Positions 1-46,406 of a DNA stretch of 46,406 bases are shown here, piece after piece. This DNA is from Bacteroidales bacterium. Its GTDB lineage: Bacteria; Bacteroidota; Bacteroidia; Bacteroidales; UBA932. The position numbers and the translations under genes are program-made. The stretch is from contig JAQVBQ010000013.1 in assembly GCA_028690215.1 (NCBI GenBank), positions 1-46,406 on the forward strand, written 5' to 3'. The notes under the pieces were generated by a model. It did not search any database. It saw only the letters and a program-made list of their open reading frames with translations, and was not told the origin of the DNA. How positions within the stretch are numbered: position 1 is the stretch's first letter; each line of letters opens with the position of its first letter.

Positions 1-360
1 ACAGTCAGCTATGCAGTCAACTCGGATATATCGAACAGATGGAAGAAGGCGGGAGATGAAAACAGCACAACCATTCCGAGAATTGTCTTTGCAGACGATG
101 ATGAGTTCAACTCAGACCTATACTCAATTTACTCAATGTCTAGTGTAAATGTTCTGGATGCTACAAATTTACGCCTCAGCAACATCTCTCTGAGCTACTA
201 TCTGCCTGAGAAAATATGCAGCAAACTTTCACTTTCAAATGCAAGGGTGCAGTTCAATGTAGAGAATGCAGCCATGTGGGCAAAGAGCAAGGAGGCAAAA
301 TATATGTTGGGAGGATATATCCAACCTAATTATGTATTGGGAGTATATTTTAACTTTTAA
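1..360 (+). CDS. SusC-like TonB-linked outer membrane protein, C-terminal end (partial)
   Basis: The frame is open from the first base of the window and ends at a TAA at 358-360, giving the last 119 residues of a larger protein. The tail contains the typical late-barrel strands of SusC/RagA proteins (a 'TNLRLSNISLSY' segment, then 'YIQPNYVLGVYFNF' at the end) and finishes with an aromatic residue, as expected for an outer-membrane barrel. A SusD-like gene follows after 23 bases. Family knowledge: SusC/SusD pairs import glycans or peptides across the outer membrane by TonB energy. The 5' part, including plug domain and substrate clues, lies outside the window. Confidence 0.85.
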   Translation, partial: TVSYAVNSDISNRWKKAGDENSTTIPRIVFADDDEFNSDLYSIYSMSSVNVLDATNLRLSNISLSYYLPEKICSKLSLSNARVQFNVENAAMWAKSKEAKYMLGGYIQPNYVLGVYFNF

Positions 361-383
361 CCTGCTTGAAGGAGAAACATATT

Positions 384-1805
384 ATGAAAATAAATATTTC
401 AAAAATAATTACGGTTGTATTCCTGCTTGTTGCCGGACTCTCATCAACATCTTGTGAGGATTACCTTAACGTGTTGCCAAAGGGCAAGAAGATACCTACA
501 ACCCTTGCTGATTATGAAGCGCTGCTCAGGGATGAGTATTCAAATCAGACAACAAATATTGAGCAGGCAAATATATTGCTCAATGACCGGTATGTGTCAG
601 CTTATTATATGAGCTACTACCCATTGTGGAAAGCAAATTTCAACTGGGACGAGAGTGCAGACAGAATAAAACTTAACGACGGTGATGAATCTACATATTA
701 TAATCTGTACAGAACTATCAACACATGCAATCTTATTGTTGAGAATGCTCCCGGGTCGGCAGATGCAACAGAAGCTCAGAAAAATGAGGTCATGGCCTAT
801 TCAAAGGTTATCCGTGCAATCAGCTACTATGTGCTTGTGAATTATTATGCACAACCTTATCAGCAGGCGACAGCTGAATCAGAATCCGGAGTTCCGCTTA
901 TAGAGAGTGCTAACCTGGGTGCTGCATACGAGCAGGTATCTGTCAAGGAGATATATGACTACATAATCAAGAATGTAACAGAAGCGATTCCTTACCTTCC
1001 TGATTACGGAACTACAATTATCCATCCGGGTCTGGGTGCTGCTTATGCATTCCTTGCACGTGTATACCTTACAATGGCAGATTACACAAATGCTGAAAAG
1101 TATGCGGATATGGCACTGGCAATCAATAACAAGTTATATGACTGGACTGCCTTCTATGCAACAAATCAGGTTCAGATAGAGAAGCCGAACTCGTATACCA
1201 GACTTGTCGATCCTGCCGGCTACAATTATGTTGAAAATTACTATTTCAGACACGGATCTTCAAAAAACAGCACTGCGGAGAATTCAATAATTATTGAACG
1301 CACAAGCCTGTTTGAGAATGGTGATGCCAGGTTCAAGGCCCGTTGGAAAAGATATACAGTAGGTGCTGATACTTACTACAATTCAACCCTTACCAGCTAC
1401 CACAACCACGGAGGTTTTACAACAACTGAGGTCTATCTTATCAAGGCTGAGTGCCAGGCTCGTGCAAATAAGCTCCCTCAAGCTATGGAAACTTTGAACA
1501 CTGTCCGCAGGACAAGAATACTTGCAGCAAATTATCAGGACCTGACAGCATCATCAATAGCTGACGCTATTGGCAAGATCAGAAGGACAAAGGACAATGA
1601 GCTTTTATTCTCGATAGTTCCGTTTGCAGATGCACGCCGTCTGAATGTAGAGGGAACATATGCCAACACACGCACATTCAGCAAGACAGTCGAGGGATCA
1701 ACAGTAACATTGTCTCCTACATCGCATATGTGGACAATGCCTTTCCCGCAGGGGGCTATTGATAATCCTGGCAACGGCACCATAAAACAAAATGTAGAGA
1801 AATAA
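384..1805 (+). CDS. SusD/RagB-like nutrient-binding outer membrane lipoprotein
   Basis: 473 residues from ATG 384, which has an AAGGAG ribosome-binding site at 369-374; an in-frame TTG at 366 is upstream but overlaps that site. An SPII signal peptide ends in a lipobox before Cys, followed by acidic residues (C-E-D), the usual surface-export context in Bacteroidota. The body is helix-rich with TPR-like segments ('AAYAFLARVYLTMADYTNAEKYA') and a C-terminal RagB/SusD region ('TEVYLIKAECQAR', 'IRRTKDNELLFS', 'DARRLN'). It lies directly behind the SusC-like gene and presumably forms the lid of that transporter. No glycoside hydrolase is next to it, so the substrate cannot be guessed; the thiol oxidoreductase that follows is often seen with such non-glycan pairs. 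Confidence 0.9.
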   Translation: MKINISKIITVVFLLVAGLSSTSCEDYLNVLPKGKKIPTTLADYEALLRDEYSNQTTNIEQANILLNDRYVSAYYMSYYPLWKANFNWDESADRIKLNDGDESTYYNLYRTINTCNLIVENAPGSADATEAQKNEVMAYSKVIRAISYYVLVNYYAQPYQQATAESESGVPLIESANLGAAYEQVSVKEIYDYIIKNVTEAIPYLPDYGTTIIHPGLGAAYAFLARVYLTMADYTNAEKYADMALAINNKLYDWTAFYATNQVQIEKPNSYTRLVDPAGYNYVENYYFRHGSSKNSTAENSIIIERTSLFENGDARFKARWKRYTVGADTYYNSTLTSYHNHGGFTTTEVYLIKAECQARANKLPQAMETLNTVRRTRILAANYQDLTASSIADAIGKIRRTKDNELLFSIVPFADARRLNVEGTYANTRTFSKTVEGSTVTLSPTSHMWTMPFPQGAIDNPGNGTIKQNVEK

Positions 1806-1817
1806 CAAAAACCATTT

Positions 1818-2996
1818 ATGAAAAGAATTATTCTATTCCTTAGCTCAATATCCCTTATCGTACTGCTCTCATCATTTTCCGGGCAAGAGGGTAAACCGTT
1901 TAAAATTGAGGCATCATTGTCCGGCCTTACAGATGGGACAGTAATTGAGCTGGTGCCGGGCGGAACACATTCGAGAGAGAGTGCTGCTGCAACATCAGAG
2001 TTGAAGGCCGGCAAGGTTGTCTTTACTTCGACCATTGATTCACCAAGGTGTTTCTACATCAAAGTCAAGAACTCATACGGAGCGATTGTTTTTGTAGTAG
2101 ACGCGGGAGATCAGGTTACAATTTCCGCAAAAGCTTCAAAGAGTGAATCAGATGAGAGTATTAGCTATGAGTTTGATGATCTAAAAATCTCCGGCAGTAA
2201 GACTCATGATGAGTATATTGTTAAAATTGCGCCCAGGGAGGAGCTGAACAGGCAATTCAATGAGATGCATCAAAAGCACGCTGCTATTTCTCGAAAAATT
2301 GGCGATGCAAGAGGCGCCAAAAATAAGGCAGCTATGGACTCTTTGATGCAAACAGCAGAGTATAAGAGCCTTGAACAGGATGAGAGCGATTTCTTCAAGA
2401 GAGTAGAGGCATCGGCAGAAAAAATGATCACTGAGAACAAAGATTCATGGTGGGGACCATTCCTCATGTTGTATCAATACTCATATTTTACAAGTGAGCA
2501 ACGACCGGTATATGAGTTATTCTCAGAGGCTGCAAAAGAGAGCTTTTACGGTAAGAAGGTATATGAAGAGTTATATCCTGTAAACAAAGCAGGAAGTAAA
2601 ATACCTGAATTCACCCTGACAGACCGTGACGGCAGTAAAAAAGCCTCCGCTGACGTGATTAAGGGCAACAAATATGTACTGATTGATTTCTGGGCTTCAT
2701 GGTGTGCTCCGTGCAGGAGAGAGATTCCAAACCTCAAAGCTCTCTATGCAAAGTATCACGACAAAGGTCTCGAGATAATCAGCATCTCAACAGACAGAAA
2801 GGCTGCAGACTGGGAGAAGGCACTTGTTGCTGAGAAATTGCCGTGGATAAATTACCGAGATGTAGATGAAAGCATAGCCGCCACCTTTAAGGTCAATGCC
2901 ATCCCGGCCATATTCCTCATTGACGGAAACGGTATCCTTATAGATGACAGCCTCAGGGGAGAGTCACTGGCATCTAAGCTCGAGGAGTTGTTTTAA
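1818..2996 (+). CDS. TlpA/ResA-like thiol-disulfide oxidoreductase with N-terminal DUF4369-like domain
   Basis: 392 residues starting 12 bases after the SusD stop, so likely co-transcribed. A signal peptide (about 1-22) lacks a lipobox Cys. Residues about 25-120 resemble the DUF4369 beta domain found in many Bacteroidota thioredoxin proteins; a charged helical linker follows; residues about 260-392 form a thioredoxin fold with the active site WCAPC (Cys 296 and Cys 299) and the cis-Pro loop 'AIPAIF' (Pro 363). The protein should act in the periplasm as a disulfide reductase. Family members of this layout often sit in SusCD operons; their substrates are mostly unknown. Confidence 0.88.
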   Translation: MKRIILFLSSISLIVLLSSFSGQEGKPFKIEASLSGLTDGTVIELVPGGTHSRESAAATSELKAGKVVFTSTIDSPRCFYIKVKNSYGAIVFVVDAGDQVTISAKASKSESDESISYEFDDLKISGSKTHDEYIVKIAPREELNRQFNEMHQKHAAISRKIGDARGAKNKAAMDSLMQTAEYKSLEQDESDFFKRVEASAEKMITENKDSWWGPFLMLYQYSYFTSEQRPVYELFSEAAKESFYGKKVYEELYPVNKAGSKIPEFTLTDRDGSKKASADVIKGNKYVLIDFWASWCAPCRREIPNLKALYAKYHDKGLEIISISTDRKAADWEKALVAEKLPWINYRDVDESIAATFKVNAIPAIFLIDGNGILIDDSLRGESLASKLEELF

Positions 2997-3010
2997 TTCT
3001 ATTAATTTTG

Positions 3011-3132
3011 GTGGCACTGATTTTTCTAATTTGCAGTTTTATAGGTAGATATATAGTGTTATAATTGAGTGTCTTGCATGGGTGATAATCTTAATGAGTT
3101 AGTAGTGAGTTATATAGAAAAATCAGTGCCAC
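3011..3132. repeat. 17-bp perfect inverted repeat around an 88-bp spacer, containing the 13-bp GTGGCACTGATTT element
   Basis: GTGGCACTGATTTTTCT at 3011-3027 is repeated exactly in reverse complement at 3116-3132. The right arm covers the last codons of nrdG (encoding G-T-D-F-S). The left arm lies just after the TlpA-like gene. The first 13 bases occur again at 6103-6115. As RNA the arms could pair in either direction between the convergent genes, but there is no compact loop and no clean U-run, so I do not call it a terminator. Confidence 0.8.
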
Positions 3133-3583
3133 TAAATTTTATCTCTTTCATTGTACAATCTTCATCTATTGCATAAAACCTTTGGTTGGTGTTTGCCTTA
3201 TCAAGCCCGCCAAGAGCCTCTACGTACTCTCCAAGTTTTATATAATTGAAATTCTTTAGAGTAAAATTTACAGGTAGTGTGTTCCTTCCAGAATACCAGG
3301 CGATTTTAAGCCCATTACTTATAGAAAGGGCAAATCCGGCAAGTCTTTCAATTTCATAAGGATCATTGTCTCCTCCCATAAAGCAAATACATGTTATACT
3401 TTCTCCATACCTGTCGATGAGGTCTTCAATAACCACTTCTGTCAATGGCTCTCCGATATCTTTTCTCAGATGTGGGCTGTGGCAGCCCGAGCAATTATTT
3501 GGGCAACATGTAATGTTTATTGCCAAGGTTATCTCGTTAGGAATCTCTTGAAAAACAATATCATAGTTGAAGTATTTGAGCAT
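3110..3583 (-). CDS. nrdG: Anaerobic ribonucleotide reductase activating enzyme (radical SAM)
   Basis: 157 residues. A radical-SAM cluster motif CxxxCxxC is seen as 'CPNNCSGC' (Cys 27, 31, 34), followed by 'HSPHL', the typical NrdG context. A glycine-rich 'GGDNDPYEI' segment matches the SAM-binding region. The length agrees with the short NrdG family. It lies 57 bases downstream of nrdD on the same strand and should generate the glycyl radical on NrdD using SAM and a 4Fe-4S cluster. The C-terminal codons overlap one arm of the inverted repeat at 3116-3132, so the last residues (GTDFSI) may have been supplied by that repeat. Confidence 0.93.
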   Translation of the reverse strand: MLKYFNYDIVFQEIPNEITLAINITCCPNNCSGCHSPHLRKDIGEPLTEVVIEDLIDRYGESITCICFMGGDNDPYEIERLAGFALSISNGLKIAWYSGRNTLPVNFTLKNFNYIKLGEYVEALGGLDKANTNQRFYAIDEDCTMKEIKFSGTDFSI

Positions 3584-3640
3584 AGCTTGACTAAATGGTT
3601 TTAGAATTTTGAATATTTTGAGAGTGTTCCCTTACCTTGT

Positions 3641-5731
3641 CTAGTTGTTTGAATAGTGGCGCCGTGCCGCTTCACGCTGTCTTGCTGAAGAGAAGTTACT
3701 CACCCTCTTCATATATCCTATGACACGAGTAAGATAGTCAACATTATTGCTTTTGCATACAGGGCACTCTTTGAGATACCTTTTGTCTATATGACCGCAC
3801 TTATTGCAAACGGTGTTGGGTATATTGAATGTCAGATAATTACACCCCTCTGTTGCTGCTGTTTTCAGTAGGTGCCGATATTGATTCTGTGTCAGATGCT
3901 CCTCAAGATTCAGGTGAAGAGCCGAGCCACCTGTAAGGTGTTCGATATACTCTCTCCCGTGCATGCGGATTTTATCAAGGATATTTATTGTTTCATCCTC
4001 AACAATATAGAAGTAGCTGTTGTAACACTCCCTAGGGACCTTGAATCCGGCCTCCTTGTCCCATTTGGCATGTTTTACACCCACATTCTCGGCCGGAATC
4101 ATCTCACAATTGAACATAGCATCCTTACACCGGTATTTCTTGTTGTATCTTTCAACCAAACCCAGAACATCCTTGACAAAAGATGCATACTCCGGGTTGT
4201 CTTTTATCTCAATTCCGAGAAATTCTGCCGCCTCTACCAATCCATTAACACCTATTGTAAGATATTGCCTGCCAAGATTAATATACCCGGCGTCGAAAAG
4301 CGGGAGCATCCCCTTCTTTTGAAGATCCTTCAGGTTTTCGTCGTAAGCAAGCTGAACCTTGTGAACAAGGTCAACCACATCTTCAAGAAATGTCAGATAG
4401 TTGACGCCGGACAAAGATGCGTGCTGTATGCAGCGGTTGAGATTTATTGTAAGAACGCTCTTTGAGCCGGTTGAAACCCCGCCTGCCCCTAGTGTGTAGC
4501 TGAATCCGTTGTCCTGAATTTCGTTCCTTAGCCTGCAGCAACTGCTCAGAGAGTCGGCGTTGTCGCTCATGTAGGTAAAGAAGGAGTGCCCTTCGGCATA
4601 CATAGAAGCTGTAAAATTACCATACTCCTCATCTTTCACATCTCCGTCACTTGTCAGGAGAGCCATGGTCTCTACCGGAAAAGTCAGGACCGTCTTTGTC
4701 CTCTCTTTATTGAACCACATCATGAATCGTTTTTGAAGCCAGCTAAGTGAGTCCCATTCTGGTTTACTTCCGTCCGGAAAAACGAATTCACCGAAAAGGC
4801 TCTCAAAGTAGTACCTGTCATAATATGATATATTCCAGAACACCGCCTGAAAATTTCGAGCCCCTGTCGGCTGGTTTATAGAGTAGACAATCTGTTCGAA
4901 GCAGTCTGTGATTATCTTGTCGATGCTCCTCTGTTTCCGTGAGAGATCGACAATTTCTCCTGCTCTCTTGAAGTAATCATTCCCATATTCAAGAGATATG
5001 AAATAGTTCATATACATCAGGAATTCAGGTGTTGCACAGGCTCCGCTGAGCATACTGGAAACGATGAAAACCAAATTGACAAAACCGCCGCAGAATGATT
5101 TGAGATTTGTAGGCGGTTTGGAATTACCTCCTATGGAAAGTGTACCTCCGAGCAACCACGGATACATGGTTATGCTGGCACAATAGTTTGCCAGACTGGT
5201 CTCATCGTTTTTATATATAAAATGATTTGTGAGGAGATCGATGTATTTATCCGAGACCTCCTTTCCGTACATCTCTTTAAGCCTGTCGGTCAGCAGCCGG
5301 CGGTTGAGCCTTATAAAGCCCGATTTCGGGAGTTCACCTGTAAGGGTTGCGATATTCTTCCTCTCGACATTCGCATTTGCGTCATACTTGCTCCCGCTGG
5401 CAGGATTCTCTGCTGCACAGTAGTTTATAAGGAACTGCAGCCTGTCGCGGGTCTCCCTGTCTTCAAGGTGTTTTTGCCTGTATAGCATATAAGATTTTGC
5501 AACCGAAAAATATCTCTCGGCCATCAGGGATCTCTCCACCTGATTCTGGATATCTTCCACATTCATACCGCTAGAGATCTTTACCCTTGCAAGTATGGAT
5601 GTGAGATCGTCCTCCGTGGCAAAACTTCCTACTGAGAGAAATGCCTTGCGAATGGCATTTTTAATTTTTTCGATTGAGAAAGGTTCGGTTGTGCCCTCTC
5701 TCTTAACAATGGTTAATCCGTCACTGTTCAT
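3641..5731 (-). CDS. nrdD: Anaerobic (class III) ribonucleoside-triphosphate reductase
   Basis: 696 residues. The N-terminus is an ATP-cone (about residues 5-95, 'IVKREGTTEPFSIEKIKNAIRKAF'-type start), the central barrel carries Cys residues of the radical site ('SFCGGFVN'), a C-terminal zinc site has two CxxC pairs ('CNKCG' and 'CPVC'), and the glycyl-radical loop reads 'RVIGYM' with Gly near residue 672. It converts NTPs to dNTPs without oxygen and without cobalamin. Its leader holds a cobalamin riboswitch, which suggests the gene is turned down when B12 is available and a B12-dependent reductase elsewhere can take over. nrdG follows in the same operon. Confidence 0.96.
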   Translation of the reverse strand: MNSDGLTIVKREGTTEPFSIEKIKNAIRKAFLSVGSFATEDDLTSILARVKISSGMNVEDIQNQVERSLMAERYFSVAKSYMLYRQKHLEDRETRDRLQFLINYCAAENPASGSKYDANANVERKNIATLTGELPKSGFIRLNRRLLTDRLKEMYGKEVSDKYIDLLTNHFIYKNDETSLANYCASITMYPWLLGGTLSIGGNSKPPTNLKSFCGGFVNLVFIVSSMLSGACATPEFLMYMNYFISLEYGNDYFKRAGEIVDLSRKQRSIDKIITDCFEQIVYSINQPTGARNFQAVFWNISYYDRYYFESLFGEFVFPDGSKPEWDSLSWLQKRFMMWFNKERTKTVLTFPVETMALLTSDGDVKDEEYGNFTASMYAEGHSFFTYMSDNADSLSSCCRLRNEIQDNGFSYTLGAGGVSTGSKSVLTINLNRCIQHASLSGVNYLTFLEDVVDLVHKVQLAYDENLKDLQKKGMLPLFDAGYINLGRQYLTIGVNGLVEAAEFLGIEIKDNPEYASFVKDVLGLVERYNKKYRCKDAMFNCEMIPAENVGVKHAKWDKEAGFKVPRECYNSYFYIVEDETINILDKIRMHGREYIEHLTGGSALHLNLEEHLTQNQYRHLLKTAATEGCNYLTFNIPNTVCNKCGHIDKRYLKECPVCKSNNVDYLTRVIGYMKRVSNFSSARQREAARRHYSNN

Positions 5732-5842
5732 GTTCCTGTATTTAAGGGTTATAAAACAGCAGCCGGGATGATGGGAAGAGAAGAAACTACAGGATTATTG
5801 TAGAATTCATTATCTGCCGCCTTTCACCCGAAGGCTACAAAA

Positions 5843-5989
5843 AACATGTATCGGCAGGTCTTCTGACTTGTTCCGGTATGTACGCCTTCCCGACGAAATG
5901 TGTCAGTGGCAAAAGAGTACAGACCTTCATGGAACTTACAGCTACGAGGATAGTCCCGGATTTTCACCGGGTTCCCTTTTAATCATGTT
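5843..5989 (-). promoter_or_regulatory. Cobalamin riboswitch upstream of nrdDG
   Basis: Read on the minus strand, the leader has the conserved aptamer start 'GGGAAccCGGTGAAAATCCGG', the 'TGCCACTG' core (rc of 5902-5909) and the B12 box 'AAGTCAGAAGACCTGC'. AACATG at the 5' side (rc of 5984-5989) can pair with CATGTT at the 3' side (rc of 5843-5848) as closing stem P1. About 110 bases separate the aptamer from the nrdD start; that stretch holds a GCCTT/AAGGC hairpin that could be part of the expression platform, but I cannot tell a transcriptional from a translational switch. Confidence 0.93.
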
Positions 5990-6024
5990 ACAACATAAGT
6001 TGTTTTAATGAACCTGATACGGAA

Positions 6025-6032
6025 CAAAGGTA
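6025..6032 (-). promoter_or_regulatory. Promoter -7 element for the nrdDG riboswitch transcript
   Basis: TACCTTTG on the minus strand matches the Bacteroidota TAnnTTTG -7 box and lies 36 bases upstream of the aptamer. The bases that follow (TTCCGT) are the same as those after the -7 box of the btuB riboswitch. No clear TTTG -33 element is seen 19 bases upstream. Confidence 0.6.
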
Positions 6033-6102
6033 ATGTTTCGGGCTAGAACTCACCCATGAACAGTGGAATTCTTTTGAACGACTTATTAACAAAGAAATTT
6101 TT

Positions 6103-6129
6103 GTGGCACTGATTTAATACTGATTTAAT
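6103..6129. repeat. Third copy of the 13-bp GTGGCACTGATTT element, with an 11-bp tandem duplication
   Basis: GTGGCACTGATTT lies at 6103-6115, and ACTGATTTAAT is duplicated exactly at 6108-6118 and 6119-6129. The stop codon of the small GNAT gene (6114-6116, minus strand) is made by this duplicated stretch. Confidence 0.85.
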
Positions 6130-6380
6130 ATTGCCTTGGCAAAAGGGCATCTTGGAATTATAGTGAGATTATTTTTTCGTGCATATTTTGCACACTCTGT
6201 TACCAATAATTTGCCGAGACCCTTTCCCTTTGCCTCAACACTCACCTCGGTATGGTCAATAACCATGGTCGTCCCATCCTTAATGGTATATGTAATCTCT
6301 GCTATGGTACTACCATATTCAACGTAATAGAATCTTCCGCCTGTGGCGTTTTCATCATGAAATATATTTTTTGTCTCCAT
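6114..6380 (-). CDS. Small GNAT-fold N-acetyltransferase (YidJ/PF14542-like)
   Basis: 88 residues with the shortened acetyltransferase fold: beta strands 'GSTIAEITYTI' and 'TMVIDHTEVS', the acetyl-CoA loop 'GKGLGKLL' at about 54-61, and the family's 'IIPRCPFAKA' segment near the C-terminus. Relatives usually run about ten residues beyond this point; here the frame is closed by an 11-bp tandem duplication, so the C-terminus looks shortened. The acetyl-group acceptor of this family is not known. It stands alone between nrdDG and the divergent PerR-type gene. Confidence 0.8.
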   Translation of the reverse strand: METKNIFHDENATGGRFYYVEYGSTIAEITYTIKDGTTMVIDHTEVSVEAKGKGLGKLLVTECAKYARKNNLTIIPRCPFAKAILNQY

Positions 6381-6460
6381 TTAACATGATGTTTTTAAAA
6401 TAGTTATCATACTAAAGACAATTATTGACAAATAAAGTTTACTTTTTTGAGAAAATACCC

Positions 6461-6499
6461 TATATTTGTACCAATTATAAAATTGTAATAATTACAATT
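6461..6499 (+). promoter_or_regulatory. Promoter -7 box and 19-bp PerR/Fur-type operator touching the start codon
   Basis: TATATTTG at 6461-6468 fits the TAnnTTTG -7 element. AATTGTAATAATTACAATT at 6481-6499 is a perfect 9-1-9 palindrome close in design to known PerR boxes (TTATAATnATTATAA). Its last base is adjacent to the ATG at 6500. Binding would sit over the start of transcription and the translation start region, suggesting autoregulation of the PerR-type gene and its rubrerythrin neighbour. Confidence 0.75.
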
Positions 6500-6925
6500 A
6501 TGGGGTTCAAATATTCAGAGGAGGCTGTCGAGAGGCTAAAATCCAAAAGCATCAAACCATCCATCCAGAGGGTTGCTATAATGGACTATCTCATCATGAA
6601 CAGGACTCACCCGTCGGTTGATGATGTGTATAGAGGACTTGCTAACACTATTCCCACACTCTCCAAAACGACTGTCTATAATACACTTAAGCTTTTCTCA
6701 GAGAAAGGAGCTGCATTGATGCTCACAATTGATGAGAGTCGCGTGAATTTTGACGGAGACACCTCACCACACACACACTTTTTATGTAAGGGGTGCAGTA
6801 AGATTTATGATCTCCAGATGCCTGCCTCTGTTAAGGAGGTTGTGGGGATGTCACTAGCCGGACATCAGATATCGGAGATACACTATTATTACAAAGGTCT
6901 GTGCAGATCTTGCCTTGAAGTATGA
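6500..6925 (+). CDS. Fur-family transcriptional regulator, PerR-like peroxide sensor
   Basis: 141 residues from ATG 6500; a longer frame opens at TTG 6425 but would run through the promoter and palindrome, so I reject it. A winged-helix domain (about 1-80, 'TLSKTTVYNTLKLFSEKG' is the recognition helix region) is followed by a metal-binding dimer domain with 'HTHFLCKGCSKIYDL' and a second CxxC near the end ('CRSC'), a structural zinc site. The His/Asp pattern fits PerR-type sensors. The downstream gene is a rubrerythrin and the palindrome fits a PerR box, which favours PerR over Fur. It likely represses itself and the rubrerythrin until peroxide oxidises the metal site. Confidence 0.85.
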   Translation: MGFKYSEEAVERLKSKSIKPSIQRVAIMDYLIMNRTHPSVDDVYRGLANTIPTLSKTTVYNTLKLFSEKGAALMLTIDESRVNFDGDTSPHTHFLCKGCSKIYDLQMPASVKEVVGMSLAGHQISEIHYYYKGLCRSCLEV

Positions 6926-6954
6926 AAAACGTTTAACCAACAAAAAATATAGAA

Positions 6955-7509
6955 ATGAAGAAAAAATTCAGATGTACTGTATGCGGTCACATTCATGAGG
7001 GTGACTCAGCTCCGGAAAGATGTCCTTTATGTAAGGCTCCTGCAAGCAAGTTTGTAGAAGTTGTAGAAAGCCAGGATGCTTTGGTGTTTGCTGACGAGCA
7101 TGTTATCGGAGTTGCAAAAGGTTGTGATGAGGAGATGATTAAAGACCTGAACAATCACTTTATGGGTGAATGTACAGAGGTTGGAATGTATCTGGCTATG
7201 AGCCGACAGGCAGACAGAGAGGGGTATCCTGAGATCGCAGAGGCTTTCAAGAGGTATGCATGGGAAGAGGCTGAGCACGCTTCAAGATTTGCCGAGCTTT
7301 TAGGTGATGTTGTATGGGATACAAAGACCAATCTTCAGAAACGCAAAGACGCAGAGCAAGGAGCTTGTGAGGACAAGAAGAGAATTGCAACAAGGGCAAA
7401 ACAACTGAATCTTGACGCAATTCACGACACAGTACACGAGATGTGCAAGGATGAGGCACGCCACGGTAAAGGATTCGAAGGTCTGTATAACCGTTATTTC
7501 AAGAAATAA
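6955..7509 (+). CDS. Rubrerythrin with N-terminal rubredoxin domain (reverse-order type)
   Basis: 184 residues. The rubredoxin-like iron site is at the N-terminus (Cys pairs 'CTVC' and 'CPLC', residues about 7-26), followed by the ferritin-like diiron four-helix domain with '[11 protein letters not shown]', 'EEAEHASRF' and 'DEARHGKGF', which carry the Glu/His ligands. In classical rubrerythrins the rubredoxin is C-terminal, so this is the reverse arrangement known in anaerobes as an NADH-linked peroxidase. It reduces hydrogen peroxide in the cytoplasm. It lies 29 bases after the PerR-type gene with no promoter box between, so likely one operon. Confidence 0.93.
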
Positions 7510-7546
7510 AGGGAAAATATTCCTTTAGGCAATTGGGTTAATTTGA

Positions 7547-7573
7547 AGGCAGGTTAAATACCTGCCTTTTTTT
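7547..7573 (+). terminator. Rho-independent terminator after the PerR-rubrerythrin operon
   Basis: AGGCAGGT-TAAAT-ACCTGCCT forms a perfect 8-bp stem at 7547-7567 followed by a run of T. Confidence 0.9.
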
Positions 7574-7685
7574 GATAGTTCAAAAATAACCACTCCAAAT
7601 ATTTTACACATTTATTAATAATAATTGTAAAAATAATAACCTCTGGCATATATGTTGATAATCAGAAAAATAAAAATTTTTGAAA

Positions 7686-10139
7686 ATGAAAAATGTCTTA
7701 TTATCAGTCATTTGCCTTCTTGTGCTTTTGCCCACAAACCTGAGTGCTCAAAAGATAGAAAATCAGAAAGTTACACTGAGTGGGATAGTTGTTGACTCTT
7801 TATCAGGTAAGAGTATAGAGTATCCGACCATCGCATTATTCACAGATTCCCTGAAACTAATCAAGGCAGTGGCTGGAGGGGCTGACGGTAAATTTGTCAT
7901 TGAGGCTCCTTGTGCAGGTAAGTACATTTTATCTGCATCAATGATAGGATATACAAATTCAAAAAATGAGATATCTCTGGATGGTTCCGTCAAACGTAAA
8001 GATATAGGTAAAATCTCGATAACTGAGGGTTTACAAATAGCCGAGGTTACGGTAGTCGGGGTAAAACCTTTGATAAAAAACGAGCCGGATAAATTGACAT
8101 ACAACCTCGAAGCAGATCCACAGACCTCTTCAAGCTCTGTTATTGACATTCTCAGAAAGGTCCCGATGTTGAGTGTTGACGGCGAGGATGCTGTACGGGT
8201 TAACGGTGAAACAAATTTTAAAGTTTTAGTTAATGGCAAATCCTCTGGGATGTTAGTTAAAAATTTCAAGCAGGCAATAAAGGCCATGCCGGCTAGTGCA
8301 ATAAAATCCATAGAGGTGATAACCAATCCACCCGCAAAGTACGATGCCGAAGGGATAGGGGGAATAATCAATATTATTACAAATAAAAAGACTACCAATG
8401 GTTACAGTGGGAGTCTCAATGCAGCTGTGAATACATTGGGAGGTTACAACAGCGGTGGATATATTTCAGCTCAGACCGGCAAGCTTACTATGACAGCTAA
8501 TTTGTATAACGGTAAAGAGGTTTCTCAAAAAAACCTTACTAAATCTGAGTCGGAAAATTTCATTAGTGACAATTACCATTATACATCCACTAGTGGGACA
8601 TACAAATCAAATAGTGATTTTACTAATTTGAGCCTTGAGGCCAGCTATGAGATTGATTCACTAAACTTGCTCACTTTGTCGGGATGGGGATATTTGGGTT
8701 CTTCTGCAAGCAAGGGTTCTACAATTTATAACGCATTCAGTAAGGATTGGGTAAAGACCAGAATGTATGAAAACAAATCTTCGTCCGACTATGGATATGG
8801 ACAAGGTTCGGGAAGTATTTCTTATCAAAAGAGTTATAAAAAGCCGGAGAAGAATCTCACTATTAGTTACTCCATAGACCTTAGCCCAATGAGGACAAAT
8901 ATTGATAATACTATTGATCCTATAATGGATTATACGGGATTTTCACAGAGATCGGACAATGATGCAACCGGTACTGAGCATACAGCCCAAATTGATTATT
9001 ATAATCCTATAAATAAGAAACATAATATTGAGACAGGGATTAAGTATATTTTAAGACAAAACATTTCCGACACTCATACGCAAAGATATGACGAGCAAAC
9101 TGGGAGTTGGTATGATGACATGACAAGAGTCAATGATCTTGACTATAATCAACACATTGGAAGTCTATACGGGGGTTATTCATACAAACATAAGTCATAC
9201 ACAGCAAAAGCCGGCTTCCGTATGGAGTACACATACAATGACGGTTTGTCCAAAAGTGCTGAAGGGAATATTCCCTTTGACAACAAGCAGTTTGATGTCG
9301 TGCCTTATATTAATCTCTCTTATATGCTGAAAAAAGGCAGGATACTGTCATTTTCCTATACCCAGAGATTGAGCCGGCCGGGTATTTGGTACCTGAATCC
9401 GTATGTTAATGATTCTGACCCGATGAATATATCATATGGCAATCCCAATTTGGAATCAATCAAGAGAAACTCTTTAGGCATCGGGTACAGGAGATCTTCC
9501 CAGAATTGGAATATCGGATTGAATCTTGGTGCCGACTTTACAAAAAACAGCATAGAGAGAGTAAGTGTAGTAGATGGCGACGGAATAAGAACCACAACTT
9601 ACAAAAATATCGGAAAGAGCAGTGTATGCAGATTGGGTGTCAGCTACTCCTATCGCCACAGAGAGAAATTTAACCTCTATATCAATGGAGCTGTCTCATA
9701 TGCGAAAGTCTCTTCAACACAGTTGGCTCTGGACAACAGTGGCTTTAATATTAATGGTACAATAGGAAGTAATATCGGCTTGTGGAAAAAGGGTATGCTG
9801 AACCTCAATGCATATCTCTTCGGTGGTAATGTCTCACTTCAGTATAAACAACCGCTCTACGGCTCCACTTCAATTGGAATTAGTCAGAGATTCCTTAAGG
9901 ATAAGCTGACATTTGCCATATATCTGCAGGAACCATTCTCAAAAACAAAGGTGTATAAGTATGACTTTAATGACACAACATTCAAGATGCACTCGGAGAA
10001 CATCAATTATATAAGGTCTGCAAACTTCAGCATTTACTGGCGATTTGGAAAATTCAACGCCAATGTCAAAAAAGCCCGCAAACAGGCTAATGATGATAAA
10101 ATGAACGGTGGAGGGAATGGAGGTGTGGCCAAACCTTAG
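7686..10139 (+). CDS. TonB-receptor-like outer membrane beta-barrel protein (CarboxypepD_reg + OMP_b-brl_3 type)
   Basis: 817 residues from ATG 7686, with an SPI signal peptide ending 'LSAQ'. Residues about 30-115 form a carboxypeptidase-regulatory-like beta sandwich; about 120-240 a plug domain ('IDILRKVPMLSVDGEDAVRVNG', 'IKSIEVITNPPAKYDAEGIGGIINIITNK'); the rest is a barrel ending 'ANFSIYWRFGK' and a short polar, Gly/Asn-rich tail. This layout is the PF14905 outer-membrane family. There is no SusD partner. Ligand unknown; members can take part in metal or siderophore uptake, but nothing here decides it. It stands alone between a terminator and a convergent GNAT gene. A half-match to the upstream palindrome (AATTGTAA at 7623-7630) is too weak to claim PerR control. 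Confidence 0.85.
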   Translation: MKNVLLSVICLLVLLPTNLSAQKIENQKVTLSGIVVDSLSGKSIEYPTIALFTDSLKLIKAVAGGADGKFVIEAPCAGKYILSASMIGYTNSKNEISLDGSVKRKDIGKISITEGLQIAEVTVVGVKPLIKNEPDKLTYNLEADPQTSSSSVIDILRKVPMLSVDGEDAVRVNGETNFKVLVNGKSSGMLVKNFKQAIKAMPASAIKSIEVITNPPAKYDAEGIGGIINIITNKKTTNGYSGSLNAAVNTLGGYNSGGYISAQTGKLTMTANLYNGKEVSQKNLTKSESENFISDNYHYTSTSGTYKSNSDFTNLSLEASYEIDSLNLLTLSGWGYLGSSASKGSTIYNAFSKDWVKTRMYENKSSSDYGYGQGSGSISYQKSYKKPEKNLTISYSIDLSPMRTNIDNTIDPIMDYTGFSQRSDNDATGTEHTAQIDYYNPINKKHNIETGIKYILRQNISDTHTQRYDEQTGSWYDDMTRVNDLDYNQHIGSLYGGYSYKHKSYTAKAGFRMEYTYNDGLSKSAEGNIPFDNKQFDVVPYINLSYMLKKGRILSFSYTQRLSRPGIWYLNPYVNDSDPMNISYGNPNLESIKRNSLGIGYRRSSQNWNIGLNLGADFTKNSIERVSVVDGDGIRTTTYKNIGKSSVCRLGVSYSYRHREKFNLYINGAVSYAKVSSTQLALDNSGFNINGTIGSNIGLWKKGMLNLNAYLFGGNVSLQYKQPLYGSTSIGISQRFLKDKLTFAIYLQEPFSKTKVYKYDFNDTTFKMHSENINYIRSANFSIYWRFGKFNANVKKARKQANDDKMNGGGNGGVAKP

Positions 10140-10154
10140 GACTCTCTATCAATC

Positions 10155-10637
10155 TTACAAACACAGCTCCAACACCGGATATGAAGGTTCGCTGAAGTTG
10201 TATTTTCTATAAAGTCTCTCTCCGTCTTTACTTGTATGGAGGGAGATTTTGCTTATGCCCCTGGTGCGGGCCTCTTCAATCAGATGCTCTAGAATCATTG
10301 CGGATATTCCTCTCCTTCTTGCCTGGGGAATGGTGTACATGTTCAGAATATCACCTTCAAGGTATGAGGATTTGTTGAAATCCCCCGGAATTGATTTGAT
10401 TACCATTGCGCCGAAGCTGACTATGGTGTTATCCTGTACAGCCATCAAGGCAAAACATCTGCCTTCCGCCACTGCCCTTTTAAAGTATTCGTTAAGCTCT
10501 GATTTAAGCCTCTCCTTATATTCCGCAGGTCTGTCGCCCTGAAGTTCTGTTAAATAGGCCAGCCTATATGTTGTGAGTATCTCAATGTCACTCTCTCCGA
10601 TTGTCCGGATTTCTATATTTTTTTCGAGATTTTCCAT
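10155..10637 (-). CDS. GNAT family N-acetyltransferase
   Basis: 160 residues with a full GNAT fold: N-terminal 'IEIRTIGESDIEILTTYR', the central strands 'CFALMAVQDNTIVSFGAMV', and the acetyl-CoA loop 'IPQARRRGISAMILEHLIEEA' (Q/RxxG(I)x pattern, about 105-120). The substrate is not evident. It starts 13 bases after the LytTR regulator gene, so the two are probably one operon. Confidence 0.85.
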   Translation of the reverse strand: MENLEKNIEIRTIGESDIEILTTYRLAYLTELQGDRPAEYKERLKSELNEYFKRAVAEGRCFALMAVQDNTIVSFGAMVIKSIPGDFNKSSYLEGDILNMYTIPQARRRGISAMILEHLIEEARTRGISKISLHTSKDGERLYRKYNFSEPSYPVLELCL

Positions 10638-10650
10638 TTTTAGGAATTTT

Positions 10651-11364
10651 CTATAAAGATAGATTTTTTACCGAAAGAGTATCAATGACGCTCTCTTTAT
10701 ACTTTCTTGAGACTTCCAGGGAAATATTTCCAACCCATACTTTTGTCGGAGAGTATTTTGTAATATGATCAATATTAACAAGAAAAGATCTGTGAATTCT
10801 TAAAAAACCGCTATCAAGCACCTCTTCCCAGTGTGATATGTTCATCTTTGTCCTGTATGAAACGCCTGCATCACACCTAATCCAGACTTCATTGTCCCTT
10901 GATTCCACATACATAATGGAACTCTCTCTGAGAGATACCTTTTTTCTCTCTGAAATGAAGTCAATCACCAGGTCTATCTTCTCTTTTGACTTGTCAGGAA
11001 TTTGATGCATAATATACTTCTCTAGGGAGAGGCACGAAATTATCAGAAACCACAGGAAAAATGGATTAAAAATAATATTTGCATCGTGTTTTAATCCGAG
11101 AGAAAAGAGATATTCATCTACCGAAAGAATTACAAGATACTCTGTTAGTAGGGTAATAGCCGCAAGATATATGGAATTGAGTATTCCGTTCCAGATATCC
11201 TTAAAGGAGATCTGTTTAAGAAAGACCTTAGCTAAAATAATTCCGGGTATGAGAGCCAATGAGAGGAACAGGGACGAGGTATAATTCTTTGTTGTGCTTT
11301 GAAGCACAAGGCTTAGCACAAGAACAAACAAACCCCAGAAAACTATGCTGAAGTATTTTCTCAT
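10651..11364 (-). CDS. Membrane-anchored LytTR-domain transcriptional regulator
   Basis: 237 residues from ATG 11364; an in-frame TTG at 11412 could add 16 residues. Four hydrophobic segments occupy about residues 5-125, followed by a linker and a C-terminal LytTR DNA-binding domain (about 140-230) with 'IMYVESRDNEVWIRC', 'MNISHWEEVLDSGFLRIHRSFLVN' and 'GNISLEVSRKYK'. There is no receiver domain, so this is a membrane-bound one-component regulator. It diverges from a small membrane protein gene with a direct-repeat candidate operator between them. A TAAATTTG at 11375-11368 on the minus strand would give a nearly leaderless transcript starting at this ATG. Confidence 0.87.
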   Translation of the reverse strand: MRKYFSIVFWGLFVLVLSLVLQSTTKNYTSSLFLSLALIPGIILAKVFLKQISFKDIWNGILNSIYLAAITLLTEYLVILSVDEYLFSLGLKHDANIIFNPFFLWFLIISCLSLEKYIMHQIPDKSKEKIDLVIDFISERKKVSLRESSIMYVESRDNEVWIRCDAGVSYRTKMNISHWEEVLDSGFLRIHRSFLVNIDHITKYSPTKVWVGNISLEVSRKYKESVIDTLSVKNLSL

Positions 11365-11431
11365 ATCCAAATTTAAATTTTTATTTCCATCTTGATCAAT
11401 ACTTTGCACCAAAAATGGGTTGAATCTGCGT

Positions 11432-11510
11432 AATAGGGGGATTTAGCATTTGAACAGGGGGTTTTACAGGCATACTTTTTAGGATGATTGTATACTCAAC
11501 TCTAACTTTG
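11432..11510 (+). promoter_or_regulatory. Candidate LytTR operator (two direct repeats, 21-bp spacing) and promoter
   Basis: AATAGGGGGATTT at 11432-11444 and AACAGGGGGTTTT at 11453-11465 match at 11 of 13 positions and are exactly 21 bases apart, two helical turns, the spacing typical of LytTR sites. They end just ahead of a T-rich -33 region (11476-11480) and a TAACTTTG -7 box (11503-11510) that would transcribe the small membrane protein. The location suits activation by the divergent LytTR regulator. Confidence 0.55.
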
Positions 11511-11531
11511 GTATATATAAATTTTAAAATT

Positions 11532-11849
11532 ATGATACTTAAAGAACTATTCATTACAGGAGGGCCATTATTCATGACCATCCTCACTCTGGAGCTCATT
11601 CTTCTGATTCTTGCAGCATGGAAAGCTCCGGCATGGGTAAAGGAGATTGGGCTTATAGCACTTATCTCCTGCTGGATTTTTACATTTATCAGCTTAATTC
11701 AAATGTTTAGTGTAATTCAAAGGGTAGGAGACATATCTATCTCTGTATGGTGCGGAGGTTTCAAGGTCGCCTTGATTCCTGTTGTGTACGGCAGTTCTAT
11801 CTATCTGATATCACTCATCTTAAGAATCATTCAAAAACCTAGAATTTAG
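11532..11849 (+). CDS. Small integral membrane protein, possibly MotA/TolQ/ExbB-like
   Basis: 105 residues from ATG 11532. A longer frame opens at 11484 but contains the -7 box TAACTTTG, so the downstream ATG is preferred. Three hydrophobic helices are seen (about 8-28, 35-58, 75-98). The N-terminal 'ELFITGGPLFMTILTLEL' resembles the first helix of ExbB/TolQ-type proteins, but the family's conserved cytoplasmic loop is missing and I cannot confirm the family. It is the only gene facing the LytTR regulator and is its most likely target. Confidence 0.65.
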   Translation: MILKELFITGGPLFMTILTLELILLILAAWKAPAWVKEIGLIALISCWIFTFISLIQMFSVIQRVGDISISVWCGGFKVALIPVVYGSSIYLISLILRIIQKPRI

Positions 11850-11868
11850 AATAGAAATTTAAAAATAG

Positions 11869-11920
11869 AAATCCGCCCCGACGCTACTCTTTTTAGGAGA
11901 GATGTAGGGGCGGATTTTTT
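11869..11920. terminator. Terminator hairpin between convergent genes
   Basis: AAATCCGCCCC (11869-11879) pairs with GGGGCGGATTT (11907-11917) and is followed by T residues; the A/T ends allow use from both sides. Confidence 0.8.
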
Positions 11921-11937
11921 ATCTAGAGCAGAGGTGG

Positions 11938-13302
11938 TTACAGCTCTACCTCTTCGCTTTTTACATTGACATGTTTACCGCCATGATAGTTGTATAACCC
12001 TACCAGAACCTTTTGCTTGTCATCTTTTGTCGGGGTGATAATCACAAAATCCATTGACTTGGTGTCCTGATCAATCTCTGCGTTCTTGTCACGTGTCTTC
12101 TGGTCTTCCCATGTACCTGAATTGACATATACGCATTTCTTTCCATCCAGGTTGTTGTATGACTCCAACATAGGTTCGTGGCTATGTCCGAAGACAACTA
12201 TGCGTGCATTTGAATTTGGGTTCTGGAAGTATTGTTTATTTGCCTGACTGTCGAGATATTTGTGGTCAAGGCTACCAGGTATTGCTTCATTGATATCATT
12301 CATAACTGAAACGTTGTTGTATACCTGTCTCTCGTCCCAGTTTGCCTGAGTGAATATGCCATTGTAGAGGTTCATCTGTATACTTCCGTCTTTTGGGCTG
12401 TTTTGAGGAAGAATATCATTAATAGCATAAGTCTTTGTGAAATTGCCCACATTTGTTACAATTATGGTGTCATTGAAATTGTCCTTAACATAGATAACAT
12501 CTTCAATTACCTTTTTCCACAATAAGTAATAGACATACTTGCTATATTGCTCAGGGTTTTTCGGATCATTCAGTTTGACCTCCGGCACTTTGGTAGAAGC
12601 CTCCTTTGTGGTAGGGTCTGTAAACGAATTGGCTGCTATGCGGGCGAAGAAGTAGCCCGGAGCCATTATGGCACCCGGAGCATCTGCCTCATTGGCACCT
12701 TTTGTAATAGAGCAGAAGAAATCGTATCTGTGACCATGTTCAATGGCTATTTGTGGATAACCATCAGGATTGTATGTTCCTACAGGGTACTTCTCACCAG
12801 CGTCACGGGCCTGGTTTACACCCGGCATTGCTATATCGACATTCTCCGCTGTAAATCCCATGTCGTGATTACCGGGTACATAGGTCACCTTTATCTTTCC
12901 ATCCTTGATTATCTCTTTTAGTGCATCGAAAACGCCTTGATTGGCAGCCACGGTTTTCTTGACAAAATCTGCCTGAGTTCCGCCACCATAAGTGTTTGTG
13001 CGTGAAGGGATATACCACTCATCCAGCATGTCACCGCCAATGACCAGTTCCTTGACTGTTTCAGAGCTGCGGACTTCATTGAGGAATTGCTCAAGTCTAC
13101 TCAGGTGTTTCACCGTTTCAGAATATGATAAATCGTTACCAATATGTAAATCACTTATGATAACAATTTTTTTCCGCTCATTGCCAACGTTCTCGGTTAC
13201 TGCGTCGAAAGGATTAGGCGCTTTATTATTAACGCACGATATGCCAGACGCCAAAATAGTGGCGAATGCAACAATTGTAAGTACAAAATTCAGTTTTTTC
13301 AT
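11938..13302 (-). CDS. Calcineurin-like metallophosphoesterase lipoprotein
   Basis: 454 residues with an SPII signal ('LASGISC', Cys near residue 23). The metallophosphoesterase motifs appear in order: 'IISDLHIG' (about 48-55), 'IGGDMLDEW', 'VPGNHDMG', 'IEHGHRYDFF' and 'VFGHSHEP' followed by 'VNSGTWED'. These supply the two-metal site. The protein should be exported and anchored to a membrane. The substrate cannot be told from sequence; relatives hydrolyse phosphomonoesters or diesters, and LpxH-like or UDP-sugar hydrolases are more distant. It stands alone, diverging from the ABC operon. Confidence 0.88.
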   Translation of the reverse strand: MKKLNFVLTIVAFATILASGISCVNNKAPNPFDAVTENVGNERKKIVIISDLHIGNDLSYSETVKHLSRLEQFLNEVRSSETVKELVIGGDMLDEWYIPSRTNTYGGGTQADFVKKTVAANQGVFDALKEIIKDGKIKVTYVPGNHDMGFTAENVDIAMPGVNQARDAGEKYPVGTYNPDGYPQIAIEHGHRYDFFCSITKGANEADAPGAIMAPGYFFARIAANSFTDPTTKEASTKVPEVKLNDPKNPEQYSKYVYYLLWKKVIEDVIYVKDNFNDTIIVTNVGNFTKTYAINDILPQNSPKDGSIQMNLYNGIFTQANWDERQVYNNVSVMNDINEAIPGSLDHKYLDSQANKQYFQNPNSNARIVVFGHSHEPMLESYNNLDGKKCVYVNSGTWEDQKTRDKNAEIDQDTKSMDFVIITPTKDDKQKVLVGLYNYHGGKHVNVKSEEVEL

Positions 13303-13378
13303 ATGTAAAGTGTATGTGTAATAAATATTTCCTCTTAAGGTTTGAACAAAATTAGCTTTTTTTAAGGATAATTTTTAT

Positions 13379-13386
13379 TAAGTTTG
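13379..13386 (+). promoter_or_regulatory. Promoter -7 element of the ABC transporter operon
   Basis: TAAGTTTG matches TAnnTTTG and lies 54 bases before the permease ATG. A TTTT stretch near 13357 is only a weak -33. Confidence 0.5.
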
Positions 13387-13440
13387 TATAAATGCACTAA
13401 TACCCAAACTTATTAGCCGACGAGGCACCCCTCTATTATT

Positions 13441-14118
13441 ATGGAACTCTTGGATTCAATAGTTAATTCCTTATATAAGAATCTAATCGGGAATGATGGA
13501 TGGCTCGTGGTCCTTGACGGACTATGGGTTACTCTTTTAATTTCGGCTCTGGGCCTGCTTTTCGGGACCATAATAGGATCACTTCTTTGCACTATGCGTA
13601 TCTCGCGGATGGGGGCATTAAGAGTTCCCGCAAAGGTTATAATTGCCTTTCTCCGAGGTAGTCCTGTGTTGTTGCTTCTTATGATTTTTTACTATGTTGT
13701 ATTTTCAAACAGCAGAATTGATGCGGTTTACATTGCAATTATAGCATTTGCCCTTAACAGCGGGGCTCATATAGCCGAAATAATGCGTTCTGCATTGTCG
13801 GCTGTTGATAAAAAGCAGATTGAGGCAGCGAGAATGCTTGGACTCTCAAAATTCAAGGCTTTCATTTCAATAACACTGCCACAGGCCGGAAAGATTGCCA
13901 AACCGGTTTATCATAGCGCAACAATCAATCTTATTCAGTGGACATCAGTCGTTGGTTATGTTACTATCACAGACCTCACCCGGACTGTAAACAATATCGG
14001 ATCCAGAACAGGTGACCCGTTTTTTGCCCTCTTCTTAGGAATTCTTATCTATCTGGCTGTATCATATTTGGTTAATATTCTGTTTTCTTTTCATAACAGG
14101 AAAAAGGAGGGTGTATGA
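13441..14118 (+). CDS. Polar amino acid-type ABC transporter permease (HisM/GlnP family)
   Basis: 225 residues with about five membrane helices. 'VLDGLWVTLLISALGLLFGTIIGSLL' is the usual N-terminal helix pair of His/Glu/Gln permeases, 'FLRGSPVLLLLMIFYYVVF' the next, and the EAA loop reads 'EAARMLGLSKFKAFISITLPQA' split over about residues 138-159, which docks the ATPase. There is one permease gene only, so a homodimer is expected. It overlaps the ATPase gene by four bases (ATGA), which indicates translational coupling. Such transporters are less usual in Bacteroidota than TonB systems. Confidence 0.93.
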   Translation: MELLDSIVNSLYKNLIGNDGWLVVLDGLWVTLLISALGLLFGTIIGSLLCTMRISRMGALRVPAKVIIAFLRGSPVLLLLMIFYYVVFSNSRIDAVYIAIIAFALNSGAHIAEIMRSALSAVDKKQIEAARMLGLSKFKAFISITLPQAGKIAKPVYHSATINLIQWTSVVGYVTITDLTRTVNNIGSRTGDPFFALFLGILIYLAVSYLVNILFSFHNRKKEGV

Positions 14119-15206
14119 TCAAGACGGTCAATTTGTGTAAAAATTTTGGTGACTTGATTGTTTTCAAGGATATATACTTAAATGTTCAAAAGGGTGAGTG
14201 TATAGCCGTTATCGGACCTTCAGGAACGGGAAAGAGTGTATTGTTCCGTACATTGACCATGCTTGAGAAACCGGATAGTGGCCAGGTCTTGATCAACGGT
14301 ACAGATATTACTGGAAAGGGTGTCAATATCAATAAAGTGAGAGAGAAGTTCGGTATGGTATATCAGGGTTTTCATCTCTTCTCGCACTTGAATGTTTTGG
14401 ATAATATAACACTGGCTCCCCGAAAGGTTAAAAAGATGAGCAGGCCTGAAGCAGAGAAAAGAGCAATGGAACTGCTCAACATGGTCGGCCTGAGTGATAA
14501 ATCCAAATCCTATCCTCATCAACTTTCAGGTGGTCAGCAGCAAAGGGTTGCCATAGCCCGTTCGCTGGCGATGGATCCTGACATAATCCTGTTTGACGAA
14601 CCTACATCGGCGCTGGATCCGTCAATGACCGGAGAGGTTTTGACAATAATTCGCAAACTGGCCATGAGCGGTCTTACAATGATGATTTCCACCCACGAGA
14701 TGGGATTTGCCCAGGATGTGGCCAGCAGGGTGATTTATATGGACGATAAGGGCATATATGAAGAGGGAACCCCGGATGAGATTTTTATGAATCCACAGAA
14801 GGAGAAGACCAGAATGTTCATCCGCAAACTTAAAGTCTTCACATACTCTATAACTTCGAGAGGATTCGATATGGTCTCAATGAATGTTCAGATAGAGATG
14901 TTCTGTCAGAAGTATAACGTTGAGTCTAAGAAAATCAACCACATACAGCTTATTCTCGAGGAGCTGATTGTTTCTGTAATAGAGAGATATCCAAGTGATT
15001 CACAGTTGAGCATTGAATTCACAATTGAATTCTCAGAGGAGAGGCGAGAAATACAGGTGGCGTTTATTTATAAAGGAGAACTTTTCAATCCGTTTGAAAT
15101 TGCAGAGGGTTCAGACCATCTTGGAATGACATTGATTACCGGTGTTGCAAAAAGCTTTGACCATAAATTTGAAAATGGTCAAAATACCATCAATATTAAT
15201 CTTTAA
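14115..15206 (+). CDS. ABC transporter ATPase (GlnQ/HisP type) with a C-terminal HATPase/RsbW-like extension
   Basis: 363 residues, about 120 more than GlnQ-type ATPases. Residues 1-238 are a complete ABC domain: Walker A GPSGTGKS at 34-41, Q-loop Gln 84, signature LSGGQ at 137-141, Walker B 'IILFDEP' ending near 163, and H-loop His 194. Residues about 240-363 look like an HATPase_c_2 (anti-sigma kinase RsbW/SpoIIAB) fold: a helix 'IQLILEELIVSVIERY' in the place of the N-box, beta strands 'LSIEFTIEF' and 'REIQVAFIYK', then 'DHLGMTLITGVAKSFDH' resembling the G2 region and a final strand 'NTININL'. The N-box Asn is missing, so kinase activity is doubtful; a regulatory or nucleotide-sensing role is my inference. 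The next gene starts 10 bases after the stop. Confidence 0.9.
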   Translation: MIKTVNLCKNFGDLIVFKDIYLNVQKGECIAVIGPSGTGKSVLFRTLTMLEKPDSGQVLINGTDITGKGVNINKVREKFGMVYQGFHLFSHLNVLDNITLAPRKVKKMSRPEAEKRAMELLNMVGLSDKSKSYPHQLSGGQQQRVAIARSLAMDPDIILFDEPTSALDPSMTGEVLTIIRKLAMSGLTMMISTHEMGFAQDVASRVIYMDDKGIYEEGTPDEIFMNPQKEKTRMFIRKLKVFTYSITSRGFDMVSMNVQIEMFCQKYNVESKKINHIQLILEELIVSVIERYPSDSQLSIEFTIEFSEERREIQVAFIYKGELFNPFEIAEGSDHLGMTLITGVAKSFDHKFENGQNTININL

Positions 15207-15216
15207 ATTTTTAAGC

Positions 15217-16044
15217 ATGAAAAACAAACTTCCAATTTTATTAATTGCTGTTTTAGCTCTTGGATTGACCTCCTGCGCATCAAAAGGGGCTAAAATAGAG
15301 ACATTGGCCGACCTTCAGGGAAAAATAATCGGAAATCTATCTTCCGGTATTTCTGACTCTTCAGCAAAAGCTATGATCTCAGTGCTTATCGGCGGAGAAC
15401 CTGCTGAGGTTGTAAGTTACAACAGAGGAATGGATATTCTTGCTGCACTGAAAAGCGGGAAAATAGACGGATATCCATCACATCAATTTGCCGTTGACTA
15501 TTTGCTCAAGAGAGATTCGCAACTGGTTGCCATACCTGTGACTGATGTTCCAATTGAGGGACAGGCTATAATGGCTGTCCGCTCGGAGGATACTGCTTTG
15601 AAGAGTCTGCTGGACAGCGCAATCGTTACTCTTACAGGAAACGGAACTATTGCTGCTATTGAAAAAGAGTGGATTACAGATCTTCCTGCAGAAAACGAAC
15701 CAACTTTTAAAGAGTTACCTGTAATAGAGGGAGCTACAACTTATTATGTTGGAGTTACAGGCGATATGCCACCACTCGATTATGTTGCATCAGACGGTTT
15801 TCCTGCCGGTTTCAATGTGGCTTTGCTCAGTGAGATAGGAAAACTCATTAATGTTAACTTCAAATTCGTCTCTATTGAGACACAGGCACGTTTCACAGCT
15901 TTGGAAAGCAAGAAGATAGATGTTGTATTCTGCCATTTCCAGAGTACAAACACCAGCTATTTCGATGAGCTTAAAAATGAAGGATGGTTGGCAACTCAGC
16001 CTTACTTTATTTATAAAGGAGGATCTTTTATAGTTAATAAGTAA
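15217..16044 (+). CDS. Periplasmic binding lipoprotein with type-3 SBP halves in swapped order
   Basis: 275 residues from ATG 15217, with an SPII signal and lipobox LTSC (Cys 20). Residues about 26-152 correspond to the second half of a family-3 solute-binding protein: 'LADLQGKIIGNLSSG', 'EVVSYNRGMDILAALKSGKIDGY', and the usual C-terminal 'LDSAIVTLTGNGTIAAIEKEW'. Residues about 174-265 correspond to the first half: 'YYVGVTGDMPPLDYVASDGF', 'GFNVALLSEIGKLINVNFKFV', 'ALESKKIDVVFCHFQST'. The order is therefore lobe 2 then lobe 1, as in a circular permutation. The Arg that binds the amino acid carboxylate in lobe 1 of HisJ-type proteins is not seen, so the ligand may be unusual. The TonB receptor gene starts on its last stop-codon base. 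Confidence 0.88.
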   Translation: MKNKLPILLIAVLALGLTSCASKGAKIETLADLQGKIIGNLSSGISDSSAKAMISVLIGGEPAEVVSYNRGMDILAALKSGKIDGYPSHQFAVDYLLKRDSQLVAIPVTDVPIEGQAIMAVRSEDTALKSLLDSAIVTLTGNGTIAAIEKEWITDLPAENEPTFKELPVIEGATTYYVGVTGDMPPLDYVASDGFPAGFNVALLSEIGKLINVNFKFVSIETQARFTALESKKIDVVFCHFQSTNTSYFDELKNEGWLATQPYFIYKGGSFIVNK

Positions 16045-19000
16045 TGCGTAATCTCTTTTCGGTAATATTTATATTACTGATATTCTGCAATACTGCCTAT
16101 AGCCAGGGAGCCACAACCGGTACGCTTGAAGGAAAGGTGCTGGATGAGGCTTCCGGGCCTGTAGCAGGTGCTACGGTCATTGCCGTACATATTCCCTCCG
16201 GTACAAAGTACGGAGCAGTTTCAAGAACTGACGGTTCATTCTCGTTTCCAGGCATGAGGGTCGGCGGCCCTTATGAGGTTTCTGTAAGTTATATGGGTTA
16301 CGAGAAGGCGGTGTCAGGCGGGATATACATTACATTAGGTAATATTACCAGACAAGATTTTAAATTAGGAGAGCAATCTACACTTCTTGCTCCTAAAGTC
16401 ATATGGGGCAACAGAACAGGAGGAGCTACAGCAATAAATAAAGAGGAGATAGTCGCACTTCCGACTATTTCAAGACTTATTACAGATTTTACAAGGTTGG
16501 TTCCTCAATCAAGAGGAACTTTCTTTACCGGCCAGGATAACAGGATGAATGCCCTGACAGTTGACGGTTCAATGTTCAACAACTCCTTTGGAATTGCCGG
16601 CATGCCGGGAGAGAGAACAGGAGTAGCTCCAATCTCCCTTGAAGCTATAGAACAGGTTGGTGTCTCAATTGCTGCCTATGATGTGAGACAATCCAACTAT
16701 ACTGGGGCGGCTATTAATATGGTGACAAAAAGTGGAACAAACGAGTTCCGGTCATCAGCTTATTACAGCCTCAGGAACGATGCAATGGTGGGCAAAAAGG
16801 CTGCAGATGCAACCTTTAACACAGGAGCCTTCCGATTTAACATGGGAGGAGCAACTGTATCCGGCCCCTTGATTAAAGACAAACTCTTCTACTTTGTAGG
16901 ATTAGAGGTGGAGAAATATATAAGACCGGCAACTCTTTTTGTAGCAAATGACGGGTCACAGAATGCCGGCGGGAACATAACCAGAGTCCTCAGGCAAGAT
17001 CTCGATCAGCTGAAAGGTTACCTGAAAGAGAACTTTGGATACGAAACAGGAGGTTATGAAGGTTATGACTTTACTACAAGTGCTGTGAGGCTTATTGCCA
17101 AACTCGACTACAACCTAGATGAGAGAAATAAATTCAGTATCCGCTATAACCACCTGAACTCATCCTCAGACCAGTTTATTGCAAATTCGGACGCTTTGGG
17201 CTACGGATACCGCAGAGGTACTATCAGCTCCCTGAATTTTCAGAATTCAAACTATTCATTGGTAGAAAATATAAGATCTCTTATTGCGGAGTGGAACAGC
17301 ACCCTAAGCGACAAATTGGTCAACAATATGTTTGTCGGATACAGACACCACGACGAGAGCCGGAAAAACCCGGCCATTCTTTTCCCGATGGTAGATATCC
17401 TAAAAGATGGGGTAACCTATACAACATTCGGGACAGAGCCGTTTTCTCCGTACAATGGCCTAAAATACGGCACATTTCAGTTACAGGACAACCTTACCCT
17501 CTTTTTGAAAAAACACACTTTGCTGGCGGGCTTTAACCTGGAGAGGTTCTCTTCAAGTGACAGCTTTTTCCCGGGAGCACAAAGCGTATATGTATATAAC
17601 TCGCTTGAGGATTTTTATTCTGATGCAAATGGTTATCTGTCAAATCCAGACAGGACAACCTCAAACGTAAATTTAAAAAGGTTCCAGTACCAATATTCAA
17701 ACATACCTGGAGTTGAGAAACCGGTACAGGAACTGAAAGTTTTATATGCAGGGTTTTATTTACAGGATAAATGGAGCATCACACCCGCATTGAAGCTGAC
17801 TTTTGGGCTGAGAATGGATATTCCGTTTTTCGGTGATACAGGTTTCAGAAACTCTGAAGTTGAGCAATTGACCTTCCTGGATGAAGCTGGAAAAAGCGAA
17901 AAATATTCGACAGATAAGCTTCCGGACTCAAATCCGCTCTTCTCGCCAAGACTTGGTGTGGATTGGGATCTTTTTGGTGACGGATCACTTATGCTTCGTG
18001 GGGGTTCAGGGATTTTCACATGCCAGCCGCCATATGTTATAATATCAAATCAGATTGGCAACAACGGCATACTTACAGGCTTTGAATGGTTGGACGGATA
18101 TCCTGCTTCACCGCTCTACTCCCGCCCGTTTAATCCACAAGTGGATAGATATAAACCTGCAAATGTAATAGGACAGCCTGCTTTCAGATTCAGCCTGGCC
18201 CTTACAGATCCGGGATTCCGTTTTCCTCAGATCTGGAGAAGCAATATAGCCTCCAACTATATTTTCCCTTCAGGATTTGTGGGGAATTTTGAATTCATCT
18301 ACGACAAGGATATCAATGGGATAACAAATATCAACGCTAACCTTCCGGTACCGACAGGCAGCTATACCGGTGCCGATGACAGGCTGCGCTGGACACAGGG
18401 GAGTAGGCTGAATTCAAAAATTTCAAATGCCGTAGTCCTGAAGAATCAGAACGAGGGTTATTCATGGAATATTGCAGCCTCCCTGGAGAAAAGGATGGCA
18501 GACCTTCTATTCGCAAAGATCGGCTACTCCTACGGAGAGACAAGGAATCTGATGGATGTGGGAACAGCTGCATACAGCACATGGAGCTACAATCCACAGG
18601 CTTCCGACCCTAACAATCCCAAGCCGGGGCTCTCTATGTATTCGCCCGGTCACAGAATTTTTGGAGCACTCTCTGCAAATGCCAATTTTTTCAATTTCGG
18701 ACAGACAACCTTCTCTCTGTTCTTTGACTCGTACAGTGCAGGAAGACAGAGCTATATTGTGGCAGGAGACCTGAATGGTGACGGAGCAAACAGCAATGAC
18801 CTCATTTATGTTCCAAATAACAGGTCTGAGATGAATTTTGCAGCATATACAACAGGCGGCAAAACCTTCACTGCAGAGCAGCAGGAGATAGCCTGGGATA
18901 AATACATCAGCAAGGATAAACATCTCAGTAAACGCAGGGGTATGTATGCAGAGAGAAACGGAGTGGTTTTGCCGATGGTGTCACGCCTTGATTTCAGCCT

Positions 19001-19295
19001 CTCCCAGCAAGTATTCTTCAGACTGGCCGGTAAAGAGAACAGATTTGCCGTAAGACTCGATGTCTTGAATCTGACAAACCTGATTAACCGAAACTGGGGA
19101 GTGAGCAAGACAATTATCACAACACAGCCTCTGGTTTTAGTCGGAACGGTTGCAGAGGGCTCGGGTGTCAAACCTCAGTACAAACTGAGGACAATCAATG
19201 ACGAGCTTATACAAGAGCCCTATATGACAACCGCAACCATCAATGATGTCTTCCGGCTTCAGCTCTCTATCAGATGGGACTTCGGCTCAAGATAG
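16044..19295 (+). CDS. Oar-like TonB-dependent outer membrane receptor
   Basis: 1083 residues, with the ATG sharing its A with the TAA of the binding-protein gene, so translation is probably coupled. After an SPI signal ('NTAYSQ'), residues about 25-110 form a carboxypeptidase-regulatory-like domain ('TGTLEGKVLDEASGPVAGAT'), then a plug ('INKEEIVALPTISRLITDFTRLVP', 'ALTVDGSMFNNSFG') and a long barrel ending in 'LQLSIRWDFGSR'. This matches Oar-type receptors, which are distinct from SusC. Being the last gene of an ABC operon suggests it takes the transporter's substrate across the outer membrane. The terminal sequence 'DFGSR' is not the usual aromatic end, though Phe is close by. Confidence 0.92.
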   Translation: MRNLFSVIFILLIFCNTAYSQGATTGTLEGKVLDEASGPVAGATVIAVHIPSGTKYGAVSRTDGSFSFPGMRVGGPYEVSVSYMGYEKAVSGGIYITLGNITRQDFKLGEQSTLLAPKVIWGNRTGGATAINKEEIVALPTISRLITDFTRLVPQSRGTFFTGQDNRMNALTVDGSMFNNSFGIAGMPGERTGVAPISLEAIEQVGVSIAAYDVRQSNYTGAAINMVTKSGTNEFRSSAYYSLRNDAMVGKKAADATFNTGAFRFNMGGATVSGPLIKDKLFYFVGLEVEKYIRPATLFVANDGSQNAGGNITRVLRQDLDQLKGYLKENFGYETGGYEGYDFTTSAVRLIAKLDYNLDERNKFSIRYNHLNSSSDQFIANSDALGYGYRRGTISSLNFQNSNYSLVENIRSLIAEWNSTLSDKLVNNMFVGYRHHDESRKNPAILFPMVDILKDGVTYTTFGTEPFSPYNGLKYGTFQLQDNLTLFLKKHTLLAGFNLERFSSSDSFFPGAQSVYVYNSLEDFYSDANGYLSNPDRTTSNVNLKRFQYQYSNIPGVEKPVQELKVLYAGFYLQDKWSITPALKLTFGLRMDIPFFGDTGFRNSEVEQLTFLDEAGKSEKYSTDKLPDSNPLFSPRLGVDWDLFGDGSLMLRGGSGIFTCQPPYVIISNQIGNNGILTGFEWLDGYPASPLYSRPFNPQVDRYKPANVIGQPAFRFSLALTDPGFRFPQIWRSNIASNYIFPSGFVGNFEFIYDKDINGITNINANLPVPTGSYTGADDRLRWTQGSRLNSKISNAVVLKNQNEGYSWNIAASLEKRMADLLFAKIGYSYGETRNLMDVGTAAYSTWSYNPQASDPNNPKPGLSMYSPGHRIFGALSANANFFNFGQTTFSLFFDSYSAGRQSYIVAGDLNGDGANSNDLIYVPNNRSEMNFAAYTTGGKTFTAEQQEIAWDKYISKDKHLSKRRGMYAERNGVVLPMVSRLDFSLSQQVFFRLAGKENRFAVRLDVLNLTNLINRNWGVSKTIITTQPLVLVGTVAEGSGVKPQYKLRTINDELIQEPYMTTATINDVFRLQLSIRWDFGSR

Positions 19296-19337
19296 TCTGT
19301 ATTAAATTGCCTATATTAGAGCGATATAATTTAATCT

Positions 19338-20528
19338 ATGAAAAGAGTATTCGTTTTACTTCTGATAAGCATGTTCTCGTTCTCTCTGTATAGCCAGACC
19401 GGTGATGAGACAGCTGAATTAATCCTCACCTCGGCAAAAAGAGGAGGTTATCTGCCATCTTTATATACAAAGTACTACAAGGTAAAAGCCTGGTCTGCAA
19501 AGCAGAGTAAGCCAGTTCCTCTGGAAAACGAAGTCTGGACACTTTCAAATTTTCAGACAGCTATGGACGTTTCAACCAAAAAACCGATTGACTGGGGAGT
19601 AAATGGTGACAGATTCGTGGTAATAAACATAGTGCCGGACAATAATAACAGGCCCTATAACGTGAAAGACGATATTGCTGGTACAAAAAACAACTTGACA
19701 TTTACCCTTGATTTATACGAGTATGACGGGAAATTTGTTAAAACAATCTCCAAATGGGGCTACCTGCTTGGTTCGGGATATTATGGCGTCGTCTATGTTC
19801 AACAAGGAGTCTATCCTACTTTTTTATCCAATGTGCCGGTAGAAAAGGGGGGTACTTTAAGCTATAAAGTATATGATGGAGCAGTGAATCAATTGTCAAA
19901 TTTAGTAGCCGAAGACGAAATGAAGGTTACTCTCATGGAGAAGAAGGTAAATTTGCCGGATGACATCCCAATGCAGCTATCTTGCAATTTTGCTCCAAAG
20001 CCTGTTTTTGATGAAGCAAAAACATCATTACTGGAAAAGATGAAAGGGGAATCACCTTTTATGCAGGCAAAATATTATCAATCAGACGTATACGATGCCG
20101 GTAAAATGGATTTTCCGAAGCCAAATCAAAGATGGAGTTTCTGGAATATGTTCATTGCAAGTGATATTACAAACAGATGCCCTATTGACTGGGGTCCGAA
20201 TGGAGACAGATATGTACAGTTCGATCTGGAATTTGAAACTAAAAGAAACTATTCTGCCTTAGAGGACGATCTTTATAACACCGGAAAACGATTCCTTTTT
20301 CCTCTAAGATTGTATGAAAGTGATGGACGATTTGTAAAGACTATTTCAAGCTTTGGTAATTTCTTTGGCTTTGGGGAGGGATCATTTGTTTTTATGCAAG
20401 ATGCCAGGAACGAAATAGCATCATTTTTCACAAAACTGCCGGTTGTAATTGATAAACCTTTTTCATATCGGGTAGATAAAAGGACAGTGACAAAAATTTC
20501 CGAATTACTTTTTTTTAAGCCAGCATAA
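19338..20528 (+). CDS. Secreted protein of unknown function with an internal tandem duplication
   Basis: 396 residues with an SPI signal peptide ('FSLYSQ'). I do not recognise the family. Two copies of a domain of about 170 residues are visible: the first has 'KPIDWGVNGDRFVVINI' then 'LYEYDGKFVKTIS', the second has 'CPIDWGPNGDRYVQFDL' then 'LYESDGRFVKTIS', each followed by a Gly/aromatic segment and a 'SYKV/SYRV' strand. The protein is likely periplasmic or surface exposed. It starts 42 bases after the Oar-like gene on the same strand and could be its last co-transcribed partner, but no promoter or terminator settles this. Confidence 0.8.
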   Translation: MKRVFVLLLISMFSFSLYSQTGDETAELILTSAKRGGYLPSLYTKYYKVKAWSAKQSKPVPLENEVWTLSNFQTAMDVSTKKPIDWGVNGDRFVVINIVPDNNNRPYNVKDDIAGTKNNLTFTLDLYEYDGKFVKTISKWGYLLGSGYYGVVYVQQGVYPTFLSNVPVEKGGTLSYKVYDGAVNQLSNLVAEDEMKVTLMEKKVNLPDDIPMQLSCNFAPKPVFDEAKTSLLEKMKGESPFMQAKYYQSDVYDAGKMDFPKPNQRWSFWNMFIASDITNRCPIDWGPNGDRYVQFDLEFETKRNYSALEDDLYNTGKRFLFPLRLYESDGRFVKTISSFGNFFGFGEGSFVFMQDARNEIASFFTKLPVVIDKPFSYRVDKRTVTKISELLFFKPA

Positions 20529-20637
20529 AGCATAACATAAAATGCAAGAGATTTTTTAATGGGATTTTTATACATGCAATGCAACGATTTGACTATGAGA
20601 AGCATCTTATAAGCATATTGATAAAAAAACTGATGTC

Positions 20638-21150
20638 ATGAGGATAAAATATTTGCTTTTAGGAATAATGGCTTTAGGGCTGTTATCGTGTGAAAAATTC
20701 GACGAAGGTGATTTTGATACAGATGTACCTCCGTTTATGGTTAATCTTAGTGTTTTTGATGCAAAAGGTGTTGATATTCTCAATCCTGAAAACAGCAATT
20801 CAATTCCATTAAGCGGAGTAAAGGCTTTGTATAAAGGTGTTGAATATGAGTGCAACGCTGAGTTGGCGACTATTGGTACAAAAATATGCTCTGTTAGTTT
20901 TTATGGTTTGAGAACGATGCAAAACCCTAGAAATGGAGTATATTATTTGCAATTCGGTGAGTTAAACGGGATAGATAATTACTCAAATGAGGAGGTAACA
21001 ATATTCTGGGGAGACGGTACTTCTGACAAAATAAAATTCAACAGAGAATTAAAGTGGAATTCTAGAAAAGGTTATCATTATATCCAGCAAGAGTGGTTTC
21101 TGAATGGAACTAAAATACCGAACAATTATATCAGCTTAATAAAAAACTGA
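20638..21150 (+). CDS. Small lipoprotein of unknown function, paralogue 1
   Basis: 170 residues with an SPII signal (lipobox LLSC, Cys about 18, followed by acidic residues). The mature part has 'VDILNPENSNSIPLSGVKALYKGVEYECN' (seen in parts in both paralogues), a middle that varies, and 'WGDGTSDKIKFNRELKW' plus 'QEWFLNGTKIP' near the end. Those beta-strand segments suggest a small surface-exposed sandwich. The next gene is a clear duplicate. I do not recognise a named family. Confidence 0.8.
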   Translation: MRIKYLLLGIMALGLLSCEKFDEGDFDTDVPPFMVNLSVFDAKGVDILNPENSNSIPLSGVKALYKGVEYECNAELATIGTKICSVSFYGLRTMQNPRNGVYYLQFGELNGIDNYSNEEVTIFWGDGTSDKIKFNRELKWNSRKGYHYIQQEWFLNGTKIPNNYISLIKN

Positions 21151-21154
21151 CGAC

Positions 21155-21661
21155 ATGAGGGTGAAATATTTGCTTCTAGGAATAATGGCTTTAGGGCTGT
21201 TATCGTGTGATAAAATAAACAATGGCGGTAAAATCTGGGATATTTCGCCGGTTGTGGTTACTCTTCAGGTTGTAGATGCGAATGGAGTTGACATTCTAAA
21301 TCCTGAAAATAGCAATTCAATTCCGATAAGCGGGGTAAGGGCTTTGTATAAAGGAGTTGAATATGAGTGCAACACACCGTCAGCGGCTGTTTGTACAAAA
21401 GCATACCTTCCTCAGTTTTATGGTTTGATGGCAATAAACAACACTTATAATGGCTTATATTATTTACAATTCGGAGAGTTGGAGGGGGCAAAAAGCTACT
21501 CAAATGAGGAGATAACAATAACCTGGGGAAACGGTACCGCAGACAAAATAAAATTCAACAGAAAATTCAGGTGGAAACTTAATGGGGATCCGGATGTCCA
21601 TCAAGAGTGGTTTCTGAATGGGACTAAAGTATCAGGCAACATTATAAAAGTTGTTAAGTAA
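21155..21661 (+). CDS. Small lipoprotein of unknown function, paralogue 2
   Basis: 168 residues, starting four bases after paralogue 1. Its signal peptide (MRVKYLLLGIMALGLLSC) is nearly identical to that of paralogue 1 even at DNA level (4 changes in the first 54 bases), while the middle of the mature protein differs. Shared blocks are 'VDILNPENSNSIP', 'ALYKGVEYECN', 'YYLQFGELEG', 'ITWGNGTADKIKFNR' and 'QEWFLNGTK'. The pattern fits a recent tandem duplication with divergence of exposed parts. An imperfect hairpin pair (21662-21698) follows the stop, without a U-run. Confidence 0.8.
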   Translation: MRVKYLLLGIMALGLLSCDKINNGGKIWDISPVVVTLQVVDANGVDILNPENSNSIPISGVRALYKGVEYECNTPSAAVCTKAYLPQFYGLMAINNTYNGLYYLQFGELEGAKSYSNEEITITWGNGTADKIKFNRKFRWKLNGDPDVHQEWFLNGTKVSGNIIKVVK

Positions 21662-21703
21662 ACCGGATAAAAAAGTTTCCGGTCAGGCTGAAAGCCTGCA
21701 TAC

Positions 21704-21997
21704 CTATCTAACTGTAACTCTTATTGCTCCCTGGTAACCATAAGTGGTGAAGGGGGCATCCTCATATGAAAATTCAGGAAATTTCTGATTCAGGATTTTA
21801 ATAAGTTCTGATCTTAACACCCCTGTTCCTGACCCATGGATAAAATCAATCTGGCCCCCCTTTTTTAATCTGTTTGCCTGCAATGTGCGTTCAAATACCT
21901 CCAGCTGATAAATCAGAGAGTCGGCCGGTGCAAAAGTGCGGTATGCCTTGGCAATTCTTTCAATATGGAGGTCAACGACCAGCGTTTGAGTTTTCAT
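21704..21997 (-). CDS. Stand-alone Smr domain protein
   Basis: 97 residues forming just one Smr (MutS2 C-terminal-type) domain: 'VVDLHIERI' near the start, 'QIDFIHGSGTGVLRSELIKIL' (the HGxGxGxLR motif, about 54-62) and the 'ATY/TTYGYQGAIRVTV' end. The sequence resembles the C-terminal domain of the longer Bacteroidota DUF2027 proteins, but here no N-terminal part precedes it. Smr domains are nucleic-acid endonucleases or binders. A TAAATTTG box at 22009-22002 on the minus strand lies only a few bases before the ATG, so transcription may start at or next to the start codon. Confidence 0.8.
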   Translation of the reverse strand: MKTQTLVVDLHIERIAKAYRTFAPADSLIYQLEVFERTLQANRLKKGGQIDFIHGSGTGVLRSELIKILNQKFPEFSYEDAPFTTYGYQGAIRVTVR

Positions 21998-22001
21998 CGT
22001 G

Positions 22002-22009
22002 CAAATTTA
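22002..22009 (-). promoter_or_regulatory. Promoter -7 element of the Smr gene
   Basis: TAAATTTG on the minus strand ends 4 bases before the ATG (21997), so the transcript may start at the start codon itself. Confidence 0.5.
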
Positions 22010-22149
22010 CGAAATTCTATGTGGGATTTTGTGGCCGCACCTTTGGAATTTCTAGAAAATCAACTTTTTACTATAATTAAATATTATAGAGTTCAATATG
22101 GATGTTAAGAAATCATCTTTGCAAATCCATAAGTAGCAGAAAAACAGAC

Positions 22150-22183
22150 AAAAAGCATCGTTGTTGCAAATGCAGCTTTTTTT
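22150..22183 (+). terminator. Orphan terminator-like hairpin
   Basis: AAAAAGC plus GCAT pairs with ATGC and GCTTTTT (one bulged base), followed by more T. No gene ends just before it on the plus strand, so it either ends a short untranslated RNA or is a relic. Confidence 0.5.
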
Positions 22184-22280
22184 GTTTTGTTTTAAATAAT
22201 TATATTATTTTGTAATAACTTTTGATGAAAGTGTAAAAATAATAATATATTACCCAATACAAAACCCTCAAAAACTATGA

Positions 22281-22559
22281 AATCTAAGGACTTATCTAAC
22301 TCAACCGAGAGTGGGAGATTATTGGAACTGGGGAAGTTATGCAAATGATGCATATGCATGCCCGCTTAAACTACCTTTAGCAGGGTCCCGTCTGGTTAAT
22401 CCTGAAAAATTTGCCGGTGTTGGTACTATAGGCTATTATTGGACTAGCAGCGTGTCTTCAACTGCCTCGAGACGTCTAGTCTTTAGTGGTGGAGGTACTT
22501 ATAGTACCGATTATGACGGCCGTGCATCCGCACTCGCTATCCGTTGTATAAAGAATTAA
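22281..22559 (+). pseudogene. Truncated C-terminal piece of a FISUMP-domain (Fibrobacter succinogenes major paralogous domain) protein
   Basis: The open frame runs from after a TGA at 22278 to TAA at 22557-22559. The sequence 'YWNWGSYANDAYACPLKLPLAGSR', 'GTIGYYWTSSVSS' and the final 'RASALAIRCIKN' matches the end of FISUMP domains, which are normally much longer and lipid-anchored. Only a GTG at 22311 could start it. The ATG at 22277 ('MKSKDLSNS') reads a different frame and stops after about 17 codons, so the original 5' part was probably lost or frame-shifted. I infer a decayed gene. Confidence 0.65.
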
Positions 22560-22590
22560 TAATACTGATTTCAGCGCTTATTATAATCGC

Positions 22591-22632
22591 AAAAGCCCCC
22601 TGCAAACCATAAGTGGTTCAGGGGTTTTTTTT
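22591..22632. terminator. Terminator hairpin at the end of the DUF4932 gene
   Basis: AAAAGCCCC..TG and AACCA-TAAG-TGGTT form a long stem closed by CAGGGGTTTTTT. It is oriented well for the plus strand and overlaps the stop codon of the minus-strand DUF4932 gene; it can work for both. Confidence 0.8.
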
Positions 22633-23709
22633 CGCCAGCTCATCGTAGAACTTTATTATTACCGGATAATAATCTTTGAAAGTAGGATACTTATCCCGGT
22701 TTTTGCTGTATTCATTCAGACACCCGGCAAGACCTTTAAGCCAACCAAAACCCATTCCCTTTTCTCTCTGGTACTTTGCCTGAATAACTTCATCGGGATA
22801 GTTGTGCTCTTTCATGTATAATAATTCACTGGTGCGCACTATCGCTTCATTCATCATATAAACCCAGTTGCCGTATGCATTTTTTGTCATAACATCTTCT
22901 ACTTTGCTGAAAATCTTTTCTCCTGATTCTCTCAGCAGTTTCAAGTTTTCCGGACTCTCTACCACTTGGTTTACATATGTATGATTGAATTCATGCACGA
23001 TCAACATCTCATTCAATTTTCCTTTCAAATCTACCGGATTTCCCAGACTGTCTGCCATGTAACCCATAATTGCAAAAGCATCTTTTTCCACTCCTTTCAA
23101 ATGGCGATGATCGCCATAGTTGCATGGCCCATTCGTACACCCAATAATGATTCTGAAGTTCATGTCACTTTCCATCCCAAAAAATTTTGAATGCCATTGA
23201 TTGTCAAATAGTGGCATTACATCGCGCTCGTAAGCGGCTATGGCTTTGTCGTAAATCTCTTTTTGTGAGCGAAAAAACGTATGGAATTTGGCCTTTTTAT
23301 AAAAATCTGTCAAAGCATAAAGAAACTTTGCTTTGTCAACATAATTCCAACGAAAGTCAATCGTACTATCTTGTTCTTCAATTTTTTTAAAACGATTACC
23401 CTTGAAAATTATATGTGTACCGAAAGATGGAACGGCATTGTAAACGATTCCACACTCTTGTCTCATACTCTGCATCATCTTGATTACTTCGTGCTCTTTA
23501 AAGGGAGCAAAGTATTCATCTATGTTTTTGTCGTAAAGCCCGATAGAGTATTTTTCCATATTGAAACCATTGAATTCAGGATGACCGGCCAAGCGGGCGA
23601 CAATTCCCATGAGCTCAATATTTTCGTCAACTTCCGGTTTCAACTGTTGAGAAAAAACTGTAAATGATGATACCACAAAAATTGTCAAAGTGAAAATTAT
23701 TTTCTTCAT
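22618..23709 (-). CDS. DUF4932 domain exported protein, putative zinc peptidase
   Basis: 363 residues from the ATG at 23709 ('MKKIIFTLTIFVVSSFTVFSQ', a clean SPI signal); an ATG six codons upstream (23727) is less likely. The body matches my memory of DUF4932 proteins. 'LIVHEFNHTYVNQ' contains an HExxH motif, which suggests a zinc-dependent hydrolase, with 'MMNEAIVRTSELLY' a likely helix carrying a third ligand Glu. It diverges from the BlaI/M56 pair, with the nested operator in between, and may be part of the same response. Substrate unknown. Confidence 0.8.
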   Translation of the reverse strand: MKKIIFTLTIFVVSSFTVFSQQLKPEVDENIELMGIVARLAGHPEFNGFNMEKYSIGLYDKNIDEYFAPFKEHEVIKMMQSMRQECGIVYNAVPSFGTHIIFKGNRFKKIEEQDSTIDFRWNYVDKAKFLYALTDFYKKAKFHTFFRSQKEIYDKAIAAYERDVMPLFDNQWHSKFFGMESDMNFRIIIGCTNGPCNYGDHRHLKGVEKDAFAIMGYMADSLGNPVDLKGKLNEMLIVHEFNHTYVNQVVESPENLKLLRESGEKIFSKVEDVMTKNAYGNWVYMMNEAIVRTSELLYMKEHNYPDEVIQAKYQREKGMGFGWLKGLAGCLNEYSKNRDKYPTFKDYYPVIIKFYDELAKKNP

Positions 23710-23804
23710 AATTGATATATTACTCATAATAACAAAGTTATGAAAATATTCTAAACCTTTTCTGAGGGATTTGAAGGTGATTGTGAAAATTAAATTTAAA
23801 TTTT

Positions 23805-23856
23805 AATTTAAACTAATAAAAACAGTTTGCAAACTAAAAATATTAGTTTAAATTTG
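23805..23856 (+). promoter_or_regulatory. blaI promoter covered by a nested, co-centred palindrome (candidate BlaI operator)
   Basis: AATTTAAACTAATA at 23805-23818 is exactly inverted as TATTAGTTTAAATT at 23841-23854; the 12-bp palindrome AGTTTGCAAACT at 23824-23835 has the same centre (23829.5). The half-site AAACT/AGTTT therefore occurs four times, with 21-base periodicity. The promoter TTTG (23826-23829)-N19-TAAATTTG (23849-23856) is embedded in it. Binding by a BlaI dimer or tetramer would block both elements and make the operon self-repressed. Confidence 0.8.
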
Positions 23857-23884
23857 TCTCAGGTTTAATCCAAACAATTCTACG

Positions 23885-24256
23885 ATGATAAAACTTACTG
23901 CTAAAGAGGATGAGATAATGGCTTTTTTTTGGAAAAAAGGGGCCATGCATGTAAAAGAGTTGATAGAACTTTATCCGGATCCCAAGCCTCATTTCAATAC
24001 AATTTCAACGATGGTCAGGGCGCTGGAAGCAAAAGGGTTTTTGGGGCATAAAAAATTTGGCTATACATATCAGTACTATCCTGAAATTACCCCGGAAGAG
24101 TTTGGAGAAGGAAAGATTACGGGTGTTATCAGCAAGTATTTTGAAAATTCATATCTGGATGTTGTGTCAACATTCGTTAAAAAAGACAAAATCCAGCTTA
24201 AAGAATTAAAGAGGTTAATTGAAGAGATTGAACAGGCAAATAGTAAAAAGTTATGA
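23885..24256 (+). CDS. BlaI/MecI/CopY family transcriptional repressor
   Basis: 123 residues, the family's usual length. It has a winged helix ('LTAKEDEIMAFFWKKGAMHVKELIELYPDPKPHFNTISTMVRALEAKGFLGHKK' read in parts, about residues 3-58) and a C-terminal dimerisation helix region ('VSTFVKKDKIQLKELKRLIEEIEQ'). The stop overlaps the start of the M56 gene by four bases (ATGA), as usual for BlaI-BlaR1 pairs. It is expected to bind the palindrome upstream of its own gene and to be inactivated by proteolysis when the sensor is triggered. Confidence 0.93.
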   Translation: MIKLTAKEDEIMAFFWKKGAMHVKELIELYPDPKPHFNTISTMVRALEAKGFLGHKKFGYTYQYYPEITPEEFGEGKITGVISKYFENSYLDVVSTFVKKDKIQLKELKRLIEEIEQANSKKL

Positions 24257-26208
24257 CAGAACTCGTTCTATATCTTGTTAAATCGGGCGTATGCCTGGCG
24301 CTGCTGTACTTTGTATATAAGTATTCGTTATCGGGCGAAACACTATTCAGGCTTAACAGAGCAATTATTCTATCAATAGTTTTATTGTCAATAATTCTGC
24401 CTGTATGGACAATTACAATATCCAAGGAGATAACTGCTCCTGTCGGGCTCAATCAAAATGTTATAGTGGCAGACTCATCAACTCCTATTATTCAAAATCA
24501 ACAAATTAATCAGAATGATTGGTTTTCAGTGATTCAAATAATTGCCATCTGCGTCTATATAATAGGTGCCTTAAGCTTACTTGGCAAAAATATCTATGGT
24601 GTTTTTCAGATTTACTGGATAATGAGGAACTCATACCAAGAGGCAAATTCAGATGAAAAATTATATATCAGCAATAAACAAATTATCCCATTCAGTTGGT
24701 TTAATAATATAATTATCTCAGATGAGGACTATAAGTCTAATAAAGAGATAATTATTGATCACGAAAAAGCTCACATTCAACTTAAACATAATTATGATTT
24801 GCTCTTTATTAATACTGTAGCGATATTTCAATGGTTTAATCCCATATTCTGGCTATTAAGAAAAGAGCTTATCACCATACACGAATATCAGGCAGATAGT
24901 TGTGTCCTCAAAAATGGCATCGATGCAAGAAAATATCAATATTTACTAATCTCGAAAGGAACCCAGCAGAGTTTTTCCATACCGGTAGTGAATCACTTGT
25001 GCAGCGGAAACTTTCAAAAAAGAATTAAAATGATGCTAAAAAAACGATCGAGTCCAAATAAAGCAATCAAGGCATTATTAATATTGCCAATGGTTGCAGC
25101 AGCTATGACTGTATTTGCCGAAACAGAGTATGTAGTATCATATCCAGATGTTTCATTGCCAAATGAAAGTATGGAATCACCTCTGGATGTATCACCAACT
25201 TCTGAATCTGTAAAAGAACCACAAAAAGACAAAAAAGTTAACAGAGACCAGGTTGTGCCGGTAACAATATTCAAAAACGGTACTTATAGTTTAGGGCTAT
25301 GGTCCTCTTATACAACTAATAAGAATATTAATGAGGCAAGTCAGGATAACATTTATCAAGTTATAAAAGATATTATCTCAAAAATGAAATATTCTAAAGA
25401 TTCAATACATTTTTTTATTCAGTTTGAAGAGGGTGATTTGCTTACTGTAAATACTAATCATCTTAAATCGCTTCAGGATGCTTTAGAAAATAATGGAATA
25501 AAAAATATTTCTGCCCAGCGTAAAGTAAGATTAAATGAGAGTCAGAAAAAAAATTCATTATTAATAAAAATTAATGACAATGGAGTTTTTATGGTAAATA
25601 ATGAAATAGTTACTAGCGATAAGAACTTGGAGTTGTTGATAAAAAAGCAAATAGAAAAACATAAATTATTTTCAAACGAACCAATTATGGCAGAGATTCT
25701 GACCTCTCTCAATACACCTTATGAGTCAGTAAGTCTTATAAAGGAGATTCTTAGAAAAGAGAATATATCCATAATTCCCAATTTATCTGAAATTCAACTG
25801 TCAGATATCAAGGTTGTTCCAGAAACTATTGAAAATCAGATTGTGAAATTTGTCGCTACAAAAATTATTTATCCTGAAGAAGCAAAATCTGCTGGATTAC
25901 AAGGAACATACAATGTTAAGATTAGTACTGAAAAAGGAGTAGTGAAGAGTGCCGAGATTATTGAAAAAAATGATGAACTCAAAGTTACATTGCTTGATAA
26001 GATTATTGTAGTTGCGTATGCTAAAAGTGATAGCAATAAAAGCGAAGCAAATAAGAATGATGGCACTATAGCTATTAAAAAAGAGCTTCTACGCGTAAGT
26101 GACCTTTTATCTCAAATTGAGAGCCCGGACTGGAAAAACTCGAATCTTGATTTTGGATCAAATGAAAAACCAGGTGGGGAAAGATTGATGAAAGCGGTAT
26201 CTTTGTAA
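24253..26208 (+). CDS. BlaR1-like M56 family metallopeptidase, 3' end truncated by an insertion sequence
   Basis: 651 residues as read. The N-terminal half has membrane helices (about 5-25, 35-55, 92-112, 185-203), and the M56 zinc site HEKAH (His 170, Glu 171, His 174) with a third ligand in 'HEYQAD' (Glu 211). After a helix near 272-290 the periplasmic part contains a TonB-C-like segment ('YPEEAKSAGLQGTYNVKIST', about 538-557). The left inverted repeat of the IS begins at 26155, so the last 17 residues (from 'GSNEK') are encoded by IS DNA, and the normal end of the TonB-like domain is missing. There is no penicillin-binding sensor domain. The signal sensed is unknown; whether the truncated protein works is doubtful. 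Confidence 0.85.
   Translation: MTELVLYLVKSGVCLALLYFVYKYSLSGETLFRLNRAIILSIVLLSIILPVWTITISKEITAPVGLNQNVIVADSSTPIIQNQQINQNDWFSVIQIIAICVYIIGALSLLGKNIYGVFQIYWIMRNSYQEANSDEKLYISNKQIIPFSWFNNIIISDEDYKSNKEIIIDHEKAHIQLKHNYDLLFINTVAIFQWFNPIFWLLRKELITIHEYQADSCVLKNGIDARKYQYLLISKGTQQSFSIPVVNHLCSGNFQKRIKMMLKKRSSPNKAIKALLILPMVAAAMTVFAETEYVVSYPDVSLPNESMESPLDVSPTSESVKEPQKDKKVNRDQVVPVTIFKNGTYSLGLWSSYTTNKNINEASQDNIYQVIKDIISKMKYSKDSIHFFIQFEEGDLLTVNTNHLKSLQDALENNGIKNISAQRKVRLNESQKKNSLLIKINDNGVFMVNNEIVTSDKNLELLIKKQIEKHKLFSNEPIMAEILTSLNTPYESVSLIKEILRKENISIIPNLSEIQLSDIKVVPETIENQIVKFVATKIIYPEEAKSAGLQGTYNVKISTEKGVVKSAEIIEKNDELKVTLLDKIIVVAYAKSDSNKSEANKNDGTIAIKKELLRVSDLLSQIESPDWKNSNLDFGSNEKPGGERLMKAVSL
26155..26182 (+). 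repeat. Left terminal inverted repeat of the IS
   Basis: Starts GGATCAAAT and contains AGGTGG; 22 of 28 bases match the reverse complement of 27571-27598. Confidence 0.8.
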
Positions 26209-26225
26209 AAAAACAGAGATAAAAG

Positions 26226-26600
26226 ATGGAAGCCACACAGGAACAGATGTTGAGTATATTGGAACTGATTTTACCCAAAGAGATACTGGAATATTTTGTA
26301 ATAGTAGATTTACAAATACAGCCCAAGGAGGTGCATCTTTATATCGATGAGAAAAACATTGTCCCTGAAGAGTGCAAGGAAGAGAAACTGACATCAAAAG
26401 GATTCCATCCGGAAGCGATAATACAGGATTTCCCGCTGAGGAACAAGGCCTTATACTTACATGTAAGACGCAGGAAGTGGGAGGTCGAATCGACCGGGCA
26501 GATAGTAAGCAAGACATGGAACCTGTCAGCAAAAGGAACGCGCTATTCGAATGAATTCGCGTCTTTTTTAAAAGGATTACTTGGATACCTACCCGATTAG
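26226..26600 (+). CDS. IS transposase N-terminal part (ORF1)
   Basis: 124 residues that match the separately annotated N-terminal region of ISAon1-type transposases as I remember them ('SKGFHPEAIIQDFPLRNKAL', then 'LHVRRRKWEV', then 'YSNEFASFLKGLLGYLPD'). It lacks catalytic residues and probably holds DNA-binding functions. It ends 20 bases inside the next frame, which is +1 relative to it. The run TTTTTTAAAAGG at 26564-26575 lies at the start of the overlap and could cause slippage joining the two; otherwise ORF2 starts by itself from TTG 26581. Confidence 0.82.
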   Translation: MEATQEQMLSILELILPKEILEYFVIVDLQIQPKEVHLYIDEKNIVPEECKEEKLTSKGFHPEAIIQDFPLRNKALYLHVRRRKWEVESTGQIVSKTWNLSAKGTRYSNEFASFLKGLLGYLPD

Positions 26601-27564
26601 CTCCAATTCCCTGGAGAAATTCTTCCATATAAACGGTGACCTGCTGGGACAGCAGTACAAGGAACACCTCAGTGATTATGACACATGGGAACAGAAGGGC
26701 CATGCCCATGAGTGGATACTGTTCCCGGAAAATATGGGACCTCGGCTGAGCCTCGACGAGACCAGCCTCTCAAATGGAGAGTTGTATACAGTATTGACCA
26801 ACAAGGATGCCAAAGGCCGGAAAGGGGCTATAGTGGCCATGGTGGAGGGCACTACATCTGAAAAGGTAATAGGGGTTTTAAACAAACTGCCGAAGAAGTC
26901 CAGGGACCGTGTGTGTGAGATCACCCTTGACATGGCAAGCTCAATGAACCTTATTGCAAAGCGTTGCTTCATAAATGCAGAACAGGTCATTGACAGGTTC
27001 CATGTACAGAAGCTTGCCTTCGATGCCCTGCAGGAGATAAGGATAGCCCACAGGTGGGAGGCTATCAACGAGGAGACCAATGACATTGAGAATGCAAAGG
27101 CAGATAAGGTTGAGTATGTACCTGAAGTATTGAAAAACGGAGACACAAAAAAGCAGCTGCTCTTCAGGAGCCGTTACCTTTTGTTCAAATCCCCTGACAA
27201 GTGGTCTGAAAGCCAGAAGAAAAGGGCGAGGATACTTTTCAAGCTTTATCCGGACATCAAGGAGGCGTTCTCCCTTGTCCACAGCCTCAGATGCATTTAC
27301 AACCAGAAGCATCCCAAGAATGTGGCTATCGCAAAGCTGGCTTTGTGGTTCAATAGAGTAACAGAGTCCGGATTCAAATCCTTCAATTCAATCTCTGCGA
27401 CAGTATACTCTCACTACGATAAAATATTGAATTATTTCAACAACAGAAGCACAAATGCTTCTGCCGAATCTTTCAATGCAAAGATCAAAGCTTTCAGAGC
27501 TACGCAGAGAGGTGTCAGGGACATAAATTTCTTCCTTTATAGATTGTCCAAAATTTATGCATAA
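26581..27564 (+). CDS. IS transposase, ISL3-type DDE catalytic part (ORF2)
   Basis: 327 residues from TTG 26581, or the second half of a frameshift product. The catalytic residues are recognisable: Asp in 'LSLDETSLS', Asp in 'ITLDMASSM', and Glu in 'NASAESFNAKIK', with the family-typical 'VIDRFHVQKLAFDALQEIR' after the second Asp. No internal stop is present, so the enzyme looks intact. The reading frame starts about at 26572, after a TAA in this frame at 26569-26571. Transposition is expected by a DDE mechanism. Confidence 0.88.
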   Translation: MDTYPISSNSLEKFFHINGDLLGQQYKEHLSDYDTWEQKGHAHEWILFPENMGPRLSLDETSLSNGELYTVLTNKDAKGRKGAIVAMVEGTTSEKVIGVLNKLPKKSRDRVCEITLDMASSMNLIAKRCFINAEQVIDRFHVQKLAFDALQEIRIAHRWEAINEETNDIENAKADKVEYVPEVLKNGDTKKQLLFRSRYLLFKSPDKWSESQKKRARILFKLYPDIKEAFSLVHSLRCIYNQKHPKNVAIAKLALWFNRVTESGFKSFNSISATVYSHYDKILNYFNNRSTNASAESFNAKIKAFRATQRGVRDINFFLYRLSKIYA

Positions 27565-27570
27565 AATTTA

Positions 27571-27598
27571 TTGCTCCACCTACTTTTCAATTTGATCC
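27571..27598 (-). repeat. Right terminal inverted repeat of the IS
   Basis: On the minus strand it starts GGATCAAATT and contains AGGTGG, mirroring the left end at 26155. Confidence 0.8.
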
Positions 27599-27642
27599 GA
27601 CAAACCCAAGGAGCTTGACGGAAACCGGCAATCGACGTTACG

Positions 27643-27674
27643 AAAAAAGCAGGTATCACTACCTGCTTTTTTTT
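27643..27674. terminator. Terminator of tRNA-Leu
   Basis: AGCAGGTA-TCAC-TACCTGCT with long A and T tails on its two sides makes a strong hairpin just downstream of the minus-strand tRNA; it can also stop transcription coming out of the IS. Confidence 0.9.
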
Positions 27675-27675
27675 G

Positions 27676-27759
27676 TACCCGGAGCCGGGATCGAACCGGC
27701 ACAGCCTTGCGGCCACTGGTGTTTGAGACCAGCGCGTCTACCGATTCCGCCATCCGGGC
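27676..27759 (-). tRNA. tRNA-Leu (anticodon CAA)
   Basis: 84 bases without CCA. Acceptor arm GCCCGGA pairs with TCCGGGT (first pair G-U); D-arm region 'TGGCGGAATCGGTAGACGC'; anticodon stem CTGGT/ACCAG around the loop CTCAAAC; long variable arm with GGCC-GCAA-GGCT; T-arm 'GCCGGTTCGATCCCGGC'. The long variable arm and the anticodon identify a class II leucine tRNA reading UUG. Confidence 0.96.
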
Positions 27760-27813
27760 CTCTGTTTCAGACGACTCTGCTGAGCTGTCTGCTGTTTCGG
27801 TAAACAAGGGTGA

Positions 27814-27844
27814 CAAAGGTAAGTAAAAATTTTAATCAGCCAAA
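27814..27844 (-). promoter_or_regulatory. Promoter of tRNA-Leu
   Basis: On the minus strand TTTG (27844-27841), 19 bases, then TACCTTTG (27821-27814): an exact match to the Bacteroidota TTTG-N19-TAnnTTTG design, about 55 bases before the tRNA. Confidence 0.85.
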
Positions 27845-27877
27845 TACTGATGTGGGTGTAATTTCAGACACTCCTTT

Positions 27878-28573
27878 CTAGAAGGGTATCACATAGCCGA
27901 CAGTGATGTCGTAATATGCTCCGGATTTGTATGTGTCGTCGAATTGTCTCAAGGAGAGATACACGGTGCCCGATTTGCCGAAGGACTTGCCAACAGCCGC
28001 GCTGAATGAGCTGGTCAAGCCGGTGTAACTGTCTGATTTGTCTTCGAGAGCTACTGACTGATGCGATCTGTTTATCTGGTAGTGACATCTGTACGATGGT
28101 ACAAAGAGCCATCCTTTTTCAGACCTGTAAACGACATTTGTAACCAACCCGAGGGCACCGCTTGTGTATCCGTCGTAGTTTACGACTGCTGCTCCGTCAT
28201 TGTACCTGTAATTTGTATAATCACTGTTGAAAAAGACAGGATTAGCCCCGATATTGATGTTGAGATTCGGCAGCAACTCCATCTTCAGCAACCACCAGGT
28301 GAAGTGGACTTCAAAATATCTGGATTTTGCCTTGTCATCCAGCAGGCCGAGCTGGTCGCTGTCATAACTTGTGTTGTAGGTTCCCGCTTCAAAGTCGATT
28401 TTTCCTCCCCAGGATGCCCCGACTGTGGCTGTAAAGGAGTTGAAGCCATACCCTTTTTCTATGCCAACGGTCATTCCTGCACCACTCTCTCCCTTTTGAA
28501 GAAATGGAGTAATCTGTGCTGTAGCCTGAAGTGAAAGGCATATTAAGGCGATTGCTGTGAGTAACTTTTTCAT
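27878..28573 (-). CDS. Outer membrane beta-barrel protein of unknown function
   Basis: 231 residues with an SPI signal ('LSLQATAQ'). The rest is built of alternating amphipathic strands rich in Tyr, Gly and Ser ('GMTVGIEKGYGFNSFTATVGASWG', read in parts) and ends 'YYDITVGYVIPF', with a terminal Phe as needed for outer-membrane assembly. It is probably a small barrel of about eight to ten strands. I do not recognise the family. It diverges from the cobalamin riboswitch-btuB transcript; a link with cobalamin uptake is possible but not shown. Confidence 0.78.
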   Translation of the reverse strand: MKKLLTAIALICLSLQATAQITPFLQKGESGAGMTVGIEKGYGFNSFTATVGASWGGKIDFEAGTYNTSYDSDQLGLLDDKAKSRYFEVHFTWWLLKMELLPNLNINIGANPVFFNSDYTNYRYNDGAAVVNYDGYTSGALGLVTNVVYRSEKGWLFVPSYRCHYQINRSHQSVALEDKSDSYTGLTSSFSAAVGKSFGKSGTVYLSLRQFDDTYKSGAYYDITVGYVIPF

Positions 28574-28631
28574 GTTAAATGTTTTAGTCGTATAAATTTA
28601 AATAAATTTTTTCTTTCAGAAATAAATCATA

Positions 28632-28639
28632 TACCTTTG
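28632..28639 (+). promoter_or_regulatory. Promoter -7 element of the btuB riboswitch transcript
   Basis: TACCTTTG followed by TTCCGT, the same 14 bases as at the nrdDG riboswitch promoter on the other strand (6032 downwards). A T-rich stretch is found at the -33 position. Confidence 0.6.
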
Positions 28640-28790
28640 TTCCGTTCATCAGAAAGGGAACCCCGTGAAAATCGAGGACAGTACCCGCTGCTGTAATGCT
28701 TACCCGTAAGGGTTATCTTCCGTAAGCCACTGCCAATAGGTGGGAAGGCGAGAGATATAAAAGCTAAGTCAGAAAACCTGCTTTTGGACA
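28640..28790 (+). promoter_or_regulatory. Cobalamin riboswitch upstream of btuB-btuG
   Basis: The aptamer elements appear in order: AAAGGGAAC at about 28654, GTGAAAATC, 'CCCGCTGCTGTAA', 'GCCACTGCC' at about 28726, 'GGGAAGGCG' and the B12 box 'AAGTCAGAAAACCTGC' at 28766-28781. GTTCC near 28639-28643 may pair with GGACAA at 28786-28791. The btuB ATG follows 36 bases later, so a translational block of the start region is possible. Confidence 0.94.
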
Positions 28791-28826
28791 AAACATATTA
28801 ATCGAACTTTCGGGAGATAGAGAACG

Positions 28827-30782
28827 ATGCAAGTAAAATTTGTCCGTCTATTTTTTATTTATATTCTTTTAGCCTGCACTGTCGTATTCAGCGCAGCAGC
28901 TCAGAATATACAAAGTAATGACACCAAGGTCATTCAGGATGACACGCTGAAAAGCCGCAAGCTTGACTCTATCAGGGTCAGGGGAACCAGGCAGGCAAGA
29001 TCCCAGTCAAATTACAAGTTTTCCGTAGGAACAAATCTGATAAGATATAGCGAAGAGAGTCTCTCTCCTATGAAGATGGCCTCGCTGTCAGACTTTATCC
29101 GTCAGGAGAGTGCCGCTTACATCAAGGAGTTCGGCAAGGGCATGAACGCCTATATCTCTGTAAGGGGATCCTCCTCATCTCATACCACCGTTGCATGGAA
29201 CGGAATGAACCTTGCTGTTCCGACAATGGGGCAGACCGATTTTTCACATATTCCACTCTACCTGTTCGACGGCATGGAGATGCATGTCGGAGGAAACTCC
29301 GCCCTGTATGGAGATGGTGCAATAGGAGGGAGTGTCAGGCTTACAACAGCTCCTAAATGGGAAAAGGGTGTTCACGGTGATGTTCTTTTGTCTGCCGGCA
29401 GTTTTGCCTCATATTTTACCGGAGGGACGCTGAGGTACTCCAATGGGAAGCTCGAATCGCGGACATCCTTGCTCTATTCGGAGGCGAAGAATGACTATAA
29501 GTTTATCAACAATACCATAATAGGAAAGCCGGAGGAGAGGCTGAACAATGCGGCCGGAAACAATGTGGGCTTGCTGCAGGAGTTGTTCAGAAAGTTCAAG
29601 GACTCTTCTGTAATCTCAGCCACAATTCTCTATATGGATTTTGACAAACAGATCCAGCCATCTGTCTCTCTCAACGACAAACCGGACTCTTACCGCTCTA
29701 TATATGATGAAAATCTAAAGGTGAATCTGGGATATAACAGCCGGGAGGGAGAGTTGAGTTACGGAGCGCGCATCTCCTATGCATACGATAAACAATTATA
29801 TGAGGACGATATTATTGCAGCAAATCGCATCTCACTCTCGGCTGATGCCGAACGTAAATTCAAAAACCTTACCATAAAATGCGGACTCTTTGCAGAGCGT
29901 ACGATTCCGCAGGTAGATTCCTATGCTGACTCTGTGCGTGAGAACAGATATAACCTGTTTGTCCTGGCTCGTTATTCTCTGAAAAACAAGTTGTTGATTT
30001 CGGGAGGAGTAAGGTATGCAGGGGCTACGGATATCTCTGTGCCTGTGATGCCATCATTTGAGGCGAGGTATAATTTTTTCAACAGAAATAACAACTCTCT
30101 CTCTGTGAGAGGTGCGTTCTCCGGAAACAGCAAGATTCCATCCCTCAATGACCGCTATTGGGGTGGAGAGTATCTCTACCTGAAGAGCGAAAGCTCAAAA
30201 ACGTTTGAAGGAGGCCTCGATTACAGTTGGTTCTCTGAAAGATATACAGCCGACTTTTTCGGGACTCTCTATAGGAGCCGAGTTAATGACTGGATACGCT
30301 GGCTGCCGGCAGGCACAGTCTGGAGGCCCCAGAACATACCGCTTGTAATAACACAGGGGGCGGAGGCAGGTGTAAAGCTAAGTGGTAACTTCTCAAAGAC
30401 AAAAGTCTCACTCAACTTCAGCCTGGCTTATACTGACATCAGGATGAAGGAGGGATTGAGAGCAGAAGACCCGGCAATAGGGGAGCAGCTTGCATATCAG
30501 CCAAAAATCTCATGGAGGTCAGGACTCCGTATGAGCAGGGCCGGTGCGGCATTTTATGTTAATCTGAGCTATACCGGAGAGAGAACCACTTTGGATATTT
30601 ATGATATTTTGCCTTCGTACTTGCTTACAGATATTGGAGCATCTTATGACTTTAAAATTTCGGGGGCCCATTTTACAGTTAATGGCGTAATAAAGAACAT
30701 AACAGACGAGATGTATCAGAACGTGAAATTCTATGCTATGCCGGGAAGAAACTGTCAACTGTCAATTCAATATAAATTTTAG
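28827..30782 (+). CDS. btuB: BtuB-like TonB-dependent cobalamin receptor
   Basis: 651 residues. After an SPI signal ('VFSAAAQ') a TonB-box-like region precedes a plug domain ('LSDFIRQESAAYIKEFG', 'ISVRGSSSSHTTVAWNGMNL', 'LYGDGAIGGSVRLTT'), then a 22-strand-type barrel that ends 'NCQLSIQYKF' with terminal Phe. The length is near that of BtuB and shorter than SusC. The cobalamin riboswitch in front and the BtuG-like lipoprotein gene behind (8 bases gap) support cobalamin as cargo. It takes corrinoids across the outer membrane with TonB energy. Confidence 0.9.
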   Translation: MQVKFVRLFFIYILLACTVVFSAAAQNIQSNDTKVIQDDTLKSRKLDSIRVRGTRQARSQSNYKFSVGTNLIRYSEESLSPMKMASLSDFIRQESAAYIKEFGKGMNAYISVRGSSSSHTTVAWNGMNLAVPTMGQTDFSHIPLYLFDGMEMHVGGNSALYGDGAIGGSVRLTTAPKWEKGVHGDVLLSAGSFASYFTGGTLRYSNGKLESRTSLLYSEAKNDYKFINNTIIGKPEERLNNAAGNNVGLLQELFRKFKDSSVISATILYMDFDKQIQPSVSLNDKPDSYRSIYDENLKVNLGYNSREGELSYGARISYAYDKQLYEDDIIAANRISLSADAERKFKNLTIKCGLFAERTIPQVDSYADSVRENRYNLFVLARYSLKNKLLISGGVRYAGATDISVPVMPSFEARYNFFNRNNNSLSVRGAFSGNSKIPSLNDRYWGGEYLYLKSESSKTFEGGLDYSWFSERYTADFFGTLYRSRVNDWIRWLPAGTVWRPQNIPLVITQGAEAGVKLSGNFSKTKVSLNFSLAYTDIRMKEGLRAEDPAIGEQLAYQPKISWRSGLRMSRAGAAFYVNLSYTGERTTLDIYDILPSYLLTDIGASYDFKISGAHFTVNGVIKNITDEMYQNVKFYAMPGRNCQLSIQYKF

Positions 30783-30790
30783 ATATATTT

Positions 30791-31873
30791 ATGAAAAACA
30801 ATTTTTTTAAACTAATTCTAGTATCGGCAATTGCTCTATTGTCGGTATCATGTACAAAAGACAACGGTCCTGAAGGTAATGACAACAAGGGAAAAGTGCT
30901 GATTATAAACCAGGGCAACTTTACGGAGCAATCTTCAAGCATATCGCTTTATGATGAGAACACAAAACAGATACAAAACCGCTTTTATGAGGCTGCAAAC
31001 GGAGTCTCGATAGGTGCCACAATAAATTCAGGCTATGTTACCTCTTCGGGTGAAGCAGCTCTTGTCTGCAACTATCCTGACAAGGTGGTATTCCTCGATC
31101 CCGAGACAGGAAAAGACAAAGGTTATTCAATAACCGAGGGGCTGGTCTCTCCAAGAAATATGGTCTCTTCCGATAGTTATATATATATCACAAACTGGGA
31201 CTCTGACCATACTGTTTTACCCTCAGGATTTTGGGAGTACACAAAATCTTATGTGTCCATATATTCAAACAGCAATCTGACTCTTCAGAAGAAGGTGTTG
31301 GTAGGTTCAGACGCTGAGGGGCTGCTGCTTTACAAAGGGAAATTATATGTAGCTGTAAAACAGGGTCTTAAAGTGTATGACGTTGAGGGGAACAACATTG
31401 TCCTTAAAGCTACTGTTAAACCCTCGAATTTCACCAATGGAGCAAGACATATTGTCGTTGACAGATATAATAAGATTTGGGTCTCTTTCCCGGGTGACGG
31501 TCTGATGAAAGTGAACCCTTCAGATAATTCAATCCTCTCGACCCTGGATGTTCCTGTTGACGGTATGGATGGCTATATTACAACAGACAAGGAGGGTAAC
31601 AATATCTATACATATTGCACAACTTTCGATGAAACATATAACCCTGATGAAGCAAACATTTATAAGGTCAATGTGGCCAACAACAGCTACGGCAAGCTTT
31701 TCACAGGAACATATTTCTATGGAGTCGGAGTGAGCCCTGTGACAGGAGATGTATTTACATCTGAGGTTAGCTTTACTTCAAACTCGGTATTGAAGGTAGT
31801 GGCATCATCTGATGGGACTATCATAAACTCAGCGACTGCCGGCATCGGTACTTGCCGCTACCTTTTCTTCTGA
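30791..31873 (+). CDS. btuG: BtuG-like surface cobalamin-binding lipoprotein (DUF5074-type beta propeller)
   Basis: 360 residues with an SPII signal (Cys 21 in 'LLSVSC', followed by T-K-D). The mature part begins 'KVLIINQGNFTEQSSSISLYD', the typical first blade of DUF5074/YncE-like propellers, and repeats similar blades ('VVFLDPETGKDKGYSI', 'KLYVAVKQGLKVYDVEG', 'IYKVNVANNSYGKLF'). In Bacteroides such proteins (BtuG) bind cobalamin very tightly at the cell surface and hand it to BtuB. The position straight after btuB under the same riboswitch supports that role; binding itself is inferred. Confidence 0.82.
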   Translation: MKNNFFKLILVSAIALLSVSCTKDNGPEGNDNKGKVLIINQGNFTEQSSSISLYDENTKQIQNRFYEAANGVSIGATINSGYVTSSGEAALVCNYPDKVVFLDPETGKDKGYSITEGLVSPRNMVSSDSYIYITNWDSDHTVLPSGFWEYTKSYVSIYSNSNLTLQKKVLVGSDAEGLLLYKGKLYVAVKQGLKVYDVEGNNIVLKATVKPSNFTNGARHIVVDRYNKIWVSFPGDGLMKVNPSDNSILSTLDVPVDGMDGYITTDKEGNNIYTYCTTFDETYNPDEANIYKVNVANNSYGKLFTGTYFYGVGVSPVTGDVFTSEVSFTSNSVLKVVASSDGTIINSATAGIGTCRYLFF

Positions 31874-31880
31874 TAACAAT

Positions 31881-32291
31881 TTATTCCGGGAGGTGATATG
31901 TGATTGTCTTCACAATGTCCGGATGGAGACTGTTTGCAACAGGGCAAGTCTTGACAGATGTCTCGATGAATCTCATCTCCCTCTCGGTATAATCTTTCTT
32001 AGGCAGATAGATATCCAGTTTCAACTCTGCTACCCTTCTCGGGTTTGCTCCCATTATCTTTTCGGTTTCAATACGCATCCCGTCAATAGAGAATCCGTGT
32101 GCCTGGCCTGCTATTGCCATTATGGTCATCATGCAGGATGCCAGTGAGGCAGCAAACATATCTGTCGGTGAGAACATAGATCCTTTTCCGTTATTGTCTT
32201 CGGGAGCTTCTGTAATAATCTTGCTACCCGATTTAAGATGAATTGCCTCAGTCTGGAGGTTGCCGATGTAAGTGGTGCTGAACTTTGTCAT
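31881..32291 (-). CDS. OsmC/YhfA-like family protein
   Basis: 136 residues with the OsmC fold: 'FSPTDMFAASLASCMMTIM' holds the first reactive Cys and 'VKTCPVANSL' the second, the pair used by family members to reduce organic peroxides. The size fits the YhfA-like branch. It follows miaB by 19 bases on the same strand and ends 7 bases from the convergent btuG stop. Role in peroxide defence is from family knowledge. Confidence 0.9.
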   Translation of the reverse strand: MTKFSTTYIGNLQTEAIHLKSGSKIITEAPEDNNGKGSMFSPTDMFAASLASCMMTIMAIAGQAHGFSIDGMRIETEKIMGANPRRVAELKLDIYLPKKDYTEREMRFIETSVKTCPVANSLHPDIVKTITYHLPE

Positions 32292-32310
32292 AATATCTAT
32301 AATTTAATTA

Positions 32311-33681
32311 CTATATCTCTATTCCTTTGAGTGTTGCGGATGTGCATGATGTGACCCTTATCCTGACAAAATCACCGATTTTGTGTTCACCTGCAGGGAA
32401 GACGCACATCTTATTCTGTTGATTCCTTCCGCATAGCTCTTTATCCGATTTTTTCGAAGGCCCTTCGACCAGTACCTCAAACTCTTTTCCCAGGTCCGCC
32501 TGATTACTTATGAGTGACAACTCATTCTGAAGTGCAATTATCTCATTGAGCCTTCTGGTCTTGACCTCTGCGGGCACATCATCCGGATAGTGCCTTGCAG
32601 CTTTGGTGTTTGGTCTTTCGGAATACTGGAACATGAAAGCTGTGTAATATCCTACCTCCTTCATGATGGAGAGTGTTTGCAGATGGTCTTCCTCGCTCTC
32701 ACCGCAGAATCCTGCAATTATATCCGTACTGATAGAGCATCCGGGAATTATCTCGTGAATCCTCTTAACCCTTTCCAGATACTCTTTTCTGGTGTATTTC
32801 CTGTTCATCTTTGCAAGCATGTTGTCACTTCCCGATTGCACCGGAAGGTGTATGTGCTTGCAGATATTCTCGTACATAGCCATTGTGTGGATGACAGAAT
32901 CTCCCATATCCTTGGGATGTGAAGTGGAGAAACGCACTCTTAATTGAGGACTGATCAGTGCAACCCTTTCGAGCAACTGTGCAAAATTTGTTGTTTTAGT
33001 CGGGTTTGACTCTTCAACCCAGTGGTATGAATCAACATTCTGTCCCAGAAGTGTCACCTCCCTGTACCCGTTTTCGAATAACTCCGCGGCCTCTCGGAGA
33101 ATGCTTTCCGGGTCACGGCTGCGCTCACCTCCCCTGACATAAGGGACCACACAATATGTACACATGTTGTTGCATCCGCGCATTATGGATATGAATGCGC
33201 TCACGCCGTTCTTGTCCAGCCTCACGGGAGAGATGTCTGCATAGGTCTCTTCCTGTGAGAGCATTGTGTTTATCTGTTTGTCCCCGCCCCTGATCTGTGC
33301 CAGAAGCCTTGGAAGATCCCTGTAGGAGTCGGGTCCGGCCACAAGATCCACTCCTGCGTGGTTCAGAAGCTCATCCTTGAGCCTTTCCGCCATGCAGCCC
33401 AGTATTCCTACTGTGAGGCCGGATCTCTTTTTCTTCAGGACTTTAAAATGGTCGAGCCTTCCCCAAATCCGCTGCTCGGCATTGTCGCGTATGGAGCATG
33501 TATTTACAAGGATAAGGTCTGCCTCTTCAATCTTCTCACAAAGAGCGTAGCCTGCATTCTGTAGTATGGACAGCACCACCTCACTGTCGTTGACGTTCAT
33601 CTGACAGCCGTATGTCTCTATGAATAGCTGTGGTAGCTTGTTGTTGAATACAGGTTTTACGGAATGATATTTGTTGATCAT
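32311..33681 (-). CDS. miaB: tRNA-2-methylthio-N6-isopentenyladenosine-37 methylthiotransferase
   Basis: 456 residues. The N-terminal MTTase domain has Cys residues in 'TYGCQMNVNDSE', 'VNTCSIRDNAEQ' and 'LGCMAERL'; the radical-SAM domain has 'IMRGCNNMCTYCVVP' (CxxxCxxC); a C-terminal TRAM domain ends the protein. The 'SIRDNAEQR' wording is characteristic of MiaB over RimO or MtaB. It adds a methylthio group to i6A37 of tRNAs. The ATG is at 33681, with a TATATTTG box at 33706-33699 about 18 bases before it. Confidence 0.95.
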   Translation of the reverse strand: MINKYHSVKPVFNNKLPQLFIETYGCQMNVNDSEVVLSILQNAGYALCEKIEEADLILVNTCSIRDNAEQRIWGRLDHFKVLKKKRSGLTVGILGCMAERLKDELLNHAGVDLVAGPDSYRDLPRLLAQIRGGDKQINTMLSQEETYADISPVRLDKNGVSAFISIMRGCNNMCTYCVVPYVRGGERSRDPESILREAAELFENGYREVTLLGQNVDSYHWVEESNPTKTTNFAQLLERVALISPQLRVRFSTSHPKDMGDSVIHTMAMYENICKHIHLPVQSGSDNMLAKMNRKYTRKEYLERVKRIHEIIPGCSISTDIIAGFCGESEEDHLQTLSIMKEVGYYTAFMFQYSERPNTKAARHYPDDVPAEVKTRRLNEIIALQNELSLISNQADLGKEFEVLVEGPSKKSDKELCGRNQQNKMCVFPAGEHKIGDFVRIRVTSCTSATLKGIEI

Positions 33682-33698
33682 GATTTCAATTTATTCTG

Positions 33699-33724
33699 CA
33701 AATATAGCCTTTTTTATACCTTTG
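33699..33724. promoter_or_regulatory. Back-to-back -7 boxes of miaB and the LEA14-like gene
   Basis: TATATTTG on the minus strand (33706-33699) and TACCTTTG on the plus strand (33717-33724) are separated by only 10 bases, so the two divergent promoters overlap. Confidence 0.65.
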
Positions 33725-33742
33725 CAGATAATCAAAGTAAAG

Positions 33743-34207
33743 ATGAAAAGAACTCTTCCTCTTGCAATAATTATAGTACTACTGACAACAGCCTGTACAA
33801 ACTACAGGAATATCGAGGTGCGCTCCGTCAAGTTGAATAGCTTCAAGCTCGTAAGTACATCAAAGGCCAGCATAGAACTGGACTATATAATAGACAATCC
33901 TACAGGGGCTTCAATTATTCTCTCTTCGGGTGAGGGTATCATTACCAAAAAAGGTCTCGATTTTGCGCAACTGGAGATCCAGAAACCGGACACTCTTCCT
34001 CCAAGAACCGTAAAATCCGGGAAATTAGTTGTCAATGCTGTTTTGCTCGATCCGATGTCCTTGCTCTCAATGGGTTTGAATATATCAAGCTGGAAAGCCG
34101 AAGATTTTCACGTAAATACAAAAATGATTTTCAGGACGACTTCCGGATACAAAAAGACTTTAAGACACAAGAATATTCCGCTTAAGGATTTGATTAACAA
34201 GTTTTAG
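33743..34207 (+). CDS. LEA14-like (water stress/hypersensitive response domain) lipoprotein
   Basis: 154 residues from ATG 33743, 19 bases after the -7 box; a longer frame from 33671 would include the promoter. An SPII signal ends 'LLTTAC' (Cys near 18). The body 'VKLNSFKLVSTSKASIELDYIIDNPTGASI' and 'ISSGEGIITKKG' style strands match LEA type 2 immunoglobulin-like domains. The function in bacteria is unclear. It starts an operon with the SPOR gene two bases later. Confidence 0.75.
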   Translation: MKRTLPLAIIIVLLTTACTNYRNIEVRSVKLNSFKLVSTSKASIELDYIIDNPTGASIILSSGEGIITKKGLDFAQLEIQKPDTLPPRTVKSGKLVVNAVLLDPMSLLSMGLNISSWKAEDFHVNTKMIFRTTSGYKKTLRHKNIPLKDLINKF

Positions 34208-34209
34208 CT

Positions 34210-34719
34210 ATGAAAAAAATCATACTCTCCATAATATTTCTCGTATCGAGTTCAATGCTTGCATATTCGCAGGAGATTGTGACTACCCAGGATACAACAG
34301 TGGTTGCCGTTAAGCCTCCGCTTCTCGATTCGACATTGTTAAACAGGAATATTTTCTCAATTCTCAGAGAGAGCGGTCCTTTCATGAACAAGGTTACCAT
34401 TGATCAGAGCAGCAGCATAGAGTCCCTCTTGCAAAGGCATATAGCAAACTCTGCCGGCAGAAAGATTACCGGTTACCGTGTCAGGATTTTCTTCGACAAC
34501 AAACAGGATGCACGTAACCGTTCGGAGGCTGCTGCCGGTCAGTTTGCCTCGCAATTTCCTGAAATAAGGGTCTACTCGACTTATGAGAAACCTTTCTTTA
34601 AAGTTACAGTGGGTGACTTCAGAACCAAGTCTGAAGCGATGCAACTGTTAAAGAAAATAGAGGGAGAATACAGATCTGTCTTCCTTGTTAAGGAGACAAT
34701 CAATTATCCTGCGATTTAG
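34210..34719 (+). CDS. SPOR domain exported protein
   Basis: 169 residues with an SPI signal ('SMLAYSQ'). Residues about 78-160 form a SPOR domain ('ITGYRVRIFFDNKQDARNRS', 'VYSTYEKPFFKVTVGDFRTKSEAMQLL'), which binds glycan strands lacking side peptides, often at the division septum. It follows the LEA14-like gene by two bases. Its 3' end overlaps the convergent GlsB-like gene by 20 bases, an arrangement where the two transcripts would run into each other. Confidence 0.87.
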   Translation: MKKIILSIIFLVSSSMLAYSQEIVTTQDTTVVAVKPPLLDSTLLNRNIFSILRESGPFMNKVTIDQSSSIESLLQRHIANSAGRKITGYRVRIFFDNKQDARNRSEAAAGQFASQFPEIRVYSTYEKPFFKVTVGDFRTKSEAMQLLKKIEGEYRSVFLVKETINYPAI

Positions 34720-35782
34720 CGTCATTTGCTTTAGAATCGTTCCCTTTTTTCTTGACCGCCTTCTTTATCTTGCGCGGAAGTTTTTCGATAATTTTATCCT
34801 TGGTTTTTTCGCTGCCTGGCTTATGTGGCTTAGCGGGTGTCCACCATTTCGGCCTTAGCTTGATGGCAAGTTGCAATATAGGGGATATGTACCTCTCTAT
34901 TTTTTCAGGATAGATATGACTTATATTGACAAGTATACCTGTCTCCTCGACCCCGCCGAAGCCTCCGTTTATTGATGTCCCGAACACCTTCATCGAGGGG
35001 CTGAGGTTCATGTAGGAGTTGATAAGCGGAGGAATATTCTCTCCCAGCGTCCTTACCTCTTTCGATAGGGTTTTGTATGACTCCTTATAGTCATCTGTCT
35101 TGAAGAGCTCTTTGTAATATGGGTTTGAAGAGTCGAAGTCGAGTGGCTCATAAGGCATGACAAGATTCTCATTATCAGGGAAGAATGTGTTGAGAAAGTT
35201 GAGAAGAATGTTTCTTGCACGTAAATTATACGAAGTGTACATTGTTACCTTTCCGAAGAAATACTTGATCTTGGGATACTTTACCACGAGGGCACCGAGT
35301 CCGTCCCAAAGGTTGTCAAGTGAGTATAGGCCCTTATGTTTTATGTTGGTTCCCTGGTAGTTGGGCTGAATGAAGGAGCGGCCTAACTCTATAGTAAACG
35401 GGAGATAATCATTTTTAAATGTGTCTGAGAACTCAAACAGTTCGTGAGTTGCCATCTTTTTGATATCCAGTCCGGTGCACTGAATGTACCTGTAACCTCC
35501 GATAATCTCCTGATCCTTTGGATCCCACACAAGAAGCTGTTTATATGGCGTGTGAGGGTCAATGTCAAATTCGTCGATATCTATGGATTTTCCTGTACCT
35601 CCACCTGAAAGCCTGAAAGAGATCTCCCTGAGGCGTCCTATTTCGTTCATTGTGTGGGGCGAATCGTGAGCGGTTATCTCATATAATTTGTTGTCTCCCT
35701 TTCGTGTGTGACGTATGAATTTGTCACTTGTAAGCTCGTTGATTATCAGCTTACGGTCTACAGGAGGTATAACTGGTTCCAT
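34700..35782 (-). CDS. glsB: GNAT-fold acyltransferase, GlsB-like glycine N-acyltransferase
   Basis: 360 residues from ATG 35782. A GNAT-like acyltransferase (OlsB/hemolysin type) spans about 20-250: 'IGRLREISFRLSGGGTG', 'QLLVWDPKDQEIIGGYRY', 'TIELGRSFIQPNYQG'. The C-terminal 45 residues are lysine-rich. In Bacteroides thetaiotaomicron the glsB-glsA pair makes glycine lipids, GlsB joining a 3-hydroxy fatty acid to glycine; the same two-gene arrangement here supports the call. The upstream partner stops two bases before this ATG. Confidence 0.8.
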   Translation of the reverse strand: MEPVIPPVDRKLIINELTSDKFIRHTRKGDNKLYEITAHDSPHTMNEIGRLREISFRLSGGGTGKSIDIDEFDIDPHTPYKQLLVWDPKDQEIIGGYRYIQCTGLDIKKMATHELFEFSDTFKNDYLPFTIELGRSFIQPNYQGTNIKHKGLYSLDNLWDGLGALVVKYPKIKYFFGKVTMYTSYNLRARNILLNFLNTFFPDNENLVMPYEPLDFDSSNPYYKELFKTDDYKESYKTLSKEVRTLGENIPPLINSYMNLSPSMKVFGTSINGGFGGVEETGILVNISHIYPEKIERYISPILQLAIKLRPKWWTPAKPHKPGSEKTKDKIIEKLPRKIKKAVKKKGNDSKANDAKSQDN

Positions 35783-35784
35783 TT

Positions 35785-36612
35785 TTAAGGTTTTAGTGAA
35801 TAAACAATTTTTCTGATCTTTTCGGTCCACGTAGCAGGTGTACCGTTTTGTGCAATCTCTGTCCAAGGAATAGGATCGCCTATGTATACTTCAAATTTCC
35901 CGCCACGCTGTTTGAACATTTCGCGGGGTAAAAGAATAAGTTCGAAATTGAATTTCAGGCCGAGCCACTTGCGGAAATTGGCAAACCGATAGAAGAAGCT
36001 GGAATTTTTTCCGTTGAAGTAGACAGGGACAATGTCTCGTTCATATTTTACAGCCTGATTGATAAACCCTTTTTTCCACTCAAGATCGATTATGTTTTTT
36101 TCGATAAGGCGGGAACAAAGTCCGGCAGGAAAGGTAATAATTTGATTGTCAGAACTATATTCTTGCTGTATTTTCGCGGCAATGTCTACACTTTGCCTTC
36201 CGTATTTGTTGACTGGCACAAAAATTGGTCTGAGTGGCTCAATTGCCGTTAAAAGGTCATTAACTACAAAACGTATTTTATTGTTGAAATGGTTACCAAG
36301 AATGTCCATAAGTATTATCCCGTCAAAACCTCCGAGGGGGTGATTGGAGACAATTATGTACCTTTTACCGGGAACGAGTTTCTCTACTCCTTCAATCTTG
36401 TAGCTTGCGCCGAGATACTTGACGCTGGCAGTTGCAAACTCTACGCCGCGGAGATCTCCGTACTTGTCCAATATGTCGTTGATATCATCCTGACATATGA
36501 GTTTCTCTACCCATCTGATCATAAATCCCGGGATAAATTTCAGAAGACCGGGGTTTTTAGATTTTATAACGGACCTGACATCAACTCTCAGTCCGGTGCT
36601 CTGTGCTGCCAT
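35785..36612 (-). CDS. glsA: PlsC-like O-acyltransferase, GlsA-like
   Basis: 275 residues with the lysophospholipid acyltransferase motifs: 'VSNHPLGGFDGI' (an NHPLGGxD form of the usual HxxxxD box, about 91-98), 'FVPVNKYGRQSV' and 'ITFPAGLCSR' (the PEGxxS-like box). The altered HPLGGxD box is typical of the Bacteroidota branch. In the glycine-lipid pathway GlsA adds the second fatty acid to the hydroxyl of the N-acyl glycine. It heads the pair with the GlsB-like gene and diverges from rpoN. Confidence 0.82.
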   Translation of the reverse strand: MAAQSTGLRVDVRSVIKSKNPGLLKFIPGFMIRWVEKLICQDDINDILDKYGDLRGVEFATASVKYLGASYKIEGVEKLVPGKRYIIVSNHPLGGFDGIILMDILGNHFNNKIRFVVNDLLTAIEPLRPIFVPVNKYGRQSVDIAAKIQQEYSSDNQIITFPAGLCSRLIEKNIIDLEWKKGFINQAVKYERDIVPVYFNGKNSSFFYRFANFRKWLGLKFNFELILLPREMFKQRGGKFEVYIGDPIPWTEIAQNGTPATWTEKIRKIVYSLKP

Positions 36613-36653
36613 AGATACAAGGATTATCAGGACGCGAAGTTAAATAAAAATCA

Positions 36654-36661
36654 TATCTTTG
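36654..36661 (+). promoter_or_regulatory. Promoter -7 element of rpoN
   Basis: TATCTTTG fits TAnnTTTG; the rpoN ATG is 18 bases further, so the leader is about 12-14 bases. It overlaps a possible TTG start at 36659, which is therefore rejected. Confidence 0.6.
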
Positions 36662-36679
36662 CATAAATGCTCCGTTAAT

Positions 36680-38089
36680 ATGTTAAAACAGGGTTTACAG
36701 CAGAAATTAGCACAAAAGCTCTCACCATTACAGATACAGACAATTAAGCTACTCGAATTGCCTACACTGGAACTTGAACAGAGGGTAAAAAAGGAGCTTG
36801 AGGAAAATCCGGTACTGGATGAGGTGTCTGAGAGTGATGATGGAGATGAGAGGGGAGAGGGAAATGTCTCTCTGAGCGAATATGGCTCGGACGATCAGAT
36901 TCCTTCATACAAGCTATATGCTAATAATCAGGGAAAGGATCTTAAACCGCAATACAATATTTTTTCCGTCAAGGAGAGTTTTCATCAGAGTCTGATTTCA
37001 CAGCTAGGCTACAGTCTGATGGATCCACGTGAAAAAAACATTGCGCGTTTCATAATCGGCAGTCTAGACGATGACGGATATTTACGCCGTGATCTTGACT
37101 CATTGTCGGACGATATATCATTCAGACTTGGAATAAACACCACCGAGAGGGAGCTTGAACAGATACTGCTCAAGATTCAGGAGTTCGAGCCGGTTGGGGT
37201 AGGTGCAAGGGATCTTCAGGAGTGCCTCCTTCTACAAATCAGGGCTAACAACAAAACTCCCGAGCAGAAGCTGGCTGAGAAAATACTGGCCGACCATTTC
37301 GGTGAGTTTACCAAAAAGCACTATCAGAAGATAATGTCTAAACTTTCAATTGATGAAGATCAGCTTAAAGACGCGATTGATGAGATTGTAAGGCTCAATC
37401 CCAGGCCGGGGGGGCAGGTTGATGACTCCTATAACGAGCAGTCGCAGCAGGTGATTCCTGATTTTGTGCTGGAGTTCAAGGACGGCGAACTCATAATGAC
37501 CATGCCAAGATTTTCCGTACCGGAGCTTAAAGTTAACAAGCGATACGCTGACCTTCTGATCTCCTCTTCAAAATCTGGCAGCAAATCCGGCAAAGAGGCG
37601 GTAACATTTGTTAAACAGAAACTGGACTCGGCCAAGTGGTTCATTGAGGCAATCAAGCAAAGGCACAATACCCTTCAGAACACTATGAATGCGATTATCG
37701 AATTCCAGCATGAATACTTCATAGACGGAGACGAGACAAAGCTGAAACCGATGGTCCTGAAGAATATTGCCGAGAAGACAAAGCTTGACATATCCACAAT
37801 TTCCAGGGTGGTTAACTGTAAATATATACAGACTCATTTCGGCATTTATCCGCTTAAGTATTTCTTCTCGGAGGGTCTTATGACTGAGAACGGAGAAGAG
37901 GTTTCTACCCGTGAAATCAAGAATATTCTTGCAGAAAGCATAGATCAGGAAGACAAGAAACGGCCGCTGACAGATGAAGAGCTTGTAAGTGTCCTGGTTG
38001 AAAAAGGGTACAAGGTTGCAAGAAGGACTGTCGCCAAATACCGTGAGCAACTCAACATCCCTATTGCAAGGCTTAGAAAGGAGCTCTAA
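36680..38089 (+). CDS. rpoN: RNA polymerase sigma-54 factor
   Basis: 469 residues from ATG 36680. The N-terminal glutamine-rich activator-interacting region ('LKQGLQQKLAQKLSPLQIQTIKLL' read in parts) is followed by an acidic stretch, the core-binding region, a helix-turn-helix region ('KTKLDISTISRVVNCKYIQT') and the RpoN box 'ARRTVAKYRE' close to the C-terminus. All three regions are complete. The amidohydrolase gene begins 13 bases after the stop, so they are likely co-transcribed. Confidence 0.96.
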   Translation: MLKQGLQQKLAQKLSPLQIQTIKLLELPTLELEQRVKKELEENPVLDEVSESDDGDERGEGNVSLSEYGSDDQIPSYKLYANNQGKDLKPQYNIFSVKESFHQSLISQLGYSLMDPREKNIARFIIGSLDDDGYLRRDLDSLSDDISFRLGINTTERELEQILLKIQEFEPVGVGARDLQECLLLQIRANNKTPEQKLAEKILADHFGEFTKKHYQKIMSKLSIDEDQLKDAIDEIVRLNPRPGGQVDDSYNEQSQQVIPDFVLEFKDGELIMTMPRFSVPELKVNKRYADLLISSSKSGSKSGKEAVTFVKQKLDSAKWFIEAIKQRHNTLQNTMNAIIEFQHEYFIDGDETKLKPMVLKNIAEKTKLDISTISRVVNCKYIQTHFGIYPLKYFFSEGLMTENGEEVSTREIKNILAESIDQEDKKRPLTDEELVSVLVEKGYKVARRTVAKYREQLNIPIARLRKEL

Positions 38090-38102
38090 AATTTATATCC
38101 GG

Positions 38103-39737
38103 ATGATACGAAAATCCTGCATATTGCTGATAATGGCTTTAATAACGCTCTCCTGTGAAATGAAAGAGAAAGCAGACCTCATTCTATACAATGGTGATGT
38201 CTACACTGTGGACTCGGTTTTTTCGAAATGTACCGCAATTGCGGTTAAACATGGAATCATTGTTGCCACGGGTGGAGATGAAGAGATTCTGAACAGATAC
38301 CGTTCAGATAACTATATAGATCTCAAGGGCGGTTTCCTTTACCCCGGTTTCAATGATGCACATTGCCACTTCATTAGTCTCGGAGAGGGTCTTATGACCT
38401 GCGATCTGCGCGGTGCGGGGTCATTTGAGGAGATTTTAGCCAGACTCAGGGAGTTCAGCGATGATAAACCTGTCTCATATATTCTTGGAGAGGGTTGGGA
38501 TCAAAACCTTTGGGAAGACAAGTCATTTCCTACCAATGAGAAGCTGAACGAGTTGTTTCCTAAAATTCCTGTAATTCTTACCAGGATTGATTTTCACGCA
38601 GTTATAGCAAATAATTCCGCAATAGACAGAGTGGGGATAAAACCGGGAGATCCATCAATCCCTCCAGGAGAGGCTCTGATAAAAAACGGTCATTTTACAG
38701 GTATCTTTCTTGAGAATACCGCTGAGAAATTCAAAAATTCAATACCAAAGCCGACCGGGAAGTCTCTGGAAAAGGTCATCATCTCTGCTGAGGAGGAGTG
38801 TTTTAAAAACGGTCTTACTTCTATATCTGATGCCGAGGAGAGCCTTTCTTGCATACTGTCGCTAGACACCTTGTATACAAAGGGAAAGCTCAAAATAAGG
38901 TCGGATGTGTGGCTGACAGCAAACGAGGAGAATATGAACCATTTTAAATCTCCGTACAGAAACGGAAGAATGAGGGTAGGCACACTGAAATTGTATATTG
39001 ACGGTGCTCTTGGTTCGAGAGGTGCCTTGCTGAAGTATCCATACTCAGACGATCCGTCAACTACCGGGATAAGAATAGGTAGTGAGGGGGTATTCACCAG
39101 ACAATGTGCATGGGCTCTGAAAAATGGTTTTCAGGTAGCCACTCACTGTATAGGTGACCAGGCAAACCATGAGGCTCTGCGGGTTTACGGCTCTCTCTTG
39201 AAGACGAAAAATGATCTCAGGTGGAGAATAGAGCATGCTCAGGTTGTGGATCCTTCAGATATAAATCTTTTCGGCAAGTATTCAATAATACCCTCTATTC
39301 AGCCAACGCATGCCACTTCGGATATGTTTTGGGCTGATGAAAGGCTGGGTAGCAGAATAAAGGACTCTTATGCATACAAGGCACTGCTTTCTCAACTGGG
39401 TTGGCTTCCTTCAGGAACAGATTTTCCGATTGAGAAGGTGAGTCCAATATATACTTTCTTTGCCGCGGTTTATAGGAAGAATCTGGAATTCGAACCTGAT
39501 AAGGGATTTCAGACCGAAAATGCATTAACAAAGGAGGAGGCTCTCAAATCTATGACAATATGGGCCGCAAAGGCCTCTTTTGAAGAGAATGTCAAGGGTA
39601 GTATAGAAAAGGGTAAGTACGCAGACTTCGTTTTGCTGGACAGAGATATAATGATTGCTCCCGATTATGAAATTCCTTCAACCAGGGTACTTATGACTAT
39701 TGTCGGCGGCGAAGTTGTCTACAGCTTGCTTCCGTAA
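38103..39737 (+). CDS. YtcJ/AepA-like amidohydrolase lipoprotein
   Basis: 544 residues from ATG 38103; an SPII signal ends 'ALITLSC' (Cys about 18). The metal-dependent hydrolase motifs are 'GFNDAHCHF' (first HxH), 'LYIDGALGSRGA', 'ATHCIGDQANHE' and 'WRIEHAQV', then 'GTDFPIE' with the last Asp. This is the YtcJ-like branch, in which most members have an unknown amide or hydantoin-type substrate. It lies behind rpoN and its 3' end overlaps the convergent upp gene by 19 bases. Confidence 0.88.
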   Translation: MIRKSCILLIMALITLSCEMKEKADLILYNGDVYTVDSVFSKCTAIAVKHGIIVATGGDEEILNRYRSDNYIDLKGGFLYPGFNDAHCHFISLGEGLMTCDLRGAGSFEEILARLREFSDDKPVSYILGEGWDQNLWEDKSFPTNEKLNELFPKIPVILTRIDFHAVIANNSAIDRVGIKPGDPSIPPGEALIKNGHFTGIFLENTAEKFKNSIPKPTGKSLEKVIISAEEECFKNGLTSISDAEESLSCILSLDTLYTKGKLKIRSDVWLTANEENMNHFKSPYRNGRMRVGTLKLYIDGALGSRGALLKYPYSDDPSTTGIRIGSEGVFTRQCAWALKNGFQVATHCIGDQANHEALRVYGSLLKTKNDLRWRIEHAQVVDPSDINLFGKYSIIPSIQPTHATSDMFWADERLGSRIKDSYAYKALLSQLGWLPSGTDFPIEKVSPIYTFFAAVYRKNLEFEPDKGFQTENALTKEEALKSMTIWAAKASFEENVKGSIEKGKYADFVLLDRDIMIAPDYEIPSTRVLMTIVGGEVVYSLLP

Positions 39738-40372
39738 GCCAGATCCCCTGCATCTCCCAGTCCGGGAACAATATATGACTTGATGGTCAGCTCTTCGTCA
39801 ATGGCTCCCACCCATAGTGTAGTATTTTTATGTGGAAGGTGCTTTGAGAGATACTCTATGCCATCTACACTGGCAATAGGGCAGACTATATGGCTGAATT
39901 TAGGATTGCCGTGATCGCAGAGTTTGTTAAAGGCCAGCACCAGTGATGAACCGGTAGCAAGCATTGTGTCGGCCAGAATCAACACCTTATCTTCGACAGA
40001 GGGAGTGCTGGCATATTCTATCTGTATTGTGAACTTGTTGTCTTTACCGTATTTCCTGTATGCTGCGATAAATGAATTCTGAGATTTGTCAAGGAGTGAC
40101 AACATACCGTTATGCAGAGGTAATCCGGCTCTCATTATGCTTGCCAGAACCACAGAGTCGTCAAGAGTATTGCATGAAGCAATGCCTAGAGGTGTTTGAA
40201 TGCTCTTCGCAGAGTAGACAAGTTCTTTACTTATCTCATAAGCAAAAATCTCCCCGATTCTCTCGAGATTCCTCCGAAAGCGAAGGCTGTCCTTTTGTAC
40301 TACATGATCACGTATTTCAGCTATAAAGTTGTTGAGGACAGAATTCTTCTCTCCAAGGTTAATGATTCTCAT
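39719..40372 (-). CDS. upp: Uracil phosphoribosyltransferase
   Basis: 217 residues. The PRPP-binding loop 'VLILADTMLATGSSLV' (about 130-145) and the C-terminal uracil-binding 'YIVPGLGDAGDLAYG' identify the family, although the usual Arg after 'GDAGD' is Leu here. It salvages uracil to UMP. The start ATG is at 40372, 27 bases after a TACCTTTG -7 box (40406-40399) that lies partly between it and radC. Confidence 0.93.
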   Translation of the reverse strand: MRIINLGEKNSVLNNFIAEIRDHVVQKDSLRFRRNLERIGEIFAYEISKELVYSAKSIQTPLGIASCNTLDDSVVLASIMRAGLPLHNGMLSLLDKSQNSFIAAYRKYGKDNKFTIQIEYASTPSVEDKVLILADTMLATGSSLVLAFNKLCDHGNPKFSHIVCPIASVDGIEYLSKHLPHKNTTLWVGAIDEELTIKSYIVPGLGDAGDLAYGSKL

Positions 40373-40398
40373 TGTTTATCTATTTCCAGAATATCGTT

Positions 40399-40406
40399 CA
40401 AAGGTA
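40399..40406 (-). promoter_or_regulatory. Promoter -7 element of upp
   Basis: TACCTTTG on the minus strand, 26 bases before the upp ATG; no TTTG is found at the proper -33 distance. Confidence 0.55.
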
Positions 40407-40414
40407 TGAAAATA

Positions 40415-41104
40415 TCAGATTAATCCATCGTCGGCAAAGCTAAAATATTCATCACCGGCAATAATGAGATGATCCAGGAGTGAAATGTCAAATAGTGCAG
40501 CAGCCTCTTTCAGCAACCTTGTCTGAACCTTGTCGTTCTCTCCCGGCTTCGCATTTCCTGAAGGGTGATTGTGCACTAATATCAGAGAGCTAGCCAGTTT
40601 CTCGAGAGCATTCTTTATAACGATCTTGATATCTACCACGGTTGCGGAGACCCCTCCGATACTTAGACGCTCCTTGGATATCAACTTATTTGCCCTGTTG
40701 AGGTACAGCACCCAACACTCTTCGTGAGAGAGATCTCTCAGAATAGGGCTTATTAATCCGGCAGCGCTTGATGAGGATTGTATCTGTGCCTGTGCTCTGT
40801 TTTCAGTAAGAGAATACCTTCTTGCGATTTCAAACAGGGCGGTGAGAGTTATTGCCTTCGCCGGACCTATTCCGGATCTTGAAGTGAGTTTATCTACGCT
40901 TAATCTTGAAAGTTCCCGTAGATTGTTGTTGCAGGATGACAGGAGTTCCCTTGCCATATCGACAGCAGTTACTCCTTTGGTGCCACTGCCGAGTATAATT
41001 GCAATAAGTTCGCTGTCATTGAGTGAGGCGGCACTTTTTGCCACAAGCTTCTCTCTGGGTCTCTCTTCTCTTTGCCACTCTTTTATGGATAACCTTTTAT
41101 TCAT
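40415..41104 (-). CDS. radC: RadC family JAB-domain protein
   Basis: 229 residues. An N-terminal helix-hairpin-helix part ('LSRLSVDKLTSRSGIGPAKAI') is followed by the JAB/MPN metalloprotease-like domain with 'LILVHNHPSGNAKPGENDK', which carries the zinc-binding His-x-His and Asp. RadC's historic DNA-repair role is disputed. It sits between the rpsT terminator and upp. Confidence 0.94.
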   Translation of the reverse strand: MNKRLSIKEWQREERPREKLVAKSAASLNDSELIAIILGSGTKGVTAVDMARELLSSCNNNLRELSRLSVDKLTSRSGIGPAKAITLTALFEIARRYSLTENRAQAQIQSSSSAAGLISPILRDLSHEECWVLYLNRANKLISKERLSIGGVSATVVDIKIVIKNALEKLASSLILVHNHPSGNAKPGENDKVQTRLLKEAAALFDISLLDHLIIAGDEYFSFADDGLI

Positions 41105-41118
41105 GTCGGTATAGTATT

Positions 41119-41156
41119 AAAAAAAAGCTCCCCAAAGTTTGGAAAGCTTTTTTTAA
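41119..41156 (-). terminator. Terminator after rpsT
   Basis: AAAAAAAGCT and AGCTTTTTTT enclose an inner CCAAA-G-TTTGG stem; the T-run on the minus strand ends the tRNA-Glu-rpsT transcript. Confidence 0.85.
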
Positions 41157-41178
41157 ACTAAATGCCAACAAGTAAAAA

Positions 41179-41433
41179 TTACGCCAGTTTGCTTACATAT
41201 GCAGCAATACCGCTTTTTAGATTTGCAGCTTTGTTTGCGTGGATGATTTTAACTTTGGCTAATTTGTCAAGCATTGAGGATACCTTTGGAAGGAGAGCCT
41301 CTGCTGCCGATTTGTCTGTAGTGTTACGTAATGCTTTAATCGCATTGCGTGTTGTCTTTGCATAATATTTATTATGCACTCTGCGTTTTTCGCTTTGGCG
41401 AGCGCGCTTGTCTGCTGATGCGTGATTTGCCAT
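41179..41433 (-). CDS. rpsT: 30S ribosomal protein S20
   Basis: 84 residues, highly basic, with the S20 pattern 'MANHASADKRARQSEKRR' at the start and 'HANKAANLKSGIAAYVSKL' at the end. It binds 16S rRNA early in assembly. It lies 19 bases after tRNA-Glu on the same strand and shares its promoter. Confidence 0.97.
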   Translation of the reverse strand: MANHASADKRARQSEKRRVHNKYYAKTTRNAIKALRNTTDKSAAEALLPKVSSMLDKLAKVKIIHANKAANLKSGIAAYVSKLA

Positions 41434-41455
41434 TTCTCTCTTTTTTATATTTTGG

Positions 41456-41527
41456 TAGTCGGTAGGGGAATCGAACCCCTATTGCAAGAATGAAAATCTT
41501 GAGTCCTAACCGTTAGACGAACCGACC
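41456..41527 (-). tRNA. tRNA-Glu (anticodon TTC)
   Basis: 72 bases plus an encoded CCA (41455-41453). Acceptor GGTCGGT pairs with ACCGACT, anticodon stem CAAGA/TCTTG holds loop TTTTCAT with anticodon TTC, and the T-arm is 'AGGGGTTCGATTCCCCT'. Placed directly ahead of rpsT. Confidence 0.96.
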
Positions 41528-41554
41528 GTGCACCCTATTCAGGATTAGGGAGTG

Positions 41555-41585
41555 CAAAGGTAGAAATTATCTAATTAGTTCCAAA
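41555..41585 (-). promoter_or_regulatory. Promoter of tRNA-Glu-rpsT
   Basis: On the minus strand TTTG (41585-41582), 19 bases, then TACCTTTG (41562-41555): the full consensus, the same design as the tRNA-Leu promoter. Confidence 0.85.
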
Positions 41586-41590
41586 AAATT

Positions 41591-42571
41591 TTAGAAAAAT
41601 TCAAAAGAATATATTATTGATTCCACCTGTCTGAGATAATTTCTTTTGTCGTATCTTGGTGCATAGACGAATGCCTCAAGCACTATCAGCTTCTTTTTTT
41701 CCTTGTCCAGAAAGACATGATCTACAAAAGGACCGCCCATAAAGTCGTTCTGTACCTCCCACAAACTTCTCAGCTCGACAAAGCTTCGTTTATTGTACTT
41801 CACCCATCTGAATCCCGGATCTATTGACATGTTGGTTGTCATGTATGAGTTCTCCATCTCTCCCGGGACATTGCGGAAAAGCACGTCGTTCCTCATAGCA
41901 AGCAGTTTTGCAGGGGTAAAGTCTGTACTGTCCTTGAATGGATAGCTGTATACAAAAATTCCGAGATTTGTATATGTGGTTTCGTAAGATATCCAGATAA
42001 AATCAGCAGTATTCTTTTTCAGAGTGTAACCTTTCGGGAAGTACGGAGATCCTCCGAATGTTGCAGTGACTACGTCTCTGAGTGCTTTTTCCTCATATTT
42101 CTTGGCATTGGAGATATTCCTGTTTCTTTCGGCTTGCAGGAAAACATTTGTGAGCTTGTCACTCTCTTTTGTAACCAGTTCTGCCGCATCTTTTGCATTG
42201 GCTGTAGAGATGGTAACGACTGTCTGAGGTGCAGCCCAGACATTCTCCTGATATGCAATAGTAGGCTTTTGTACATTTATCGCTGTGTGAACAATGATAA
42301 TGTTCCTGTGAGTCTGAAAAATGTTGGAAAATGCGTTTTCAGGAACATTTACCAGGTTGAAGAGAGGTTCTATCTGGGGCAGATAAGGATGTTCAGATCC
42401 AAGGACCGAGCGAAGGGCTATTCCGGGATCGGATTCCCAGTCCCCTTTGCTGATTACTACAACCACTTCACCGGCTTTTCCGCTGATGCTTGGCATAAGC
42501 TTCGGGCCTCCTTTACATGAAGCCAGAAGTGATCCTAAAATAAGGAATAGTACCAGATTTATTTTTCTCAT
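41591..42571 (-). CDS. DUF4837 family lipoprotein
   Basis: 326 residues from ATG 42571; an SPII signal ends 'SLLASC' (Cys near 19). The domain ('MPSISGKAGEVVVVISKGDWES', 'YMTTNMSIDPGFRWVKYNKRSFVELRSLWEV', read in parts, and 'FVYAPRYDKRNYLRQVE') is the Bacteroidota DUF4837 family of unknown function. It follows rseP by 7 bases and is the last gene of the dxr-rseP operon. Confidence 0.85.
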   Translation of the reverse strand: MRKINLVLFLILGSLLASCKGGPKLMPSISGKAGEVVVVISKGDWESDPGIALRSVLGSEHPYLPQIEPLFNLVNVPENAFSNIFQTHRNIIIVHTAINVQKPTIAYQENVWAAPQTVVTISTANAKDAAELVTKESDKLTNVFLQAERNRNISNAKKYEEKALRDVVTATFGGSPYFPKGYTLKKNTADFIWISYETTYTNLGIFVYSYPFKDSTDFTPAKLLAMRNDVLFRNVPGEMENSYMTTNMSIDPGFRWVKYNKRSFVELRSLWEVQNDFMGGPFVDHVFLDKEKKKLIVLEAFVYAPRYDKRNYLRQVESIIYSFEFF

Positions 42572-42578
42572 GTTCTTG

Positions 42579-43904
42579 TTATTTAAAAAGTCTATAAATA
42601 TCGTTTCCGAAAGCAAGGAACATTATGGCAAGTAAAAATAGCATTCCTATAACTTGCGCAATCTCAAGGAACTTGTCACTCGGTTTTCTGCGGGTTATAA
42701 TCTCATAAAGAAGGAAAAGTATGTGCCCGCCGTCAAGTGCAGGAATAGGAATCAGGTTGATGACAGCAAGCATTATTGAGAGCCATGCTGTTATATTCCA
42801 GAATATCTCCCACTCCCATGTGCTTGGGAATATATTCCCGATTGCTATGAAGCTTCCTACAGATTTATATGCTTCGGTTTTTGGGGAGAAGATCAATCCC
42901 AGCTCTTTTATGTAATTGGTGATTGTGGAGATTGTCTTGTTGGCTCCGGCCGGTATGGCCGACAGAAGAGAGTAATTTACCTGTGTTACATTAAAGAATT
43001 TATGCACATCACTATTCAAAAAGACACCAATCCTTCCGGCTGTGTCTACTGCAAGTACTTTTGGTATTAATGTGCCTCCGCGGTTTATAATGAAGCTTAC
43101 TGAGTCACCTTTATGCTCCATCAGAATTGCCTGAATATCCTGAATTATGAAGACCTTCTGTGAGTCAACCTCAGCGACACGATCTCCGGGCATCAGACCG
43201 GCATTGTAGTTAAGAGAGCTGTCCGGAACCGAAAGCACCTCGTAAGGAACACGAAGGGTAAACATTCCTGGTGTATTGAGTATGGCCGGGATATAATCGG
43301 GATCAATACTAACGGAAACCTCGGCACTGTCTCTTATTACGACAGCCGTTGTCGCCTGATTGCGTGCTATGCTCAACTGTATGTCCTGAAAACGGTCTAC
43401 AGGCATTCCTTCTATAGATACGACACGGTCTCCGTTCCTGAACCCTATCTCCTTGGCAAGATCGTTACACTGTACGCCATAAACCGCGTCCTGATTCTTC
43501 AGATACTCTTCACCCCATGTGAAAAGGGTAGAGGAGTATATAAGAATAGCAAGTATGAAGTTGAAGAAGACTCCTCCAAACATTACGAAAAACCTTTGCC
43601 ATGCAGGTTTGCTCCTGAATTCCCATGGTTTTGGCTCCTCTTTCATTGCCTCTTTGTCCATAGATTCGTCAATCATTCCGGAAATCTTGCAATAACCTCC
43701 GAGCGGAAGCCAGCCTATACCATACTCAGTATCGCTGCCTTTAGGCTTGAACTTGAATAATGAGAACCATGGGTCAAAGAAAAGATAAAATTTCTCAACC
43801 CGTATCTTAAAGAGCCTTGCGAAGAAGAAATGGCCGAATTCATGAATTAGGACAAGCAGCGACAGAGCAGCTATAACCTGTACGATTTTAATAAAAATTA
43901 TCAT
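42579..43904 (-). CDS. rseP: Site-2 intramembrane zinc protease
   Basis: 441 residues. The HEFGH active site is in the first membrane helix (about 21-25), the third metal ligand in 'LIPIPALDGGHILF', and periplasmic PDZ domains lie between ('CNDLAKEIGFRNGDRVVSIEG', 'AGLMPGDRVAEVDSQKV'). It cleaves membrane-bound anti-sigma factors or signal peptides. It begins three bases after dxr, the order commonly seen in bacteria. Confidence 0.95.
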   Translation of the reverse strand: MIIFIKIVQVIAALSLLVLIHEFGHFFFARLFKIRVEKFYLFFDPWFSLFKFKPKGSDTEYGIGWLPLGGYCKISGMIDESMDKEAMKEEPKPWEFRSKPAWQRFFVMFGGVFFNFILAILIYSSTLFTWGEEYLKNQDAVYGVQCNDLAKEIGFRNGDRVVSIEGMPVDRFQDIQLSIARNQATTAVVIRDSAEVSVSIDPDYIPAILNTPGMFTLRVPYEVLSVPDSSLNYNAGLMPGDRVAEVDSQKVFIIQDIQAILMEHKGDSVSFIINRGGTLIPKVLAVDTAGRIGVFLNSDVHKFFNVTQVNYSLLSAIPAGANKTISTITNYIKELGLIFSPKTEAYKSVGSFIAIGNIFPSTWEWEIFWNITAWLSIMLAVINLIPIPALDGGHILFLLYEIITRRKPSDKFLEIAQVIGMLFLLAIMFLAFGNDIYRLFK

Positions 43905-43907
43905 TTT

Positions 43908-45065
43908 CTAGTTATATTTTCTTTTTTCAATATTAGCCTGCTCCCGTGCAAGCATGTCTGTGTCGAATATCTCCTCCAAAGTCGGCTCAGCAACAAATTT
44001 TGTTCCAGAGAGCACATTTTCAATTACTTTTGGAATGGCCGAGAATGGCATCCCGCCTTTGAGGTAATGATGAACTGCAATTTCATTGGCGGCATTCATC
44101 GAACACGGAAGGTTTCCTCCCTTGCATATAGCCTCGGTTGCTATTCTCAGGCAAGGGAATTTGTTGTAATCCGGTTTGAAAAAATCGAGATTCCTTAACT
44201 CTGCAAAATCCAGCCTTTTTGTATTTAGATCTACTCTGTAAGGATACGACAGGGCATAAAGGATAGGCAGTCTCATATCCGGGTGGCTGAGCTGTGCAAT
44301 AACAGCCCCGTCTTTGAATTGCACCATGGAGTGGACAATAGACTGAGGGTGCACTATAATCTCAATATCGGAAGGTTTTACATTGAACAGCCATTTTGCC
44401 TCAATGAGCTCCAGCCCTTTGTTCATCATACTGGCTGAATCGATGGTGATTTTAGCACCCATACTCCATTTGGGATGGTTTAATGCCTGCTCAACAGTTG
44501 CATTGGCAATCTCTTCAGCACTCTTTGTGAAAAATGGGCCCCCTGACGAGGTCAGCAATATTTTCTCAATCTCTCCCATATGTCCCTGAAGACATTGGAA
44601 AATTGCTGAGTGCTCGGAGTCAACCGGTATTATCGGAACATGGTGTGTGGCAGCCAGCTTTGTAATTATCTCACCGGCGGCAACCAGTGTCTCTTTGTTT
44701 GCCAGGGCTATAGCCTTACCTGCCTTGATTGCCTCAACAGTAGGTTTCAATCCGCTAAAGCCTACCATGGCCGTAAGAACTATGTCTATAGTGCTGCTTT
44801 TGACTATTTCCGATATGGACTCTTCTCCTGTAAATACTTTTATTCCAAGGGGGTCCAGAGCTTTGAACACCTCGTCATATTTAGCCTCACTTGCAATAAC
44901 AACAGAGTCGGGGTCAAACTCTTCGGCCTGTTTTATCAGCAACTGCGCATTTGTGTTGGCTGTCAGGGTGACAACCTCGAACATCTCAGGATGCCCGGAG
45001 ATTACCTCAAGGGCCTGATTGCCGATAGAGCCTGTTGATCCTAAAATGGCAACTCTTCGCTTCAT
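43908..45065 (-). CDS. dxr: 1-deoxy-D-xylulose 5-phosphate reductoisomerase
   Basis: 385 residues. 'ILGSTGSIGNQALEVI' binds NADPH at the N-terminus; 'ANKETLVAAG', 'PVDSEHSAIFQ' and 'SSGGPF' form the catalytic and metal site; 'MNAANEIAVHHYL' is near the C-terminus. It makes MEP, the committed intermediate of non-mevalonate isoprenoid synthesis. It is in one operon with the M23 peptidase and rseP. Confidence 0.97.
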   Translation of the reverse strand: MKRRVAILGSTGSIGNQALEVISGHPEMFEVVTLTANTNAQLLIKQAEEFDPDSVVIASEAKYDEVFKALDPLGIKVFTGEESISEIVKSSTIDIVLTAMVGFSGLKPTVEAIKAGKAIALANKETLVAAGEIITKLAATHHVPIIPVDSEHSAIFQCLQGHMGEIEKILLTSSGGPFFTKSAEEIANATVEQALNHPKWSMGAKITIDSASMMNKGLELIEAKWLFNVKPSDIEIIVHPQSIVHSMVQFKDGAVIAQLSHPDMRLPILYALSYPYRVDLNTKRLDFAELRNLDFFKPDYNKFPCLRIATEAICKGGNLPCSMNAANEIAVHHYLKGGMPFSAIPKVIENVLSGTKFVAEPTLEEIFDTDMLAREQANIEKRKYN

Positions 45066-45074
45066 TCGTCTCTC

Positions 45075-45932
45075 TTAGAATTTAATATATTTTGAAGGAT
45101 CTATGGCAACACCTTTATGCCACAATTCAAAATGCAGATGAGAGCCGGTTGTGATACTTCCGGTATTTCCGGTAAGTGCTATGGCTGTTCCTGCGGTTAC
45201 TTTATCGCCTGCCTTTTTCAGTAATTTGGAGTTATGCTTGTATATTGATACTAAATCGTTACTGTGTTGTATCTGAATAACAAAACCGGCCTCATCTGTC
45301 CATGTTGCCTGCATGACAGTACCGTCCAGTGTGGCACAAACGACAGTGTTCGATGGTGTGGCTATGTCAAGATAGGGGTGATTAAGGGCAGCATTGTAAC
45401 CGTCAGAGATTATTCCTTTAACCGGAGGAAAAAAGTGCAGCCCCTCAATCTGTTCAATCCCTCTTTTTTTGCCAAGGTTAAACTGCTCTTGGCGGATAAC
45501 CTCTTCCCGAAGCATTGAATCCTCTTTTATCTTTTCTGCTTTAATAATTGAGGTGTCAGTAGTTGAGGCAGGGCTGGTGCTCAGTTCCATCTCCTCCGGT
45601 TTTTGCCCTGTTGCAATGCGCTGTATGTTAGTAAGCTGGTATTCCGAGAGTTTCAATACGTGTTCAAGCGAGTCTACCTTAAGGGCATTCTCGACAATTG
45701 CACGCCTTGTCTGAGCATTCGGATAACCGGGTATGAACTCTCTGAGAGGGGTGTATGATATCAGTATGGTAACGGAGATGATGATAAAAATAACAGTAAG
45801 GCAAATACTGAGTATAAACATGAGCCCCTTTGCCCTGAAGACAAAAAGCTCCTCATGGGAGGTATCATTGAACACCGAAAAACGGAACTTGCTGTGGAGT
45901 ATCTTGATTTTCTCCTTCTTAACTCTTGTCAT
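45075..45932 (-). CDS. M23 family peptidase, single membrane span
   Basis: 285 residues. A membrane helix spans about 32-52, followed by a coiled stretch and a C-terminal M23 domain (about 175-280) with 'GYNAALNHPYLDIATP' (first His and Asp ligands), and 'GSHLHFELWHKG' (HxH). All metal ligands of an active endopeptidase seem present. It would cut peptidoglycan peptides at the outer face of the inner membrane. Its start overlaps the superoxide reductase gene by 14 bases and dxr follows by 9. Confidence 0.9.
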   Translation of the reverse strand: MTRVKKEKIKILHSKFRFSVFNDTSHEELFVFRAKGLMFILSICLTVIFIIISVTILISYTPLREFIPGYPNAQTRRAIVENALKVDSLEHVLKLSEYQLTNIQRIATGQKPEEMELSTSPASTTDTSIIKAEKIKEDSMLREEVIRQEQFNLGKKRGIEQIEGLHFFPPVKGIISDGYNAALNHPYLDIATPSNTVVCATLDGTVMQATWTDEAGFVIQIQHSNDLVSIYKHNSKLLKKAGDKVTAGTAIALTGNTGSITTGSHLHFELWHKGVAIDPSKYIKF

Positions 45933-46305
45933 AAACTTTGATAAATATCTCTTCGCTTCTCCATAACCCGTGCTTGTTGCAGTAAGCTAAAGCAGTAAGC
46001 CTCATGCTTACTTTCGGGATAAATGTGAAAACAGTCTCAATCTGTATGGGATTATTGCCATAGCTGCCACATGAGAGTTTAACCTCGCCGATAAGTGTCT
46101 CCAGGTTCCATAACTGAATGTACTCAAAATGGTGCTCGGATGTGTTAGGGTGTTTAATGTTCATCCCAATCCTGACTTTTGCTTGGAAAGGGGTGTCTCT
46201 TTCAGCCTCCATGTCGCAGATTATAACCGGAGTGTGCTTGTCTGCATAAGCCCTTACCTTGTCGCTTCCACTGGCGAAATCCGTGTATGTGAATAATCTT
46301 GGCAT
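45919..46305 (-). CDS. Superoxide reductase (neelaredoxin type)
   Basis: 128 residues from ATG 46305 ('MPRLFTYTDF'); a TTG at 46326 is unlikely since it overlaps the promoter. The iron ligands of superoxide reductase are all seen: 'DKHTPVI' (His 24), 'KHPNTSEHHFEYI' (two His), and 'CNKHGLW' (Cys and His). The Glu of the usual 'EKHVPVI' loop, which acts as sixth ligand, is Asp 22 here, with Lys kept. No N-terminal desulforedoxin domain. It reduces superoxide to peroxide without making oxygen, which suits the peroxide-removing rubrerythrin elsewhere in this window. Confidence 0.88.
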   Translation of the reverse strand: MPRLFTYTDFASGSDKVRAYADKHTPVIICDMEAERDTPFQAKVRIGMNIKHPNTSEHHFEYIQLWNLETLIGEVKLSCGSYGNNPIQIETVFTFIPKVSMRLTALAYCNKHGLWRSEEIFIKVYDKS

Positions 46306-46323
46306 AATGAAATTTATAAGCCT

Positions 46324-46352
46324 CAAAAGTACTAAAAAAATAACTAACTTTG
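46324..46352. promoter_or_regulatory. Divergent -7 boxes of superoxide reductase operon and ruvX
   Basis: TACTTTTG on the minus strand (46331-46324) is 18 bases before the superoxide reductase ATG; TAACTTTG on the plus strand (46345-46352) is 4 bases before the ruvX ATG at 46357, so the ruvX message is probably leaderless or nearly so. Confidence 0.6.
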
Positions 46353-46356
46353 CCCT

Positions 46357-46406
46357 ATGGAGAGAATTATAGGGATAGATTATGGCAAAAAGAGAGTGGG
46401 GGTGGC
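46357..46406 (+). CDS. ruvX: RuvX/YqgF Holliday junction resolvase-like protein (5' end only)
   Basis: Only 16 full codons are in the window: MERIIGIDYGKKRVGV. 'IIGIDYGKKRVGVA' is the characteristic first strand and Asp of the YqgF/RuvX RNase-H-like fold, involved in pre-16S rRNA 5' processing. The rest lies beyond the window. Confidence 0.8.
   Translation, partial: MERIIGIDYGKKRVGV

Follow-up and report, generated by a model that had tools for sequence, protein, structure and literature searches.

Does a solute-binding protein (SBP) whose lobes occur in the reverse of the usual order represent a complete, circularly permuted protein, or is it the remnant of a former tandem pair? The question is raised by an open reading frame (ORF) located at positions 15217–16044 of the window, i.e., the whole 46,406-nt stretch of Bacteroidales DNA that was analysed. 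We consider it highly probable that this gene encodes a complete solute-binding lipoprotein of a type-3 ABC importer, which is a natural circular permutant of a kind shared by a whole family, with a probably non-standard ligand. Lobe order, completeness, conservation and operon structure are taken from the sequence; fold, ligand binding, transport and route of origin are deduced.

Lobe order of the solute-binding protein

The ORF, which a sequence-only reading had delimited correctly, encodes a lipoprotein of 275 residues plus the stop codon. It is encoded together with a HisM/GlnP-type permease and a GlnQ-type ATPase. The first gene of the operon (13441–14118, + strand) specifies a permease of the polar amino acid type, matching both PF00528 and TIGR01726 above cut-offs. 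It is followed by an ABC ATPase gene (14115–15206, +) featuring an EhuA/GlnQ-like core, which passes the PF00005 cut-off and scores below the NCBIfam cut-offs for ehuA (292 bits) and GlnQ (280 bits). The next gene downstream (16044–19295, +) encodes an outer-membrane beta-barrel protein (PF25183 and PF13620), and its start codon begins on the last base of the SBP stop codon.

The SBP is composed of four segments, all on the + strand. The lipoprotein signal peptide (15217–15276; MKNKLPILLIAVLALGLTSC) ends in the lipidation residue Cys20, which is invariant in 11 of 11 aligned permuted proteins. Residues 22–155 (15280–15681) comprise lobe II and then the C-terminal tail of lobe I, the start of which is placed by estimate at about residue 122; this segment corresponds to positions 117–250 of the TIGR01096 profile and to residues 114–250 of the solved SBP 3hv1 (PDB). 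Residues 156–175 (15682–15741) form a linker between what were the C and N termini. The remainder, residues 176–275 (15742–16041), is the N-terminal portion of lobe I, which extends to the hinge crossover.

Two stretches of the protein match TIGR01096, in reversed order, and the better one pairs residues 22–153 with profile positions 117–250 of 250. The best PF00497 stretch pairs residues 178–263 with positions 3–82 of 132 and scores 67.4 bits against a curated cut-off of 26.4, which makes the protein a family 3 SBP. When the second half (residues 176–275) was scanned by itself, the match covered positions 3–90. We also rotated the protein in silico by joining residues 173–275 to residues 21–165. 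The rotated copy matches TIGR01096 in a single stretch (28–250 of 250) at 83.5 bits, compared with 75.0 bits in two pieces for the natural sequence, and PF00497 in a single stretch (3–131 of 132) at 75.8 bits, compared with 67.4. It is likewise colinear with 3hv1 over residues 25–249, the score rising from 42 to 52.1 bits. A control in which each half had been shuffled gave no match to the NCBIfam models, the only ones used for it, at 0.01.

Instead of the canonical order (lobe I, lobe II, lobe I tail), the chain presents lobe II, the lobe I tail and then lobe I. The swap that had been suspected is thus borne out by both profiles, the stretches of which are reversed in the natural protein and become colinear, with higher scores, after rotation. 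The assignment of the first block to lobe II needs a correction: it is mostly right, but the motif LTGNGTIAAIEKEW, which had been counted with lobe II, belongs to the lobe I C-terminal tail, a segment that comes after lobe II in canonical proteins too. The rotated copy covers almost the entire length of both models: lobes I and II are both present in full, and the protein is a complete permutant. The break falls at the hinge crossover, and the linker connects the former termini. Domain annotation yields only split PF00497 matches in permuted proteins of this kind, which calls for caution.

In the predicted arrangement, the chain would start at the hinge, build lobe II and cross back to form the lobe I tail; the short linker would then bridge the old termini, and the rest of lobe I would follow, the chain ending at the hinge. 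The fold would be that of an ordinary Venus flytrap in which the hinge, and not lobe I, bears both the lipid anchor and the C terminus.

The AlphaFold model of the SBP, built from a shallow input of six close sequences, has a mean pLDDT of 50.9; values of 70–82 occur only in parts of residues 116–260, and lobe II is unresolved. Searched with this weak model, Foldseek returned no PDB match at E ≤ 0.001, and the 50 matches listed are binding proteins at a TM score of about 0.3, OpuAC being among the first. Two scans of viral contigs for relatives that could deepen the alignment found none. An arrangement in which lobe II of one chain closes on lobe I of another, in a domain-swapped oligomer, is compatible with the sequence and with a model this weak. 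We regard it as improbable. The linker is short and conserved in length (about 14 residues), as would be required to connect the former termini within one chain, although this is no more than suggestive.

Conservation and distribution of the permuted proteins

A decaying leftover would have the same lobe order. The middle of a canonical tandem SBP pair runs from lobe II to lobe I, and both the window SBP and a profile of 11 permuted proteins (A2) are colinear across the SBD1–SBD2 junction of GlnPQ (6h30). If the gene were such a middle portion, with the outer halves and the binding function lost, it should not persist as it does. The full-length 275-residue form is found in 8 of 25 genomes of the genus, including the window's own, and the seven other proteins are 76–80% identical to it; any SBP match occurs in 17 of the 99 genomes searched, again counting the window's own. 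In nine of ten orthologue comparisons dN/dS is 0.03–0.10, with dS near saturation in most of them and saturated in the tenth. For two closely related pairs, in which synonymous divergence is moderate, the ratios are 0.027 and 0.047. The orthologues are thus under purifying selection. Two further families of the order, and Selenomonas, also have the gene next to those for a permease and an ATPase, and stand-alone permuted SBPs are present in several families. Decay is therefore highly improbable, and a complete, conserved permutant remains the preferred reading over a tandem-pair middle, as one of the two options left by the sequence-only reading.

A frameshift or a missing segment was rejected as well. 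If the SBP frame is extended upstream to 15142, it gains 25 residues but no lobe I; downstream, the next gene already begins within the stop codon, and full-length orthologues exist in the genus. None of the homologues restores the usual order: in addition to the genus members, the SBPs of two other genomes of the order (45–46% identity) have the same lobe order as the window protein. Window-type genes accompanied by a permease and an ATPase with a C-terminal tail were identified in two other families of the order (L066 and L067; the L067 permease frame is missing from the gene listing of the locus and was placed by a fused-query search described below). The subfamily is sparse, as its profile matched 4 of 393 genomes of the order at 1e-30, the window's own included. 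The fourth match (L121) lies in a 3.8-kb stretch whose long frames, inspected by eye, include neither permease nor ATPase. In L066 (7125–8036) and L067 (7860–10229), the permuted SBP gene is followed by a TonB-dependent receptor gene, the place held in the window by a different outer-membrane barrel.

Permutation is not confined to the window, as colinear permuted relatives exist in the order and in the phylum. A fused protein (L029) consisting of a signal, lobe II, lobe I and a permease was used as a query at 1e-20 and matched 24 of 393 genomes of the order, three of them (the window's own, G157 and G296) by the permease part only. At 1e-25, the A2 profile had hits in 43 of the 395 genomes searched in the phylum; 38 of the 43 belong to family f136, and the matches listed have the permuted order (lobe II to lobe I) throughout, except for two partial rows. 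After deduplication, the complete permuted ORFs collected comprise 43 stand-alone II-I proteins and three types of fusion to a permease domain (TMD): 8 II-I-TMD, 11 (II-I)2-TMD and 4 (II-I)3-TMD. This set of 66 ORFs is not a census, since most of the sequences were obtained by searching with permuted queries. It covers complete ORFs, not truncated ones or single halves, and L071 is counted apart. A lipobox-like Cys precedes lobe II by 5–16 residues in 64 of the 66; of the two exceptions, L037 carries none and the L048 frame starts inside lobe II. Permutation is thus a family trait in Bacteroidota, found in stand-alone proteins and in fusions that carry one to three II-I units before the permease, almost always preceded by a lipoprotein signal.

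The same procedure called five other Bacteroidota fusions, found with TIGR01096, canonical (I-II-TMD), and none of the five has a lipobox. Canonical fusions of this type therefore coexist with permuted forms in one phylum, and the two provide natural pairs for testing what changes when the termini and the membrane tether are relocated to the hinge. Five substrate-binding domains (SBDs) in four proteins from elsewhere (two in Enterococcus faecalis, one each in Monoglobus, Azospirillum and Enterobacter) are all I-II, with one weak extra half-match in Monoglobus.

Several single loci depart from these layouts. A 984-residue chain encoded by L071 (2695–5649, − strand) begins with a permease, continues with lobe II and lobe I enclosed between two membrane helices, and ends with a tailed ATPase. 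The permuted stand-alone SBPs of family f55 adjoin proteins of about 600 residues (L069:4112–5905, L070:6660–8438 and L073:3115–4959), of which those of L069 and L070 have no Pfam match at 0.05, and no permease of the polar amino acid type was called within the 11–13 kb fetched around f55 SBPs. At a contig edge, the window's own genome carries a second transporter of this sort (L068; G000:C76:3–1654), consisting of a tailed ATPase and part of a permease that resembles the fused type.

Permuted proteins also reach beyond the phylum. The L029 query matched 1,947 plasmid records, and the one place covering at least 80% of the query is plasmid pSRC1 of Selenomonas ruminantium (NC_017078; Bacillota); the other records were inspected selectively and not one by one. 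The pSRC1 protein, SELR_RS16275, is a stand-alone II-I SBP sharing 42% identity with the window SBP over lobe I and 28% overall. It adjoins a permease and an ATPase, the tail of which is 27.6% identical to that of the window ATPase.

Unit borders and origin of the permutation

The gap between the models of lobe II and lobe I measures 13.9 ± 1.2 residues in 108 permuted units, and the I-to-II junctions of arrays measure 8.4 ± 2.6 residues (n = 32). Canonical hinges (n = 9, from the five fusions and four other proteins) measure 0.4 ± 1.3 residues. Many of these rows are related, and the samples are not independent. A quick tree was built from 98 units rotated to a common order, leaving out most of the near-identical f136 stand-alone rows and genus repeats. 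Of its 25 stand-alone rows, ten fall together with 12 array units, each of which is the first in its array (support 100), a pattern that fits genes split at the borders of permuted units. The other 15 lie elsewhere, 11 being of the window type and four from f55. The window type forms an 11-row group (support 100) that includes Selenomonas, on a long branch.

The repeating unit of the arrays is probably II-I. Counting against this, the I-II stretch in the middle of arrays aligns without a break to the canonical model as well (e.g., 24–250, 152.5 bits). We considered that arrays might be canonical SBDs flanked by stray outer halves; linker lengths and the grouping of stand-alone forms with first units disfavour this, although it may hold for some arrays. 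The permutation may have arisen once or more than once: the 98-row tree requires two changes of state, one (support 78) when four rows are removed (three from L014, one from L071), and again two when the canonical L116 is removed as well.

The simplest origin would be a tandem SBP array that lost its outer halves. Such a loss from a tandem pair is a likely account of how the permutant arose, and the tandem pair is plausible as a route to it, not as a competing description of its present state. The window SBP has its permutation in common with the lipoprotein-(II-I)n-permease fusions and the stand-alone SBPs of Bacteroidota.

Family 3 SBPs (PF00497), which we take to have a type II fold, include HisJ, ArgT, GlnH, ArtJ and the SBD1 and SBD2 domains of GlnPQ. 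The window SBP shares with them both lobes after rotation and a matching permease and ATPase, but they are I-II, whereas it is II-I, lacks the carboxylate-binding Arg and the lobe II Asp, and would be anchored at the hinge. The glycine betaine-binding OpuAC and ProX proteins, presumably also type II folds, belong to a different family (PF04069); its model did not list the natural window sequence at E ≤ 1 and gave the rotated copy 17.5 bits against a cut-off of 21.2. The SBD arrays of E. faecalis WP_002361277 (L115) are attached to the same permease type as those of Bacteroidota, but are arranged as I-II-I-II-TMD with an untailed ATPase, in contrast to II-I-II-I-TMD with a tailed one.

Natural permutation of binding proteins has been described in other families. 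The CPSARST paper (PMC2395249) reports it for OpuAC and ProX; permutation terms were not found in an OpuA paper (PMC2861598). Treponema pallidum TpMglB-2 (Tp0684) is described as a natural circularly permuted, lipid-anchored SBP, for which a 'Type Ic/Cluster Bc' subclass was proposed (PMC4990184). It differs from the family 3 window SBP in its type I sugar-binding fold, in which strands of the N lobe have been transferred to the C terminus, and in its cut point (PMC4990184). No sugar-binding family model listed the window SBP at E ≤ 1. Titles and abstracts retrieved by searches of the open-access literature, a coverage outside which fall most subscription journals and all preprints, yielded no report of a permuted family 3 SBP and none of an ABC ATPase with an RsbW-like tail. 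In the present case a whole group within family 3, a common amino-acid SBP family, is permuted, in stand-alone, fused and array forms.

Ligand pocket and ATPase tail

The sequence-only reading had also reported no carboxylate-binding Arg in lobe I, and it is indeed absent: none of the 11 window-type rows has an Arg in the column, whereas it is present in all 77 of the other permuted units and in all 10 of the canonical ones. At the lobe II column, Asp is found in 0 of 11 window-type rows, 52 of 77 other permuted units and 8 of 10 canonical units. We assume, from HisJ, that the Arg binds the carboxylate and the Asp the amine of the ligand. The wider permuted family looks like a group of amino-acid binders, a third of which vary at the Asp, and the window subfamily seems to have changed its pocket. 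Since the Arg is absent from this subfamily, the ligand may be other than a standard amino acid, and with the canonical ligand residues lost, the SBP may no longer serve the transport of amino acids. Its probable ligand is a small polar compound that is not one of the standard L-amino acids, which is the least certain part of our explanation. Nine of the 11 window-type rows have a Lys at or near the Arg column, where an insertion makes the alignment unsure; this Lys may replace the Arg, with a carboxylate still bound, in which case our guess at the ligand would be wrong.

The ATPase of the window carries a C-terminal tail (14820–15203, +), a degenerate SpoIIAB/RsbW-like domain. AlphaFold predicts it with a pLDDT of 86.3, and the best solved matches in Foldseek are UsfX, SpoIIAB and RsbW (8ih8, 7.7e-8, ranking first; 1tid, 1e-7); the HATPase_c_2 match (2.4e-4) is below the cut-off. 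The Asn of what we take to be the N-box is absent in six of six aligned tails and present in the intact RsbW of a relative. In a first set, 32 complete ATPases of permuted-SBP loci have 111–135 residues after the core; the SBD of one locus (L054) lies off the contig, and the set excludes truncated frames, L055 with its interrupted core match, and an ABC ATPase of L069 that is unrelated. Seven longer stretches (six from f136 or the like, one from f135) add six complete ATPases, all with tails of 121–123 residues matching that of the window or of L029, and the seventh holds no complete ATPase. The tail is thus present in 38 of 38 complete ATPases of permuted-SBP loci. The ATPases partnering canonical SBDs have 1–25 residues after the core in nine of nine cases, and none has an RsbW-like tail.

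Genes for partner-switching proteins lie close to some of these transporters. In four genomes of the genus (L023, L025, L026, which is the same as L074, and L027; the upstream side of L024 is outside the sequence covered), a cassette of SpoIIE, RsbW and STAS genes immediately precedes the permease-ATPase-SBP operon, and a STAS gene is downstream of it in two more (L034 and L035). In L029, the fused transporter has an RsbW homologue as its neighbour. The 46-kb window itself yielded no partner-switch gene.

The tail, co-occurring with permuted SBPs, suggests a link between these importers and partner-switching regulation. The SBP could even be a sensor that signals its ligand, by way of the transporter, to the RsbW-like tail and to a partner-switching module, transport being a secondary role. 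The constant presence of the tail and the SpoIIE-RsbW-STAS genes upstream of four operons speak for this, but the window permease and ATPase score above Pfam cut-offs as members of their families, and no partner-switch genes were found in the window, so that we find a sensor rather unlikely and favour an importer subunit. More tentatively, one might imagine a common clade of Bacteroidota ABC importers that unites permuted SBDs, anchored by their hinge through a lipid or through membrane helices, with a catalytically dead anti-sigma-factor ATPase tail docking STAS proteins, and that couples nutrient binding to partner-switching signalling; we hold this possible but doubtful. If STAS proteins did dock there, the switch would gate transport, or the transporter would report ligand occupancy to the switch. 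In L034 (11127–13250), downstream of the operon, a STAS domain is joined to a kinase-like TCAD9 protein.
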